A DNA stretch of 38,769 bases from a virus. Below the pieces are notes generated by a model. The model saw only the letters and a list, made by a program, of their open reading frames with translations, did not search any database and was not told the origin of the DNA. The translations under genes were made by a program, and so were the position numbers. The DNA lies in the IMG/VR virus record IMGVR_UViG_3300022745_000089, positions 1 to 38,769 of that record; one strand, written 5' to 3'. Positions 1-38,769 of this stretch are shown piece after piece; the first letter of the stretch is position 1, and each line of letters opens with the position of its first letter.

Positions 1-139
1 TACTAACTGCCCGCCTGTGATGTCCTTGGATAGGATGAGCACGTTAGAGAGGGAGCCGGGAACGTTGCCTTTATCAAAGTGATAGGGGATCGCAAAATTA
101 GTATTAAAATTTACAGTCTGGTATGGGCCCGGCATCCAT
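1..139. repeat. Terminal repeat, left copy
   Basis: Bases 1-126 are identical to 38631-38756. The next 13 bases (127-139 and 38757-38769) match except at three places: 127, 130 and 131. The repeat lies inside one reading frame that continues across the junction, so it is best read as assembly overlap of a circular or circularly permuted molecule. A physical short direct terminal repeat is possible but less likely, because the copies differ and would split a gene. Unique length is then 38,630 bp. Confidence 0.9.
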
Positions 140-576
140 CTCCAGTCGGCATTAACTTTGGACTCGACCCATGCCATGTCGCGCGCATACGCCTCCGGAA
201 ACGTCTCTCGATACATCCGATCGACATGCTGGTTAAAATCCATGAGTGGGGGGAGCATCTCCTTCTGATCGTGCGTCGGCCTAGAAAATCTACAGAAGCA
301 CGTCGACCTCGATGGGCTCGCGGGGAGCGTCCCGAAGACTGCGGCCCTGGTAGGTACGCCGTTAACACGCTTACTCATGGACATGTCGGCATTCTCGGCG
401 ATGTATCTCAGGCCATGGACCATAGACTCGGGGAGGATCTGATAGAGTAGTGCCGGCACTCCGTCGACATAGACGAGCGTATCTTCATCGATCACGGTCC
501 CCATCTGCTCCTCGGTTGGGACTTTGCCGATGAGAGTTTTGTCGGCGGGCTTATTTGTCAGATGTAGGATGCGCAT
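1..576 (-). CDS. TET/JBP-like 2-oxoglutarate/Fe(II) dioxygenase, N-terminal 192 residues (split at contig end)
   Basis: The frame opens at ATG 576-574, overlaps the end of the ParB-like gene by 26 nt, and runs off the left edge after codon 192 without a stop. Joined to 38630-38334 it gives a 290-residue protein. This part carries the first metal-binding motif HxD (H166-F-D168 in YHFDKGN), then the strand GSLSNVLIL and the turn ITGGQLV, a pattern typical of the TET/JBP branch of 2OG/Fe(II) oxygenases. The family hydroxylates the methyl group of 5-methylcytosine or thymine in DNA using Fe(II), O2 and 2-oxoglutarate. Residues 1-140 are not recognised. No DNA methyltransferase gene is visible, so the substrate is open: thymine, a host-made 5mC, or something else. 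Confidence 0.75.
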   Translation of the reverse strand, partial: MRILHLTNKPADKTLIGKVPTEEQMGTVIDEDTLVYVDGVPALLYQILPESMVHGLRYIAENADMSMSKRVNGVPTRAAVFGTLPASPSRSTCFCRFSRPTHDQKEMLPPLMDFNQHVDRMYRETFPEAYARDMAWVESKVNADWRWMPGPYQTVNFNTNFAIPYHFDKGNVPGSLSNVLILSKDITGGQLV

Positions 577-1171
577 AGTTTACTCCGATGAGATCGGCGA
601 TCAGGTGGCTATAGTTTTCAAAACCCTTCTCCTCGCACAGCGAGTCGAGTCTGCTCACGACATGGTCGTAGATATCGAGCGGGTAGACGACCTGTAGGTA
701 GCGCATGTCGTTGTTTAAAAAATTATCCAGCGCGGCGCCCTGATCCCCTCGAGCCGGAGGCCCTGCGTCGGACGGATCTAAACTAAAATCTTTTATCCCT
801 AGCAGATCTATATCAAAGTCCGGCCCTAGCTCCGGTAGGTCTAGATTAATCCCCGAGAGGTCGAGCTCGGCCCAGTCGGCGGTAGAGTTATCGGCGATCC
901 CGAACGCGTACTCGAGCTCCTCCGTCTCGAAGTCCTGATAGACCGCAGGGATTTTCTCGGCTCCCATTTTAAGCGCTGCCTCTAGCCTCCCGTGACCCGC
1001 TACTACGAGACCGCTACGGTTACTTACTACGACCGGCTGTCTAAATCCCTGATACTCGAACTGCTTTACGAGGTGCTCTATCTGCTCCTCGCTATGCTTA
1101 TTACGGTTCTTAGGGTTACGTTTTAACTGCTTCGGATCTACGAGGACGATATCTCGAGCGCGTATCTGCAT
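551..1171 (-). CDS. ParB-like N-terminal domain protein
   Basis: 206 residues. The ParB/sulfiredoxin-fold domain spans about residues 8-105: VDPKQLKRNPKNRNKHSEEQ, then GFRQPVVVSNRSGLVVAGHGRLEAALKMG split by the box-II-like motif GHGRLEAA, then an IADN motif. This GHGR/IADN form is typical of ParB domains attached to phage or plasmid DNA methylases, not of chromosome-segregation ParB, and no ParA is present. The C-terminal 60 residues look like a separate small helical unit. The SD (taggagg, 8 nt before ATG 1171-1169) is strong. It is first in a two-gene operon with the TET/JBP-like oxygenase, which overlaps it by 26 nt, so a shared role in DNA modification is the favoured inference. Nuclease, nucleotide-binding and kinase activities are all known within this fold. 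Confidence 0.8.
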   Translation of the reverse strand: MQIRARDIVLVDPKQLKRNPKNRNKHSEEQIEHLVKQFEYQGFRQPVVVSNRSGLVVAGHGRLEAALKMGAEKIPAVYQDFETEELEYAFGIADNSTADWAELDLSGINLDLPELGPDFDIDLLGIKDFSLDPSDAGPPARGDQGAALDNFLNNDMRYLQVVYPLDIYDHVVSRLDSLCEEKGFENYSHLIADLIGVNYAHPTSDK

Positions 1172-1195
1172 GGCTAGGGCCTCCTATGCGAGCTA

Positions 1196-1224
1196 TCTAA
1201 ACCCGACGCTACCCGCCGTGCCAA
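1196..1224 (-). promoter_or_regulatory. Possible sigma70-type promoter for the ParB/oxygenase operon
   Basis: On the minus strand TTGGCA (1224-1219, 5/6 to the -35 consensus) is followed after 17 nt by TTTAGA (1201-1196, a poor -10 with 3/6). It lies 25 nt upstream of the ParB start codon, in a 203-nt divergent intergenic region (1172-1374). The weak -10 makes this only a candidate. No convincing plus-strand promoter was seen in the same spacer. Confidence 0.25.
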
Positions 1225-1374
1225 GATCTACTTTACAGGTCGGAGCTAGGCGAGAGAGTTTAGTCGAGCGACGCTAGCCCGGCGGCCCTAACTCTCGGTT
1301 GGGATTCGCCTCTTAACGAGAGATCAGCGCCACCGGGCCGGCAGAGCGTTAACTTAAACGAGGCGAGTACCTAA

Positions 1375-1545
1375 ATGGCTAAACCCAAAGCTCCAAAATT
1401 TAGAGTCTGGATGCGCATCGCAGACGCAGAGATCTTTATGGCTGTATCCTTAACCCCGAGATCCTGGGCCGTCGGTCGTCTCGACCGGATCACGAGCAGG
1501 CCGGATCATAAACGTAAAGACTATATCGACCTGGGTCCGCTATGA
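1375..1545 (+). CDS. Hypothetical small basic protein (56 aa)
   Basis: A short frame from ATG 1375 to TGA 1543-1545 that overlaps the next gene by 4 nt (ATGA at 1542-1545), which supports its reality through translational coupling. The product begins MAKPKAPKFRVW, is rich in Lys and Arg, has a central AEIFMAVSLTPRSWAV stretch that could form a small beta sheet, and has no cysteines or membrane segment. Upstream, gaggcgag is a weak ribosome site. It is first in a four-gene chain (1375-2867). No family is recognised. Small basic phage early proteins often bind nucleic acid or host proteins, but nothing here proves that. Confidence 0.6.
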   Translation: MAKPKAPKFRVWMRIADAEIFMAVSLTPRSWAVGRLDRITSRPDHKRKDYIDLGPL

Positions 1546-2222
1546 ATGTTGAAGAAATTTTAGCAAATTATGATCTCAAAAGCGGCGCGCACAAGAGTCT
1601 AGATGAAGGCGCGTGCATTATGGAGCTTGTCAGTTACGTCGCAAACGAGCCATGGAGCGACCATCCACAGTGCGCGTGCCCGATCCTCACAGAGTATGCG
1701 ATTCGGTTAAATGATAGATTTAATGACGAGCACAGGCAGTTACTCAAGCCGATGATTTTAAAGCTTCTAAACTCTCGTGTTAACAATCCGACGCAAGTGG
1801 CTCGCAAGCGCTTGATTCGTTGGCGGTATATCACGCACACATACCCAATGATTCTGGATTGCTGGAGGCTAACCGAACACGCAGAAAAGCTGCGCACCTT
1901 TGAGAACACGCTAGAGAGCATGGCTGAGGCTAAAAAATATCTCGACGAGAATCGCAAAACGATTCGAACCAACGCCTCCGCCGCCTACGCCGCCGCCTAC
2001 GCCTACGCCTACGCCTACGCCTACGCCGACGCCTACGCCGACGCCTACGCCTACGCCTACGCCGACGCCTACGCCGACGCCTACGCCTACGCCTACGCCT
2101 ACGCCTACGCCTACGCCGACGCCTACGCCGACGCCTACGCCGCCGCCTTTCGTGCCCGCGTAGTCGAGTCGGCGATTGAGACGCTTAGACTTGCGGCAGA
2201 GCTGAGGGTTGAGCAGATATGA
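1542..2222 (+). CDS. Hypothetical protein with Ala-Tyr/Ala-Asp dipeptide repeat (226 aa)
   Basis: Residues 1-144 form a helical, globular-looking domain with several Cys, Trp and Arg residues and no recognised family. Residues 145-202 are an almost pure alternation of Ala with Tyr, Asp or Ala, encoded by GCC-TAC and GCC-GAC hexamers. The last 24 residues are helical (ESAIETLRLAAELRVEQI). Alternating A-Y/A-D tracts occur in assorted uncharacterised phage proteins, but I know of no assigned function. The gene overlaps both neighbours by 4 nt. Its codon choice (GAA, CGC, AAA) differs from the structural genes, suggesting separate acquisition. Length variation of the repeat would stay in frame because the unit is 6 nt. 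Confidence 0.8.
   Translation: MNVEEILANYDLKSGAHKSLDEGACIMELVSYVANEPWSDHPQCACPILTEYAIRLNDRFNDEHRQLLKPMILKLLNSRVNNPTQVARKRLIRWRYITHTYPMILDCWRLTEHAEKLRTFENTLESMAEAKKYLDENRKTIRTNASAAYAAAYAYAYAYAYADAYADAYAYAYADAYADAYAYAYAYAYAYADAYADAYAAAFRARVVESAIETLRLAAELRVEQI
1974..2147 (+). repeat. Hexanucleotide tandem repeat (GCCTAC/GCCGAC)
   Basis: 58 codons (29 hexamers) of GCC followed by TAC, GAC or GCC, with one TCC near the start. There is higher-order structure: blocks of the type A-Y-A-D-A-Y-A-D-A-Y recur three times, separated by runs of A-Y of different length, as expected from slippage or unequal recombination. The complementary strand reads as an uninterrupted Gly-Val repeat, which is a by-product of the repeat and not a gene. 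Confidence 0.97.
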
Positions 2223-2422
2223 ATGCATTAGATCAGGTGAGAGATTATATAGCTCAGGGTGGGGCTGCGATCGTGTTAACGCCTGAGCAGTTCTCACAGT
2301 ATCAAGCTTTAAAGAGCGAGTGCTTGAGGTTGAGGCTCGAGAACGAGAAGCTTAACGCGCAGATTGCAGCCGTCTATGCAGTGATTGGGAAGCCTACAGT
2401 GCGGGGGTTGAATGATGAGTGA
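2219..2422 (+). CDS. Hypothetical coiled-coil protein (67 aa)
   Basis: Starts at ATG 2219, overlapping the stop of the repeat protein gene by 4 nt (ATGA). Residues 24-55 (PEQFSQYQALKSECLRLRLE and onward) have heptad spacing of Leu, Ala and Ile suited to a short coiled coil. The type is common among small early phage proteins and has no assigned activity. Reading overlaps the following gene by 11 nt, so the cluster is probably translated in series. No membrane segment, metal-binding motif or known domain is visible. Confidence 0.65.
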   Translation: MNALDQVRDYIAQGGAAIVLTPEQFSQYQALKSECLRLRLENEKLNAQIAAVYAVIGKPTVRGLNDE

Positions 2423-2867
2423 CGACACGTCAAAGCCCGCCGAGACTGCGCGGGGGTGGTGGATATGGCTGAACCCGAGTCTAGTTGGGGGTAATCTTCG
2501 AAGGTATGAAGCTTATAATAAAATGCCGACGTTTAATGCAGATCAAATTCCTTTTGTTAAAGTCGTCGAGTATTCCGCCCTCGAGCAAGCCAACGCTCGC
2601 ATTGCGGAGCTGGAAAAATGGCTCGACACAAAATCCGAAGTTAACCGAGTTTTTGAAGATTGTATCGCGGAGCTTAAAACTAAACTCGCCAAGCAGCAGG
2701 CCATCATTGAGTGCTATGAGAAGGCGCTTAACCAGATACACGACTATCCATTGAATGATAAAATTCGCGTATCCCTATTTATGGCTACTATAGCAGAAGA
2801 AGCCCTCGCCGAGGCCGGTGGTATCTCGGGCGGTGGGACGCCCATGCCCTGTCCTAGTAACGACTAG
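2412..2867 (+). CDS. Hypothetical coiled-coil protein (151 aa)
   Basis: Begins at ATG 2412 (a second ATG follows at once) inside the end of the 67-aa gene. The N-terminal half has a Trp-rich segment (ARGWWIWLNPSLVGG). Residues 54-105 (SALEQANARIAELEKWLDTK and onward) form a clear coiled coil, and the tail ends in a Gly/Pro-rich stretch. It resembles the many small phage proteins with an ALEQANARIAELE-type helix whose roles are unknown. Last gene of the accessory chain. A short hairpin covers its stop codon. Base composition in 2500-2790 is more AT-rich than the fibre genes next to it. Confidence 0.65.
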   Translation: MMSDDTSKPAETARGWWIWLNPSLVGGNLRRYEAYNKMPTFNADQIPFVKVVEYSALEQANARIAELEKWLDTKSEVNRVFEDCIAELKTKLAKQQAIIECYEKALNQIHDYPLNDKIRVSLFMATIAEEALAEAGGISGGGTPMPCPSND

Positions 2868-2869
2868 GA
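2852..2869 (+). terminator. Hairpin at the end of the accessory gene chain
   Basis: TCCTAGT (2852-2858), loop AACG, ACTAGGA (2863-2869): a perfect 7-bp stem spanning the stop codon. No T-run follows, so if it ends transcription it does so weakly. It could instead protect the 3' end of the mRNA. Confidence 0.35.
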
Positions 2870-2961
2870 TAAGCCTAGACTCCCGTCTTGATAATGTAGT
2901 TGACCCGACTCTAAACTATCCGTGAAATCGATCTAAAGAATATACCAGCCCTGGGGGACCC

Positions 2962-4647
2962 GTGATCAGACTTTTACCTTTAGCCTTATTAGCTATGCAG
3001 GTTAGCGCTACACAGATCACTACGAAGAACATCGCCGATAGCGCGGTGACTACTAATAAGATCGCAGCCGCAGCCGTGACCGGAGCTAAGATCGACTCCG
3101 CTACGATAACGGGTTCTAACATCGCAGGTACTACGATTACCGCAGCGAATATAGCTAACGCTACGATCACTGGGACGCAGGTCGCCAGTGCCACGATCAC
3201 CGGAGCTAACATAGCCGGGACGACTATCACCGGCACCAATATCGCAGCATCTACGATCGATCTCACTACTAAGGTGACCGGCGTATTGCCGATTGCGAAC
3301 GGCGGTACTAACTCCTCGGCCGTCTTAAATAACAACCGAGTGATCACCTCGAGCGGTTCGGCTTTAGTTGAGGCCGCAGCGATTACGGCTAACCGAGCCC
3401 TTATCTCTGATACGAACGGCATCCCTACGCAGTCGGCCGTTACCTCAACCGAGCTAGGCTTTGTTAGTGGCGCGACGGCGAATCTGCAGGGTCAGATTAC
3501 GGCGATTAGCTTATCGGCTTCGAGCTCTCAGGAGATTACTAACTGCTCGATCGCTACCTCGGTCGCAGCCAACGCTTTAACGATTAGCCTTAAAGATAGC
3601 ACCGGTGCGGACCCGACCGTAAGCTCTCCCTGTAAGCTAGGCTTTAGAAACCCTACGTCTGCGACTGGTACTTACTCGCAGGTCTTAACATCGGCCGCTC
3701 TCTCCGTAGTCGTTAGCTCAGGCTCGACGCTCGGATGTACTAGCGCGGTTCAGTGTAACCTTTACGTTTACGCGGTTAACAACGCAGGCACCGTAGTCTT
3801 AGGCGTCGGTAGCGATCTCCTCCTCGACGAGGGTAGCGTGCAATCGAGTACGGCCGAGGGCGGTGCGGGCGCTGCCGACTCTGCTCAAGTTATGTACACA
3901 ACCGCAGCTCAGACCTCGAAGGCCGTAAGACAGATCGGACGAATTAAAATCACTGAGACCACGGCCGGCACCTGGGCCTCTAACTCGACTGAGATCTCAA
4001 ACGTGCCTTTTAAATTACTTAAGCCCGTTACGATCCAAAAGTTTACAACCGGCTCTAGCACCTACACGACCCCTCCGGGCGTCTCATGGATTAAGGTCCG
4101 TATCGTAGGTGGCGGTGGTGGTGGCGGAGGTACGGGTACCGCTGGTGCGACTGCCGGTGGCGCTGGCGGTGCGACTACTTTTGGCACCTCGCTTCTTACT
4201 GCTAACGGTGGTAGCGGAGGCGGTGTTAACGGAGGCGTCGGCGGTGCCGGAGGTACTGCGACCGTCGCGAGCCCTGCAATTGGTCTATCCGTCGATGGTG
4301 CAACGGGTGGGCCAGGCAGTCAGACTAATTTGAACGTCGGTACTGGCTACGGTGGCGTATCGTTCCTAGGTGGTGGTGGAGCTCCGGGCTCGGCCGGTAC
4401 TGCCGGTGGCGCCGCTCGTACTAACTCCGGTAGCGGTGGCTCAGGCGCAGCCGGTAACGCGGCCTCCTTTGGCGCGGCCGGTGGTGGTGGTGCTGGAGGT
4501 TTTGTCGAGGCGATTATCCAAAGCCCGAGCGCTACCTATGCCTACGCCGTCGGAGCGGCCGGAACTGCTGGCGGCGCGGGTACCTCAGGCGCAGCCGGTG
4601 GAGCCGGTGGTGCTGGCGTTATAATCGTCGAAGAATATTATCAGTAG
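2962..4647 (+). CDS. Fibre/adhesin-like protein with signal-peptide-like start and glycine-rich C-terminus (561 aa)
   Basis: Starts at GTG 2962 after gggggaccc. Residues 1-16 look like a secretion signal: Arg3, a hydrophobic core LLPLALLAM, and V-S-A before position 17. Residues 17-105 are near-repeats of the type TITGxNIAGTTIT, with Ile/Thr at regular positions as in a beta-helix. Next comes PIANGGTNSS, the motif common in phage tail fibres. Residues about 370-561 start with a TTPPGVSWIKVRIVGGGGGG element and continue as a Gly/Ala-rich domain ending VIIVEEYYQ, the arrangement of glycine-rich fibre tips. It probably contacts the host surface. A signal peptide is unexpected for a virion protein, so an exported host-cell-surface role is an alternative. 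Confidence 0.75.
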   Translation: MIRLLPLALLAMQVSATQITTKNIADSAVTTNKIAAAAVTGAKIDSATITGSNIAGTTITAANIANATITGTQVASATITGANIAGTTITGTNIAASTIDLTTKVTGVLPIANGGTNSSAVLNNNRVITSSGSALVEAAAITANRALISDTNGIPTQSAVTSTELGFVSGATANLQGQITAISLSASSSQEITNCSIATSVAANALTISLKDSTGADPTVSSPCKLGFRNPTSATGTYSQVLTSAALSVVVSSGSTLGCTSAVQCNLYVYAVNNAGTVVLGVGSDLLLDEGSVQSSTAEGGAGAADSAQVMYTTAAQTSKAVRQIGRIKITETTAGTWASNSTEISNVPFKLLKPVTIQKFTTGSSTYTTPPGVSWIKVRIVGGGGGGGGTGTAGATAGGAGGATTFGTSLLTANGGSGGGVNGGVGGAGGTATVASPAIGLSVDGATGGPGSQTNLNVGTGYGGVSFLGGGGAPGSAGTAGGAARTNSGSGGSGAAGNAASFGAAGGGGAGGFVEAIIQSPSATYAYAVGAAGTAGGAGTSGAAGGAGGAGVIIVEEYYQ

Positions 4648-4652
4648 GGAGT

Positions 4653-4904
4653 ATGAGCCCTCGAGAGATTAGAGAGCTAACGCCGAGCCAGAGAGAGGTC
4701 TTTGGCTTAATGATCCTAGGCCTCTCTAATCTCGAGATCTCGACTCGCCTTTACGGCCGACCTGATCAGGCTAAGCGGGTAAAGTTTCATGTAACGAATA
4801 TCCTAAAGCACTTCTCGGTACCGACTAGACTCAAGCTCGTCGTAAAGTATTATCAAACTAGGTACCAACTCCCTGGCGGTTCGAATGACTTCTTCAACTG
4901 GTGA
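4653..4904 (+). CDS. Small LuxR/GerE-type HTH protein (83 aa)
   Basis: Starts at ATG 4653, 5 nt after the fibre gene stop, with gggag as SD. Residues 8-68 match the GerE helix-turn-helix: LTPSQREVF, then LGLSNLEISTRLYG, then VKFHVTNILKHFSVPTR, close to the family pattern LTxREREVL, GxSNKEIA, VKxHVxNIxxKL. The usual spacing between the two DNA-binding helices is lengthened by a few residues (YGRPDQAKRVKFHV). There is no receiver or ligand-binding domain, so it is a stand-alone DNA-binding unit, probably a transcription regulator. Its place between fibre and structural genes is unusual. The next gene overlaps it by 20 nt. Confidence 0.8.
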   Translation: MSPREIRELTPSQREVFGLMILGLSNLEISTRLYGRPDQAKRVKFHVTNILKHFSVPTRLKLVVKYYQTRYQLPGGSNDFFNW

Positions 4905-5136
4905 CGACCCACATCCGATACTCCCGCGCCCTCACTGCCCGACCTGCGAGGCCTTTAACCGGATAGCTCGCGATCTAAAGGCCTTAAACGCCGCCTCGTT
5001 CGCTCAAAACAACTTACTGACCTATAAGCTTAGGGAGATAAAGAAGCGCCTTAACGAGGCTCGTAGGGCTTTAGATAAGGTGGCCGGATCTTTAGATGAA
5101 GGGCACCCGCCCGAGACTAGCTCGAGCGGGCTCTAG
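4885..5136 (+). CDS. Hypothetical protein with CxxC and helical region (83 aa)
   Basis: Starts at ATG 4885 inside the end of the LuxR-type gene. The product has HCPTCEAFNR (residues 18-27), a single CxxC that could bind metal only as a dimer or with the nearby His. It continues with a charged helix (LTYKLREIKKRLNEARRALDKV) with coiled-coil spacing and ends in a short Ser-rich tail. No family is recognised. Its last codons contain a strong hairpin (5106-5130), which marks the end of the transcription unit. Confidence 0.55.
   Translation: MTSSTGDDPHPILPRPHCPTCEAFNRIARDLKALNAASFAQNNLLTYKLREIKKRLNEARRALDKVAGSLDEGHPPETSSSGL
5106..5130 (+). terminator. Terminator-like hairpin inside the 3' end of a gene
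   Basis: CCCGCCCGAG (5106-5115), loop ACTAG, CTCGAGCGGG (5121-5130): a 10-bp stem with one mismatch, just before the stop at 5134-5136. A poor T-rich stretch follows (ctctagtttgg). It sits before a convergent minus-strand gene, a sensible site for termination. Confidence 0.5.
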
Positions 5137-5221
5137 TTTGGATATCACCCTGCGATGTGCCGTCAACAGAGCAACGTGGAAATGGGATGTTTATATTCCC
5201 GCACGCAGGCTCAATCGGTGT

Positions 5222-5494
5222 CTAGTGTTTCTTATCGTCGGGTAGGGTTTTAAGCGGCGGCAGTACCTTAGACGGGGAGTCGATCTCCGCCTGGACCCGC
5301 TCCATAACCTCGAGCATGTCGTCGGCCACGGCTAGGTTATTAAACTCTAGCCCTACGTACTTAAAGCCCGACTCGTCCTTAAGCTTTAGAATCACTCGCT
5401 GTGAGTGAGGGTCTTTTGCCCGCCCGTCGGGCTGCTGATAAACGACCGCGACCACGTTAAAATAGATATCCCCAGACTTCTTCACAGTGCTCAT
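5222..5494 (-). CDS. Hypothetical protein (90 aa)
   Basis: A lone minus-strand gene between two plus-strand blocks, from ATG 5494-5492. The product (MSTVKKSGDIYFNVVAVVYQ...) alternates strands and short turns (SQRVILKLKDES, GFKYVGLEFNNL) and ends in a helix with a charged tail, so it is probably a small soluble alpha/beta protein. No motif identifies it. The SD is weak. Codon use matches the phage. Its isolation and orientation suggest a separately expressed (moron-like) gene. Confidence 0.55.
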   Translation of the reverse strand: MSTVKKSGDIYFNVVAVVYQQPDGRAKDPHSQRVILKLKDESGFKYVGLEFNNLAVADDMLEVMERVQAEIDSPSKVLPPLKTLPDDKKH

Positions 5495-5611
5495 AAAGAG
5501 ATAATCGCACTCACCTCGGCCTAAGATCAGGCAAAGATTTAGTCGGAGCCTCGCTGCGTTATAGTCTGGGTCTATTGAGCTCGAACCTAAAAGCGGACAA
5601 TATAGAGGGTA

Positions 5612-5884
5612 ATGTCTTCATTCAGATCGCCTCTACTCATGGACTCCGATAGCCAGTACCTAGGGAATAGCCCTGGCGCTGACGGTCGTGGTCGTCTGCA
5701 TACACTCTCGCAGTCCTCGGGCACGATCCTCGACGGCGTTACCTACGATGAGATCGAGGCCGCCTACCCCGACTCGATTACCGAGGTCTATACCTATAAG
5801 CTCCTCACCGTAACTCAGGCTATAATCACGGTCGTCTATACGAGCTCGGCTAAGGATCTAATCACTAGCGTGGTGCGGTCTTGA
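5612..5884 (+). CDS. Hypothetical small virion-associated protein (90 aa)
   Basis: Opens a plus-strand block after a 117-nt spacer. SD gagggt lies close to ATG 5612. The product contains GVTYDEIEAAYPDSITEVYTYK and a beta-rich C-terminus (AIITVVYTSSAKDLITSVVR). Its end overlaps the next start by 4 nt (TTGA). Small proteins of this type often precede fibre genes in siphoviruses, so a tail or fibre attachment role is likely but not shown by any motif. Confidence 0.55.
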   Translation: MSSFRSPLLMDSDSQYLGNSPGADGRGRLHTLSQSSGTILDGVTYDEIEAAYPDSITEVYTYKLLTVTQAIITVVYTSSAKDLITSVVRS

Positions 5885-6234
5885 GCTACAGGTTTAACCC
5901 GTTTACCGGCAACCTAGACCTAGTCGGCTCCGGTGGCTCCTCAAGCCCGGATAACTTTAGCTACCAGGTGATTAGATCCTCGGCCGTCGTGGAGATCCCT
6001 TTAGGTCAGGAGATGCTCGTCTCTGAGGGCGTACAGATCGACGGCGAGCTAGTGCTAAACGGCGTCTTAACTATTCTAGACCTAACGCCAGATAGCGTTT
6101 GTCCTCTAAACCCCGTCCCCTCCGGACGTAAGCTATCCGTATTTGCCTCGGAGCAATGCCTCATTTACGATGAACTGATAATCGACGGCGAGGTTTTTAA
6201 CGACGGCCAGATTATCCTACTGCCAGCGAGCTAA
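5881..6234 (+). CDS. Hypothetical tail/fibre-associated protein (117 aa)
   Basis: Starts at TTG 5881, coupled to the previous stop (TTGA). The first residues, MSYRFNPFTGNLDLVG, match a short motif (FNPFTGxLDLV) found at the N-terminus of many small phage proteins encoded beside tail fibre genes. The rest (QVIRSSAVVEIPLGQEMLVS and onward) is a beta-rich domain with a repeated I-D-G-E-L-V-L-N-G type pattern like a small single-stranded beta-helix. Probably part of or next to the fibre. The function is inferred from position. Confidence 0.6.
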   Translation: MSYRFNPFTGNLDLVGSGGSSSPDNFSYQVIRSSAVVEIPLGQEMLVSEGVQIDGELVLNGVLTILDLTPDSVCPLNPVPSGRKLSVFASEQCLIYDELIIDGEVFNDGQIILLPAS

Positions 6235-6253
6235 CCCATAGGGAGCCCTACCG

Positions 6254-9200
6254 ATGAGCTTAATTAATTTTCTAGAGCAGACAGACCCCACGCCACCAAC
6301 AGCGAACCGGCATAAGCTTTACTTCGGTACTAACGGGCATCTGATCGCAATCGACGATACCGGTACGACCTTCGACTACAACGCTGCTGCGAGCTACACG
6401 AACCAAGACGCCCAGAACGCAGTCGGTAATATCCTACTCGATACTGCGACCATAGATTTTACCTATAACAGCGGTGTCCCGTTTATCTCGGCCGATCTTA
6501 AACCTACGACCGTCACGGCCGGAACCTACGGCGGATCGATCTCGGTCCCAACTTTTACGGTCGACGCGACCGGTCGCCTTACTTCGGCCTCGACTGGCTC
6601 GGCGCTTACCCCGAGCTCGATTGGAGCACAGCCTGCCGACGCGACCCTCTCGGCTCTAGCTCTGTTTAACTCAAACGGGATCATGGTCCAGACTGCGACC
6701 GATACCTTTACGGCCCGCACGCTCGTAGCCTCGACCGGTATCGCGATCTCTAACGCCGACGGAGTCTCGGGTAACCCGACGATCTCCTCGACGATTACTC
6801 AGTACGACGACGAGCAGGCTCAGGATGCAGTCGGTAATATCCTCCTCGACTCAAGCGATGTGGACTTTACCTATAGCGACGGCGTCCCATCGATCACGGC
6901 TACTTTAACTACAACCGGCGTGGGCGCTGCAAGCTACGGCGGAGCGATCTCTATCCCGACGTTTACCGTCGATTCTAAGGGCCGTCTAAGTTCTGCCTCG
7001 ACCGGCTCAGCCCTAACCCCGGCTGCGATCAACGCAGCTCCGACGACGCGTAGTATCTCGGCCGGTACCGGTTTATCTGGTGGTGGGGACTTAAGCGCTG
7101 ATCGTACGATCTCTTTAGCTAATACGACCGTTACTCCCGGCACCTATAACTACACAACTCTAACCGTAGATGCCCAAGGTAGACTAACTGCAGCTTCGAG
7201 TGGAGCTGGCCCGACTGGGACCGTCACTAACATTGCGACCGGCACTGGGCTCAACGGTGGGCCGATCACTACGACCGGCACGATCTCTCTCGCCAATACT
7301 GCGGTAACGCCTGGCACCTATAACTACTCGACGATCACGGTCGATGCTCAAGGGCGCCTTACGGCCGCCTCAAGCGGAGCCGGTCCTACCGGTACCGTTA
7401 CCAATATCGCGACCGGTACGGGCCTTACCGGTGGACCCGTAACTACAATCGGGACTATCTCTTTAGCTAATACGACCGTAACGCCTGGCACTTACGGAGC
7501 ATCTACTACGATCCCGACCTTTACCGTGGATCAACAGGGACGCCTCAGCTCTGCGAGCGGTATCTCAATCCCCGAGCTAGCCTTCTTAACCGGCGTGACC
7601 TCGGCCATTCAGACTCAGCTAAATGGTAAAGAGTTTACGATCACGACCCTACCCATCTCCAAGGGTGGTACTAACTCAAGCACGGCTCTAACTGGTAATA
7701 AGGCTATCGTCTCTAACGGTACCCAGATCCTCGAGTCGGCTACGACCTCAACCGAGATCGGCTACCTCTCTGGCGTAACGTCGTCTATCCAGACACAGTT
7801 CTCTGGTAAAGAGCCGACGATTACCACCCTCTCAATCTCTAAGGGCGGGACTAATAACAGCACAGCTTTAACCGGTAGTAAGGTAATCGTCTCAAGCTCT
7901 ACTCAGCTTCTCGAGTCGGCTACGACTACGACCGAGCTAGGGTTCCTCTCAGGCGTGACCTCCTCGGTGCAGACTCAGCTCAATAGTAAGCTTAATCTCA
8001 CAGGCGGAACCCTCTCTGGCGCGATCACGGTCCCGGCCGTAAGTCTCTCCGGAGTTAGCGGTGCGGGCTTTATTGATTATCCGACTCAGGTCTCTGCACC
8101 CTCGACACCAGCACCGGGCTTTAGACTCTATGCCGATGCGTCAAATAGATTCTCCTGGAAGGGTTCTAACGGTTTCGTAAGGACGTTTAACGCTACCGGC
8201 ATTACGGCCGATCGCGTTTACACTCTGCCTGATCAGACCGGGACTTTACTCATCGATCCTATGACCACTATCGGGGATACGATCTATCGTAACTCCTCAA
8301 ATGTCAGCGCTAGATTACCGATCGGGACCTCGAGCCAGCTCCTCAGGGTTATCGCTGGAGTGCCTGCCTGGGACGACGAGAACCTAGGACAGGACTTTGG
8401 AGATGGATCCCTCGGTAACGCGACCATTAGTGGATCTATTACGCTCACACAGATCGCCTACTACGATACGCTTACGCTCGTAGCCGGAGCTCAGATCACA
8501 ACTAACGGCTACCCTATCTATGCAAAGACCCTCGATCTCTCTAACGCGACTGCGGGCTCTATCATCTGGAACGGTAACAACGGTACGGGTACGCAGATCA
8601 ACGCAGCCGGTGGTGCTGGCGCTACCGCGTTAACGGCTACAATCCTAGGCGGTTCTCCGGCTGGTGGTACTGGAGGCGCTGGTGGAGCTGCTGCGACTGC
8701 TGGTACCGCAGCGGCAGCTTCTGCCGCAGTCTCTCCCGGTAACGGTGGTATCTCTGGTGCCGGTGGTGCCGGTGGTACTGGAGCCGGTGCAGCCGGTGGT
8801 GCGGCGAGAGCTGGTACGACGCCGACTAACAACGTGGAATATGGACGCTTTGAAACTCAGTTCCAGCGTGGTGTCGTATTAGTTCAGGGCGGAGCCTCAG
8901 GGCCTGGCGGATCAGGTGGTGGTGGCGATACCGTAACTAACACCGGTCGCGGAGGCGGAGGCGGTGGTGGCGGCGGCGGAGTCGTCGCAGTCTATGCCGA
9001 TACGATTATTACGTCAGCGTCGACGGCAGCCGGAGTGATTCAGTCTAACGGCGGTAACGGCGGCGGCAATACTACCCAGGTCCTAGGAGGCGGCGGAGCT
9101 GGTGGCGGTGGCGGCGGTGGAGCCGGAGGCTTTGTTTACCTAGCTTACAACTATAAAATCGGCCCTACGATCTCAGGCCTGATCCAAGCTAACGGCGGTA

Positions 9201-9406
9201 ACGGTGGTAAGGGCGGTAACTCGACTACCTCTGGTAACGCAGCTCCCGGCGGCGACGGCGGCGGTGGCGGTAGGATCTTAATTTACAACGCTGCTGCGAC
9301 GACCGGTATGCACATCGTAGGTACTGCCGGCGGTACTGGCTCCCCTGCGAGCGGTACGACTGGTGGTAACGGCGGTAACGGTGGTATCTCCTCGGGCTCC
9401 TTATAA
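6254..9406 (+). CDS. Large tail fibre protein with internal repeats and glycine-rich tip (1050 aa)
   Basis: The longest gene, from ATG 6254. The N-terminus (MSLINFLEQTDPTPPTANRHKLYF) resembles fibre attachment domains. Residues 45-290 hold two long repeats with PTFTVDxxGRLxSASTGSAL. Residues 289-435 hold a 58-residue repeat (VTPGTYNY, VDAQGRLTAASSG), and residues 441-600 a 60-residue repeat (FLxGVTSxIQTQ, ISKGGTNxST). A segment with TTIGDTIYRNSSN and LPIGTSSQLLRV follows. Residues about 780-1050 are Gly/Ala/Asn-rich with poly-Gly runs, like the polyglycine-II tip domains that bind receptors in phage adhesins. It is most likely a trimeric host-recognition fibre. It shares the glycine-rich design with proteins at 2962-4647 and 31076-31909. 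Confidence 0.85.
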   Translation: MSLINFLEQTDPTPPTANRHKLYFGTNGHLIAIDDTGTTFDYNAAASYTNQDAQNAVGNILLDTATIDFTYNSGVPFISADLKPTTVTAGTYGGSISVPTFTVDATGRLTSASTGSALTPSSIGAQPADATLSALALFNSNGIMVQTATDTFTARTLVASTGIAISNADGVSGNPTISSTITQYDDEQAQDAVGNILLDSSDVDFTYSDGVPSITATLTTTGVGAASYGGAISIPTFTVDSKGRLSSASTGSALTPAAINAAPTTRSISAGTGLSGGGDLSADRTISLANTTVTPGTYNYTTLTVDAQGRLTAASSGAGPTGTVTNIATGTGLNGGPITTTGTISLANTAVTPGTYNYSTITVDAQGRLTAASSGAGPTGTVTNIATGTGLTGGPVTTIGTISLANTTVTPGTYGASTTIPTFTVDQQGRLSSASGISIPELAFLTGVTSAIQTQLNGKEFTITTLPISKGGTNSSTALTGNKAIVSNGTQILESATTSTEIGYLSGVTSSIQTQFSGKEPTITTLSISKGGTNNSTALTGSKVIVSSSTQLLESATTTTELGFLSGVTSSVQTQLNSKLNLTGGTLSGAITVPAVSLSGVSGAGFIDYPTQVSAPSTPAPGFRLYADASNRFSWKGSNGFVRTFNATGITADRVYTLPDQTGTLLIDPMTTIGDTIYRNSSNVSARLPIGTSSQLLRVIAGVPAWDDENLGQDFGDGSLGNATISGSITLTQIAYYDTLTLVAGAQITTNGYPIYAKTLDLSNATAGSIIWNGNNGTGTQINAAGGAGATALTATILGGSPAGGTGGAGGAAATAGTAAAASAAVSPGNGGISGAGGAGGTGAGAAGGAARAGTTPTNNVEYGRFETQFQRGVVLVQGGASGPGGSGGGGDTVTNTGRGGGGGGGGGGVVAVYADTIITSASTAAGVIQSNGGNGGGNTTQVLGGGGAGGGGGGGAGGFVYLAYNYKIGPTISGLIQANGGNGGKGGNSTTSGNAAPGGDGGGGGRILIYNAAATTGMHIVGTAGGTGSPASGTTGGNGGNGGISSGSL
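7118..7555 (+). repeat. 174-bp coding repeat in fibre gene
   Basis: Two full units (7118-7291 and 7292-7465) and the start of a third (from 7466) each encode 58 residues beginning ANTxVTPGTY. The protein copies are nearly identical while many third codon positions differ, so the duplication is not recent or has been kept by selection on protein sequence. Confidence 0.9.
7574..8000 (+). repeat. 180-bp coding repeat in fibre gene
   Basis: Units at 7574-7753 and 7754-7933, and a partial third from 7934, each encode 60 residues starting ELxFLxGVTS or EIGYLSGVTS and containing ISKGGTNxSTALTG. The same motif in simpler form (PIANGGTNSS) occurs in the protein at 2962-4647, linking the two fibres. 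Confidence 0.9.
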
Positions 9407-9417
9407 AGGATTAAACA

Positions 9418-9906
9418 ATGATCAGAGATATTTTAGATTATCAAGGCAACGTAGTAGGACAGCTAGAGCTACCAGACACTACGAGCGAGGAGCGATGGGC
9501 CGAGGTCCTCGCTCCCTACGCAGTCGTTCCGCCAACCACGGCCGAGAAGCTAGACATAGCTATCTCTCGTAGCGTCGCCGAATCAAGACTATGGGCCGAT
9601 GAGATTATCGAGAAGTTTAAAAAATATAATCTCAGTCGCTTTATGCAATTAGGCTTAACCGACCAAGAGGCCTTGATGAAATCTCTTTGGGTGCACCACC
9701 GCCTGCGTGCTGTGACGGTTAACCTAGGGCTCGGCGACCGAGTTATCGATCTTTTAAATCTCTGTATCTCCGGAGATCTAGAGACGGCGTTTATCGTATT
9801 AAAATACATGCAGCCCGACGACATGTCTCAGCCCGACCACTATCTCTCGGCCGAGGTAATAGCTTTTATCCGAGACTTAGTCGGAGAGAAGACCGGGCAA
9901 TCTTAA
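9418..9906 (+). CDS. Hypothetical protein, possible fibre-associated factor (162 aa)
   Basis: Starts at ATG 9418, 11 nt after the large fibre gene (SD aagga). The N-terminus (MIRDILDYQGNVVGQLELPD) has a two-strand hairpin typical of small proteins encoded just after fibres. The remainder is mostly helical (AEKLDIAISRSVAESRLWAD and onward). There are no Cys clusters or membrane segments. By position it could be a fibre assembly chaperone, but sequence alone does not show this. Confidence 0.6.
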   Translation: MIRDILDYQGNVVGQLELPDTTSEERWAEVLAPYAVVPPTTAEKLDIAISRSVAESRLWADEIIEKFKKYNLSRFMQLGLTDQEALMKSLWVHHRLRAVTVNLGLGDRVIDLLNLCISGDLETAFIVLKYMQPDDMSQPDHYLSAEVIAFIRDLVGEKTGQS

Positions 9907-9907
9907 A

Positions 9908-10168
9908 GTGCAGTACATCTACAACCTAGGACTAGGACTAGATCAGTTTATTAATTGCCTGCTCCTCGGTGACCCCGACGAATCTATCTCGGGTCGCACC
10001 GGGAGAGCTGCGCTATCAGGCCGTCCTAAGTGGTGGGTGCCTTATCTACACGTCTTTATTGATCGTCTAGTACATCTACTCGTAGGCCAGTCCGATCACT
10101 GTATCAACTCAGTCGAGCCTGAGGAGATCCCCTACTCCAAGGAGCTCTGGCGTTGGATTAAAGATTGA
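9908..10168 (+). CDS. Conserved-type small phage protein (86 aa)
   Basis: Starts at GTG 9908, directly after the previous stop (TAAA-GTG). The segment LDQFINCLLLGDPDESISGRTGRAALSGRP, seen here as DPDESISGRTGRA, followed by a Trp-rich stretch and DHC, resembles a small protein family common in tailed phages (consensus near LDxxxNxLxGGxPDETLSxRAxR). That family has no firmly assigned function and often sits near lysis or morphogenesis genes. The spacing and family likeness make the gene call good. The role is unknown. Confidence 0.7.
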   Translation: MQYIYNLGLGLDQFINCLLLGDPDESISGRTGRAALSGRPKWWVPYLHVFIDRLVHLLVGQSDHCINSVEPEEIPYSKELWRWIKD

Positions 10169-10194
10169 CTCTAGGTTGGCCCAAAAAATAGTCT

Positions 10195-10214
10195 CTCCTT
10201 AATTCTATAAGGAG
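10195..10214 (+). promoter_or_regulatory. Hairpin that pairs the ribosome binding site of the next gene
   Basis: CTCCTTA (10195-10201), loop ATTCTA, TAAGGAG (10208-10214). The 3' arm is the SD of the gene starting at ATG 10224 (9 nt away). In the folded mRNA the SD would be masked, so translation may depend on unfolding by a ribosome, a protein or processing. The pairing is perfect over 7 bp. Confidence 0.6.
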
Positions 10215-10223
10215 GCACCAACC

Positions 10224-10433
10224 ATGCAGATGAGCTTTAAAGACGCCCTCTCGATCCTCGATCAAGCTTCAAAAGATTTTAAAGGTAATCGCGTACAACA
10301 TGATCTAATCTCTGCCTCGGTAAAGCTCCTAGCTCCTCTAGTTGAGCAGGCCGATATCGATGCGATGATGCCCGTGCTTACTGAGGATGAGTCGATCGAG
10401 TATGCACAGCCCTCGGACCAGGCCGAGGGCTAG
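10224..10433 (+). CDS. Hypothetical small acidic protein (69 aa)
   Basis: Starts at ATG 10224 after a full-strength SD (aaggagg) that is itself in a hairpin. The product is mostly helical and acidic (SFKDALSILDQASKDFKGNR and a tail rich in Glu and Asp). It resembles small helical phage proteins encoded ahead of terminase genes, with no known activity. Its last 8 codons form a perfect inverted repeat (10408-10431). No family is recognised. Confidence 0.6.
   Translation: MQMSFKDALSILDQASKDFKGNRVQHDLISASVKLLAPLVEQADIDAMMPVLTEDESIEYAQPSDQAEG
10408..10431 (+). terminator. Strong hairpin overlapping the stop codon
   Basis: AGCCCTCGG (10408-10416), loop ACCAGG, CCGAGGGCT (10423-10431): a perfect 9-bp GC-rich stem. 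The stop TAG is at 10431-10433. No T-run follows. It lies between the fibre-side genes and the packaging operon and is a likely transcription boundary or 3' end protector. Confidence 0.55.
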
Positions 10434-10486
10434 AGGTCTAGTTCTCTAGTAGCATCTGATAAAATCCGTGATAACGTCAGGCGTAT

Positions 10487-10855
10487 ATGGCTAGGCCTAA
10501 AATTAAAATAGACGCTACAGAAGTAGAGAAGCTCGCCGCCATGGGCTGCACGACTGAAGAGATTGCAGCGTTCTTTGATTGCTCTCGCGATACTATCGAG
10601 CGACGTTTTGCGGCAAAACTTTTAAAAGGTAAGGAGCGGGGACGCACTAGGCTCAGGCGTCTCCAGTGGCAGGCCGCAGAGAAGGGTAATCCCACGTTAT
10701 TAATTTGGCTCGGTAAGCAATACCTAGGGCAGTCAGATAAGATAGAGCAAAAGGTCGATGAGACTTCTACAGTCACTCAGACCTCGATCGTTTATCATAC
10801 CGAGTGGGGTAGCAATAGTGAACCAGGCGGCCCAGCAGAAGAAGGCGATACTTAA
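10487..10855 (+). CDS. terS: Terminase small subunit
   Basis: 122 residues from ATG 10487. Residues 10-45 (DATEVEKLAAMGCTTEEIAA, FFDCSRDTIERRF) form an HTH. The following GNPTLLIWLGKQYLGQSDK is a hallmark of small terminase proteins that recognise the packaging site in phage DNA and deliver it to the large subunit. It opens the head operon, and the large subunit gene follows in an overlapping frame. The C-terminal 30 residues are polar and probably flexible, as expected for the contact with the large subunit. Confidence 0.88.
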   Translation: MARPKIKIDATEVEKLAAMGCTTEEIAAFFDCSRDTIERRFAAKLLKGKERGRTRLRRLQWQAAEKGNPTLLIWLGKQYLGQSDKIEQKVDETSTVTQTSIVYHTEWGSNSEPGGPAEEGDT

Positions 10856-12161
10856 GCTCTACTCCCCGCACCCGAAGCAGTTAGAGCTCCATAAAAGTAA
10901 TAAGAGATTCGTAGTCGCAGCTTTCGGGAGGCAGTCTGGAAAGTCTACCTGCGCTGTTAACCACCTGCTCAAGTGTGCATGGGAGCGCCCTAATACACGC
11001 TACTGGTTTATCTCACCGACTTATCCACAGTCGCGAGTAATGTATCGCCGTCTCGTCGGTATGCTCTGGCCCTGCCGTGAGGTCCTCCTAAAGAAGAACC
11101 AATCCGAGCTTAGGATTAAACTTATAAATAACTCAGAGATCAGGTTCGTATCCGGCGAGGTCTTTGACAACCTTCGCGGCGAGACGCTCCACGGAGCGAT
11201 CATCGACGAGGTTAGGGATCAGCACTCGGAGCTTTGGCCTATGGTTATCCGCCCGATGCTCTCTACGACTAAGGGCTGGTGCTGGTTTATCTCGACGCCT
11301 GCGGGCTTTGATCACTTCTACGATCTCTCTCTAAACGCCGATCACGATCCCGACTGGGCCACCTATCACGCTCCCTCTATAGCTAACCCCCTCTTTACTC
11401 TCACCGAGTACGAGGCCGCAAAGAAGTCTATGAGCGAGGCCCAGTTCGCTCAGGAGATCATGGCCGAGTTTAGGGATATCACGAGCGGTAAGGCCTACGT
11501 CTCCTACGGGTCTGAGAACCTTAGAGACGACTGCCCGTGGGCCGAGGGTAAGCGCTACTCGCCTTATCACTCGATCGTGCTAGGCCTAGACTTTAACTTG
11601 AGCCCTATGTCCTGGACTCTAGGCCAGACGGCCGCGAGTCGCTGGTGGTGGTTTGACGAGATCTACCTACAGCGCTCGCACACGCTCGAGGCAGCGATCG
11701 CCCTAAGAGATAAAATCAACCTGCTTAAAGCTGACGGCTACCGTGCCGAGCCTAACCTTATCCTCTGCGGCGATGCGACGGGTAAGGCCACACAGAGAAG
11801 CTCGAACCAATCCGACTACGATATTGTTAAGCAGGTCTTGAGAGAGTCTGGGATAAGCTTTAGAGACGAGACGCCTGAGTCGAACCCGTCGATCAAGGAT
11901 AGGGTTAATGCCGTCAACGCTAAGTGTAAGTCGGCTACAGGAGAGATCGAGATGTGGCTTCATTCGACCTATACGCCGATGCTACAGCGCGACCTACAGC
12001 GAGTCGTATGGAAACATGGAGCCGACTTCGTACTCGACCCCGGTAAAGATAGAATGTTGACACATGCCTCCGACAGCATAGGCTATCCTGTGTCGAGGCT
12101 TACTCCGATTAGAGGCGTTAGAGATATCGGTAAGACGAGGATTATCCAAAGGGTGTTATGA
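10818..12161 (+). CDS. terL: Terminase large subunit (ATPase-nuclease)
   Basis: 447 residues from GTG 10818 (ggggt upstream; reading begins VNQAAQQKKAILKLYSPHPKQ). The open frame extends to ATG 10758, but that start lies deep in the small subunit gene and lacks an SD. Walker A is GRQSGKST (residues about 37-44) and Walker B AIIDE (about 127-131). The RNase H-like nuclease half starts with LGLDFN (about 255), followed by CGDATGK (about 316) and a final Asp in HASDSIGYPV. The protein pumps DNA into the prohead and cuts it. The packaging type (cos or headful) cannot be told from this alone. The stop overlaps the next start by 4 nt. Confidence 0.93.
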   Translation: MNQAAQQKKAILKLYSPHPKQLELHKSNKRFVVAAFGRQSGKSTCAVNHLLKCAWERPNTRYWFISPTYPQSRVMYRRLVGMLWPCREVLLKKNQSELRIKLINNSEIRFVSGEVFDNLRGETLHGAIIDEVRDQHSELWPMVIRPMLSTTKGWCWFISTPAGFDHFYDLSLNADHDPDWATYHAPSIANPLFTLTEYEAAKKSMSEAQFAQEIMAEFRDITSGKAYVSYGSENLRDDCPWAEGKRYSPYHSIVLGLDFNLSPMSWTLGQTAASRWWWFDEIYLQRSHTLEAAIALRDKINLLKADGYRAEPNLILCGDATGKATQRSSNQSDYDIVKQVLRESGISFRDETPESNPSIKDRVNAVNAKCKSATGEIEMWLHSTYTPMLQRDLQRVVWKHGADFVLDPGKDRMLTHASDSIGYPVSRLTPIRGVRDIGKTRIIQRVL

Positions 12162-12301
12162 GCGCTTTACTCATCGATTGCTTTGTCTCTCTGATGAGTA
12201 TCTCCACCATTTTAGTCGTAGCGATTGTGCTGATCCTGACCTTCGATATAACCTTAGTAATAGCCGATAAATTAATTAGACTATTCCGAGGGCGACGCTA
12301 A
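12158..12301 (+). CDS. Small single-span membrane protein (47 aa)
   Basis: ATG 12158 overlaps the large terminase stop (ATGA), and the frame ends with TAA at 12299-12301, 2 nt before the next gene. The product MSALLIDCFVSLMSIS... has one long hydrophobic helix (about residues 8-37) and a basic tail (KLIRLFRGRR), predicting the C-terminus in the cytoplasm. Tight packing on both sides supports a real gene. A membrane peptide between terminase and head genes is unusual. No family is recognised. Confidence 0.65.
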   Translation: MSALLIDCFVSLMSISTILVVAIVLILTFDITLVIADKLIRLFRGRR

Positions 12302-12303
12302 CG

Positions 12304-13392
12304 ATGCCTAACCTGCAAAAGCTCCACCGCTGGACCGACTCCCCCGCCTATAAACAATGGGTGCTCGCCCGCGACCGCGCGCTCGAGAAGCTCCTCGATA
12401 ACGCTAGACGTAAGTCGGCCGATGTTATGCGCAAAGCTCTTACCCAAGCCCTATGGGTAGCTAAGACCTATTACACTGAGATTAAGAACCCATCGATGCA
12501 CCTCGGCGCCGATCGCTTTGAGCACGAGGTCCGCCACGTAATGCGTGCGGCTATCCCCGACCTGCTGCAGGTAATGATCGATCTAAGGCAGCAGACCTAT
12601 GTCCTCTCGAAGTCGTCAGAGGCAGAGATCATAGCCAGGCTATCTCCCGGTAAGACCGTTAAGGCTAAGGTCGATCTAAATGATCTAGCCTCGCAGATCA
12701 CAAAGGCCTCGGTAGCGGGCGGAGACTTACAGCATAGGACTCGGGTTTATATCGATCGGCTAACTCGTAAGATAGTAAACCAGGCTCAGACCGCAGCGCT
12801 AAACGATCAAAGCCCTGAGGACTTCTTACTCTCGGTCGCTCAGGCTTTCCCAAAGCATAAGCGTAGGACTAACCGCCGGACGCTAAAGCCTAACCTACTC
12901 GAGGCCGATCGCGGGGAGTCTAGCTCCGGCATGGCAGCTCAGGACTTTATCGACGAGGAGGCCTGGACTAAAATGCTCGACTCCTATTCTAAAGAATACA
13001 TCCCTCAATGGAGAGGGCCCGAGTCTATCTTAGGGATTAAGACTCCAGAGGGAGAGGACTACTACGCCTGGGAATACGAGCGCGATATCACGAGCGACTT
13101 TGTATCGGCGGTCAGGAACGGGCAGGTCGACGCGGCTAAGGATAATGGCATTACCGACTTCGTATGGATCGCAGTCCTCGACGATAAGACTTGCGAAAAC
13201 TGCTGCGGCGATTACGGCTGTGTCGACTTCGATGGTCTTTTGATCTCCGAGGTCCGAGTGCTTATGAAGGACGATTCCTTTAGCTGCCCGGCCCACTTTA
13301 ACTGCCGTTGTAGTTTGGCACCGGCTACCGATAGCATCCCCGAGAAACCAGATGTAGACTATGAATCATTCGATAAATGGCTGGAGACTTAA
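12304..13392 (+). CDS. MuF/SPP1 gp7-like head morphogenesis protein
   Basis: 362 residues. The N-terminal two-thirds is helical and basic. The C-terminal part has the cysteine pattern of the phage head morphogenesis domain: VLDDKTCENCCGDYG (about 290-305), then FSCPAHFNCRCSLAP (about 325-340), matching the usual DxxTCxxC...HxxCRC arrangement. Proteins of this family are minor head components bound to the portal and may enter the host with the DNA. Here the gene precedes the portal gene, whereas the usual order is portal first. Confidence 0.82.
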   Translation: MPNLQKLHRWTDSPAYKQWVLARDRALEKLLDNARRKSADVMRKALTQALWVAKTYYTEIKNPSMHLGADRFEHEVRHVMRAAIPDLLQVMIDLRQQTYVLSKSSEAEIIARLSPGKTVKAKVDLNDLASQITKASVAGGDLQHRTRVYIDRLTRKIVNQAQTAALNDQSPEDFLLSVAQAFPKHKRRTNRRTLKPNLLEADRGESSSGMAAQDFIDEEAWTKMLDSYSKEYIPQWRGPESILGIKTPEGEDYYAWEYERDITSDFVSAVRNGQVDAAKDNGITDFVWIAVLDDKTCENCCGDYGCVDFDGLLISEVRVLMKDDSFSCPAHFNCRCSLAPATDSIPEKPDVDYESFDKWLET

Positions 13393-13395
13393 ACC

Positions 13396-15138
13396 ATGTA
13401 CGATAAATTCGCCGACGAGACCGAGACCAAGCCCACTAAGAACGCCCGGATCGATATCCTCCGGAGCAAGCTCGTGTTCGACGAGAAGCGTTACCAGTAC
13501 GACGAGGGCTGGGTGCCGGCCGATACTAACAACCCTTTAGAGATTCACTCTACGGCTGAGCTAGTCGAGTGCCTTATGCGTAACGATAAGAACCCTCTGG
13601 TTGATATCGAGGCGCGTATTATCGGGGTAGGCGACGGCGAGTACGGGCATGTGAAGATGGATAAGCGCCGGTTCCTCGAGACAATCAAACGTAAGCCTAC
13701 ACGTAAGATGCGCGAGGCCTGGGATGGGTTCGGGTACGATCAGGCCGATTGGGCCGGTGGCAATCTCGTTGGCCACGACTATACGCCGCTGCTCGGCGGT
13801 CCGTTCAACAAACAGCTTTACTACCGCGACTACCTCCGCATGATATCGACTTCGTTCTACGCCTTTAACCACGACCCTGCGGCTAAAGCTGTTACGAATA
13901 TCATGGTCGACTTTACGATGAGCCGTGGCTTTACGCTGCATACGGATAACGAGGCAGCCCAAGCGGTATGGGACGCGTTCCGTATTGCTAACGACTTCGA
14001 TCAACAGATGAACCACGTAGCCCATGAGATTTCGATCTACGGCGAGACCATGCTCTGGAGACTACCGAACCACGACGCTCGGATATCGTTTAACCCACAG
14101 CCGGGTGAGACGGTCCCTAAAGCTCTGATCCCTCGCATGAGACTAATCGACCCGTCGAACATTGCCGAGATCGTGACGGTGCCAGAGGATATCTGGAAGG
14201 GTGTTCTGTACTACGTCTGGCTCGCTCCGACTCAGTACCAGATGTGGACCGACGGTAAGCAGCCCTCGACTAAGTTTATCTACAACCAGATCCCGGCCGA
14301 TCAGATCCAGCACTATAAAGTAAACGCCGTCTCTAACGAGAAGCGCGGACGCTGCGACTTCTTTAGCGCGCTGGGCTATATGAAGCGTCTAAGGGACTCG
14401 ATCAACTACTCGATTATCGCAGAGCAGAAGGCTGCGGCCTGGTGCATTGATACGACCATCGCCGGTAACGACTCGGACATCTCAGACTACATTCAGCAGC
14501 AGGCAGCGCTAGGGCAGTACGCTCCGGCCGGGTCTGAGTTCGTCCATACCGAGGCCGTTAAACGTGAGTACCTCTCTAACCAAGCGACGGGTAAGGGCAA
14601 AGAATCTCCGGTCTTTAATTGGTGTCTGAACATGATCGCTATGGCTACCGGCGTACCCGTTAGCTACCTAGGTACTCACCTCTCGTCGGGAGGTTCGAGC
14701 CGTGCCTCGGCTCTAGTAAGTACGGAGCCCGTGGCTAAGCGCTTTGAGCGTCGTCGCCTAGTATATGAGCAGATCATCCGAGATACGTTTAACTGGGTTA
14801 CGGGTCAGTTTGGTATTCAGGCCGACTGCGACATTATTTTCCCGGAGCTTATTACTCAGGATAGATCGGCAAAGCTTAAGGACCTACAGCTCTCGATGAA
14901 TAGTGAATGGCTCTCGCATAAGCGCGCGGCCGAGATCGCGGCTAAGGAGCTCGATATTAAGAATTTTGACTACGACGAGGAGATGGCCGACATCAAGGCC
15001 CAGGACTCTAGTCTCGGGATCGACCCGGGGAGCGATAGCCCATTGACGAGTCCGGGAGCGTCAGGTCAAGATAAAGAGGTCGCAGCAATCGCAGCTCCCG
15101 AGCGTCAACAGATCAAAACAAATCTGAGGCAGATTTGA
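13396..15138 (+). CDS. Portal protein
   Basis: 580 residues from ATG 13396 (3 nt after the MuF-like gene). It has the marks of siphovirus portals: an N-terminal segment with YRDYLRMISTSFYAF, NHDPAAKAVTNIMVDFTMS, a central domain describing RLIDPSNIAEIV, and the C-terminal MATGVPVSYLGTHLSSGGSS, followed by ERRRLVYEQIIRDTFNWV. It forms the dodecameric ring at one head vertex through which DNA passes. The final 40 residues are polar and disordered. The stop overlaps the next TTG start by 4 nt. Confidence 0.9.
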   Translation: MYDKFADETETKPTKNARIDILRSKLVFDEKRYQYDEGWVPADTNNPLEIHSTAELVECLMRNDKNPLVDIEARIIGVGDGEYGHVKMDKRRFLETIKRKPTRKMREAWDGFGYDQADWAGGNLVGHDYTPLLGGPFNKQLYYRDYLRMISTSFYAFNHDPAAKAVTNIMVDFTMSRGFTLHTDNEAAQAVWDAFRIANDFDQQMNHVAHEISIYGETMLWRLPNHDARISFNPQPGETVPKALIPRMRLIDPSNIAEIVTVPEDIWKGVLYYVWLAPTQYQMWTDGKQPSTKFIYNQIPADQIQHYKVNAVSNEKRGRCDFFSALGYMKRLRDSINYSIIAEQKAAAWCIDTTIAGNDSDISDYIQQQAALGQYAPAGSEFVHTEAVKREYLSNQATGKGKESPVFNWCLNMIAMATGVPVSYLGTHLSSGGSSRASALVSTEPVAKRFERRRLVYEQIIRDTFNWVTGQFGIQADCDIIFPELITQDRSAKLKDLQLSMNSEWLSHKRAAEIAAKELDIKNFDYDEEMADIKAQDSSLGIDPGSDSPLTSPGASGQDKEVAAIAAPERQQIKTNLRQI

Positions 15139-15497
15139 AACGTATAGAACGCACCACTACGATTGAGGACCTCGCTGCTAATCCGCACGCCTATGGTCTG
15201 CCTACTCTCGAGGAATACGCTAAGGTTCGCGATGCGATCTGGGGTCGGGACGACGACGGCATTACTGCGATCTCCGAGGGTCCGCGTAAGTTTCGCCAGG
15301 ACCTACATAAAATCCATTACGAGCTAAACGGCAAACGACTCTCCAGTGAGAACGAGGTCGAGCGCGCATTGAGCGACTATGGCTATGGATTAGCCGATAT
15401 CGATCTAGAGAACCGTGACTCTCGACTAAAGAAGAAGGTCGAGATGATCCCACTCGGTGGAGGTAAGTTTGATCTCGTGGTCAATTTTATTCCGTAA
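15135..15497 (+). CDS. Hypothetical head-module protein (120 aa)
   Basis: Starts at TTG 15135, overlapping the portal stop (TTGA). It has an N-terminal part with AANPHAYGLPTLEEYAKVRD, a middle region with KIHYELNGKRLSSENEVERA and a basic C-terminus (RDSRLKKKVEMIPLGGGKFD). No recognised motif. Position between portal and protease, and conserved coupling, argue for a role in head assembly. The next gene begins inside its last codons. Confidence 0.65.
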   Translation: MKRIERTTTIEDLAANPHAYGLPTLEEYAKVRDAIWGRDDDGITAISEGPRKFRQDLHKIHYELNGKRLSSENEVERALSDYGYGLADIDLENRDSRLKKKVEMIPLGGGKFDLVVNFIP

Positions 15498-16788
15498 CTT
15501 AAGAGAGTCCTCAGCTAAACGCGTAGGTGCTTACGACGACCCTAAGGGCGCGGGCATTCGTACGTCGCATTGGTTCTGGGCCTCGGCTGAGAAGATCTCC
15601 TCGGCCGCTGATAAGAAGCAGACCGTCGACGCAGAGGATAATACCGACGCCGTTAAAGGCGGTATGAACCCGCTCGAGCAGGCAGCTCAGGAGGTCCAGG
15701 ACATTATCCTCAAGACCCCTCAGATCTCCGGCGCCGCTCTCGTTAACGCGATGAAGGCTAAGGGTATCGCCTTCGTTAAAGTTACCGAGGCTCGCGAGGG
15801 CGGACCTGGCTCAGGTCGTACGCCTGGTAGCGGTGGTCGTAAGGACGACGATACTGCGGCCGATGTCGCAGCCGGTAAGAAGGCTATCCGTACGGCCGAT
15901 AAGAAGGTCGCCGATGCAAAGGCCAAACTCGATCACGCTAAGGCCGAGCTCGCGGCCCACCAAGACCTGCACGCTAAAGTCGCCGATCTCTCTGCTAAGC
16001 ACGCCGACGCTAAATCGAGAGTCGCGTTAGCTAAGGCAGCGGTAGATCACCATAACGCTAATATCGCAAAGCTCCGCGATAAACTCGCTGCCTCTAAGGC
16101 CCGGATGAAAAATCTAAAGCCTAAGACTGAGGCCGACTCTAGCTCTGCTCACTCTGCGGCCCTAGTCGCTGAGTCTCGATTTACGATTACAACGAGCCGA
16201 CTCAGAGAGTCCGCCTCGGACGATGGCATTGGACCCACTCGCTTTAAAGTGATCCTGCTACAGGAGGGCCTCGGCAATATGCGCGACGCCTTCTACTATT
16301 CTAAAGAGGCGTTGGCCTCTGCGATCCCGATCTTTACGGGCTCGAAAATCTACGCCGATCATCCCTCAGCTATGGAGGAGGAGATCAGACCAGAACGGTC
16401 AGTCCGTGACGTGCTCGGCCATTTCGATAATCTAGCGGTCGAGGAGGGCGATGGAGGCGTTAGCATCCTGACTGGAGAGCTACAGATCCTCCCCGATAAA
16501 CCGTATGAGTGGGCCCGCGCTCTGGTCAGACACGCGATCGATCATGCACAGAAGTTTCCAGAGAAGGACTTTATCGGCCTCTCGATTAACGCCTCTGGCG
16601 ATGCCGAGAGTCGCTCGATCGAGGAGATGTTAAAGTCCGCACCCGACGGTGCAAAGCCCAAGCTACTAGAGGCGAAACAATCAGGTATTGAATCCGTCCG
16701 TATCGTAACGGTGATTAAGTCTGCAGTAAGCTGCGACCTAGTAACCGAGGCTGGTGCAGGCGGCAAAATAATTTCTACAATCAAATAA
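15469..16788 (+). CDS. Prohead (capsid maturation) protease with coiled-coil N-terminal region
   Basis: About 439 residues. TTG 15469 is preferred because GGAGG lies 5 nt upstream; GTG 15457 is the alternative. Residues 1-100 include a segment ending EAREGGPGSGRTPGSGGR. Residues about 115-215 are a long charged helix rich in AKA/DAK repeats (likely coiled coil). The C-terminal half (about 240-439) matches the capsid protease type: KIYADHPSAMEEE with the probable catalytic His near 297, DFIGLSINASGDAES with the probable catalytic Ser near 370, and a closing IKSAVSCDLVTEAGAGG. It should cleave scaffold and itself during head maturation. The scaffold gene follows directly. Confidence 0.78.
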   Translation: MISWSILFRNLRESSAKRVGAYDDPKGAGIRTSHWFWASAEKISSAADKKQTVDAEDNTDAVKGGMNPLEQAAQEVQDIILKTPQISGAALVNAMKAKGIAFVKVTEAREGGPGSGRTPGSGGRKDDDTAADVAAGKKAIRTADKKVADAKAKLDHAKAELAAHQDLHAKVADLSAKHADAKSRVALAKAAVDHHNANIAKLRDKLAASKARMKNLKPKTEADSSSAHSAALVAESRFTITTSRLRESASDDGIGPTRFKVILLQEGLGNMRDAFYYSKEALASAIPIFTGSKIYADHPSAMEEEIRPERSVRDVLGHFDNLAVEEGDGGVSILTGELQILPDKPYEWARALVRHAIDHAQKFPEKDFIGLSINASGDAESRSIEEMLKSAPDGAKPKLLEAKQSGIESVRIVTVIKSAVSCDLVTEAGAGGKIISTIK

Positions 16789-16800
16789 GGAGAGACGCTC

Positions 16801-17649
16801 GTGGGTAAAAAAGAAGCTAAGCAGAAGGAAGAAGAAGCAAAACAAAAGCAGGCCGAAGAGAAGGCCGCTGCCGAGGCTAAGCAAAAGCAAGCCGACGAGA
16901 AGGCCGAAGAGGCTGACGGCGACGGCGATGCTCACGATGATCAAGCTCAGGATATCGAGCTGATCAAGAAAATGATCAAGGACGCTATGGGCGAGGATCA
17001 CGAGGAGATGGATCAGCACGAGGCTGAGACCTATCACGAGCTCGCTAAAGAGGCCTACGAGGCCTATAAAGAGATGGGCTACTCCGAGGAGGAGGCGCAG
17101 AAGCAGGCCTCGCACGCTCTCAAGCTCGCTAAGCACATGGCATCTAAGCAGTCGGAGACCGCTGAGGCTAAAGAGGACGAAGGCAAAGAGTCCTGCCAGG
17201 CCGAAGAGAAGCACGCCGAGGGTGACGATAAAGCCGTCGCTAAGAAGGACGATGCTAAAGACGAGGACAAAGAGGACGAAGAAGAAGAGGAGTCTGAGTC
17301 TAAGGAGTCGACTGCTCGCATCTCAAAACTTGAAAAGAAATTACTGGAGACTCAGGGTGCTTTGGCCGCTCTCAAACTGCAAGCCTCTAAGGGTGAGGTC
17401 GAGAAGTACGTCGAGACCAAACTCGCCGAGAGCAAGCGTCCGCGTGCCGTGACTAAGGCGTTCCGTGAGACTGCCGGTTCTATCACCTCGAAGAAGGACT
17501 TCGACACTAAGTGGAAAATCTTTTGTGACGGAATGTCGAGCAGCCGGGTAGCGGTTGATATCGGCGCGATGTTTACAGAGAAGGCCGCTGTTGTCGGTAC
17601 CGGCTCCAAGGGTGGCAGTAAACTAGATTTCAGCGACTGTGCTGAGTAA
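16801..17649 (+). CDS. Scaffolding protein
   Basis: 282 residues from GTG 16801 (SD aaggagag). It is extremely rich in Lys, Glu, Ala and Asp: residues 1-40 repeat EAKQKQAEEKA, followed by an acidic stretch and two helical blocks, a poly-acidic run (about 155-168), and a short coiled coil (ISKLEKKLLETQGALAALKL). The C-terminal 80 residues are more ordered (VTKAFRETAGSITSKKDFDT). This composition and the place between protease and capsid genes are typical of the internal scaffold that shapes the prohead and is then removed. Confidence 0.82.
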   Translation: MGKKEAKQKEEEAKQKQAEEKAAAEAKQKQADEKAEEADGDGDAHDDQAQDIELIKKMIKDAMGEDHEEMDQHEAETYHELAKEAYEAYKEMGYSEEEAQKQASHALKLAKHMASKQSETAEAKEDEGKESCQAEEKHAEGDDKAVAKKDDAKDEDKEDEEEEESESKESTARISKLEKKLLETQGALAALKLQASKGEVEKYVETKLAESKRPRAVTKAFRETAGSITSKKDFDTKWKIFCDGMSSSRVAVDIGAMFTEKAAVVGTGSKGGSKLDFSDCAE

Positions 17650-17668
17650 CTAAATAAGGAGAGAGACA

Positions 17669-18166
17669 ATGGCTAATTTACCAAAGAACACTCTCGCCCG
17701 CGTAATCGCTCCGAAGACCATTTTCCCCGATCTGGAAAATGCAGTCTCGACGAGCTCTACGTGGAACGAGGGCGACCTTTTGATTTTCAACACCACTACC
17801 AAGAAGCTCGAGCTACCCGTAGCCGAAGCCGATGGAGCGACCTTTGTCGGCGTATCGCCGATTCAGATCTCTGGTGGTAAACCGCCTAAGGTTTACGTTA
17901 CTGACGTAGACGCTTCGGCTGCGATCCCGGCTCAGATGGGCCCGGTCTACGGAAACGCTTTTCGCGTAATCCTTAAGGCTGGCGATGCGATCACGACCGG
18001 CGCCTCTGTTTATCTCGACGTTGCGTCGGGTGCTCAGAACGTCTCTATCACTGGCACCAAAGCTATCGGCACTTACTACGGTAAGGCGTTGACTGCTGCG
18101 ACCGGCGGTACCGTGATCGAAGTTGTGATCGGTGCACGTTTCCCTAACGATACGTTGAAATTCTAA
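17669..18166 (+). CDS. Capsid decoration/stabilisation protein
   Basis: 165 residues, SD aggagag before ATG 17669. The sequence is beta-rich (WNEGDLLIFNTTTKKLELPV, GDAITTGASVYLDVASGAQN) and contains the pattern GNAFRVILKAGDAITTGA seen in head decoration proteins of the DUF2190-like class. It lies 12 nt upstream of the major capsid gene and shares its preference for highly expressed codons. The role is inferred from position and fold type: trimeric or monomeric subunits that cover the capsid after expansion. Confidence 0.7.
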   Translation: MANLPKNTLARVIAPKTIFPDLENAVSTSSTWNEGDLLIFNTTTKKLELPVAEADGATFVGVSPIQISGGKPPKVYVTDVDASAAIPAQMGPVYGNAFRVILKAGDAITTGASVYLDVASGAQNVSITGTKAIGTYYGKALTAATGGTVIEVVIGARFPNDTLKF

Positions 18167-18178
18167 GGAGGACTGAAC

Positions 18179-19420
18179 ATGGATAACGAAACTCAAGTAA
18201 AACAGTTCGAGTCCTACCTCGAACAGCGTGCTAGTGCTAACCCTCTCAGAGAGCGTAACCAAAAGGTTTTGGCTAAGCACGCTTATGAGAACGACGAAAC
18301 CAAACAAATGCGCGAGAGCATGAAGCGCAAGTTTGATATCGACCCGATCACGGATACCGAGCGTTTCCCCGTTATGAAGGAGTCTTTTAGCTGGAAGCGT
18401 TTCCGCACTCAGCTCGAAGGCCAACTCCGCGAAGCAGACGCATCGTCGGCGTTCTCACAGTTCCTGGTTGCAGGACTCTTGCAGAACATCAACGGCATGT
18501 ATCAGCTCGCCAAAGTTACCTACACTGACTGGGTTACTGTTAGCTCGACTAACCTCGTTGAGACGCCCATCGCCCCCCTACAAGGCGTGTCGTTCCCTCG
18601 TGAAGTCGGTGCTCAGGCTCCGTATCCAGAAGTCGGCGCTGCTGCGCTCTCTTTGAAAATCCGCGCTAAAAAATTCGGCTCTATGTATTCGATCGAGCGT
18701 GAATTGCTCGAAGACGACACTTCAGGCCAGTTTCGACTCCAGAGTGGAATGCTCGGCGAATACCTTCAGCTTTTGTCTGAGGTTCTCTGCTACGGTAAAC
18801 TCCAGTCTGTGGCTAACATGAGCTACGCTGGTTTTGACGTACCCGTATCTGAGACCAAGCCCAGCTACGAGTCGAACTATCCCTGGACGACTTCTGCAGC
18901 TCCCTTTGTCGGTGGCGGTTACAACCGTCCCACTAGCTTTGGCGCGTTGACTCAAGCCAACATCCAGAGCGGTATCACCGCGTTGATGCAGCAGAAGAAC
19001 CTGCTCGGCATTAACATGATGGTTAACCCGTCGCGTATCTTGATCAGCCCGTACTACCGTTTCGACTTGGCTATCTTGCTTAACAGCTCGTATTACCCGA
19101 GCGGTGCAGCAGCAGCCGGCGCTACTGGTGGCGCGTTCGCTATCAACCCGCTCCAAGGTCTGGCCGATGCTACTGTTACGCGCTTCATGCCTGATCAAAA
19201 CGGCGTGTTCGCTAACAACTCTAAGGCATGGTTCATGGTCGACGGATCTAAGCCCTGGTTCCAGATGCTTACCAAAGTACCTGTTGCTGTTGAGCAAGAA
19301 AATCCGATGTCTGGTGAGAGCTTCAACCGCGATATCTATCGCTTTAAAGCTTACACCCGTTTCAACGTCGATTTCGTGGATCCAAGATTCGGATGGCAAG
19401 GATCGGACGGTTCTGTTTAA
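18179..19420 (+). CDS. Major capsid protein (HK97 fold type)
   Basis: 413 residues with a strong SD (aaggagg) before ATG 18179. The N-terminal 75 residues are charged and helical, possibly a delta-domain removed by the protease. Then come the P-domain-like SIERELLEDDT region and IDYVDFVDP-like end (FNVDFVDPRFGWQG). Late position, length and neighbours (protease, scaffold, decoration) support the call. Codon use differs from the rest of the genome: CGT for Arg, GAA for Glu, few CTA Leu codons, and only two CTAG words in 1,242 bp. This is a sign of selection for high expression. A hairpin follows the gene. Confidence 0.88.
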   Translation: MDNETQVKQFESYLEQRASANPLRERNQKVLAKHAYENDETKQMRESMKRKFDIDPITDTERFPVMKESFSWKRFRTQLEGQLREADASSAFSQFLVAGLLQNINGMYQLAKVTYTDWVTVSSTNLVETPIAPLQGVSFPREVGAQAPYPEVGAAALSLKIRAKKFGSMYSIERELLEDDTSGQFRLQSGMLGEYLQLLSEVLCYGKLQSVANMSYAGFDVPVSETKPSYESNYPWTTSAAPFVGGGYNRPTSFGALTQANIQSGITALMQQKNLLGINMMVNPSRILISPYYRFDLAILLNSSYYPSGAAAAGATGGAFAINPLQGLADATVTRFMPDQNGVFANNSKAWFMVDGSKPWFQMLTKVPVAVEQENPMSGESFNRDIYRFKAYTRFNVDFVDPRFGWQGSDGSV

Positions 19421-19446
19421 TAGTCCCTTGGGCCTCGCCGCCTATA

Positions 19447-19472
19447 AGGGCCGGGGGATTACCTCCGGCCCT
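19447..19472 (+). terminator. Hairpin downstream of the capsid gene
   Basis: AGGGCCGG (19447-19454) and CCGGCCCT (19465-19472) form a perfect 8-bp stem around a 10-nt loop (GGGATTACCT). Only a poor T-run follows (actttgact). It may reduce read-through or protect the abundant capsid mRNA. Confidence 0.5.
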
Positions 19473-19490
19473 ACTTTGACTTGAGGAGGT
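19461..19490 (+). promoter_or_regulatory. Anti-SD/SD pairing, alternative to the capsid hairpin
   Basis: ACCTCC (19461-19466), in the loop and right arm of the 19447-19472 hairpin, is exactly complementary to GGAGGT (19485-19490), the SD for GTG 19495. The two structures share bases 19465-19466 and cannot both form fully. This would make translation of the next gene sensitive to which one forms. Confidence 0.4.
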
Positions 19491-19530
19491 TGTCGTGCTG
19501 TCGTCTAGTGAAAATCAAGGAGGCCATCGC

Positions 19531-19926
19531 ATGAAGACCACTAAAGTGAAGGTACTAAAGCCACAGACTATCGAGCTACCGACTGAGGAGCAGCAGCAGG
19601 CTAAGCGCCTAAACTCGCTGCAGGCTCGTCGTACTTTATCGACTCTCCTCCCTGATAAGCTCGCTAACTCTACCTTTTGGGTCCGTAACCAGATGGTCCC
19701 CCATGCGCAAAAGCTTTTCCCTCTCGAGTGGCGTATGCAGTACGCGGAGTTGTTTTACCCGCACGCCGAGGGCGGTCCTCTTTATATCGACATGCCTAAG
19801 ACCGAGTGGGACCTCGAGCTCTGTAAACGTAAGTATCAGACGCTTCGTGATAGCGGAGTGCGCTATGTTTATTTATATCAACAGGTCGACGAGAACGAAG
19901 CTCGTCAACTCTTAGAGGGCGCTTAA
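19531..19926 (+). CDS. Hypothetical head-tail module protein (131 aa, or 143 aa from an upstream start)
   Basis: Two in-frame starts each have a strong SD: GTG 19495 (gaggagg, 6-nt spacing) and ATG 19531 (aaggagg, 7-nt spacing). The ATG is taken as primary. The product has a helical N-terminus (PTEEQQQAKRLNSLQARRTL) and a region with FWVRNQMVPHAQKLFPLEWR, and ends with a predicted alpha/beta segment (SGVRYVYLYQQVDENEARQL). No family is recognised. Placement just after the capsid gene suggests a head completion or connector-associated role. Confidence 0.65.
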   Translation: MKTTKVKVLKPQTIELPTEEQQQAKRLNSLQARRTLSTLLPDKLANSTFWVRNQMVPHAQKLFPLEWRMQYAELFYPHAEGGPLYIDMPKTEWDLELCKRKYQTLRDSGVRYVYLYQQVDENEARQLLEGA

Positions 19927-19927
19927 G

Positions 19928-20587
19928 ATGGCCTGGACTACAGCGGTCTTAGACTTACGTAAGCTCCTCTCCGACGGTGCGACCGATAAGATGCGCTATC
20001 GTAAGAAGGTGATCGGTATTCAGAACGGCTCGAACGTGACGTTTAAGTCCTTCGAGTTTAGACGAGTGACCGACTTTACGACGGCCACGGCTCCTTACGG
20101 TGTCTATGTCGACGACGCTCTAGTTACGGTTTCGGCCGACGACTTTAAAGACACAGGCGAGTTTACCCTAGCCGTAGCTCCGACTGACGGACAGACGGTA
20201 AGGGCCACCTACTTTATCCAGTGGTTTATCGACGAGGAGCTTGAGGACTTCTTAACGGCCTCGGCTCAGTGGTCTGGCTTTGGTAGCGATTATGCGAATA
20301 TCCCAGACGTTATGCACCCGGCCGCTAAGGAATTTGCAGCTCACCAGGCTTACCAGAAGTTAGTTAGCCGGTGGTCTGAGAACATGGCCGAGGTCTATCA
20401 GCTTTACGACGCTCCCGACGAGCGGCGCTTTGATCCGATTAAGGCCTACATGGATATTTCTAAGTCTAAGTTTGAGCTGGCGATGAAGCTCCGGGACGAT
20501 GTTTATAAGAACCGTCAGGGCCAGGCTTTGGCTCCTCGTACTGGGGTCGTGGTCGGTACGGTTCAGCAGGTGGCGCCAAACCGATGA
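19928..20587 (+). CDS. Head-tail connector/adaptor-like protein (219 aa)
   Basis: ATG 19928 follows the previous stop directly. Residues 25-105 form a beta-rich insert with GVYVDDALVTVSADDF and EFTLAVAPTDGQTVRATYFI, a motif seen in phage structural proteins. The flanks are helical (DEELEDFLTASAQWSG, HPAAKEFAAHQAYQKL), as in connectors that bind under the portal. Position is right for the first connector. The assignment rests on order and secondary-structure pattern, not on a specific motif. Confidence 0.6.
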   Translation: MAWTTAVLDLRKLLSDGATDKMRYRKKVIGIQNGSNVTFKSFEFRRVTDFTTATAPYGVYVDDALVTVSADDFKDTGEFTLAVAPTDGQTVRATYFIQWFIDEELEDFLTASAQWSGFGSDYANIPDVMHPAAKEFAAHQAYQKLVSRWSENMAEVYQLYDAPDERRFDPIKAYMDISKSKFELAMKLRDDVYKNRQGQALAPRTGVVVGTVQQVAPNR

Positions 20588-21033
20588 AGTCCGTAAAGGT
20601 TGTCGACGGCATTTCGAAGTGGGCCGATCAGGCTCTAAAGCGTTCCGAGTCGAACGGCATCCGTGCGTGGTTAAACAGGTATGCTTATCCAGAGATCCTC
20701 AAGGTGCAGCTTAAGCGCTGGCAGACCGAGGGCTCTAGCGAGGGGGAGCGATGGGAGTCACTAAACCCGGACTACGCGAAGTCCAAATTAAAGAGGTTCG
20801 GCACGTATCCCGGCGGCGGCCGCAAAATGCTGATCGCAACCGGGAGGCTCTACCAGTCGATGACGGGTCGGAGCAGCGAGGGCCGCAAGCTAGTCGAGAA
20901 CACCAAGCTGACTCTAGCGAGCACAGTACCTTACGGGGGATACGTCGACGATAAGCGCGATATCACGACTCTTAGTGATTCGACGGTCGAGCGCTTTGCA
21001 GAGGAGCTTTTAAAATACCTGGTGGGTGCATAG
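20584..21033 (+). CDS. Head-tail closure/virion morphogenesis-like protein (149 aa)
   Basis: Overlaps the connector gene by 4 nt (ATGA). It contains WQTEGSSEGERWESLNPDYAK followed by RKMLIATGRLYQSMTG. This is the pattern G-x-x-W-x-x-L-x-P-x-x-x-x-x-K followed by L-x-x-TGRLxxS, characteristic of the phage virion morphogenesis (gpG of Mu type) and HK97 gp10-like families. Such proteins complete the neck or tail top. The C-terminal helix (VERFAEELLKYLVG) is amphipathic. Confidence 0.72.
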   Translation: MKSVKVVDGISKWADQALKRSESNGIRAWLNRYAYPEILKVQLKRWQTEGSSEGERWESLNPDYAKSKLKRFGTYPGGGRKMLIATGRLYQSMTGRSSEGRKLVENTKLTLASTVPYGGYVDDKRDITTLSDSTVERFAEELLKYLVGA

Positions 21034-21552
21034 ATGGGCATAGCTCCGTTACTCTCAGAAGCAGCGAGGGATTTAGTCGAGGCTCAGATTAAGGCTAATA
21101 TCTCGACCGCTCTCACGGACGTTAGATCCTCCTGGCCCGACGCTGTAGTCTCGACCGAGCCACCGAGGTCTTACTTTATCTACGAGGGCGCTCATACCTA
21201 TCAATGCCCGGCTATCTTTATGGTCGTAACTGCGATGGATTTCCCCGAGGACGAGCTTAACCCGAATCACATTAACGCGATCGTCCGCATGGGCGTATCG
21301 GTAGTGATCGAGGATCGGGAGGCTAAGCTGCTTACTCTTAAGGCTGAGCGCTATCTCTCGGCCCTGTTTCAGTGTCTGCACCGGGTACAGCTTGAGGATA
21401 CGGGTAAAAACATTAAGATATATACTCGTGTAACTCGTTCTGAATACTCCCCTCTGTTTACGCGTAAGGGCCGCGAGGGCGAGGGCATGTTCCGTAAAGA
21501 GGCCTCGATCGAATTAGAAATTAAACATTGGGAAAACCCAACGTCTTATTAG
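21034..21552 (+). CDS. Probable tail terminator/tail completion protein (172 aa)
   Basis: ATG 21034 follows immediately after the previous stop. The sequence mixes a long N-terminal helix (ARDLVEAQIKANISTALTD) with strands (AIFMVVTAMDF, VRMGVSVVIED) and ends with SIELEIKHW, an alpha/beta arrangement like that of siphovirus tail terminators (lambda gpU type). Position between the closure and tail tube genes fits the role of capping the tail tube at its head-proximal end. No diagnostic motif was found. Confidence 0.62.
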   Translation: MGIAPLLSEAARDLVEAQIKANISTALTDVRSSWPDAVVSTEPPRSYFIYEGAHTYQCPAIFMVVTAMDFPEDELNPNHINAIVRMGVSVVIEDREAKLLTLKAERYLSALFQCLHRVQLEDTGKNIKIYTRVTRSEYSPLFTRKGREGEGMFRKEASIELEIKHWENPTSY

Positions 21553-21563
21553 GAGGATTTTAA

Positions 21564-22097
21564 ATGGCAGCTTCTAGCGCAACGGTAAGTGTAACTAATT
21601 TTGATATCGGTCCCTGCCGAGTCACGTACAACGCTCAAGACCTAGGCGGTACGCTGTCTAACGTCGTCGTAAACTTTAAATACGAGAAGGCTCCTCTCAA
21701 GGCCGATCAGTACGGGTCAGCTTTGCTTGACGAGGCGATCTCTGGCATTGAGGTCACGGTCGAGACTGAGATCGCAGAAGTAAAAGATAAGGCGATCCTT
21801 GCTAAGGTATTCCCGACTGCTACTTATACGAGCACCGGCACTAAAGCTTTGGACTTCGAAGATCAAATTGCTCTTCGTATGCTCTCTAACTCAGCATTGC
21901 TAGTTCTTCATCCGCTGCAGTACGCAGATGCCAATAAAGCTCAGGACTGGAATTTCTATAAGGCGATGCCGTCAGAGGAGAGCAGCTACTCTTTGAGCCC
22001 TTCTGAGCAGGGTAAGATGAAGATCGTCTGGAAGGTCTACATGGATCTGACACAGACTCCGGCTCGTATGTTCCGCTACGGTGACGAAGCAGTATAA
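21564..22097 (+). CDS. Major tail (tube) protein
   Basis: 177 residues with SD aggagg before ATG 21564. The sequence is beta-rich and has the tube protein pattern: TNFDIGPCRVTYNAQDLGG near the N-terminus, GIEVTVETEIAEVKDKAIL in the middle and QGKMKIVWKVYMDLTQTPAR near the end. Such proteins form stacked hexameric rings of the tail tube. Codon choice (GAA, GCT, CGT) is closer to the capsid gene than to the fibres, as expected for an abundant protein. Chaperone genes follow. Confidence 0.8.
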   Translation: MAASSATVSVTNFDIGPCRVTYNAQDLGGTLSNVVVNFKYEKAPLKADQYGSALLDEAISGIEVTVETEIAEVKDKAILAKVFPTATYTSTGTKALDFEDQIALRMLSNSALLVLHPLQYADANKAQDWNFYKAMPSEESSYSLSPSEQGKMKIVWKVYMDLTQTPARMFRYGDEAV

Positions 22098-22111
22098 GGG
22101 GTAAGTCGTAG

Positions 22112-22573
22112 ATGAAATTTTGGCCAGCCCGCACGAGTAAGAAGCAAAACGGCCCGGTAGCAGACCTCGATGCTATCGTGGCCGAGCCCGTTTATTTCCG
22201 CTACGGCGGTAACGTGCACACTCTTAAGCCGATGTCGCTCGAGACGTTTTTGCGTTTTACCAATGCACAGTCGAGTTTAATGGATTCCCTGAGAGAGGAT
22301 AAGACTCTCACGGGTAAAGAGTTAGCCGAGCGCTACCACGATGTGATCTCCTCGGTATGCGATACGATTACGGTTAACGATATCCTCTCGATGGAGCAGG
22401 TGCAGGTCGCAGCTCTCTACCAATTGGTGATCGATCTGGTTACGGGCCAGGTCGACATGGGTGGGGGAGAGTCTAAAAAAAAACGGCAGAAAATAAACAT
22501 CTACGAATCCGTGCAAGCCTCCTCCTCGCCGAGCTCTCTAGGGAGTTTGGCTGGACCATTAGAGAGTCCTTAG
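22112..22573 (+). CDS. Tail assembly chaperone, upstream product (gpG-like, 153 aa)
   Basis: Zero-frame product between the tube and tape measure genes. The domain LKPMSLETFLRFTNAQSSLM followed by a helical region with SMEQVQVAALYQLVIDLVTG resembles first-frame tail assembly chaperones. After codon 124 it continues in zero frame past an A9 run (22475-22483) to a short tail rich in Ser. Most ribosomes would make this form. A fraction should shift to give the longer fusion product ending at 22869. These proteins hold the tape measure during tube assembly and are absent from the virion. Confidence 0.82.
   Translation: MKFWPARTSKKQNGPVADLDAIVAEPVYFRYGGNVHTLKPMSLETFLRFTNAQSSLMDSLREDKTLTGKELAERYHDVISSVCDTITVNDILSMEQVQVAALYQLVIDLVTGQVDMGGGESKKKRQKINIYESVQASSSPSSLGSLAGPLESP
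22477..22483 (+). promoter_or_regulatory. -1 ribosomal frameshift slippery site A AAA AAA
   Basis: The A run at 22475-22483 contains the heptamer with zero-frame codons AAA (22478-22480) and AAA (22481-22483). A -1 slip puts the ribosome in the frame that stays open from 22483 to the stop at 22867-22869. Position in the tail chaperone gene and direction match the lambda G/GT type of arrangement. No obvious downstream pseudoknot was checked. Confidence 0.85.
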
Positions 22574-22869
22574 ACTCACCGGCTCGAGCGGTCTTTGCGA
22601 TGCTCCGGGCTAGTCGAGAGCTGGCTCTCAGAGAGAGAGCAATGTTTATGGATGATCTGATCTCGGTGGCAGCGGTTCCCTCGTCCGATAAGAAGTACAT
22701 CACGGGTTTAAGCGATTACTATCAACGCATTGCTAAGAACGCCGTCGACGAGCTCTCGGGTCGGGACGAGTCTAGCGAGAAGACGGGACGCACTACCATG
22801 GACTGGGAAGAGGCGAGTCAGCTCATGTTGTCGACCCTAAGAGTAAAGAAGCGGTTAGAACATGGCTGA
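22483..22869 (+). CDS. Tail assembly chaperone, frameshift extension (gpGT-like)
   Basis: Reached by -1 frameshift from the upstream gene, giving a fusion of 124 plus 128 residues (252 aa). The shifted frame reads LLLAELSREFGWTIRESLDS, then FAMLRASRELALRERAMFMD, AAVPSSDKKYITGLSDYYQR, and a final helix. Trp and the charged helical pattern are typical of second-frame chaperones. An internal ATG at 22600 exists but has no good SD, so expression by frameshift is favoured. Its end overlaps the tape measure start by 8 nt. Confidence 0.78.
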   Translation, partial: TAENKHLRIRASLLLAELSREFGWTIRESLDSPARAVFAMLRASRELALRERAMFMDDLISVAAVPSSDKKYITGLSDYYQRIAKNAVDELSGRDESSEKTGRTTMDWEEASQLMLSTLRVKKRLEHG

Positions 22870-24847
22870 AAAACAGGCAAAGGTCGTCCTAGACCTAGAC
22901 AATAAAGAGTTTGTTAAAAAGATGCGCGAGTCGCTCGGGCTCCTCGGAGAGCTTGGGGAGACTGAGGGCCTCGGCAATCTTAGCTCGATGTTCCTTAAAG
23001 TCGGAGCGGTAGCAGGGGTCGCAGCAGCGGCGGTGCTATCCGTTAAGACTGCACTCGATCTAGCGGTCGAGGCCGAGCAAATAAAGCAGATCAACTCGAG
23101 CTTCGATGCTTTGACTAAGTCGGCAGGCCTGGCCGGAGATGCTTTAAAGTCTAGTCTCGTAGAGGCCGCTAAGGGTCTAGCCGACGATACAGATATCCTG
23201 CAGGCTGCGAACCGAGCGATCGTCTCGATGGGCGCTAACGCCTCTCACCTCGGTGAGACGATGGAGATGGCCCGTAAGGCTACGGTCTTATTTGGTGGCG
23301 ATCTAGTCGGTAACTTCGAGGCGATGAACCAGGCCCTAGCGACGGGCCAGACTAGAGCGCTTAGGCAGTTCGGTCTGATTATCGATCAGGATAAGGCCTA
23401 TAAAGACTACGCAAAGTCTTTAGGGATTGGGGTTAAGTACCTCGACGACGCCGGTCGCAAGCAGGCGATCCTAAACGCTGCTCTCGAGCAGGCTAAAGAG
23501 AAGTATAAGAACGTCGACGAGACGACTCTCGCTACGACTAACAATCTCAAACGCATGGGCACCGCTCTTAAAGAGATCGGTGAAGTCGCAATCCTCGCCT
23601 GGGACCGCGTCGCTGGACCATCTGTTAGTAAGATTACAGAGAACCTCGCGAGCGGCATGCACCAGCTCGCCGTTAAATTTAAAGAGATGTTCGGGACTGG
23701 CAAAGAGCAGTCAGAGGCTCATACAGAGAGCTTAAAATCTCAGATCGAATACACGAAAAAAATGGTCGCTTGGGCTGAGAAGTCTAACAACGCGGCCGAT
23801 CTCGCAATCTATACAAAGGCTCTAAAGGATAAAGAAGAAGAGCTCGGTAAGATCGAAGAGCGAGAAGAGCGCGCGATGCAGCGGCAGATGCATAAAGATC
23901 AGGCCGAGAGCGTGTCTGGTCCTAAGCCTGCGGCTGTTGAAGATAAACATATAGACTATGAGAAGCTCAAAGAGGACCGCCTAAAGTTTGAGCAGCAGTT
24001 AGATGAGATTCGTCGCAATAGATCTCAAGCCGACCTAGATGCCGCGACCACAGAGGATCAGGCGACGCAGGCTTTTAACGAGAAGGTCGTAGCTGATAGC
24101 TTGGTAGTCCAGACTAAGATCGCCGATCTAAAGCACCAGTTCTTAGATCAAGGCGTAATTAGCGAGCAGCAATATAACCAGGCGATTGATGAGATTAACC
24201 GCACGCAGGCGGATAAATTAAAATCTTACGATCAGGACGTAGCCGACGCTCGCATAAGAGCTTTAGAGAAGGCTCAAGACTATGCTCGCACGGCGTCCGA
24301 GGGCATCTCGGCATCGTTTAAAGCTAACGCTGCAAAGATGGGTAAAGACCTAAAGAGCTTTAAAGTCTTAGGCGACGCTACCTTTGGAGCGTTTAAGAAT
24401 AGAGGGATCGCAGCGCTAAAAGCCGTCGGTAACGGCTCTAAGGATGCGGCCTCTGCGATGAAGGGTTTTATGTTCGGAGCCATCGGGGATATCGCTACCG
24501 CTCAAGGGGAGGCGATGATCATCCACGGGACGGGCACTTATAACTACCTAGAGGCTGCGGAGGGCGCGGCTCTCGTCGCCCTAGGTTCTGCTATCGGATC
24601 GATGGGCGAGGGCGGTGGTGGAGCTCCTAGCGCCGGTGGTGGAGGCGGAGGAGGAGGGTCTGGTGGTGGACCAGGTGGCACAGACGCAGCGGGTAAGCCT
24701 GAGGCTACTCCGGCTCCGCGTAAAGAGGTCAGCCTAAATATTCACGGTAGTTACTTTGACACCGATCAGAGTCGGACTCGTATCATGGAGATGATTAGAG
24801 AGAGCGGCGATTATACGGATTTTAACATTAATAAGATAGGACCCTAG
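22862..24847 (+). CDS. Tape measure protein (661 aa)
   Basis: ATG 22862 lies inside the chaperone extension. The protein is mostly alpha-helical, with a hydrophobic stretch AGVAAAAVLSVKTALDLA near residues 48-66 and the common tape measure segments SSFDALTKSAGLAGDALKSS and LATGQTRALRQFGLIID. A coiled-coil middle follows (about 340-460), then a Gly-rich run (about 580-605). At roughly 0.15 nm per residue the tail would be about 100 nm, a general rule and not a measurement. It sets tail length and is ejected on infection. Confidence 0.88.
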   Translation: MAEKQAKVVLDLDNKEFVKKMRESLGLLGELGETEGLGNLSSMFLKVGAVAGVAAAAVLSVKTALDLAVEAEQIKQINSSFDALTKSAGLAGDALKSSLVEAAKGLADDTDILQAANRAIVSMGANASHLGETMEMARKATVLFGGDLVGNFEAMNQALATGQTRALRQFGLIIDQDKAYKDYAKSLGIGVKYLDDAGRKQAILNAALEQAKEKYKNVDETTLATTNNLKRMGTALKEIGEVAILAWDRVAGPSVSKITENLASGMHQLAVKFKEMFGTGKEQSEAHTESLKSQIEYTKKMVAWAEKSNNAADLAIYTKALKDKEEELGKIEEREERAMQRQMHKDQAESVSGPKPAAVEDKHIDYEKLKEDRLKFEQQLDEIRRNRSQADLDAATTEDQATQAFNEKVVADSLVVQTKIADLKHQFLDQGVISEQQYNQAIDEINRTQADKLKSYDQDVADARIRALEKAQDYARTASEGISASFKANAAKMGKDLKSFKVLGDATFGAFKNRGIAALKAVGNGSKDAASAMKGFMFGAIGDIATAQGEAMIIHGTGTYNYLEAAEGAALVALGSAIGSMGEGGGGAPSAGGGGGGGGSGGGPGGTDAAGKPEATPAPRKEVSLNIHGSYFDTDQSRTRIMEMIRESGDYTDFNINKIGP

Positions 24848-24850
24848 GCG

Positions 24851-25618
24851 ATGGCTCTAAGAGATAAATCACTATTCTTATGGGGACTCGAGGTTAGGGC
24901 GGATAACCAGAACCTACCGTTTAAAGCGGTCTCTGGAGGCCCTCAGCTTAACGGTGTTTTGCGCGTCGGCTACTACTCGCTAACCTCCCTGCTGCTCGAG
25001 ATTAAGGCAGCTCTCCAGGCCGCCGACCCGGCCCATACGTATACGGTTACGGCTAACCGGACTTTTAATGCGAACACTGAGAACCGGATTACGATCTCGA
25101 CGAGCGGTATTTATTTAGATCTACTTTTTGCTACTGGCACGACGGCTGCGTCCTCGTGTCGCGATCTGATCTCGTTTGGTATTTTCGACTTTACCGGGAA
25201 TACGACCTACACCAATGGAGCGACGAGCGGCGATAGTTTAGTGACCGACTGGTACGGTAAGAACTATCAACCGCCAGAGGTTTATAAGAAGAATTTCGGG
25301 ACCGTTAACGTATCGACGAGCGGGCTTAAAGAGGCGATCACCTGGACGGTGCAGCGCTTTATAGAGGTCACTTATGAGTTTGAGCCACAGGCTAAGGTGC
25401 TCGTCGACTGGCAGGCTTGGATTGATTGGGCGATACAGCAGAAGCCCTATGATTTTACTCCAGAGGTTTCGAGTCCTACTGTGGTTTACGACGTGACTCT
25501 CGAGAAGTCGTCTGAGGATGGTAAAGGTTTAGGCTTTAGAATGAAGGAGCAGGTCCCTAAGTACCCGTTCCGATTTACTACCGGACCGATCACGATGCGC
25601 GTCCGAAGTGGAGGTTAA
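24851..25618 (+). CDS. Probable distal tail protein (255 aa)
   Basis: First gene after the tape measure. The sequence is beta-rich with a Trp-containing middle (DWQAWIDWAIQQKPYDFTPE) and a closing KYPFRFTTGPITMRVRSGG. Position and size suit the distal tail hub that joins tube to tip or fibres. The segment LEIKAALQAADPAHTYTVTA followed by a STSGIYLDLLF strand resembles phage tail proteins that end the tube. No catalytic motif is present. Confidence 0.55.
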   Translation: MALRDKSLFLWGLEVRADNQNLPFKAVSGGPQLNGVLRVGYYSLTSLLLEIKAALQAADPAHTYTVTANRTFNANTENRITISTSGIYLDLLFATGTTAASSCRDLISFGIFDFTGNTTYTNGATSGDSLVTDWYGKNYQPPEVYKKNFGTVNVSTSGLKEAITWTVQRFIEVTYEFEPQAKVLVDWQAWIDWAIQQKPYDFTPEVSSPTVVYDVTLEKSSEDGKGLGFRMKEQVPKYPFRFTTGPITMRVRSGG

Positions 25619-25620
25619 CC

Positions 25621-26892
25621 ATGGGCGTGCTCGACGGACAGCCCGTATCAGCAGCAGTTACTAACCCGGCATTTTTAGATGCCGACTCTGACGATACGGC
25701 ACTCGGTAAGATTAGCTTTAATAACATCTCAGACCCGAGCGTATCGGGCTCGGCTGTAAATAACATTCAGCGCGAGATTAACGCGATCTCTAGCTATACG
25801 GGTAAGGCGACTAACCTCCCGATCGGCACGACTCCCTCGTGGACTAATAATCAGTTGGGCACGTCGACGGATAGCCTCTTTATTAGATCTAATACTTTAA
25901 CAGGAGCGTTTGACGGGAGCCTCGGGCATATACACGACGGCACCGATGGGCAGGGCCCGCTCCTCCCCGGTAGCTCTCTAAGCTCGATCCCTCTCATGGG
26001 CTTTATCGTCCAGGGCGTAACGCTTACGGGCGTCACTGGTTCCACGTGGAACGTTACGACTCAGCTTACCGGTAAGACCCCCTCGACGGGCGATACTAGC
26101 CTCGGCGTAGTGGTTAACACGCCCTACAACAAAGTGATCTTAAGAGATCCCCAGGGGACGGAGTTTACTAAGACCGGCGGTGGTCCTGATAATGGTGCCG
26201 TGATTTATGGTCGCGTGACCGAGGCGGCTGGCGTTTGGACTTTATCGTTTTACTATCTAAGCTCTACGTCGGTTGAGACCTCTTACTCATTTGCGACGAG
26301 TGAGACAATCGATTGGTACTATCAGGAGCTCTACGCTCCGAATATATCTACCCCGGTCTATAGCCCGATCTCCGTGACTCCGTCTGATAACACTACGTCG
26401 GATGTAGTTGATGCGACTGAGACGACTGCGGGCAAAGTCCTACTTGCTAACGTAGCTCCTCCGGCCGTAGCGAGTGCGTCTGCTAAGGGTACCGATTCGA
26501 GAGTAGCGCACCAGGATCACACTCACGAGGGCGTGCATAGCGTACAGATCGACGGGAATGCGACCGTAACTCTAGGCGACGTAGTCTTTAAGGCTGGCGC
26601 TGGGATCTCTCTCGCCTGGGTCTCTGGTAAACTTGAGGTATCATCTTCGGTGGCGGTAGCGCAGGAGGTTGAATATCGCGTTATTACTTCTGTAGAGGCT
26701 ACGGCTAAGCAATTAACCCTAGCCTTTAGCCCTACGGTGGCGAGTCAAGTAATGCTCGACGTGATCGGCGGTGGCCCTCAATATTACTCTGTAGATTATA
26801 TTGTGAGTGGGACCGTGCTGAGCTGGAGCGGTCTAGGACTCGACTCAATCCTAGCGACCGGGGACGTGCTCCGGATTCTTTACTGGCATTAA
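25621..26892 (+). CDS. Tail/baseplate fibre-like protein (423 aa)
   Basis: Starts at ATG 25621, 2 nt after the preceding stop. The N-terminus (GQPVSAAVTNPAFLDADSDD, then TALGKISFNNISDPSVSG) is a typical beginning of phage tail proteins that carry collars or fibres. A His-containing region HQDHTHEGVHSV (about 300) resembles metal- or trimer-stabilising HxH motifs in tail fibres. The C-terminus is beta-rich and ends GDVLRILYWH, similar in form to the next protein's VVVVKYQY. Structural, with a probable adhesin or fibre-base role. Confidence 0.6.
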   Translation: MGVLDGQPVSAAVTNPAFLDADSDDTALGKISFNNISDPSVSGSAVNNIQREINAISSYTGKATNLPIGTTPSWTNNQLGTSTDSLFIRSNTLTGAFDGSLGHIHDGTDGQGPLLPGSSLSSIPLMGFIVQGVTLTGVTGSTWNVTTQLTGKTPSTGDTSLGVVVNTPYNKVILRDPQGTEFTKTGGGPDNGAVIYGRVTEAAGVWTLSFYYLSSTSVETSYSFATSETIDWYYQELYAPNISTPVYSPISVTPSDNTTSDVVDATETTAGKVLLANVAPPAVASASAKGTDSRVAHQDHTHEGVHSVQIDGNATVTLGDVVFKAGAGISLAWVSGKLEVSSSVAVAQEVEYRVITSVEATAKQLTLAFSPTVASQVMLDVIGGGPQYYSVDYIVSGTVLSWSGLGLDSILATGDVLRILYWH

Positions 26893-26907
26893 CCGAGGGG
26901 TTTAGAG

Positions 26908-28515
26908 ATGTCGTCTATCATTAAGAAGTTTATCGGTAACGATCAGGTAGGCGCGACTAAAGTACGCCTCGAAAATAATAGCTCTCTCCGGGCTCGCAAC
27001 GCCGCTAACTCTGCCGATATAAATTTACTAACACTTAGTGGATCTAACGTATTTCAAGTCGAGCAGGACTTGAGCATGAACACGCATAAGCTACTCGACG
27101 CTTACGTGACGTTTCGCTCGGCTGCGACTGATCCAGGCACGCCTACGGCTGGGGACGTATATTTTAATACCTCTGCGAGTCTATTAAAATTTTACAACGG
27201 GCTGACTTGGGGTTCTATCTCTTCATCTCCTTTAACGACTAAAGGAGACCTCTATAGTTTTGGCACTACTAATACTCGTTTACCGGTTGGAACTAATGGT
27301 CAAATTCTCTCGGCTGACTCTGCGGAGACGACGGGATTAAAGTGGATCTCTGCTCCTGTTACTGGAGCCAATACAGCTTTATCTAACCTGGCCTCTGTAT
27401 CTATTAATACGGATCTGATTTTTGCGACCGGTCTTACTAGTGTTATCAAGTCGAGCGATAATTTTACGACCGACTCGCAGGGCATGTGGGTTAAGTCTGG
27501 CGATACCGATAGTGCTGATCAGTCCGGTGACGTGCACGTAGAGTCTGGCGCCGGAGGAGATATCTCTGGCACTGTTAAGCTCACTACTGCGGCTGCTGTT
27601 AGTCAGTCTGGTGGTATTCAGCTATCGACTGGTTCGGCTCCTACGCGCGGTAAGATTCGCTTCGTAGATGGTACTCAAGGCACGTCTGGATACGTGTGGA
27701 CTTCGGTTAATACTTTTGGTGACGGTTCATGGATGCCAGCGTCTGGTGGTGGCGGATCTCCCGGTAGCACTAACGGCGCTGTGCAGTTTAATAACGGTGG
27801 AGCTTTTGGTGGAGATGCGAGCACGTTTTTCTGGGATGATACTAATAAGTTTTTAGGACTCGGAACCAATACCCCATCGGCAAAACTTCATTTAGCTACT
27901 ACTGGTTTAAATGTATTTAGATTGGGTACGGATGCAGGTGTACATTTTAACTTATCTGAGAATCAGTTATGGGTGAAAAATGGAGCTGCTAGCGCTGACC
28001 TTTATTTGCAAGAGAGCAGCACGGGAAATATATTTTTAGTCACTGGTGGCGGTAGCGTAGGCATCGGCGTATATAGCCCGACGGCTCAGGTTCACACTAC
28101 GGGAACAATGCGTTTTGCTAATTACGGAGCTGGTGCCTCTGTATTTGATTCATCTGGAAATTTATCTTCTGTAGCTCCCGGCACGAGTGGGAACGTATTA
28201 AAATCTAACGGCACTACTTGGATTAGCGCGGCCGCTTCTGGCGGGTCGACTAATAACAAAGAGCTATTTACTTTATCTGCGACGGATATCACTAATCAAT
28301 ATATTGATCTCACTCAGGTGGCTTTGACGAATTCGATCGACTTCTTAGTGAAGGGTGGCTCGCTGCAGATCGAAGGCGCCTCCTATGATTACTCGGTAAA
28401 CTATACCGGTGGTGTCGGCGGTAAGACTCGCATTACGTTCTTAAACGATCTCGCTACCGGTGGAGCAGCTGCTCTAATTGCTGGCGACGTAGTAGTAGTG
28501 AAGTACCAATACTAG
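26908..28515 (+). CDS. Tail fibre protein (535 aa)
   Basis: ATG 26908, SD gagggg. The N-terminus (SSIIKKFIGNDQVGATKVRL) contains the KFIGNDQVGA motif that begins several phage and predatory-bacterium fibre-like proteins. It continues with TPTAGDVYFNTSASLLKFYN, a common fibre segment, then LTTKGDLYSFGTTNTRLPVG, also widespread, and a middle region with repeated SGxxLG-type strands. The C-terminus is beta-rich. The DNA from about 27,880 to 28,250 is AT-richer than its surroundings, consistent with an exchanged receptor-binding segment. Confidence 0.72.
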   Translation: MSSIIKKFIGNDQVGATKVRLENNSSLRARNAANSADINLLTLSGSNVFQVEQDLSMNTHKLLDAYVTFRSAATDPGTPTAGDVYFNTSASLLKFYNGLTWGSISSSPLTTKGDLYSFGTTNTRLPVGTNGQILSADSAETTGLKWISAPVTGANTALSNLASVSINTDLIFATGLTSVIKSSDNFTTDSQGMWVKSGDTDSADQSGDVHVESGAGGDISGTVKLTTAAAVSQSGGIQLSTGSAPTRGKIRFVDGTQGTSGYVWTSVNTFGDGSWMPASGGGGSPGSTNGAVQFNNGGAFGGDASTFFWDDTNKFLGLGTNTPSAKLHLATTGLNVFRLGTDAGVHFNLSENQLWVKNGAASADLYLQESSTGNIFLVTGGGSVGIGVYSPTAQVHTTGTMRFANYGAGASVFDSSGNLSSVAPGTSGNVLKSNGTTWISAAASGGSTNNKELFTLSATDITNQYIDLTQVALTNSIDFLVKGGSLQIEGASYDYSVNYTGGVGGKTRITFLNDLATGGAAALIAGDVVVVKYQY

Positions 28516-28522
28516 AGGATAA

Positions 28523-31060
28523 ATGAGCGACTCGATACAGATCCCGCCTAACTACACTCTCTATAACGATCTACAGTCTAAGAAGCTGGCGATCGTTGTA
28601 GATATCGACGGCGTCGATTACTTAACCTCGACGACTATCGGCAGGCCTATCCGCTACGGGGATGCGATCACCTACGGAGAGTCGGGTATTATTTACGGTG
28701 GGCTCGTGCCGATCGGGTTCAACGCGGGAGAGCGCGGGCAAAAGGAGCTCCTAAATCTAGATCGTAGCTCGCTAACTATTGCTCAGCGTTTAGAGCCAGA
28801 GCAGGGGAGGGCGTCGGTATCAACCCTCGCTCTCTCGTTTATCGATAAAGATAGCTATATGACTCAGGTGATTACGCCGGGGTTTATAGTGCCCGAGATC
28901 TTAGGGCGCCAGGTCCGGGTTTGGGTCGGCTATGCTCAGCTATCGTTTCCGGATGATTACTTTATCGTGTGGCGCGGGCGGATCTCTCAGGTCAATCCTG
29001 AGGAGGGCGTGGTTTCGTTTCAGTTCTCGGATGCGAACATGGGTAAGCGCCAGAACGTATTCTTTAACGCTAAGACTCAGCTCTTAGCCGATATCACCTC
29101 GAGCAGTACGACGATCCCGGTAATCTCTAACGGCGACTTCTACGAGAAAATCCTAGGACCCGATGGGACCTACGACTCTACGACGGCTAAGGTTTACATA
29201 AAGATTGAGGACGAGTTTATCGAGTATCAGCAGGCGGGCTCGGAGGCTACGGGCTTCGGTACTAACTCGTTTAACGGCGTATTAAGAGGGCAGCGCTCTA
29301 CGACTGCGGTCGCTCATACGGCCGGGACTGACGTAGAGGCTTATATCCAGCTCGAGGGCCATGCGATTGATCTAGCTTTAAAGCTACAGCTCTCTGGTTG
29401 GGGAGGCCCTTATAAGACGGGCCAGAGCATTTACGGATTCGTTCAGACCGGGGGGACTCCCTCGACGGTAAACTCTGCTATCATTTTACCCTTCGATACG
29501 GACGCGATTAGAGATCTAGGGATTGCAATCGGTGACTATATTACCGTTACCGGCGCGACCAATCCGTTAAACAACGGTACTTTTGTAGTCGAGGGTTTCC
29601 AGGATATCGGGACTAACACGAACCGGGCCGTAGTCTGCACTGGTACGATTACGGCCGAGTATCCGACGACTGCTACGATTGCGATCAGATCACAGTTCGA
29701 CACGCTCCCTAAGATCTGCGGGACTAAGCTCCCCGGCTGGGAGGTCGACGTACTGACTCACATCTACTACTACAATACTTATTTAAGTAACCCGGTTAAC
29801 AGCTACTCGTTTTTGATCTCCGACGTACAGTCGTGCAAAACCTTTATCGAGTCTGAGATCATGCTGCCTATCGGTGCTTATTGCTTAACGAGGCAGGGCC
29901 GTCTATCGATGGGGTTAACAAAGCCTCCGATAGCGGATCAGTACACGACCGTTCTCGACGCTGATAACGTGCTAAACCCGATGGGGATTAAGCAGCAGCG
30001 CGGGACTAATAACAGAAAATTCTTTAACGAGATCACCTGGGAGTACGACTACGACGACGCCGGCACGGCTCGCAAAGTCCGTAAGACCATCGATACGGAC
30101 TCTCTAAATCTGATCGGCGTCAGCTCGACTCTACCGATTAAGGCTAAAGGAGCTAAGACCGTGCTGGGGTTTCAGACGGTGGTCGAGGACCGGGAACGAT
30201 TGCTCCTGCTTCGGTATGCTCTCGGTGCTGTAATGCTAGACATGCAAGTCACCTACGGAGCCGGGAACCAGATCGAGGCCGGTAACGTCGTGATCGTTAG
30301 CGACCAGGGTAGACTACAGATTCCGAACATGGTCACGGGCGAGCGTAACTATGGACAGCAAATGCTCGAGGTTATTAATCGCTCGATCGATTTTAAGACC
30401 GGCGTCGTCTCTTTAACTCTCCTCGGTGGGCTACAATCGTTAGTTAACGATCGGTATGCAACGGTATCGCCTTCGAGTCGCGTGGCTGTAGCCGGATCGA
30501 CTACGACTCAAGTAAAGATCGCTGATAGTTACGGCGTTCTCTATCCGTTAAACGAGCAAAAGAAATGGGTCGACTACATCGGTCTCGATATCGTAGTGCA
30601 CTCCGATGACTACACGACTCGCTACGGCGTCTCAAAGCTTATCGGTATCGACCCCGGAGATAACCATATACTTCTACTAGACCCGGCAACGCCGCTCGCG
30701 TTTACCCCACAGCCAGACGATACGGTCGAGATCGAGCCTTATCCGACGGGGACCGATCCTCTAGAGAATTCTCTTTATAAACTGATCCATGCTTTTGCAG
30801 ATCCCTCGGTCGCAGTGTTATCCGGAGTGAGTACGGTGTCCTTTTACGTCGGCGCCGGAGATGCTGCTAAGTTTATGGCAGGGCAATATATCCTAGTGCA
30901 CAACTCCGACTATACGATCTTAAGCCCTGAGGTAATCGTGCTCTCAGTCGTCGGTGCTTTGATTACAGTAGATTCTAGTTTAGGTTTTACTCCAGCGTTC
31001 GGCCAGACTGTGGAGCTAATAGGCTTTGCAGATGGAAACGGACCTTATCGATTAATATAA
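28523..31060 (+). CDS. Large tail tip/baseplate protein (845 aa)
   Basis: ATG 28523 is 8 nt after the fibre gene. The N-terminal 250 residues have domains with GQKELLNLDRSSLTIAQRLE, TLALSFIDKDSYMTQVITPG and VWVGYAQLSFPDDYFIVWRG, features of tail tip proteins that describe angles and layers of a hub. A middle part includes IYGFVQTGGTPSTVNSAIIL and a cysteine-containing segment (SDVQSCKTFIESEIMLPIGA). The C-terminus has many strand repeats with Asp and Gly. It is probably the central tip or tail-associated structural protein. No peptidase or hydrolase motif was recognised. Confidence 0.62.
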   Translation: MSDSIQIPPNYTLYNDLQSKKLAIVVDIDGVDYLTSTTIGRPIRYGDAITYGESGIIYGGLVPIGFNAGERGQKELLNLDRSSLTIAQRLEPEQGRASVSTLALSFIDKDSYMTQVITPGFIVPEILGRQVRVWVGYAQLSFPDDYFIVWRGRISQVNPEEGVVSFQFSDANMGKRQNVFFNAKTQLLADITSSSTTIPVISNGDFYEKILGPDGTYDSTTAKVYIKIEDEFIEYQQAGSEATGFGTNSFNGVLRGQRSTTAVAHTAGTDVEAYIQLEGHAIDLALKLQLSGWGGPYKTGQSIYGFVQTGGTPSTVNSAIILPFDTDAIRDLGIAIGDYITVTGATNPLNNGTFVVEGFQDIGTNTNRAVVCTGTITAEYPTTATIAIRSQFDTLPKICGTKLPGWEVDVLTHIYYYNTYLSNPVNSYSFLISDVQSCKTFIESEIMLPIGAYCLTRQGRLSMGLTKPPIADQYTTVLDADNVLNPMGIKQQRGTNNRKFFNEITWEYDYDDAGTARKVRKTIDTDSLNLIGVSSTLPIKAKGAKTVLGFQTVVEDRERLLLLRYALGAVMLDMQVTYGAGNQIEAGNVVIVSDQGRLQIPNMVTGERNYGQQMLEVINRSIDFKTGVVSLTLLGGLQSLVNDRYATVSPSSRVAVAGSTTTQVKIADSYGVLYPLNEQKKWVDYIGLDIVVHSDDYTTRYGVSKLIGIDPGDNHILLLDPATPLAFTPQPDDTVEIEPYPTGTDPLENSLYKLIHAFADPSVAVLSGVSTVSFYVGAGDAAKFMAGQYILVHNSDYTILSPEVIVLSVVGALITVDSSLGFTPAFGQTVELIGFADGNGPYRLI

Positions 31061-31075
31061 AGCGAGGTTATTTAC

Positions 31076-31909
31076 ATGGCCAACATCCCCGACAGTCAGG
31101 TCCCTATAACGATCGAAGCTACTCGCTTTAGATCTCCGGTTTCGGAGTCGCTTTTGCAGAACATCGGCGGCGCCGTTAACTACATGCTCAATAAGAAGAT
31201 GCGCTTTATCGAGTACACCACGGTAGGCTCGTTCTCGTTTACGGTACCTGCCGGAGTCGATCACCTTATGCTTTATGGAGTCGGTGGCGGAGCTGGTGGT
31301 GGCGGAGGAGGAGGGCGCTCGACGAGCGCTGGAGTCGGAGGCGGTGGCGGTGGTGGTGCAGTGCTTGGGACTTTATTTTTGCCCGTCACTCCTGCGACCG
31401 TTTACGCAATCTCGATTGGTGCCGGCGGTACGGCTGGTGCGGCGGGTGCTGTCGGCGGTGCTGGCGGTACGGGCGGAGCGGGCGGAAATACGACCTTTGG
31501 AGCCTTTACCTTTTACGGAAACGTAGGCGGAGCCGGTGGAGCTGCTAACGGTGGTGCTGCCGGTTCTGGTGGTAATCGATTCGGCACTCAGGGTGGAGGC
31601 GTCGGCGGCGGTGCCAGTGGGACCGGAGGGACTGGACAGGCAGGTCCGATGCGACTCGGCGGTAGCGGGGGAACTCCCGTTGGAGCAGCGGCGGGCGGCG
31701 GTGGCGGCGGCGGTGGTCTATACGCAGCTGGCGGTAACGGTGGCGGTGGAGGATCTGGCGCTGGCTTCTCTGGCGCGGCTGGCTCAAGCTACGGAGCCGG
31801 AGGCGGTGGCGGTGGTGGTGGTGGTGGCGGCGGTGGAACTGCGGCTGGCGGCCCTGGCGGTGCGGGGTTTCACGGTTATCTACTTGTCGCGTGGGTTGGC
31901 GGTACCTAG
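31076..31909 (+). CDS. Glycine-rich tail fibre protein (277 aa)
   Basis: ATG 31076. The N-terminal 45 residues (DSQVPITIEATRFRSPVSES, LLQNIGGAVNYMLNKK) are an attachment domain. Then SFTVPAGVDHLMLYGVGGGA marks the start of a glycine-rich domain of the same type as in the fibres at 2962 and 6254. Poly-Gly tracts (up to 13 in a row) alternate with Ala/Thr/Ser and an internal strand block, and the end is HGYLLVAWVGGT. Such domains form polyglycine-II sandwiches that bind surface receptors. Probably a host-range determinant at the tail tip. Confidence 0.78.
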   Translation: MANIPDSQVPITIEATRFRSPVSESLLQNIGGAVNYMLNKKMRFIEYTTVGSFSFTVPAGVDHLMLYGVGGGAGGGGGGGRSTSAGVGGGGGGGAVLGTLFLPVTPATVYAISIGAGGTAGAAGAVGGAGGTGGAGGNTTFGAFTFYGNVGGAGGAANGGAAGSGGNRFGTQGGGVGGGASGTGGTGQAGPMRLGGSGGTPVGAAAGGGGGGGGLYAAGGNGGGGGSGAGFSGAAGSSYGAGGGGGGGGGGGGGTAAGGPGGAGFHGYLLVAWVGGT

Positions 31910-31945
31910 AATCATGTAACTACTATTTAGACCAAGGGCGGGCTT

Positions 31946-32341
31946 ATGGATGAATCCTGGATAATGGCTGGAGAGATAGCGATAAGTTTAGCAGGAGCCA
32001 TTCTGGTCTGGCTCTTAGCCGACGCTAGATTTAAGTCGCGAATGTCCTTTATCGAGGAACATGTCTCGGCGCTTAAAGCTACTTACGGTACGCTGATAGA
32101 CGAGACCCGCGAAAATATAAACGAGATCGAGATCAATACGGCTAGAGCTGAGCAGGATCGTTTAGAGATCCGCCGGATGATAGACCGTATCGATAACACT
32201 AAGGCCTCTAAAGAAGTCGTCGACGGGTTTAGATCTGAGATCTCGGCGCTTAAAGACGACATGGATAAGCGTTTTGATAGACTCGAGCGGATTTTAGAGA
32301 AAGCATATACGGGTAAAACCACGAGGAGCCTCAGAGAATGA
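31946..32341 (+). CDS. Membrane-anchored coiled-coil protein of the lysis region (131 aa)
   Basis: ATG 31946, gggcggg upstream. One N-terminal transmembrane helix (GEIAISLAGAILVWLLADA, about 9-27) is followed by a coiled coil to the end, with several heptads (ISALKDDMDKRFDRLERILE). This architecture fits a holin-associated or spanin-like protein, or an XhlA-type haemolysin-associated protein. A separate spanin-like pair lies downstream, so a regulatory or holin-partner role is more likely. Its stop overlaps the endolysin start by 4 nt. Confidence 0.62.
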   Translation: MDESWIMAGEIAISLAGAILVWLLADARFKSRMSFIEEHVSALKATYGTLIDETRENINEIEINTARAEQDRLEIRRMIDRIDNTKASKEVVDGFRSEISALKDDMDKRFDRLERILEKAYTGKTTRSLRE

Positions 32342-32844
32342 GCGACCCAAAGCTTTTAAAACTAATCGAAGTAGCTAAGAGTTTCATAGGCGTACACGAG
32401 TCGGGCGGTAATAACTCCGGTCCCGTCGTCGAAATGTTCCAACGCGTAATCGGTAAGGCTGAGAAGGAACCATGGTGCGTAAGCTTTGTGCAATACTGCG
32501 TAAAGCAGGTCGATTTAGCGATGCACTCTAAGACGCTACTCTACCCGACGGAGAGCTCTCAGCTACTTTGGAAATCGACTGTAAAGGTAGCGCGCCTTAC
32601 GGCTCCGGTGCCTGGAGCGATCGTGGTCTTTACGAAGTACCACGGCGATACTCCGCTATCGATCGGCCACGTAGGGATCGTGACGGCTGTGAACGGCGAT
32701 ACGATAGTAAGCTGTGAAGGGAATACCTCTCCCGCGACTGGCGTCGCTCGGGACGGCGACGGAGTGTTCACCAAGACTCATCCGACATGGATCAAGTCTG
32801 GTTATATGCGCACGACTGGTTATCTTTTGCCTTGGGCAGGGTAG
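32338..32844 (+). CDS. Endolysin, CHAP-type peptidase/amidase (168 aa)
   Basis: The start overlaps the preceding stop (ATGA). It has the CHAP catalytic pair: Cys47 in EPWCVSFVQYC and His111 in SIGHVGIVTAV, with a polar third residue in SCEGNTS (about 125-131). It opens with the usual KLIEVAKSFIGVHESGGNNS segment. There is no signal peptide, so it should depend on the holin for access to the wall. CHAP enzymes cut peptide crosslinks or the amide bond of peptidoglycan. A second lysin of another class follows at 33481. Confidence 0.82.
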   Translation: MSDPKLLKLIEVAKSFIGVHESGGNNSGPVVEMFQRVIGKAEKEPWCVSFVQYCVKQVDLAMHSKTLLYPTESSQLLWKSTVKVARLTAPVPGAIVVFTKYHGDTPLSIGHVGIVTAVNGDTIVSCEGNTSPATGVARDGDGVFTKTHPTWIKSGYMRTTGYLLPWAG

Positions 32845-32865
32845 TAAAATAAATAAGGGGGATTT

Positions 32866-33033
32866 ATGATCGTATGGTTACAGGCTAATGCAGCTTTGAT
32901 TTTAGGTGTGCTCTTCGGTATCAGCGAGGCGTTGGCCCTGATCCCGAGCGTTGCAGCGAATGGAGTATTCCAGGCTGTGTACAACATCCTTAAAGGTCTC
33001 GTCGCTAAAGCTCCGACGGATCAGATTAAGTAA
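32866..33033 (+). CDS. Holin-like small membrane protein (55 aa)
   Basis: From ATG 32866 (SD aaggggga) to TAA 33031-33033. It has one hydrophobic helix (ALILGVLFGISEALALI), then a short turn and an amphipathic helix (VFQAVYNILKGLVAK). The pattern WLQANAxLIxxVLFGxSEALA...NxVFQxxxxxLK recurs in small phage membrane proteins annotated beside lysins. Being between two endolysins and just ahead of the spanin-like genes, it is the best holin candidate in the window. Confidence 0.7.
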   Translation: MIVWLQANAALILGVLFGISEALALIPSVAANGVFQAVYNILKGLVAKAPTDQIK

Positions 33034-33036
33034 GAG

Positions 33037-33246
33037 ATGCTCTCTCAACTATTCCTATTGATACAATTGATTCTCAAGGCCATCGGGCTTTGGGAATCTT
33101 TTAATCGTTATATAGATGCTCAGCGCGAGGCCGATCGGGTCGCTAAAGATCAGGCTCGTAATCAGGCTGTAGACGCGCAGAAGAACGCCCAGACGGAGGC
33201 AGAGTTTGATAAGCAGCAGGATACGATCGTCGGTAATAAGCCTTAG
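33037..33246 (+). CDS. Probable inner-membrane spanin subunit (69 aa)
   Basis: ATG 33037. The short N-terminal hydrophobic helix (QLFLLIQLILKAIGLW) is followed by a charged coiled coil rich in Ala, Gln, Lys and Glu. This matches an i-spanin: an inner-membrane anchor with a periplasmic helix that meets an outer-membrane lipoprotein. The lipoprotein gene starts inside its end (41-nt overlap in another frame), the classic Rz/Rz1-like layout. It is shorter than usual i-spanins, so the call rests on context. Confidence 0.62.
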   Translation: MLSQLFLLIQLILKAIGLWESFNRYIDAQREADRVAKDQARNQAVDAQKNAQTEAEFDKQQDTIVGNKP

Positions 33247-33484
33247 CCTCCTCCTCTCTGGATGCGGGACTCAGGTCCCGGATTTTCCAGAAGCGTGGCA
33301 GTGTGCCTACACGATTAAATTTAATAAGTTTAGATGCGTTAATACCCGGACTAAGCAGGCTATAAACCTTAGTCGCGAGGACGCCCGTATGGAGGCAGCT
33401 CAGTGCTTATCGGCGGCCGATTATAAAGCTAGCGAGGCCTGGGTGAGTGAGGTAAAGAAGCTCGCGGAGGCTCGTTGTAAATGA
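33206..33484 (+). CDS. Lipoprotein, probable outer-membrane spanin subunit (92 aa)
   Basis: Starts at TTG 33206, overlapping the i-spanin-like gene by 41 nt in a different frame. Arg5 and Arg7 precede a hydrophobic core, then a lipobox L-S-G-C with lipidated Cys20. The mature part has four further Cys (QCAYTIKFNKFRCVN, EAAQCLSAAD and the penultimate residue), possibly forming disulfides, and ends in a helix. It would join the inner-membrane subunit to breach the outer membrane. The lipobox implies a Gram-negative host. It is not proline-rich like Rz1, so a related but distinct type. Confidence 0.65.
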   Translation: MISSRIRSSVISLSLLLSGCGTQVPDFPEAWQCAYTIKFNKFRCVNTRTKQAINLSREDARMEAAQCLSAADYKASEAWVSEVKKLAEARCK

Positions 33485-34011
33485 CAGATATCGATAAGGC
33501 CCTGGCCTATACGCTCGTTAACGAAGGTGGCTACTCGGATAACCCGGCCGACCATGGCGGTAAGACTCGCTACGGGATCACTCAAGCTACGCTCTCTAGG
33601 TGGCTACAGCGTCCGGCGAGTGTTAACGAGATTAAGACTCTCTCTAAAGAGACCGCGAGGGCGATCTATCAGGGCTACTACTGGCATCCGCTCGGATGTG
33701 ATCAGCTAAAGAGTCAGGCTATCGCTACGTGCTTATTTGATATCGGAGTCGTAAGGGGGATCTCGGTCCCGCCAAAGTATGCCCAATTGGTATGCAACCA
33801 GCACGGCTTTAACCTAGTCGTCGACGGACAGCTCGGGCCAAAGAGTATGAACGCCCTCGACTCGATCGATCCGACTAAGTTTATTATCGACTACGCGGCG
33901 ATGGTAAAGAAGGGCTTTGAGTCGATCGTGGCTCGTAATCTTTCGCAGAAGGTATTCCTTAAAGGCTGGACTAACCGGGCTAACCGTCTACTTACTCTCG
34001 TCGCGAACTAA
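33481..34011 (+). CDS. Glycoside hydrolase family 108-type muramidase (176 aa)
   Basis: The start overlaps the lipoprotein stop by 4 nt (ATGA). The active-site segment is VNEGGYSDNPADHGGKTRYG followed by IT, with catalytic Glu15, the hallmark of GH108 N-acetylmuramidases. The C-terminal half (VVDGQLGPKSMNALDSIDPT) corresponds to the peptidoglycan-binding part usual in the family. There is no signal peptide. It cleaves the glycan backbone and would complement the CHAP enzyme. The last 24 nt overlap the convergent resolvase gene. Confidence 0.87.
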   Translation: MTDIDKALAYTLVNEGGYSDNPADHGGKTRYGITQATLSRWLQRPASVNEIKTLSKETARAIYQGYYWHPLGCDQLKSQAIATCLFDIGVVRGISVPPKYAQLVCNQHGFNLVVDGQLGPKSMNALDSIDPTKFIIDYAAMVKKGFESIVARNLSQKVFLKGWTNRANRLLTLVAN

Positions 34012-34524
34012 GGCTACGGGCTTTTGTAGGTCGAGCGCATATCTAAATATAAATACTTCTAGCGCACAGTGCTCAGCCGGTAGTCTCCGAGAGAGATCAA
34101 GCGAGCAGATCAGGTGATCGTCTGAGATGATCCCGGCCTTAGTTAGGCAGTCGGCCGGTAGCTCTACGAGGTTCGATAGGTCTGGGATGCGCTGCGAGAG
34201 TCGTCCGCGTCTTGGGCCCTGCTTTACTACGAAGTCGTTAGCCTTAAAGTAAAATAAGAACACGCACCAGATAGGTTGATCGATCTCTTTAAAGTTAGGC
34301 TTACGTAGGATCGCTCTACGAAACTCCGAGATAAGATGAGCCTCGGCCGAGTGTAGCCCTTGCGACTTACCGATAAAGGCCCGGCCGGTCGAGCGGTTAC
34401 GGAAAATAGGTCGGCTATTCTTCTTAACCGTATGTTTATCGAGCCTTATGTAGGCGTGATAGAGCGCATCGCCGTTGGCTTCGATCTCGGCCCGTACTAG
34501 GTCAAAGGACTTAGTGCGGGTCAC
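33988..34524 (-). CDS. RusA-like Holliday junction resolvase (178 aa)
   Basis: Last gene of the minus-strand early operon, convergent with and overlapping the muramidase gene by 24 nt. The core motif is IPDLSNLVELPADCLTKAGI followed by ISDDHLI, matching the RusA pattern PDxxNLxKxxxDxL...GxIxDDxxI, with the acidic residues that bind magnesium. RusA enzymes cut four-way DNA junctions symmetrically and serve recombination-dependent replication and clearing of branches before packaging. It fits with the annealing-type recombinase upstream. Confidence 0.82.
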   Translation of the reverse strand: MTRTKSFDLVRAEIEANGDALYHAYIRLDKHTVKKNSRPIFRNRSTGRAFIGKSQGLHSAEAHLISEFRRAILRKPNFKEIDQPIWCVFLFYFKANDFVVKQGPRRGRLSQRIPDLSNLVELPADCLTKAGIISDDHLICSLDLSRRLPAEHCALEVFIFRYALDLQKPVALVRDESK

Positions 34525-34545
34525 GAGAGAGGGCCTACGTGGATC

Positions 34546-34746
34546 TTAGCTCGTTGGTTTAATCTTATAGGGGAGCACGAGGGCTGTTGCATGGGTGTTA
34601 GAGGCTAGCAGGGCTGCGGCGATAGACTCAAGGTGGTTTACACGCTCGAGCAAAAGTTTAGCCTCGTCCCGGCGGAGTCTGATCTCCGTACCCTCTGGCC
34701 TATGGATGTCGGTCGCGATGCGGTCGATTAGTAAATCGGTGTTCAT
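34546..34746 (-). CDS. Hypothetical early protein (66 aa)
   Basis: ATG 34746-34744 is chosen because GGAGGG lies 8 nt upstream. An earlier TTG (34794) would add 16 residues but has no SD and would run through a hairpin. The product is helical in the middle (RRDEAKLLLERVNHLESIAA, LLASNTHATA). No family is recognised. Its SD is inside the 3' arm of a perfect 9-bp hairpin (34756-34785), so its expression may be controlled at translation. Confidence 0.6.
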   Translation of the reverse strand: MNTDLLIDRIATDIHRPEGTEIRLRRDEAKLLLERVNHLESIAAALLASNTHATALVLPYKIKPTS

Positions 34747-34755
34747 GCTGTTGAC

Positions 34756-34785
34756 CCTCCGCACCAGAATCACATAGTGCGGAGG
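34756..34785 (-). promoter_or_regulatory. RNA hairpin sequestering the SD of the 66-aa gene
   Basis: In mRNA sense, ACCTCCGCAC starts just before a 12-nt loop and GTGCGGAGG closes the stem (plus-strand arms 34756-34764 and 34777-34785, 9 bp, perfect). The 3' arm contains GGAGG of the SD used by ATG 34746. There is no T-run after it, so it is more likely a translation control element than a terminator. Confidence 0.6.
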
Positions 34786-34821
34786 TTTAATCAAATTTAT
34801 GATAAAGGGCCGGGCCGATAA

Positions 34822-34944
34822 CTACAGAGATAAAATAAACATTACAACCCAGAGGGCGCCGAGAGTGCTCACGAGCGTAAGGGTCGCGACAAAGACCCAC
34901 GCGACTATGATCTGCTCGATCGATCCTCTATAGAGCGCGCTCAT
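34822..34944 (-). CDS. Small single-span membrane peptide (40 aa)
   Basis: ATG 34944-34942 overlaps the stop of the upstream gene (ATGA), and TAG is at 34824-34822. The product MSALYRGSIEQIIVAWVFVA... is mostly one hydrophobic helix from about residue 10 to the end, so it should sit in the inner membrane. Tight coupling with its neighbours supports a real gene. Comparable membrane peptides in phage early operons can inhibit host functions or exclude other phages, but no evidence here shows that. Confidence 0.6.
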   Translation of the reverse strand: MSALYRGSIEQIIVAWVFVATLTLVSTLGALWVVMFILSL

Positions 34945-35153
34945 ACGGGATCCATCTGAGGGCCTGCGCTAAGCCTCCCTCTTTTGCGCTGAGCATTTTG
35001 CCTATGCTGAGGACACATGGTCCACCAGGGATGTTTAATTAAAAACCTCTTACCGCAGCCGGGCTCGACGCAAAGGCCATACCTGCAGTCGGAGCACCAG
35101 CCCATGCGGTTATCGGCCTTCATCGCCTGGCCACATTTGCAGCAGGTTCTCAT
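34941..35153 (-). CDS. Cysteine-rich zinc-ribbon-like protein (70 aa)
   Basis: ATG 35153-35151 overlaps the preceding stop (ATGA). The Cys spacing is CxxC (RTCCKCGQA), CxxC (GWCSDCRYG), then CVEPGCGKRF and a final CPQHRQ, enough for two zinc sites. The C-terminus is basic (RKRGRLSAGP). Small treble-clef or ribbon proteins in phage recombination operons often bind DNA or assist nucleases. Nothing more specific can be said. Confidence 0.65.
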   Translation of the reverse strand: MRTCCKCGQAMKADNRMGWCSDCRYGLCVEPGCGKRFLIKHPWWTMCPQHRQNAQRKRGRLSAGPQMDPV

Positions 35154-35353
35154 AGGGCGCCCTCGCCGAGACGGATTAGCCAGAGAAAATCCCTTGGGCT
35201 CATCCTTACGCCGCTTGATCTAACGAAGCATCGCGCGCATTTGTTTCGAGGCTTACGAGCCCGAGGGTCTATCCCGGTCCCCTCGCAGATTTCGCAATCC
35301 TTGGGGTCGTGAAGGAGGCGCCGCAAAAGCTTTAGTCTAGTTTGTCTCGTCAC
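35150..35353 (-). CDS. Small CxxC protein (67 aa)
   Basis: Starts at GTG 35353-35351, coupled to the stop of the recombinase gene (GTGA). Two Cys pairs, DCEICEGTG and KCARC, resemble a single DnaJ-like CxxCxGxG zinc-binding motif half. The N-terminal helix is basic (MTRQTRLKLLRRLLHDPK). Probably a small zinc-binding protein acting with its neighbours on DNA. No known family can be named. Confidence 0.6.
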   Translation of the reverse strand: MTRQTRLKLLRRLLHDPKDCEICEGTGIDPRARKPRNKCARCFVRSSGVRMSPRDFLWLIRLGEGAL

Positions 35354-36303
35354 GGCTGCACCCCGTGCTGATTCTTAAAGTCCTTATCCTGAGCCTGCAT
35401 CTCTAGCCAGGCTAGATAGGCTCGGCACTTCTCGACGAGCTCGGAGAGCATACCGCTAGGCTTTTGTTTTAGAGCACCCTCGGCCCAAGTAATAGTCGAG
35501 CGGATCTCTTGGAGGGCTAGGAGCTTGAGAGGCTTATTCTTATTAAAGCCGCAGGGCATAATATAATCGCCAGGCGTCGTATCGGGGAGATTGCTACCGA
35601 TCAGGTTAGCCTCGTCGAAGCCTGGGCCCGGAGGCGGGAGGGGATGGTTATTACGGGCGACCTGATCTCTCATCGCTTTAACTAGGCCTGAGGCCGTCAC
35701 TGTTGAGGGTTTACCGGGCGAGGTAGATCTAGCCTCGCCCCAAGCTTGCTCGTCGAGGGCGGCCCACGCAGGGTCCTCTACCTCGATCGGAGCGGTTATA
35801 GCGGGCTTAGGTTTTACCTCGACGGGTTTAGGCTCGGCCAGGGCTAGGTCTTGAGCTAGTACCGAGTCGACCTCGGTCTCGTCGAGCAGGCCTAGGCCAC
35901 AGATAGAGAGGGTGACTCGTCGCTTAGCTTTAGTCTCGGCCTTTAGATAAGCGTTAGCTAGGGCCTCTCCCTTTAGTCCTACTAGAGGTACCGCTCCCGT
36001 AGACTCGTCCTCTCGACCGCTCGCGTCTCGGGCCTTAGCCGTAACTACGTAGACATCTCCCATAACTTCTCGAGCAGTAATATTAATCGAGACCTTATGA
36101 ATCTTACGAAGCTGATCCGTAGCATCTCGTTTAGCGTAGAGAGTTAACTTACCGCTAAGAGTTATATAGGCCAGGGGTTGAGTTAAGCTATTTAGTCCTA
36201 GGCTCTCACAGACAGAGCGGTAGTAGCTTAGTCTCTGATCCGGTGTTAGTCCGGCTAGATTGTTTTGCATTAAAGCAGATTCGATCGGTGTGATATCCGA
36301 CAT
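35350..36303 (-). CDS. Putative single-strand annealing recombinase-like protein (317 aa)
   Basis: ATG 36303-36301 with a strong SD (aaggagg). Residues 1-145 hold the conserved part: LTPDQRLSYYRSVCESLGLN, LAYITLSGKLTLYAKRDATD, QLRKIHKVSINI, then LVGLKGEALANAYLKAETKA followed by KRRVTLSICGLGLLDETEV. This pattern recurs in phage proteins beside RusA and nuclease genes. The ETKAKRRVTLSICGLG segment recalls the ERF/Rad52-type annealing proteins. The rest is a Pro/Glu/Lys-rich linker and a short helical C-terminus (EMQAQDKDF). It would anneal single strands during replication or recombination. The exact superfamily is uncertain. Confidence 0.62.
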   Translation of the reverse strand: MSDITPIESALMQNNLAGLTPDQRLSYYRSVCESLGLNSLTQPLAYITLSGKLTLYAKRDATDQLRKIHKVSINITAREVMGDVYVVTAKARDASGREDESTGAVPLVGLKGEALANAYLKAETKAKRRVTLSICGLGLLDETEVDSVLAQDLALAEPKPVEVKPKPAITAPIEVEDPAWAALDEQAWGEARSTSPGKPSTVTASGLVKAMRDQVARNNHPLPPPGPGFDEANLIGSNLPDTTPGDYIMPCGFNKNKPLKLLALQEIRSTITWAEGALKQKPSGMLSELVEKCRAYLAWLEMQAQDKDFKNQHGVQP

Positions 36304-36342
36304 AGGTTCGCCTCCTTAGTTAGTCGCCTTTTATTTACTTTG

Positions 36343-36921
36343 TCATTTAAAGTCTAGTGCCGATTTAGGTCTTAAGTCCTCTTCGGTGTAGTTACATTTC
36401 CCTAGGTTACAGTCTTCACAAAGTATCTGTAGGTTATCGATATCGAGCTCTAGCTCTGGATATTTACTCCTAGGTTTTATATGATCTACGTGCATTGGAT
36501 TACCAGGACTACCAGGCTTAAAACAGGCCATACAGGTAGGACCGTATTTACGTAAAACTTTAAATCTCAACTCTCTCCACTCTCTACTCTCATAAAAACC
36601 TACTACCTGATTTTTTAATCTCTCTTGCCTACGAATCTGTCTACGCTGACGCTTCTCTATCGTAGATAGGCCAACCTCCTGCGCTCTAATCGTAGGCTTA
36701 CCCGGTCTACGTAAACATCTTTTACTACAGAACCCATCGTGACCATTCCCTCTCGCGTTTAAGATCCCATAGCGCTTAGAGCATTTAGGACATCGAGCGT
36801 GACCTAAACCTGCGTCTCTCTTTTTTTTTGATTTTCTCCAAAGGCTAATTTTTTGAAACTCTTCTGCCTTTGCTGCATAAGCCTTTTTTTGCTCTTCGGT
36901 TAGTACGACTATTCGCCTCAT
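36343..36921 (-). CDS. HNH endonuclease (192 aa)
   Basis: First gene of the minus-strand operon, ATG 36921-36919. Residues 44-69 contain a Cys2-Cys2-type zinc element (RCPKCSKRYG, GFCSKRCLRR). Residues 130-175 form the HNH site: CMACFKPG, HVDHIKPRSKYPELELDIDN, LQILCEDCN, with HVDH metal and catalytic histidines and a treble-clef Cys pair. The gene is AT-richer than its neighbours (several A/T runs, including T9 at 36821-36829), which suggests recent acquisition. Such enzymes may act in packaging, host DNA attack or homing. The place at the head of the early operon does not decide which. Confidence 0.85.
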   Translation of the reverse strand: MRRIVVLTEEQKKAYAAKAEEFQKISLWRKSKKKRDAGLGHARCPKCSKRYGILNARGNGHDGFCSKRCLRRPGKPTIRAQEVGLSTIEKRQRRQIRRQERLKNQVVGFYESREWRELRFKVLRKYGPTCMACFKPGSPGNPMHVDHIKPRSKYPELELDIDNLQILCEDCNLGKCNYTEEDLRPKSALDFK

Positions 36922-37203
36922 CTACTACTCCATAATTACTGCAAGACCTTAATGTTCGAACCTCTGGCGTAAAGTCGCCCCTTACCCCATAGAGGTTTGA
37001 GAGAGACTTTTACGGACTACAAGACCTTGAACGTCCCGAACCCCGTTTGGCGAACCGTTTAAAATCCACACTTATTATCGAGCCCTTTAGCAAGCCAAAG
37101 GAGTCCTTCGGTGAGTAGGTAGCCGACGGTCGCGGCAGATCGCCCCTAATACCACTGGCGTATAATTCCAGATACGTTAAGGGATTTTGGTACACCGGCG
37201 ATA

Positions 37204-37266
37204 ACTACTAGTAGTTTTAGGTTGCTCTAGCCCGATCGGGCATGAGAGTCTTCGACCACTAGTAGT
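37204..37266. promoter_or_regulatory. Three evenly spaced palindromes, likely operators
   Basis: Site 1 ACTACTAGTAGT (37204-37215) is a perfect 12-bp palindrome. Site 3 ACCACTAGTAGT (37255-37266) is the same with one change. Between them GCCCGATCGGGC (37230-37241) is a different perfect 12-bp palindrome. Centres are 26 and 25 nt apart, about 2.4 helical turns each. The set looks like binding sites for one or two dimeric proteins, perhaps the HTH protein encoded at 37490. Confidence 0.55.
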
Positions 37267-37289
37267 TCGTTTCGCAGCGCCTACTTTAG

Positions 37290-37325
37290 ATCCCGGCTGG
37301 CCTAAAAGTCTCCGGGATTTTCTTT
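37290..37325 (+). terminator. Rho-independent terminator, plus strand
   Basis: ATCCCGG (37290-37296), a 15-nt loop and CCGGGAT (37312-37318), followed by TTTTCTTT. The T-run is on the plus strand only. No plus-strand gene lies upstream of it for more than 3 kb, so it must end an unannotated transcript or block antisense reading. Confidence 0.7.
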
Positions 37326-37410
37326 ATCGACGCGCCGAACCCCTATTAAAATCTAGCTCAGATGCGATATACGCGAGATGTACTATCTCGACACACTACG
37401 TCGATAGTTT

Positions 37411-37428
37411 ATGCATCTCTAGACGCAT
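37411..37428. promoter_or_regulatory. Imperfect 18-bp palindrome upstream of the HTH gene
   Basis: ATGCATCT-CT-wards AGACGCAT: outer four base pairs and three inner pairs match, with one mismatch. This is the size and symmetry of an operator for a helix-turn-helix repressor, 62 nt before the HTH gene start. A small CGAGAT/ATCTCG hairpin (37374-37390) lies just upstream. Confidence 0.35.
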
Positions 37429-37439
37429 CGCGCTATCCT

Positions 37440-37475
37440 GTGTCTGTACTGCTCGATGATCGGGCAGACGGACAC
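37440..37475 (+). promoter_or_regulatory. Long hairpin in the leader of the HTH gene
   Basis: GTGTCTGT (37440-37447) pairs with ACGGACAC (37468-37475; one G-U), then after a bulged A, CTGC with GCAG, a T-G pair and CGAT with ATCG around the centre at 37458. The structure ends 2 nt before the SD aggag (37477-37481). It may act as an operator in DNA or as a leader structure that modulates translation of the regulator. Confidence 0.5.
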
Positions 37476-37489
37476 TAGGAGTCACCCAC

Positions 37490-37678
37490 ATGAAGACCGG
37501 TAAACAGATCAGAAAATTCCGCCTCTCTAAAGACATCTCGGCCGATCAGCTAGCTAAGCGTCTCAAGATCACTAGCAAGCACCTACGCCGTATCGAGAGA
37601 GGCGAGCATGGCCTGAGCGAGGACGTAGCTCGCCGCCTCCAGGCCGCTCGTAAATCTATTTCTAAGAAGGCTGGCTAA
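37490..37678 (+). CDS. XRE-family HTH transcriptional regulator (62 aa)
   Basis: ATG 37490, SD aggag at 8-nt spacing. Almost the whole protein is one HTH_3 domain: GKQIRKFRLSKDISADQLAK, RLKITSKHLRRIERGEHGLS, then EDVARRLQAARKSISKKAG. It resembles a Cro-sized DNA-binding protein with no dimerisation or cleavage domain. It heads the rightward early operon and faces the leftward operon across a region full of palindromes, so it probably controls one or both. The next gene starts 1 nt after its stop. Confidence 0.85.
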   Translation: MKTGKQIRKFRLSKDISADQLAKRLKITSKHLRRIERGEHGLSEDVARRLQAARKSISKKAG

Positions 37679-37679
37679 G

Positions 37680-37988
37680 ATGGGTACGCCTAAGCACGCT
37701 CCCCTACCCTGGCGGGTCTCGGGGAGTACGGCCTCGACTCAGACTACGATAATAGCCATGGACGACCTAGGCCACGACCTAGTCGTCGCTACGATCACTA
37801 GGACGGGCGCTGAGGCGTTGGCAGACGCTAGGCTTATCTCGGCTAGCCCGGAGCTACTGCAGGCCCTCCTGTACGCTCGTGCGGCCCTACCGGCGATTTC
37901 AGCTACGGACCGAGAGGCCGCGACTAAGGCTGCGACCTACTGCTATATCGACGAGGTGATAGCTAAAGCTACGGGCGGTGCCGAGTGA
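37680..37988 (+). CDS. Small early protein with DARLISASPELL motif (102 aa)
   Basis: ATG 37680. The pattern HAPLPWRVSG... followed by ALADARLISASPELLQALLY is that of a widespread small phage/prophage protein (consensus HTPGPWxx...NARLIAAAPELLEAL) of unknown function, usually in early regions. The middle of the protein is a three-stranded beta segment (TIIAMDDLGHDLVVATIT) and the end is helical. The stop overlaps the next start by 4 nt (GTGA). Confidence 0.72.
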   Translation: MGTPKHAPLPWRVSGSTASTQTTIIAMDDLGHDLVVATITRTGAEALADARLISASPELLQALLYARAALPAISATDREAATKAATYCYIDEVIAKATGGAE

Positions 37989-38311
37989 CTACCAAGAAAC
38001 GTTACGATTGGAGCGATCTTCAGGGGTACTACCTAGTACTTCGGGACGACCTTAGGCCTAAGACTATCGGTGCCGTAACTCTGTATACGCGCGAGATGCA
38101 CGTCGGCAGTGTACTTTTGCACAAGGATGATTTGCTTTACGTCGACGCAGTATGCTCTCCCGAGGTCGCAGTCTACACTGAGAGCGAAATTATGAACCTC
38201 GAGGAGCGTTACACGCTTAGGCAGACTGGAGTGATCACGACGAGCGAGCTCCGTCGACTGATTAAAGAGGGCTCAATCGCCCGCGTAATCGAGGCCCAAG
38301 AAAATGATTAA
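37985..38311 (+). CDS. Hypothetical early protein (108 aa)
   Basis: Starts at GTG 37985, coupled to the previous stop. An alpha/beta protein with YDWSDLQGYYLVLRDDLRPK, VGSVLLHKDDLLYVDAVCSP and a charged helix at the end (ELRRLIKEGSIARVIEAQEN). No motif identifies it. Last gene of the rightward early operon. It converges with the TET/JBP-like gene with a 22-nt gap. Confidence 0.6.
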   Translation: MTTKKRYDWSDLQGYYLVLRDDLRPKTIGAVTLYTREMHVGSVLLHKDDLLYVDAVCSPEVAVYTESEIMNLEERYTLRQTGVITTSELRRLIKEGSIARVIEAQEND

Positions 38312-38333
38312 ATCGTACTAATCGATAACTCTA

Positions 38334-38768
38334 TCAGGTACCGGGCTCCCGCTTAGCGAGGAGTCCACGGTTCATTTTGCGGACCTTATCTAGGCGCTCA
38401 GCATTGGTCCGGCGCGCTCTCTCAGTCAGTCTAGTCTGAGTCCTAGAGATCTCCTCAGACCTCGAGCCACAGGCAGCCATCGCCCTCAGCGTGTAGTAAA
38501 CTATCGACGACCTATAGCTACGCTCGCCGCGTAGATACTTGATCGGTCTCACTCCGTGCAGCAGGCCCTCACCGTTAAATAAAGTCCATGCCCTATCCCT
38601 CTGCGAGAGAGATACGCCTAGAGTTGGGCATACTAACTGCCCGCCTGTGATGTCCTTGGATAGGATGAGCACGTTAGAGAGGGAGCCGGGAACGTTGCCT
38701 TTATCAAAGTGATAGGGGATCGCAAAATTAGTATTAAAATTTACAGTCTGGTATGGTCCGCGCATCCA
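38334..38768 (-). CDS. TET/JBP-like 2-oxoglutarate/Fe(II) dioxygenase, C-terminal part (split at contig end)
   Basis: Continuation of the gene at 576-1; the bases 38631-38768 duplicate 1-138. New sequence is 38630-38334, codons 193-290, ending in TGA 38336-38334. It supplies the second metal ligand and co-substrate residues: H217 in GEGLLHGVRPI and R232 in ERSYRSSIVYYTL. With H166 and D168 this completes the HxD...H...R set of active 2OG/Fe(II) oxygenases. The last 50 residues are a basic helical tail (TQTRLTERARRTNAERLDKV), possibly for DNA binding. In this copy residue 149 is Arg where the left copy has Pro. Confidence 0.75.
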   Translation of the reverse strand, partial: WMRGPYQTVNFNTNFAIPYHFDKGNVPGSLSNVLILSKDITGGQLVCPTLGVSLSQRDRAWTLFNGEGLLHGVRPIKYLRGERSYRSSIVYYTLRAMAACGSRSEEISRTQTRLTERARRTNAERLDKVRKMNRGLLAKREPGT

Positions 38769-38769
38769 T
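38631..38769. repeat. Terminal repeat, right copy
   Basis: Copy of bases 1-139 with substitutions at 38757, 38760 and 38761 (t, g, c in place of g, c, g). The differences change one residue in the oxygenase (Pro to Arg, residue 149) and one silent position, so two genome variants seem to have been joined at the contig ends. Confidence 0.9.

Follow-up and report, generated by a model that had tools for sequence, protein, structure and literature searches.

A ParB and TET/JBP gene pair of a tailed phage as a candidate oxygenase form of an exchangeable cassette for DNA base modification

Two overlapping genes on the minus strand, encoding a ParB-like protein and a TET/JBP-type oxygenase, lie at the start of the window, by which we mean the whole stretch of DNA analyzed, the 38,769-bp virus record IMGVR_UViG_3300022745_000089. 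The ends of this record, 1..139 and 38631..38769, are an imperfect repeat of each other over 139 bp, with 136 matches and three mismatches at overlap positions 127, 130, and 131; the mismatches point to differences between strains or to an assembly end. Because the ends share these 139 bp, the genome is very probably circularly closed or permuted, with a length of about 38.6 kb. The other recognizable genes are ordinary, namely those for terminase, portal, Mu-F-like, capsid, and tail fibre proteins, together with lysis genes (GH108, CHAP) and nucleases (HNH, RusA) identified in Pfam and profile scans. Many window ORFs had no assigned family in the Pfam scans, Rfam and tRNA searches across the window gave no matches, and no named phage was close to the region 33991-38769 at the DNA level. 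A plus-strand gene at 1542-2222 encodes about 60 residues of low-complexity Ala-Tyr-Ala-Asp repeats (AYAYADAYA). Over nearly the whole genome, TpG (0.70) and CpA (0.67) were depleted and TpA (1.24) was enriched (observed/expected), an unusual signature that may be a pointer to the host. Restriction-site avoidance was weak in the window, with no clear target motif.

The oxygenase gene starts at 576 on the minus strand and runs off the contig start. Residues 1-192 are encoded by 1..576, with the HxD at 73-81, and residues 146-290, including the full catalytic core, by 38334..38768 (minus strand) at the other contig end. The initial annotation, which had placed the pair at 1-1171, was thus right for both genes as far as that interval goes, but the oxygenase gene continues at 38334..38769, and the 290 residues given for the protein are obtained only after joining the contig ends. 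The catalytic core is independent of the join because the unbroken ORF 38334..38768 alone contains H166 (38709-38711), D168 (38703-38705), H217 (38556-38558), and R232 (38511-38513), all on the minus strand. These residues, the HxD...H...R ligands of iron and 2-oxoglutarate, were invariant in an alignment with five actinophage homologues. Pfam Tet_JBP matched at 47.7 bits against a cut-off of 34.9 (E=1.3e-12), which confirmed the TET/JBP identity first assigned from the letters. For structure, the oxygenase of L111, the closest pair (37% identical to the window's), was modelled by AlphaFold (pLDDT 90.8), and its best structural matches were NgTET1, CcTet, TET2, and CMD1, with E down to 8e-11. 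Judged on this close homologue as a stand-in for the joined window protein, the predicted fold is that of a DNA-acting TET. The window oxygenase has the Fe/2OG fold and the HxD..H..R set in common with eukaryotic TET/NgTET1 and kinetoplastid JBP, whereas its identity to solved TETs is about 10-13%, the R+8 His is replaced by Leu/Met, and eukaryotic accessory domains are absent.

The ParB-like gene (206 aa; 551..1171, minus strand) has a Shine-Dalgarno AGGAGG just upstream, and Shine-Dalgarno-like sequences precede both genes of the pair. As first described, it is a ParB-fold partner (Pfam ParB_N, 33.1 bits against a cut-off of 26.3) that overlaps the oxygenase gene by 26 nt (551..576, minus strand). 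Its N-domain, residues 1-135 (767..1171, minus strand), is an NTPase-fold module with GHGR at residues 59-62 and ELGPDFDIDLLGI at 114-126. The GHGR box, with the Box II arginine, was invariant among the aligned ParB relatives, and this arginine is required for NTP binding in this fold (PMC12704722). The AlphaFold model of the window ParB (pLDDT 86) has a CTPase-type N-domain, and its top PDB match was ParB bound to CDP (E 2e-6). The C-terminal tail, residues 136-206 (554..766, minus strand), matched no Pfam family; its predicted helices at 165-182 and 187-194 were confident in the model, after an extended stretch, and by inspection the tail is read as ribbon-helix-helix-like. The 206-aa protein ends after this tail, and a fused N6_N4 methyltransferase is absent. 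A partition protein was rejected as an identity, given no ParA family among the scanned ORFs and no HTH domain in ParB.

Pfam scans of the larger window ORFs found no DNA-modifying enzyme besides the oxygenase. C5 methyltransferase (PF00145) and N6/N4 methyltransferase (PF01555) had no match anywhere in the record, in agreement with the initial annotation, and profile searches for TAGT (TET-associated glycosyltransferase), ADDT, and Ploopntkinase3 likewise had no match anywhere in it. The system can be called "minimal", as had been proposed, insofar as it lacks a second-step enzyme.

Relatives of the pair were collected by tblastn with the oxygenase, which matched 84 actinophage records at about 26-31% identity; in IMG/VR, a single-sequence search returned nothing and a family alignment returned 282 relatives, of which 80 were kept. 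The actinophage matches were often annotated "queuine tRNA-ribosyltransferase" or "oxidoreductase". The former label, carried by many actinophage TET/JBP genes and by PHROG 6059, is apparently a propagated misannotation, and we rejected it as a name since Pfam gives Tet_JBP and not transglycosylase. In 80 of 86 loci, a ParB-like gene lay no more than 3 kb upstream of the oxygenase; the six exceptions were the window's own copy (other strand), Matzah, three loci near a contig end, and L075, and that of Matzah is an ORF-calling artefact, its gp1 being annotated ParB. In KayaCho, LittleMunchkin, and Matzah, the oxygenase gene directly follows ParB-like gene 1, and in Tonitrus one gene intervenes. 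Thirty-four ParB/TET pairs were directly adjacent, nearly all of them overlapping by 1-74 nt. Such a pair is therefore not undescribed, contrary to the first proposal: the five-gene island of Rhodococcus phage Tonitrus, with ParB, TET, aGPT-Pplase2, and 5hmU-kinase, has been published and proposed to carry out thymidine hypermodification (PMC11955845). As in the window, a TET/JBP gene of this family is preceded by a ParB-like gene in the Tonitrus island, in Gordonia and Microbacterium phages, and in mycobacteriophage KayaCho. However, Tonitrus-type islands contain ADDT and/or Ploopntkinase3, of which the window has neither, and their ParB N-domain is of a distant lineage.

The genes near the relatives' oxygenases included TAGT, ADDT, P-loop kinases, a DAO-type oxidoreductase, GNAT, and an FkbM-type methyltransferase. 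Among 23 records searched, TAGT was present in 12, ADDT in 6, and a kinase in 8, while a C5 methyltransferase was found in two, one of them a partial match. The supposition that such pairs normally act with a methyltransferase was thus not upheld, C5 methyltransferase being absent from 21 of the 23 records. What is unusual in the window is the lack of a second-step enzyme (glycosyltransferase, kinase, or amino-acid:DNA transferase), unlike nearly all relatives; TAGT, ADDT, kinase, and C5 methyltransferase were all missing only from the window, L038, and L070 among the 23 records, and in L038 a gene of the FkbM cluster sits between ParB and TET. All five actinophage relatives checked contained Ploopntkinase3 and three also ADDT, with a C5 methyltransferase in none. 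In L111 and L164, which have the same ParB type as the window, searches for TAGT, ADDT, kinase, and C5 methyltransferase gave no match, the L164 record being a 26-kb fragment. Several labels and arrangements in these relatives were also recorded. KayaCho gp3 (L002:1802-2377), annotated as terminase small subunit, matched Ploopntkinase3 with 367 bits, and Matzah gp3, noted as a HicA-like toxin, is another match to this kinase; L079 (a 327-kb contig) and L074 each hold two TET/JBP genes accompanied by tandem ParB-like genes.

The N-domain of the window ParB is common to phages with other modification enzymes. Of 13 aligned relatives, 11 shared 50-62% identity with it and the other two 43-44%, and the highest identity in the N-domain tree set was 63%. 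The closest sequences were not ParBs of TET pairs; to TET-linked ParBs the N-domain aligned weakly, and those of actinophages were 18-24% identical to the window ParB over the whole protein. L087, a whole-phage relative (terminase 46%, portal 48%, and capsid 49% identical), has the ParB N-domain fused to an N6_N4 methyltransferase. A wider N-domain search returned 80 loci from viruses and 44 from genomes, which were sorted by the enzyme fused to, or directly behind, ParB, with classes set by BLAST cluster. With class names from Pfam scans of representatives rather than of every protein, and some loci representing the same contig twice, the classes were N6_N4 fusion (75), separate N6_N4 (3), Mom (12), D12 methyltransferase (7), C5 methyltransferase (4), TAGT (7, plus one with an added methyltransferase gene), P-loop/AAA protein (2), no enzyme (5), and TET/JBP (L111 and L164, plus the window). 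Phage ParB-N6/N4 methyltransferase fusions (PHROG 498), whose N-domains are 50-62% identical to the window's, have been surveyed (PMC12704722); in place of their methyltransferase, the window has a TET-type tail and a separate TET gene. Similarly, Mom, known from Mu, adjoins the same N-domain in the 12 loci; its chemistry is unrelated to that of the window oxygenase, and it is swapped at the same position. Among individual loci, L090, L093, and L158 have ParB with a TET-associated glycosyltransferase and no Tet_JBP gene in the record. L221 is a ParB plus D12 cassette (N-domain 57% identical) in a contig binned as Candidatus Bathyarchaeota; this contig may come from an archaeal virus or have been binned wrongly. 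L124 and L133 are two similar ParB N-domains on one 40-kb contig (IMGVR_UViG_3300032116_000506), one fused to a methyltransferase and the other without enzyme, through either duplication or the joining of two strain variants by the assembly.

We then compared the ParB tails. A profile made from the last residues (80-110) of the distant TET-linked ParBs was run on the tails of the ParBs from the N-domain searches, viral and genome loci alike. It scored 38.4 bits for L164, 36.4 for L111, and 30.9 for the window, with the next best at 6.3; the three ParBs with a TET-type tail are exactly those whose next gene is TET/JBP. For tails without a fused enzyme, 48 homologous pairs fell within the same enzyme class compared with 17.7 after shuffling, none of 10,000 shuffles being as high, although the tail adjoins the enzyme gene, so that co-transfer alone could link the two. 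Mean N-domain identity was 59.1% within and 58.5% between classes. The link between tail and enzyme was not one-to-one, as a CPxCG tail occurred with Mom, D12, C5, or no enzyme. Short tails ending in a single CPxCG-type cysteine pair were seen in L091, L104, L123, L134, L143, and L166; the single pair is half a zinc site, which a partner may complete.

On a tree of 78 N-domains, 28 changes were needed to account for enzyme class, compared with a mean of 28.9 after shuffling, where the tree had 140 columns and half of its forks unresolved, which inflates the count; as judged from this tree, enzyme type is scattered over the ParB family. Well-resolved cases hold independently of it. L123, L124, and L128 form one group with 98% support and carry no enzyme, N6_N4, and Mom, respectively. 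The N-domains of L123 and L128 are 97% identical, and the immediate flanks of all three are 89-94% identical DNA. Their homology stops near ParB codon 140-144, in or just after the conserved ELGPDFDIDLLGIKNF, and resumes where the next gene starts or shortly downstream of that point, before terminase is reached. The same break region was found for L107/L108 (P-loop versus N6_N4) and L173/L164 (N6_N4 versus TET). These shared flanks with breaks at the end of the ParB domain indicate that the cassette between the ParB N-domain and terminase is exchanged. The window pair lies on the opposite strand and not next to terminase, unlike L164 and L087, a placement that tells against the cassette reading given below; the pair would have moved or been acquired separately.

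As for the base that is modified, we infer from several indirect indications that thymine is the likelier substrate. In the actinophage relatives, the same enzyme family is coupled to thymidine hypermodification through its kinase and amino-acid transferase steps, and no C5 methyltransferase is encoded in the window. Furthermore, TpG is 0.70 and CpG 1.23 observed/expected in the window genome, and a depletion of TpG with enrichment of CpG is no footprint of 5mC deamination. The histidine at TET2 R+8, which we take to contact cytosine, is replaced by Leu/Met in all 89 family members examined; this also favours thymine, but L061 has Leu at R+8 in a record with a C5 methyltransferase, so R+8 Leu does not decide the base. 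Because of this counterexample, neither R+8 Leu nor an Asn located three positions past the HxD Asp was accepted as a thymine/cytosine discriminator.

We propose, with a probability of roughly 0.55, that the pair represents the oxygenase form of an exchangeable cassette with which tailed phages modify DNA bases, and in which a ParB with an enzyme-matched tail serves an enzyme that most likely converts thymine to 5hmU. The conserved NTPase-fold N-domain of ParB would act on or along DNA, making ParB a common accessory or targeting module, and the tail would link ParB, separate but translationally coupled, to its partner. The oxygenase would hydroxylate the 5-methyl of a pyrimidine in phage DNA, using 2-oxoglutarate and Fe(II), with 5-hydroxymethyluracil from thymine as the most likely product, and the modified genome would be shielded from host nucleases. 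As the genome encodes no second step, the pathway would probably end with the hydroxymethyl (or further oxidized) base, unless a host enzyme decorates it.

Several other explanations were weighed against this cassette. The pair might be what is left of a thymidine-hypermodification or glycosylation island of three to five genes, whose kinase, transferase, or glycosyltransferase was lost or is replaced by a host or unrecognized enzyme. The presence of TAGT, ADDT, or Ploopntkinase3 in nearly all relatives and the many window ORFs without a family agree with such decay, which we nevertheless consider unlikely: the ParB and oxygenase genes are intact, L111 and L164 (the latter a 26-kb fragment) also lack TAGT, ADDT, and kinase, and the searched families are missing in two more relatives, L038 and L070. 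That the oxygenase is a true TET acting on 5-methylcytosine made by a host methyltransferase appears quite improbable; its closest solved structures are 5mC TETs and two of the 23 records (one by a partial match) encode a C5 methyltransferase, but the window, L111, and L164 lack one, and the TpG/CpA depletion with CpG enrichment, the Leu/Met in place of the TET2 R+8 His, and the thymidine-type second steps of the actinophage relatives all point the other way.

The role of ParB itself can also be read differently. ParB domains have been reported as NTP-regulated or nonspecific nicking nucleases, and ParB may thus have some function other than that of a targeting subunit; the ParB-methylase Bce_0392 is reported to nick DNA and other ParB-like proteins to be NTPases/DNases (PMC5512222), and DndB, which is also ParB-like, binds NTP and represses a modification operon (PMC12704722). 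The window ParB could accordingly be an NTP-regulated nicking nuclease or an autoregulatory repressor, its linkage reflecting self/non-self discrimination or expression control. We regard this as doubtful, since the enzyme-matched tails and in-frame methyltransferase fusions suggest direct physical coupling. Finally, pairing and swaps might be by-products of recombination, with ParB a conserved anchor beside a variable region of mosaic phages. Breakpoints at a conserved motif and variants without any enzyme (L123, L146, L166) would fit, but this too is held to be unlikely because all enzyme classes at the locus, the P-loop type excepted, act on DNA bases, and the excess of same-class tail pairs (48 against 17.7, 0/10,000 as high) speaks against it.

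ParB-TET pairs and ParB-methyltransferase fusions are each already known, separately. In the freely readable part of the literature searched, we found no account of one ParB N-domain common to about seven enzyme types, nor of ParB cassette exchange with an enzyme-specific tail; priority is uncertain. Little is understood of the way in which the base-modifying enzymes of phages locate and treat phage DNA, and the ParB-like proteins next to them mostly carry annotations as partition proteins or nucleases. As a tentative extension, the phage ParB-like family may be a universal, interchangeable targeting subunit, with one N-domain, matched adaptor tails, and a recombination hot spot; the window would be its TET form, in which two proteins would suffice. 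At such a hot spot at the ParB-domain end, methyltransferase, Mom, glycosyltransferase, and TET would be swapped while ParB is kept. If one ParB module does serve many chemistries through exchangeable tails, it would be a general plug-in site for counter-restriction enzymes, and ParB plus tail would offer a way to discover modification enzymes not yet known. With no additional enzymes, the ParB-TET pair is the smallest form with an oxygenase in which this plug-in idea can be tested.
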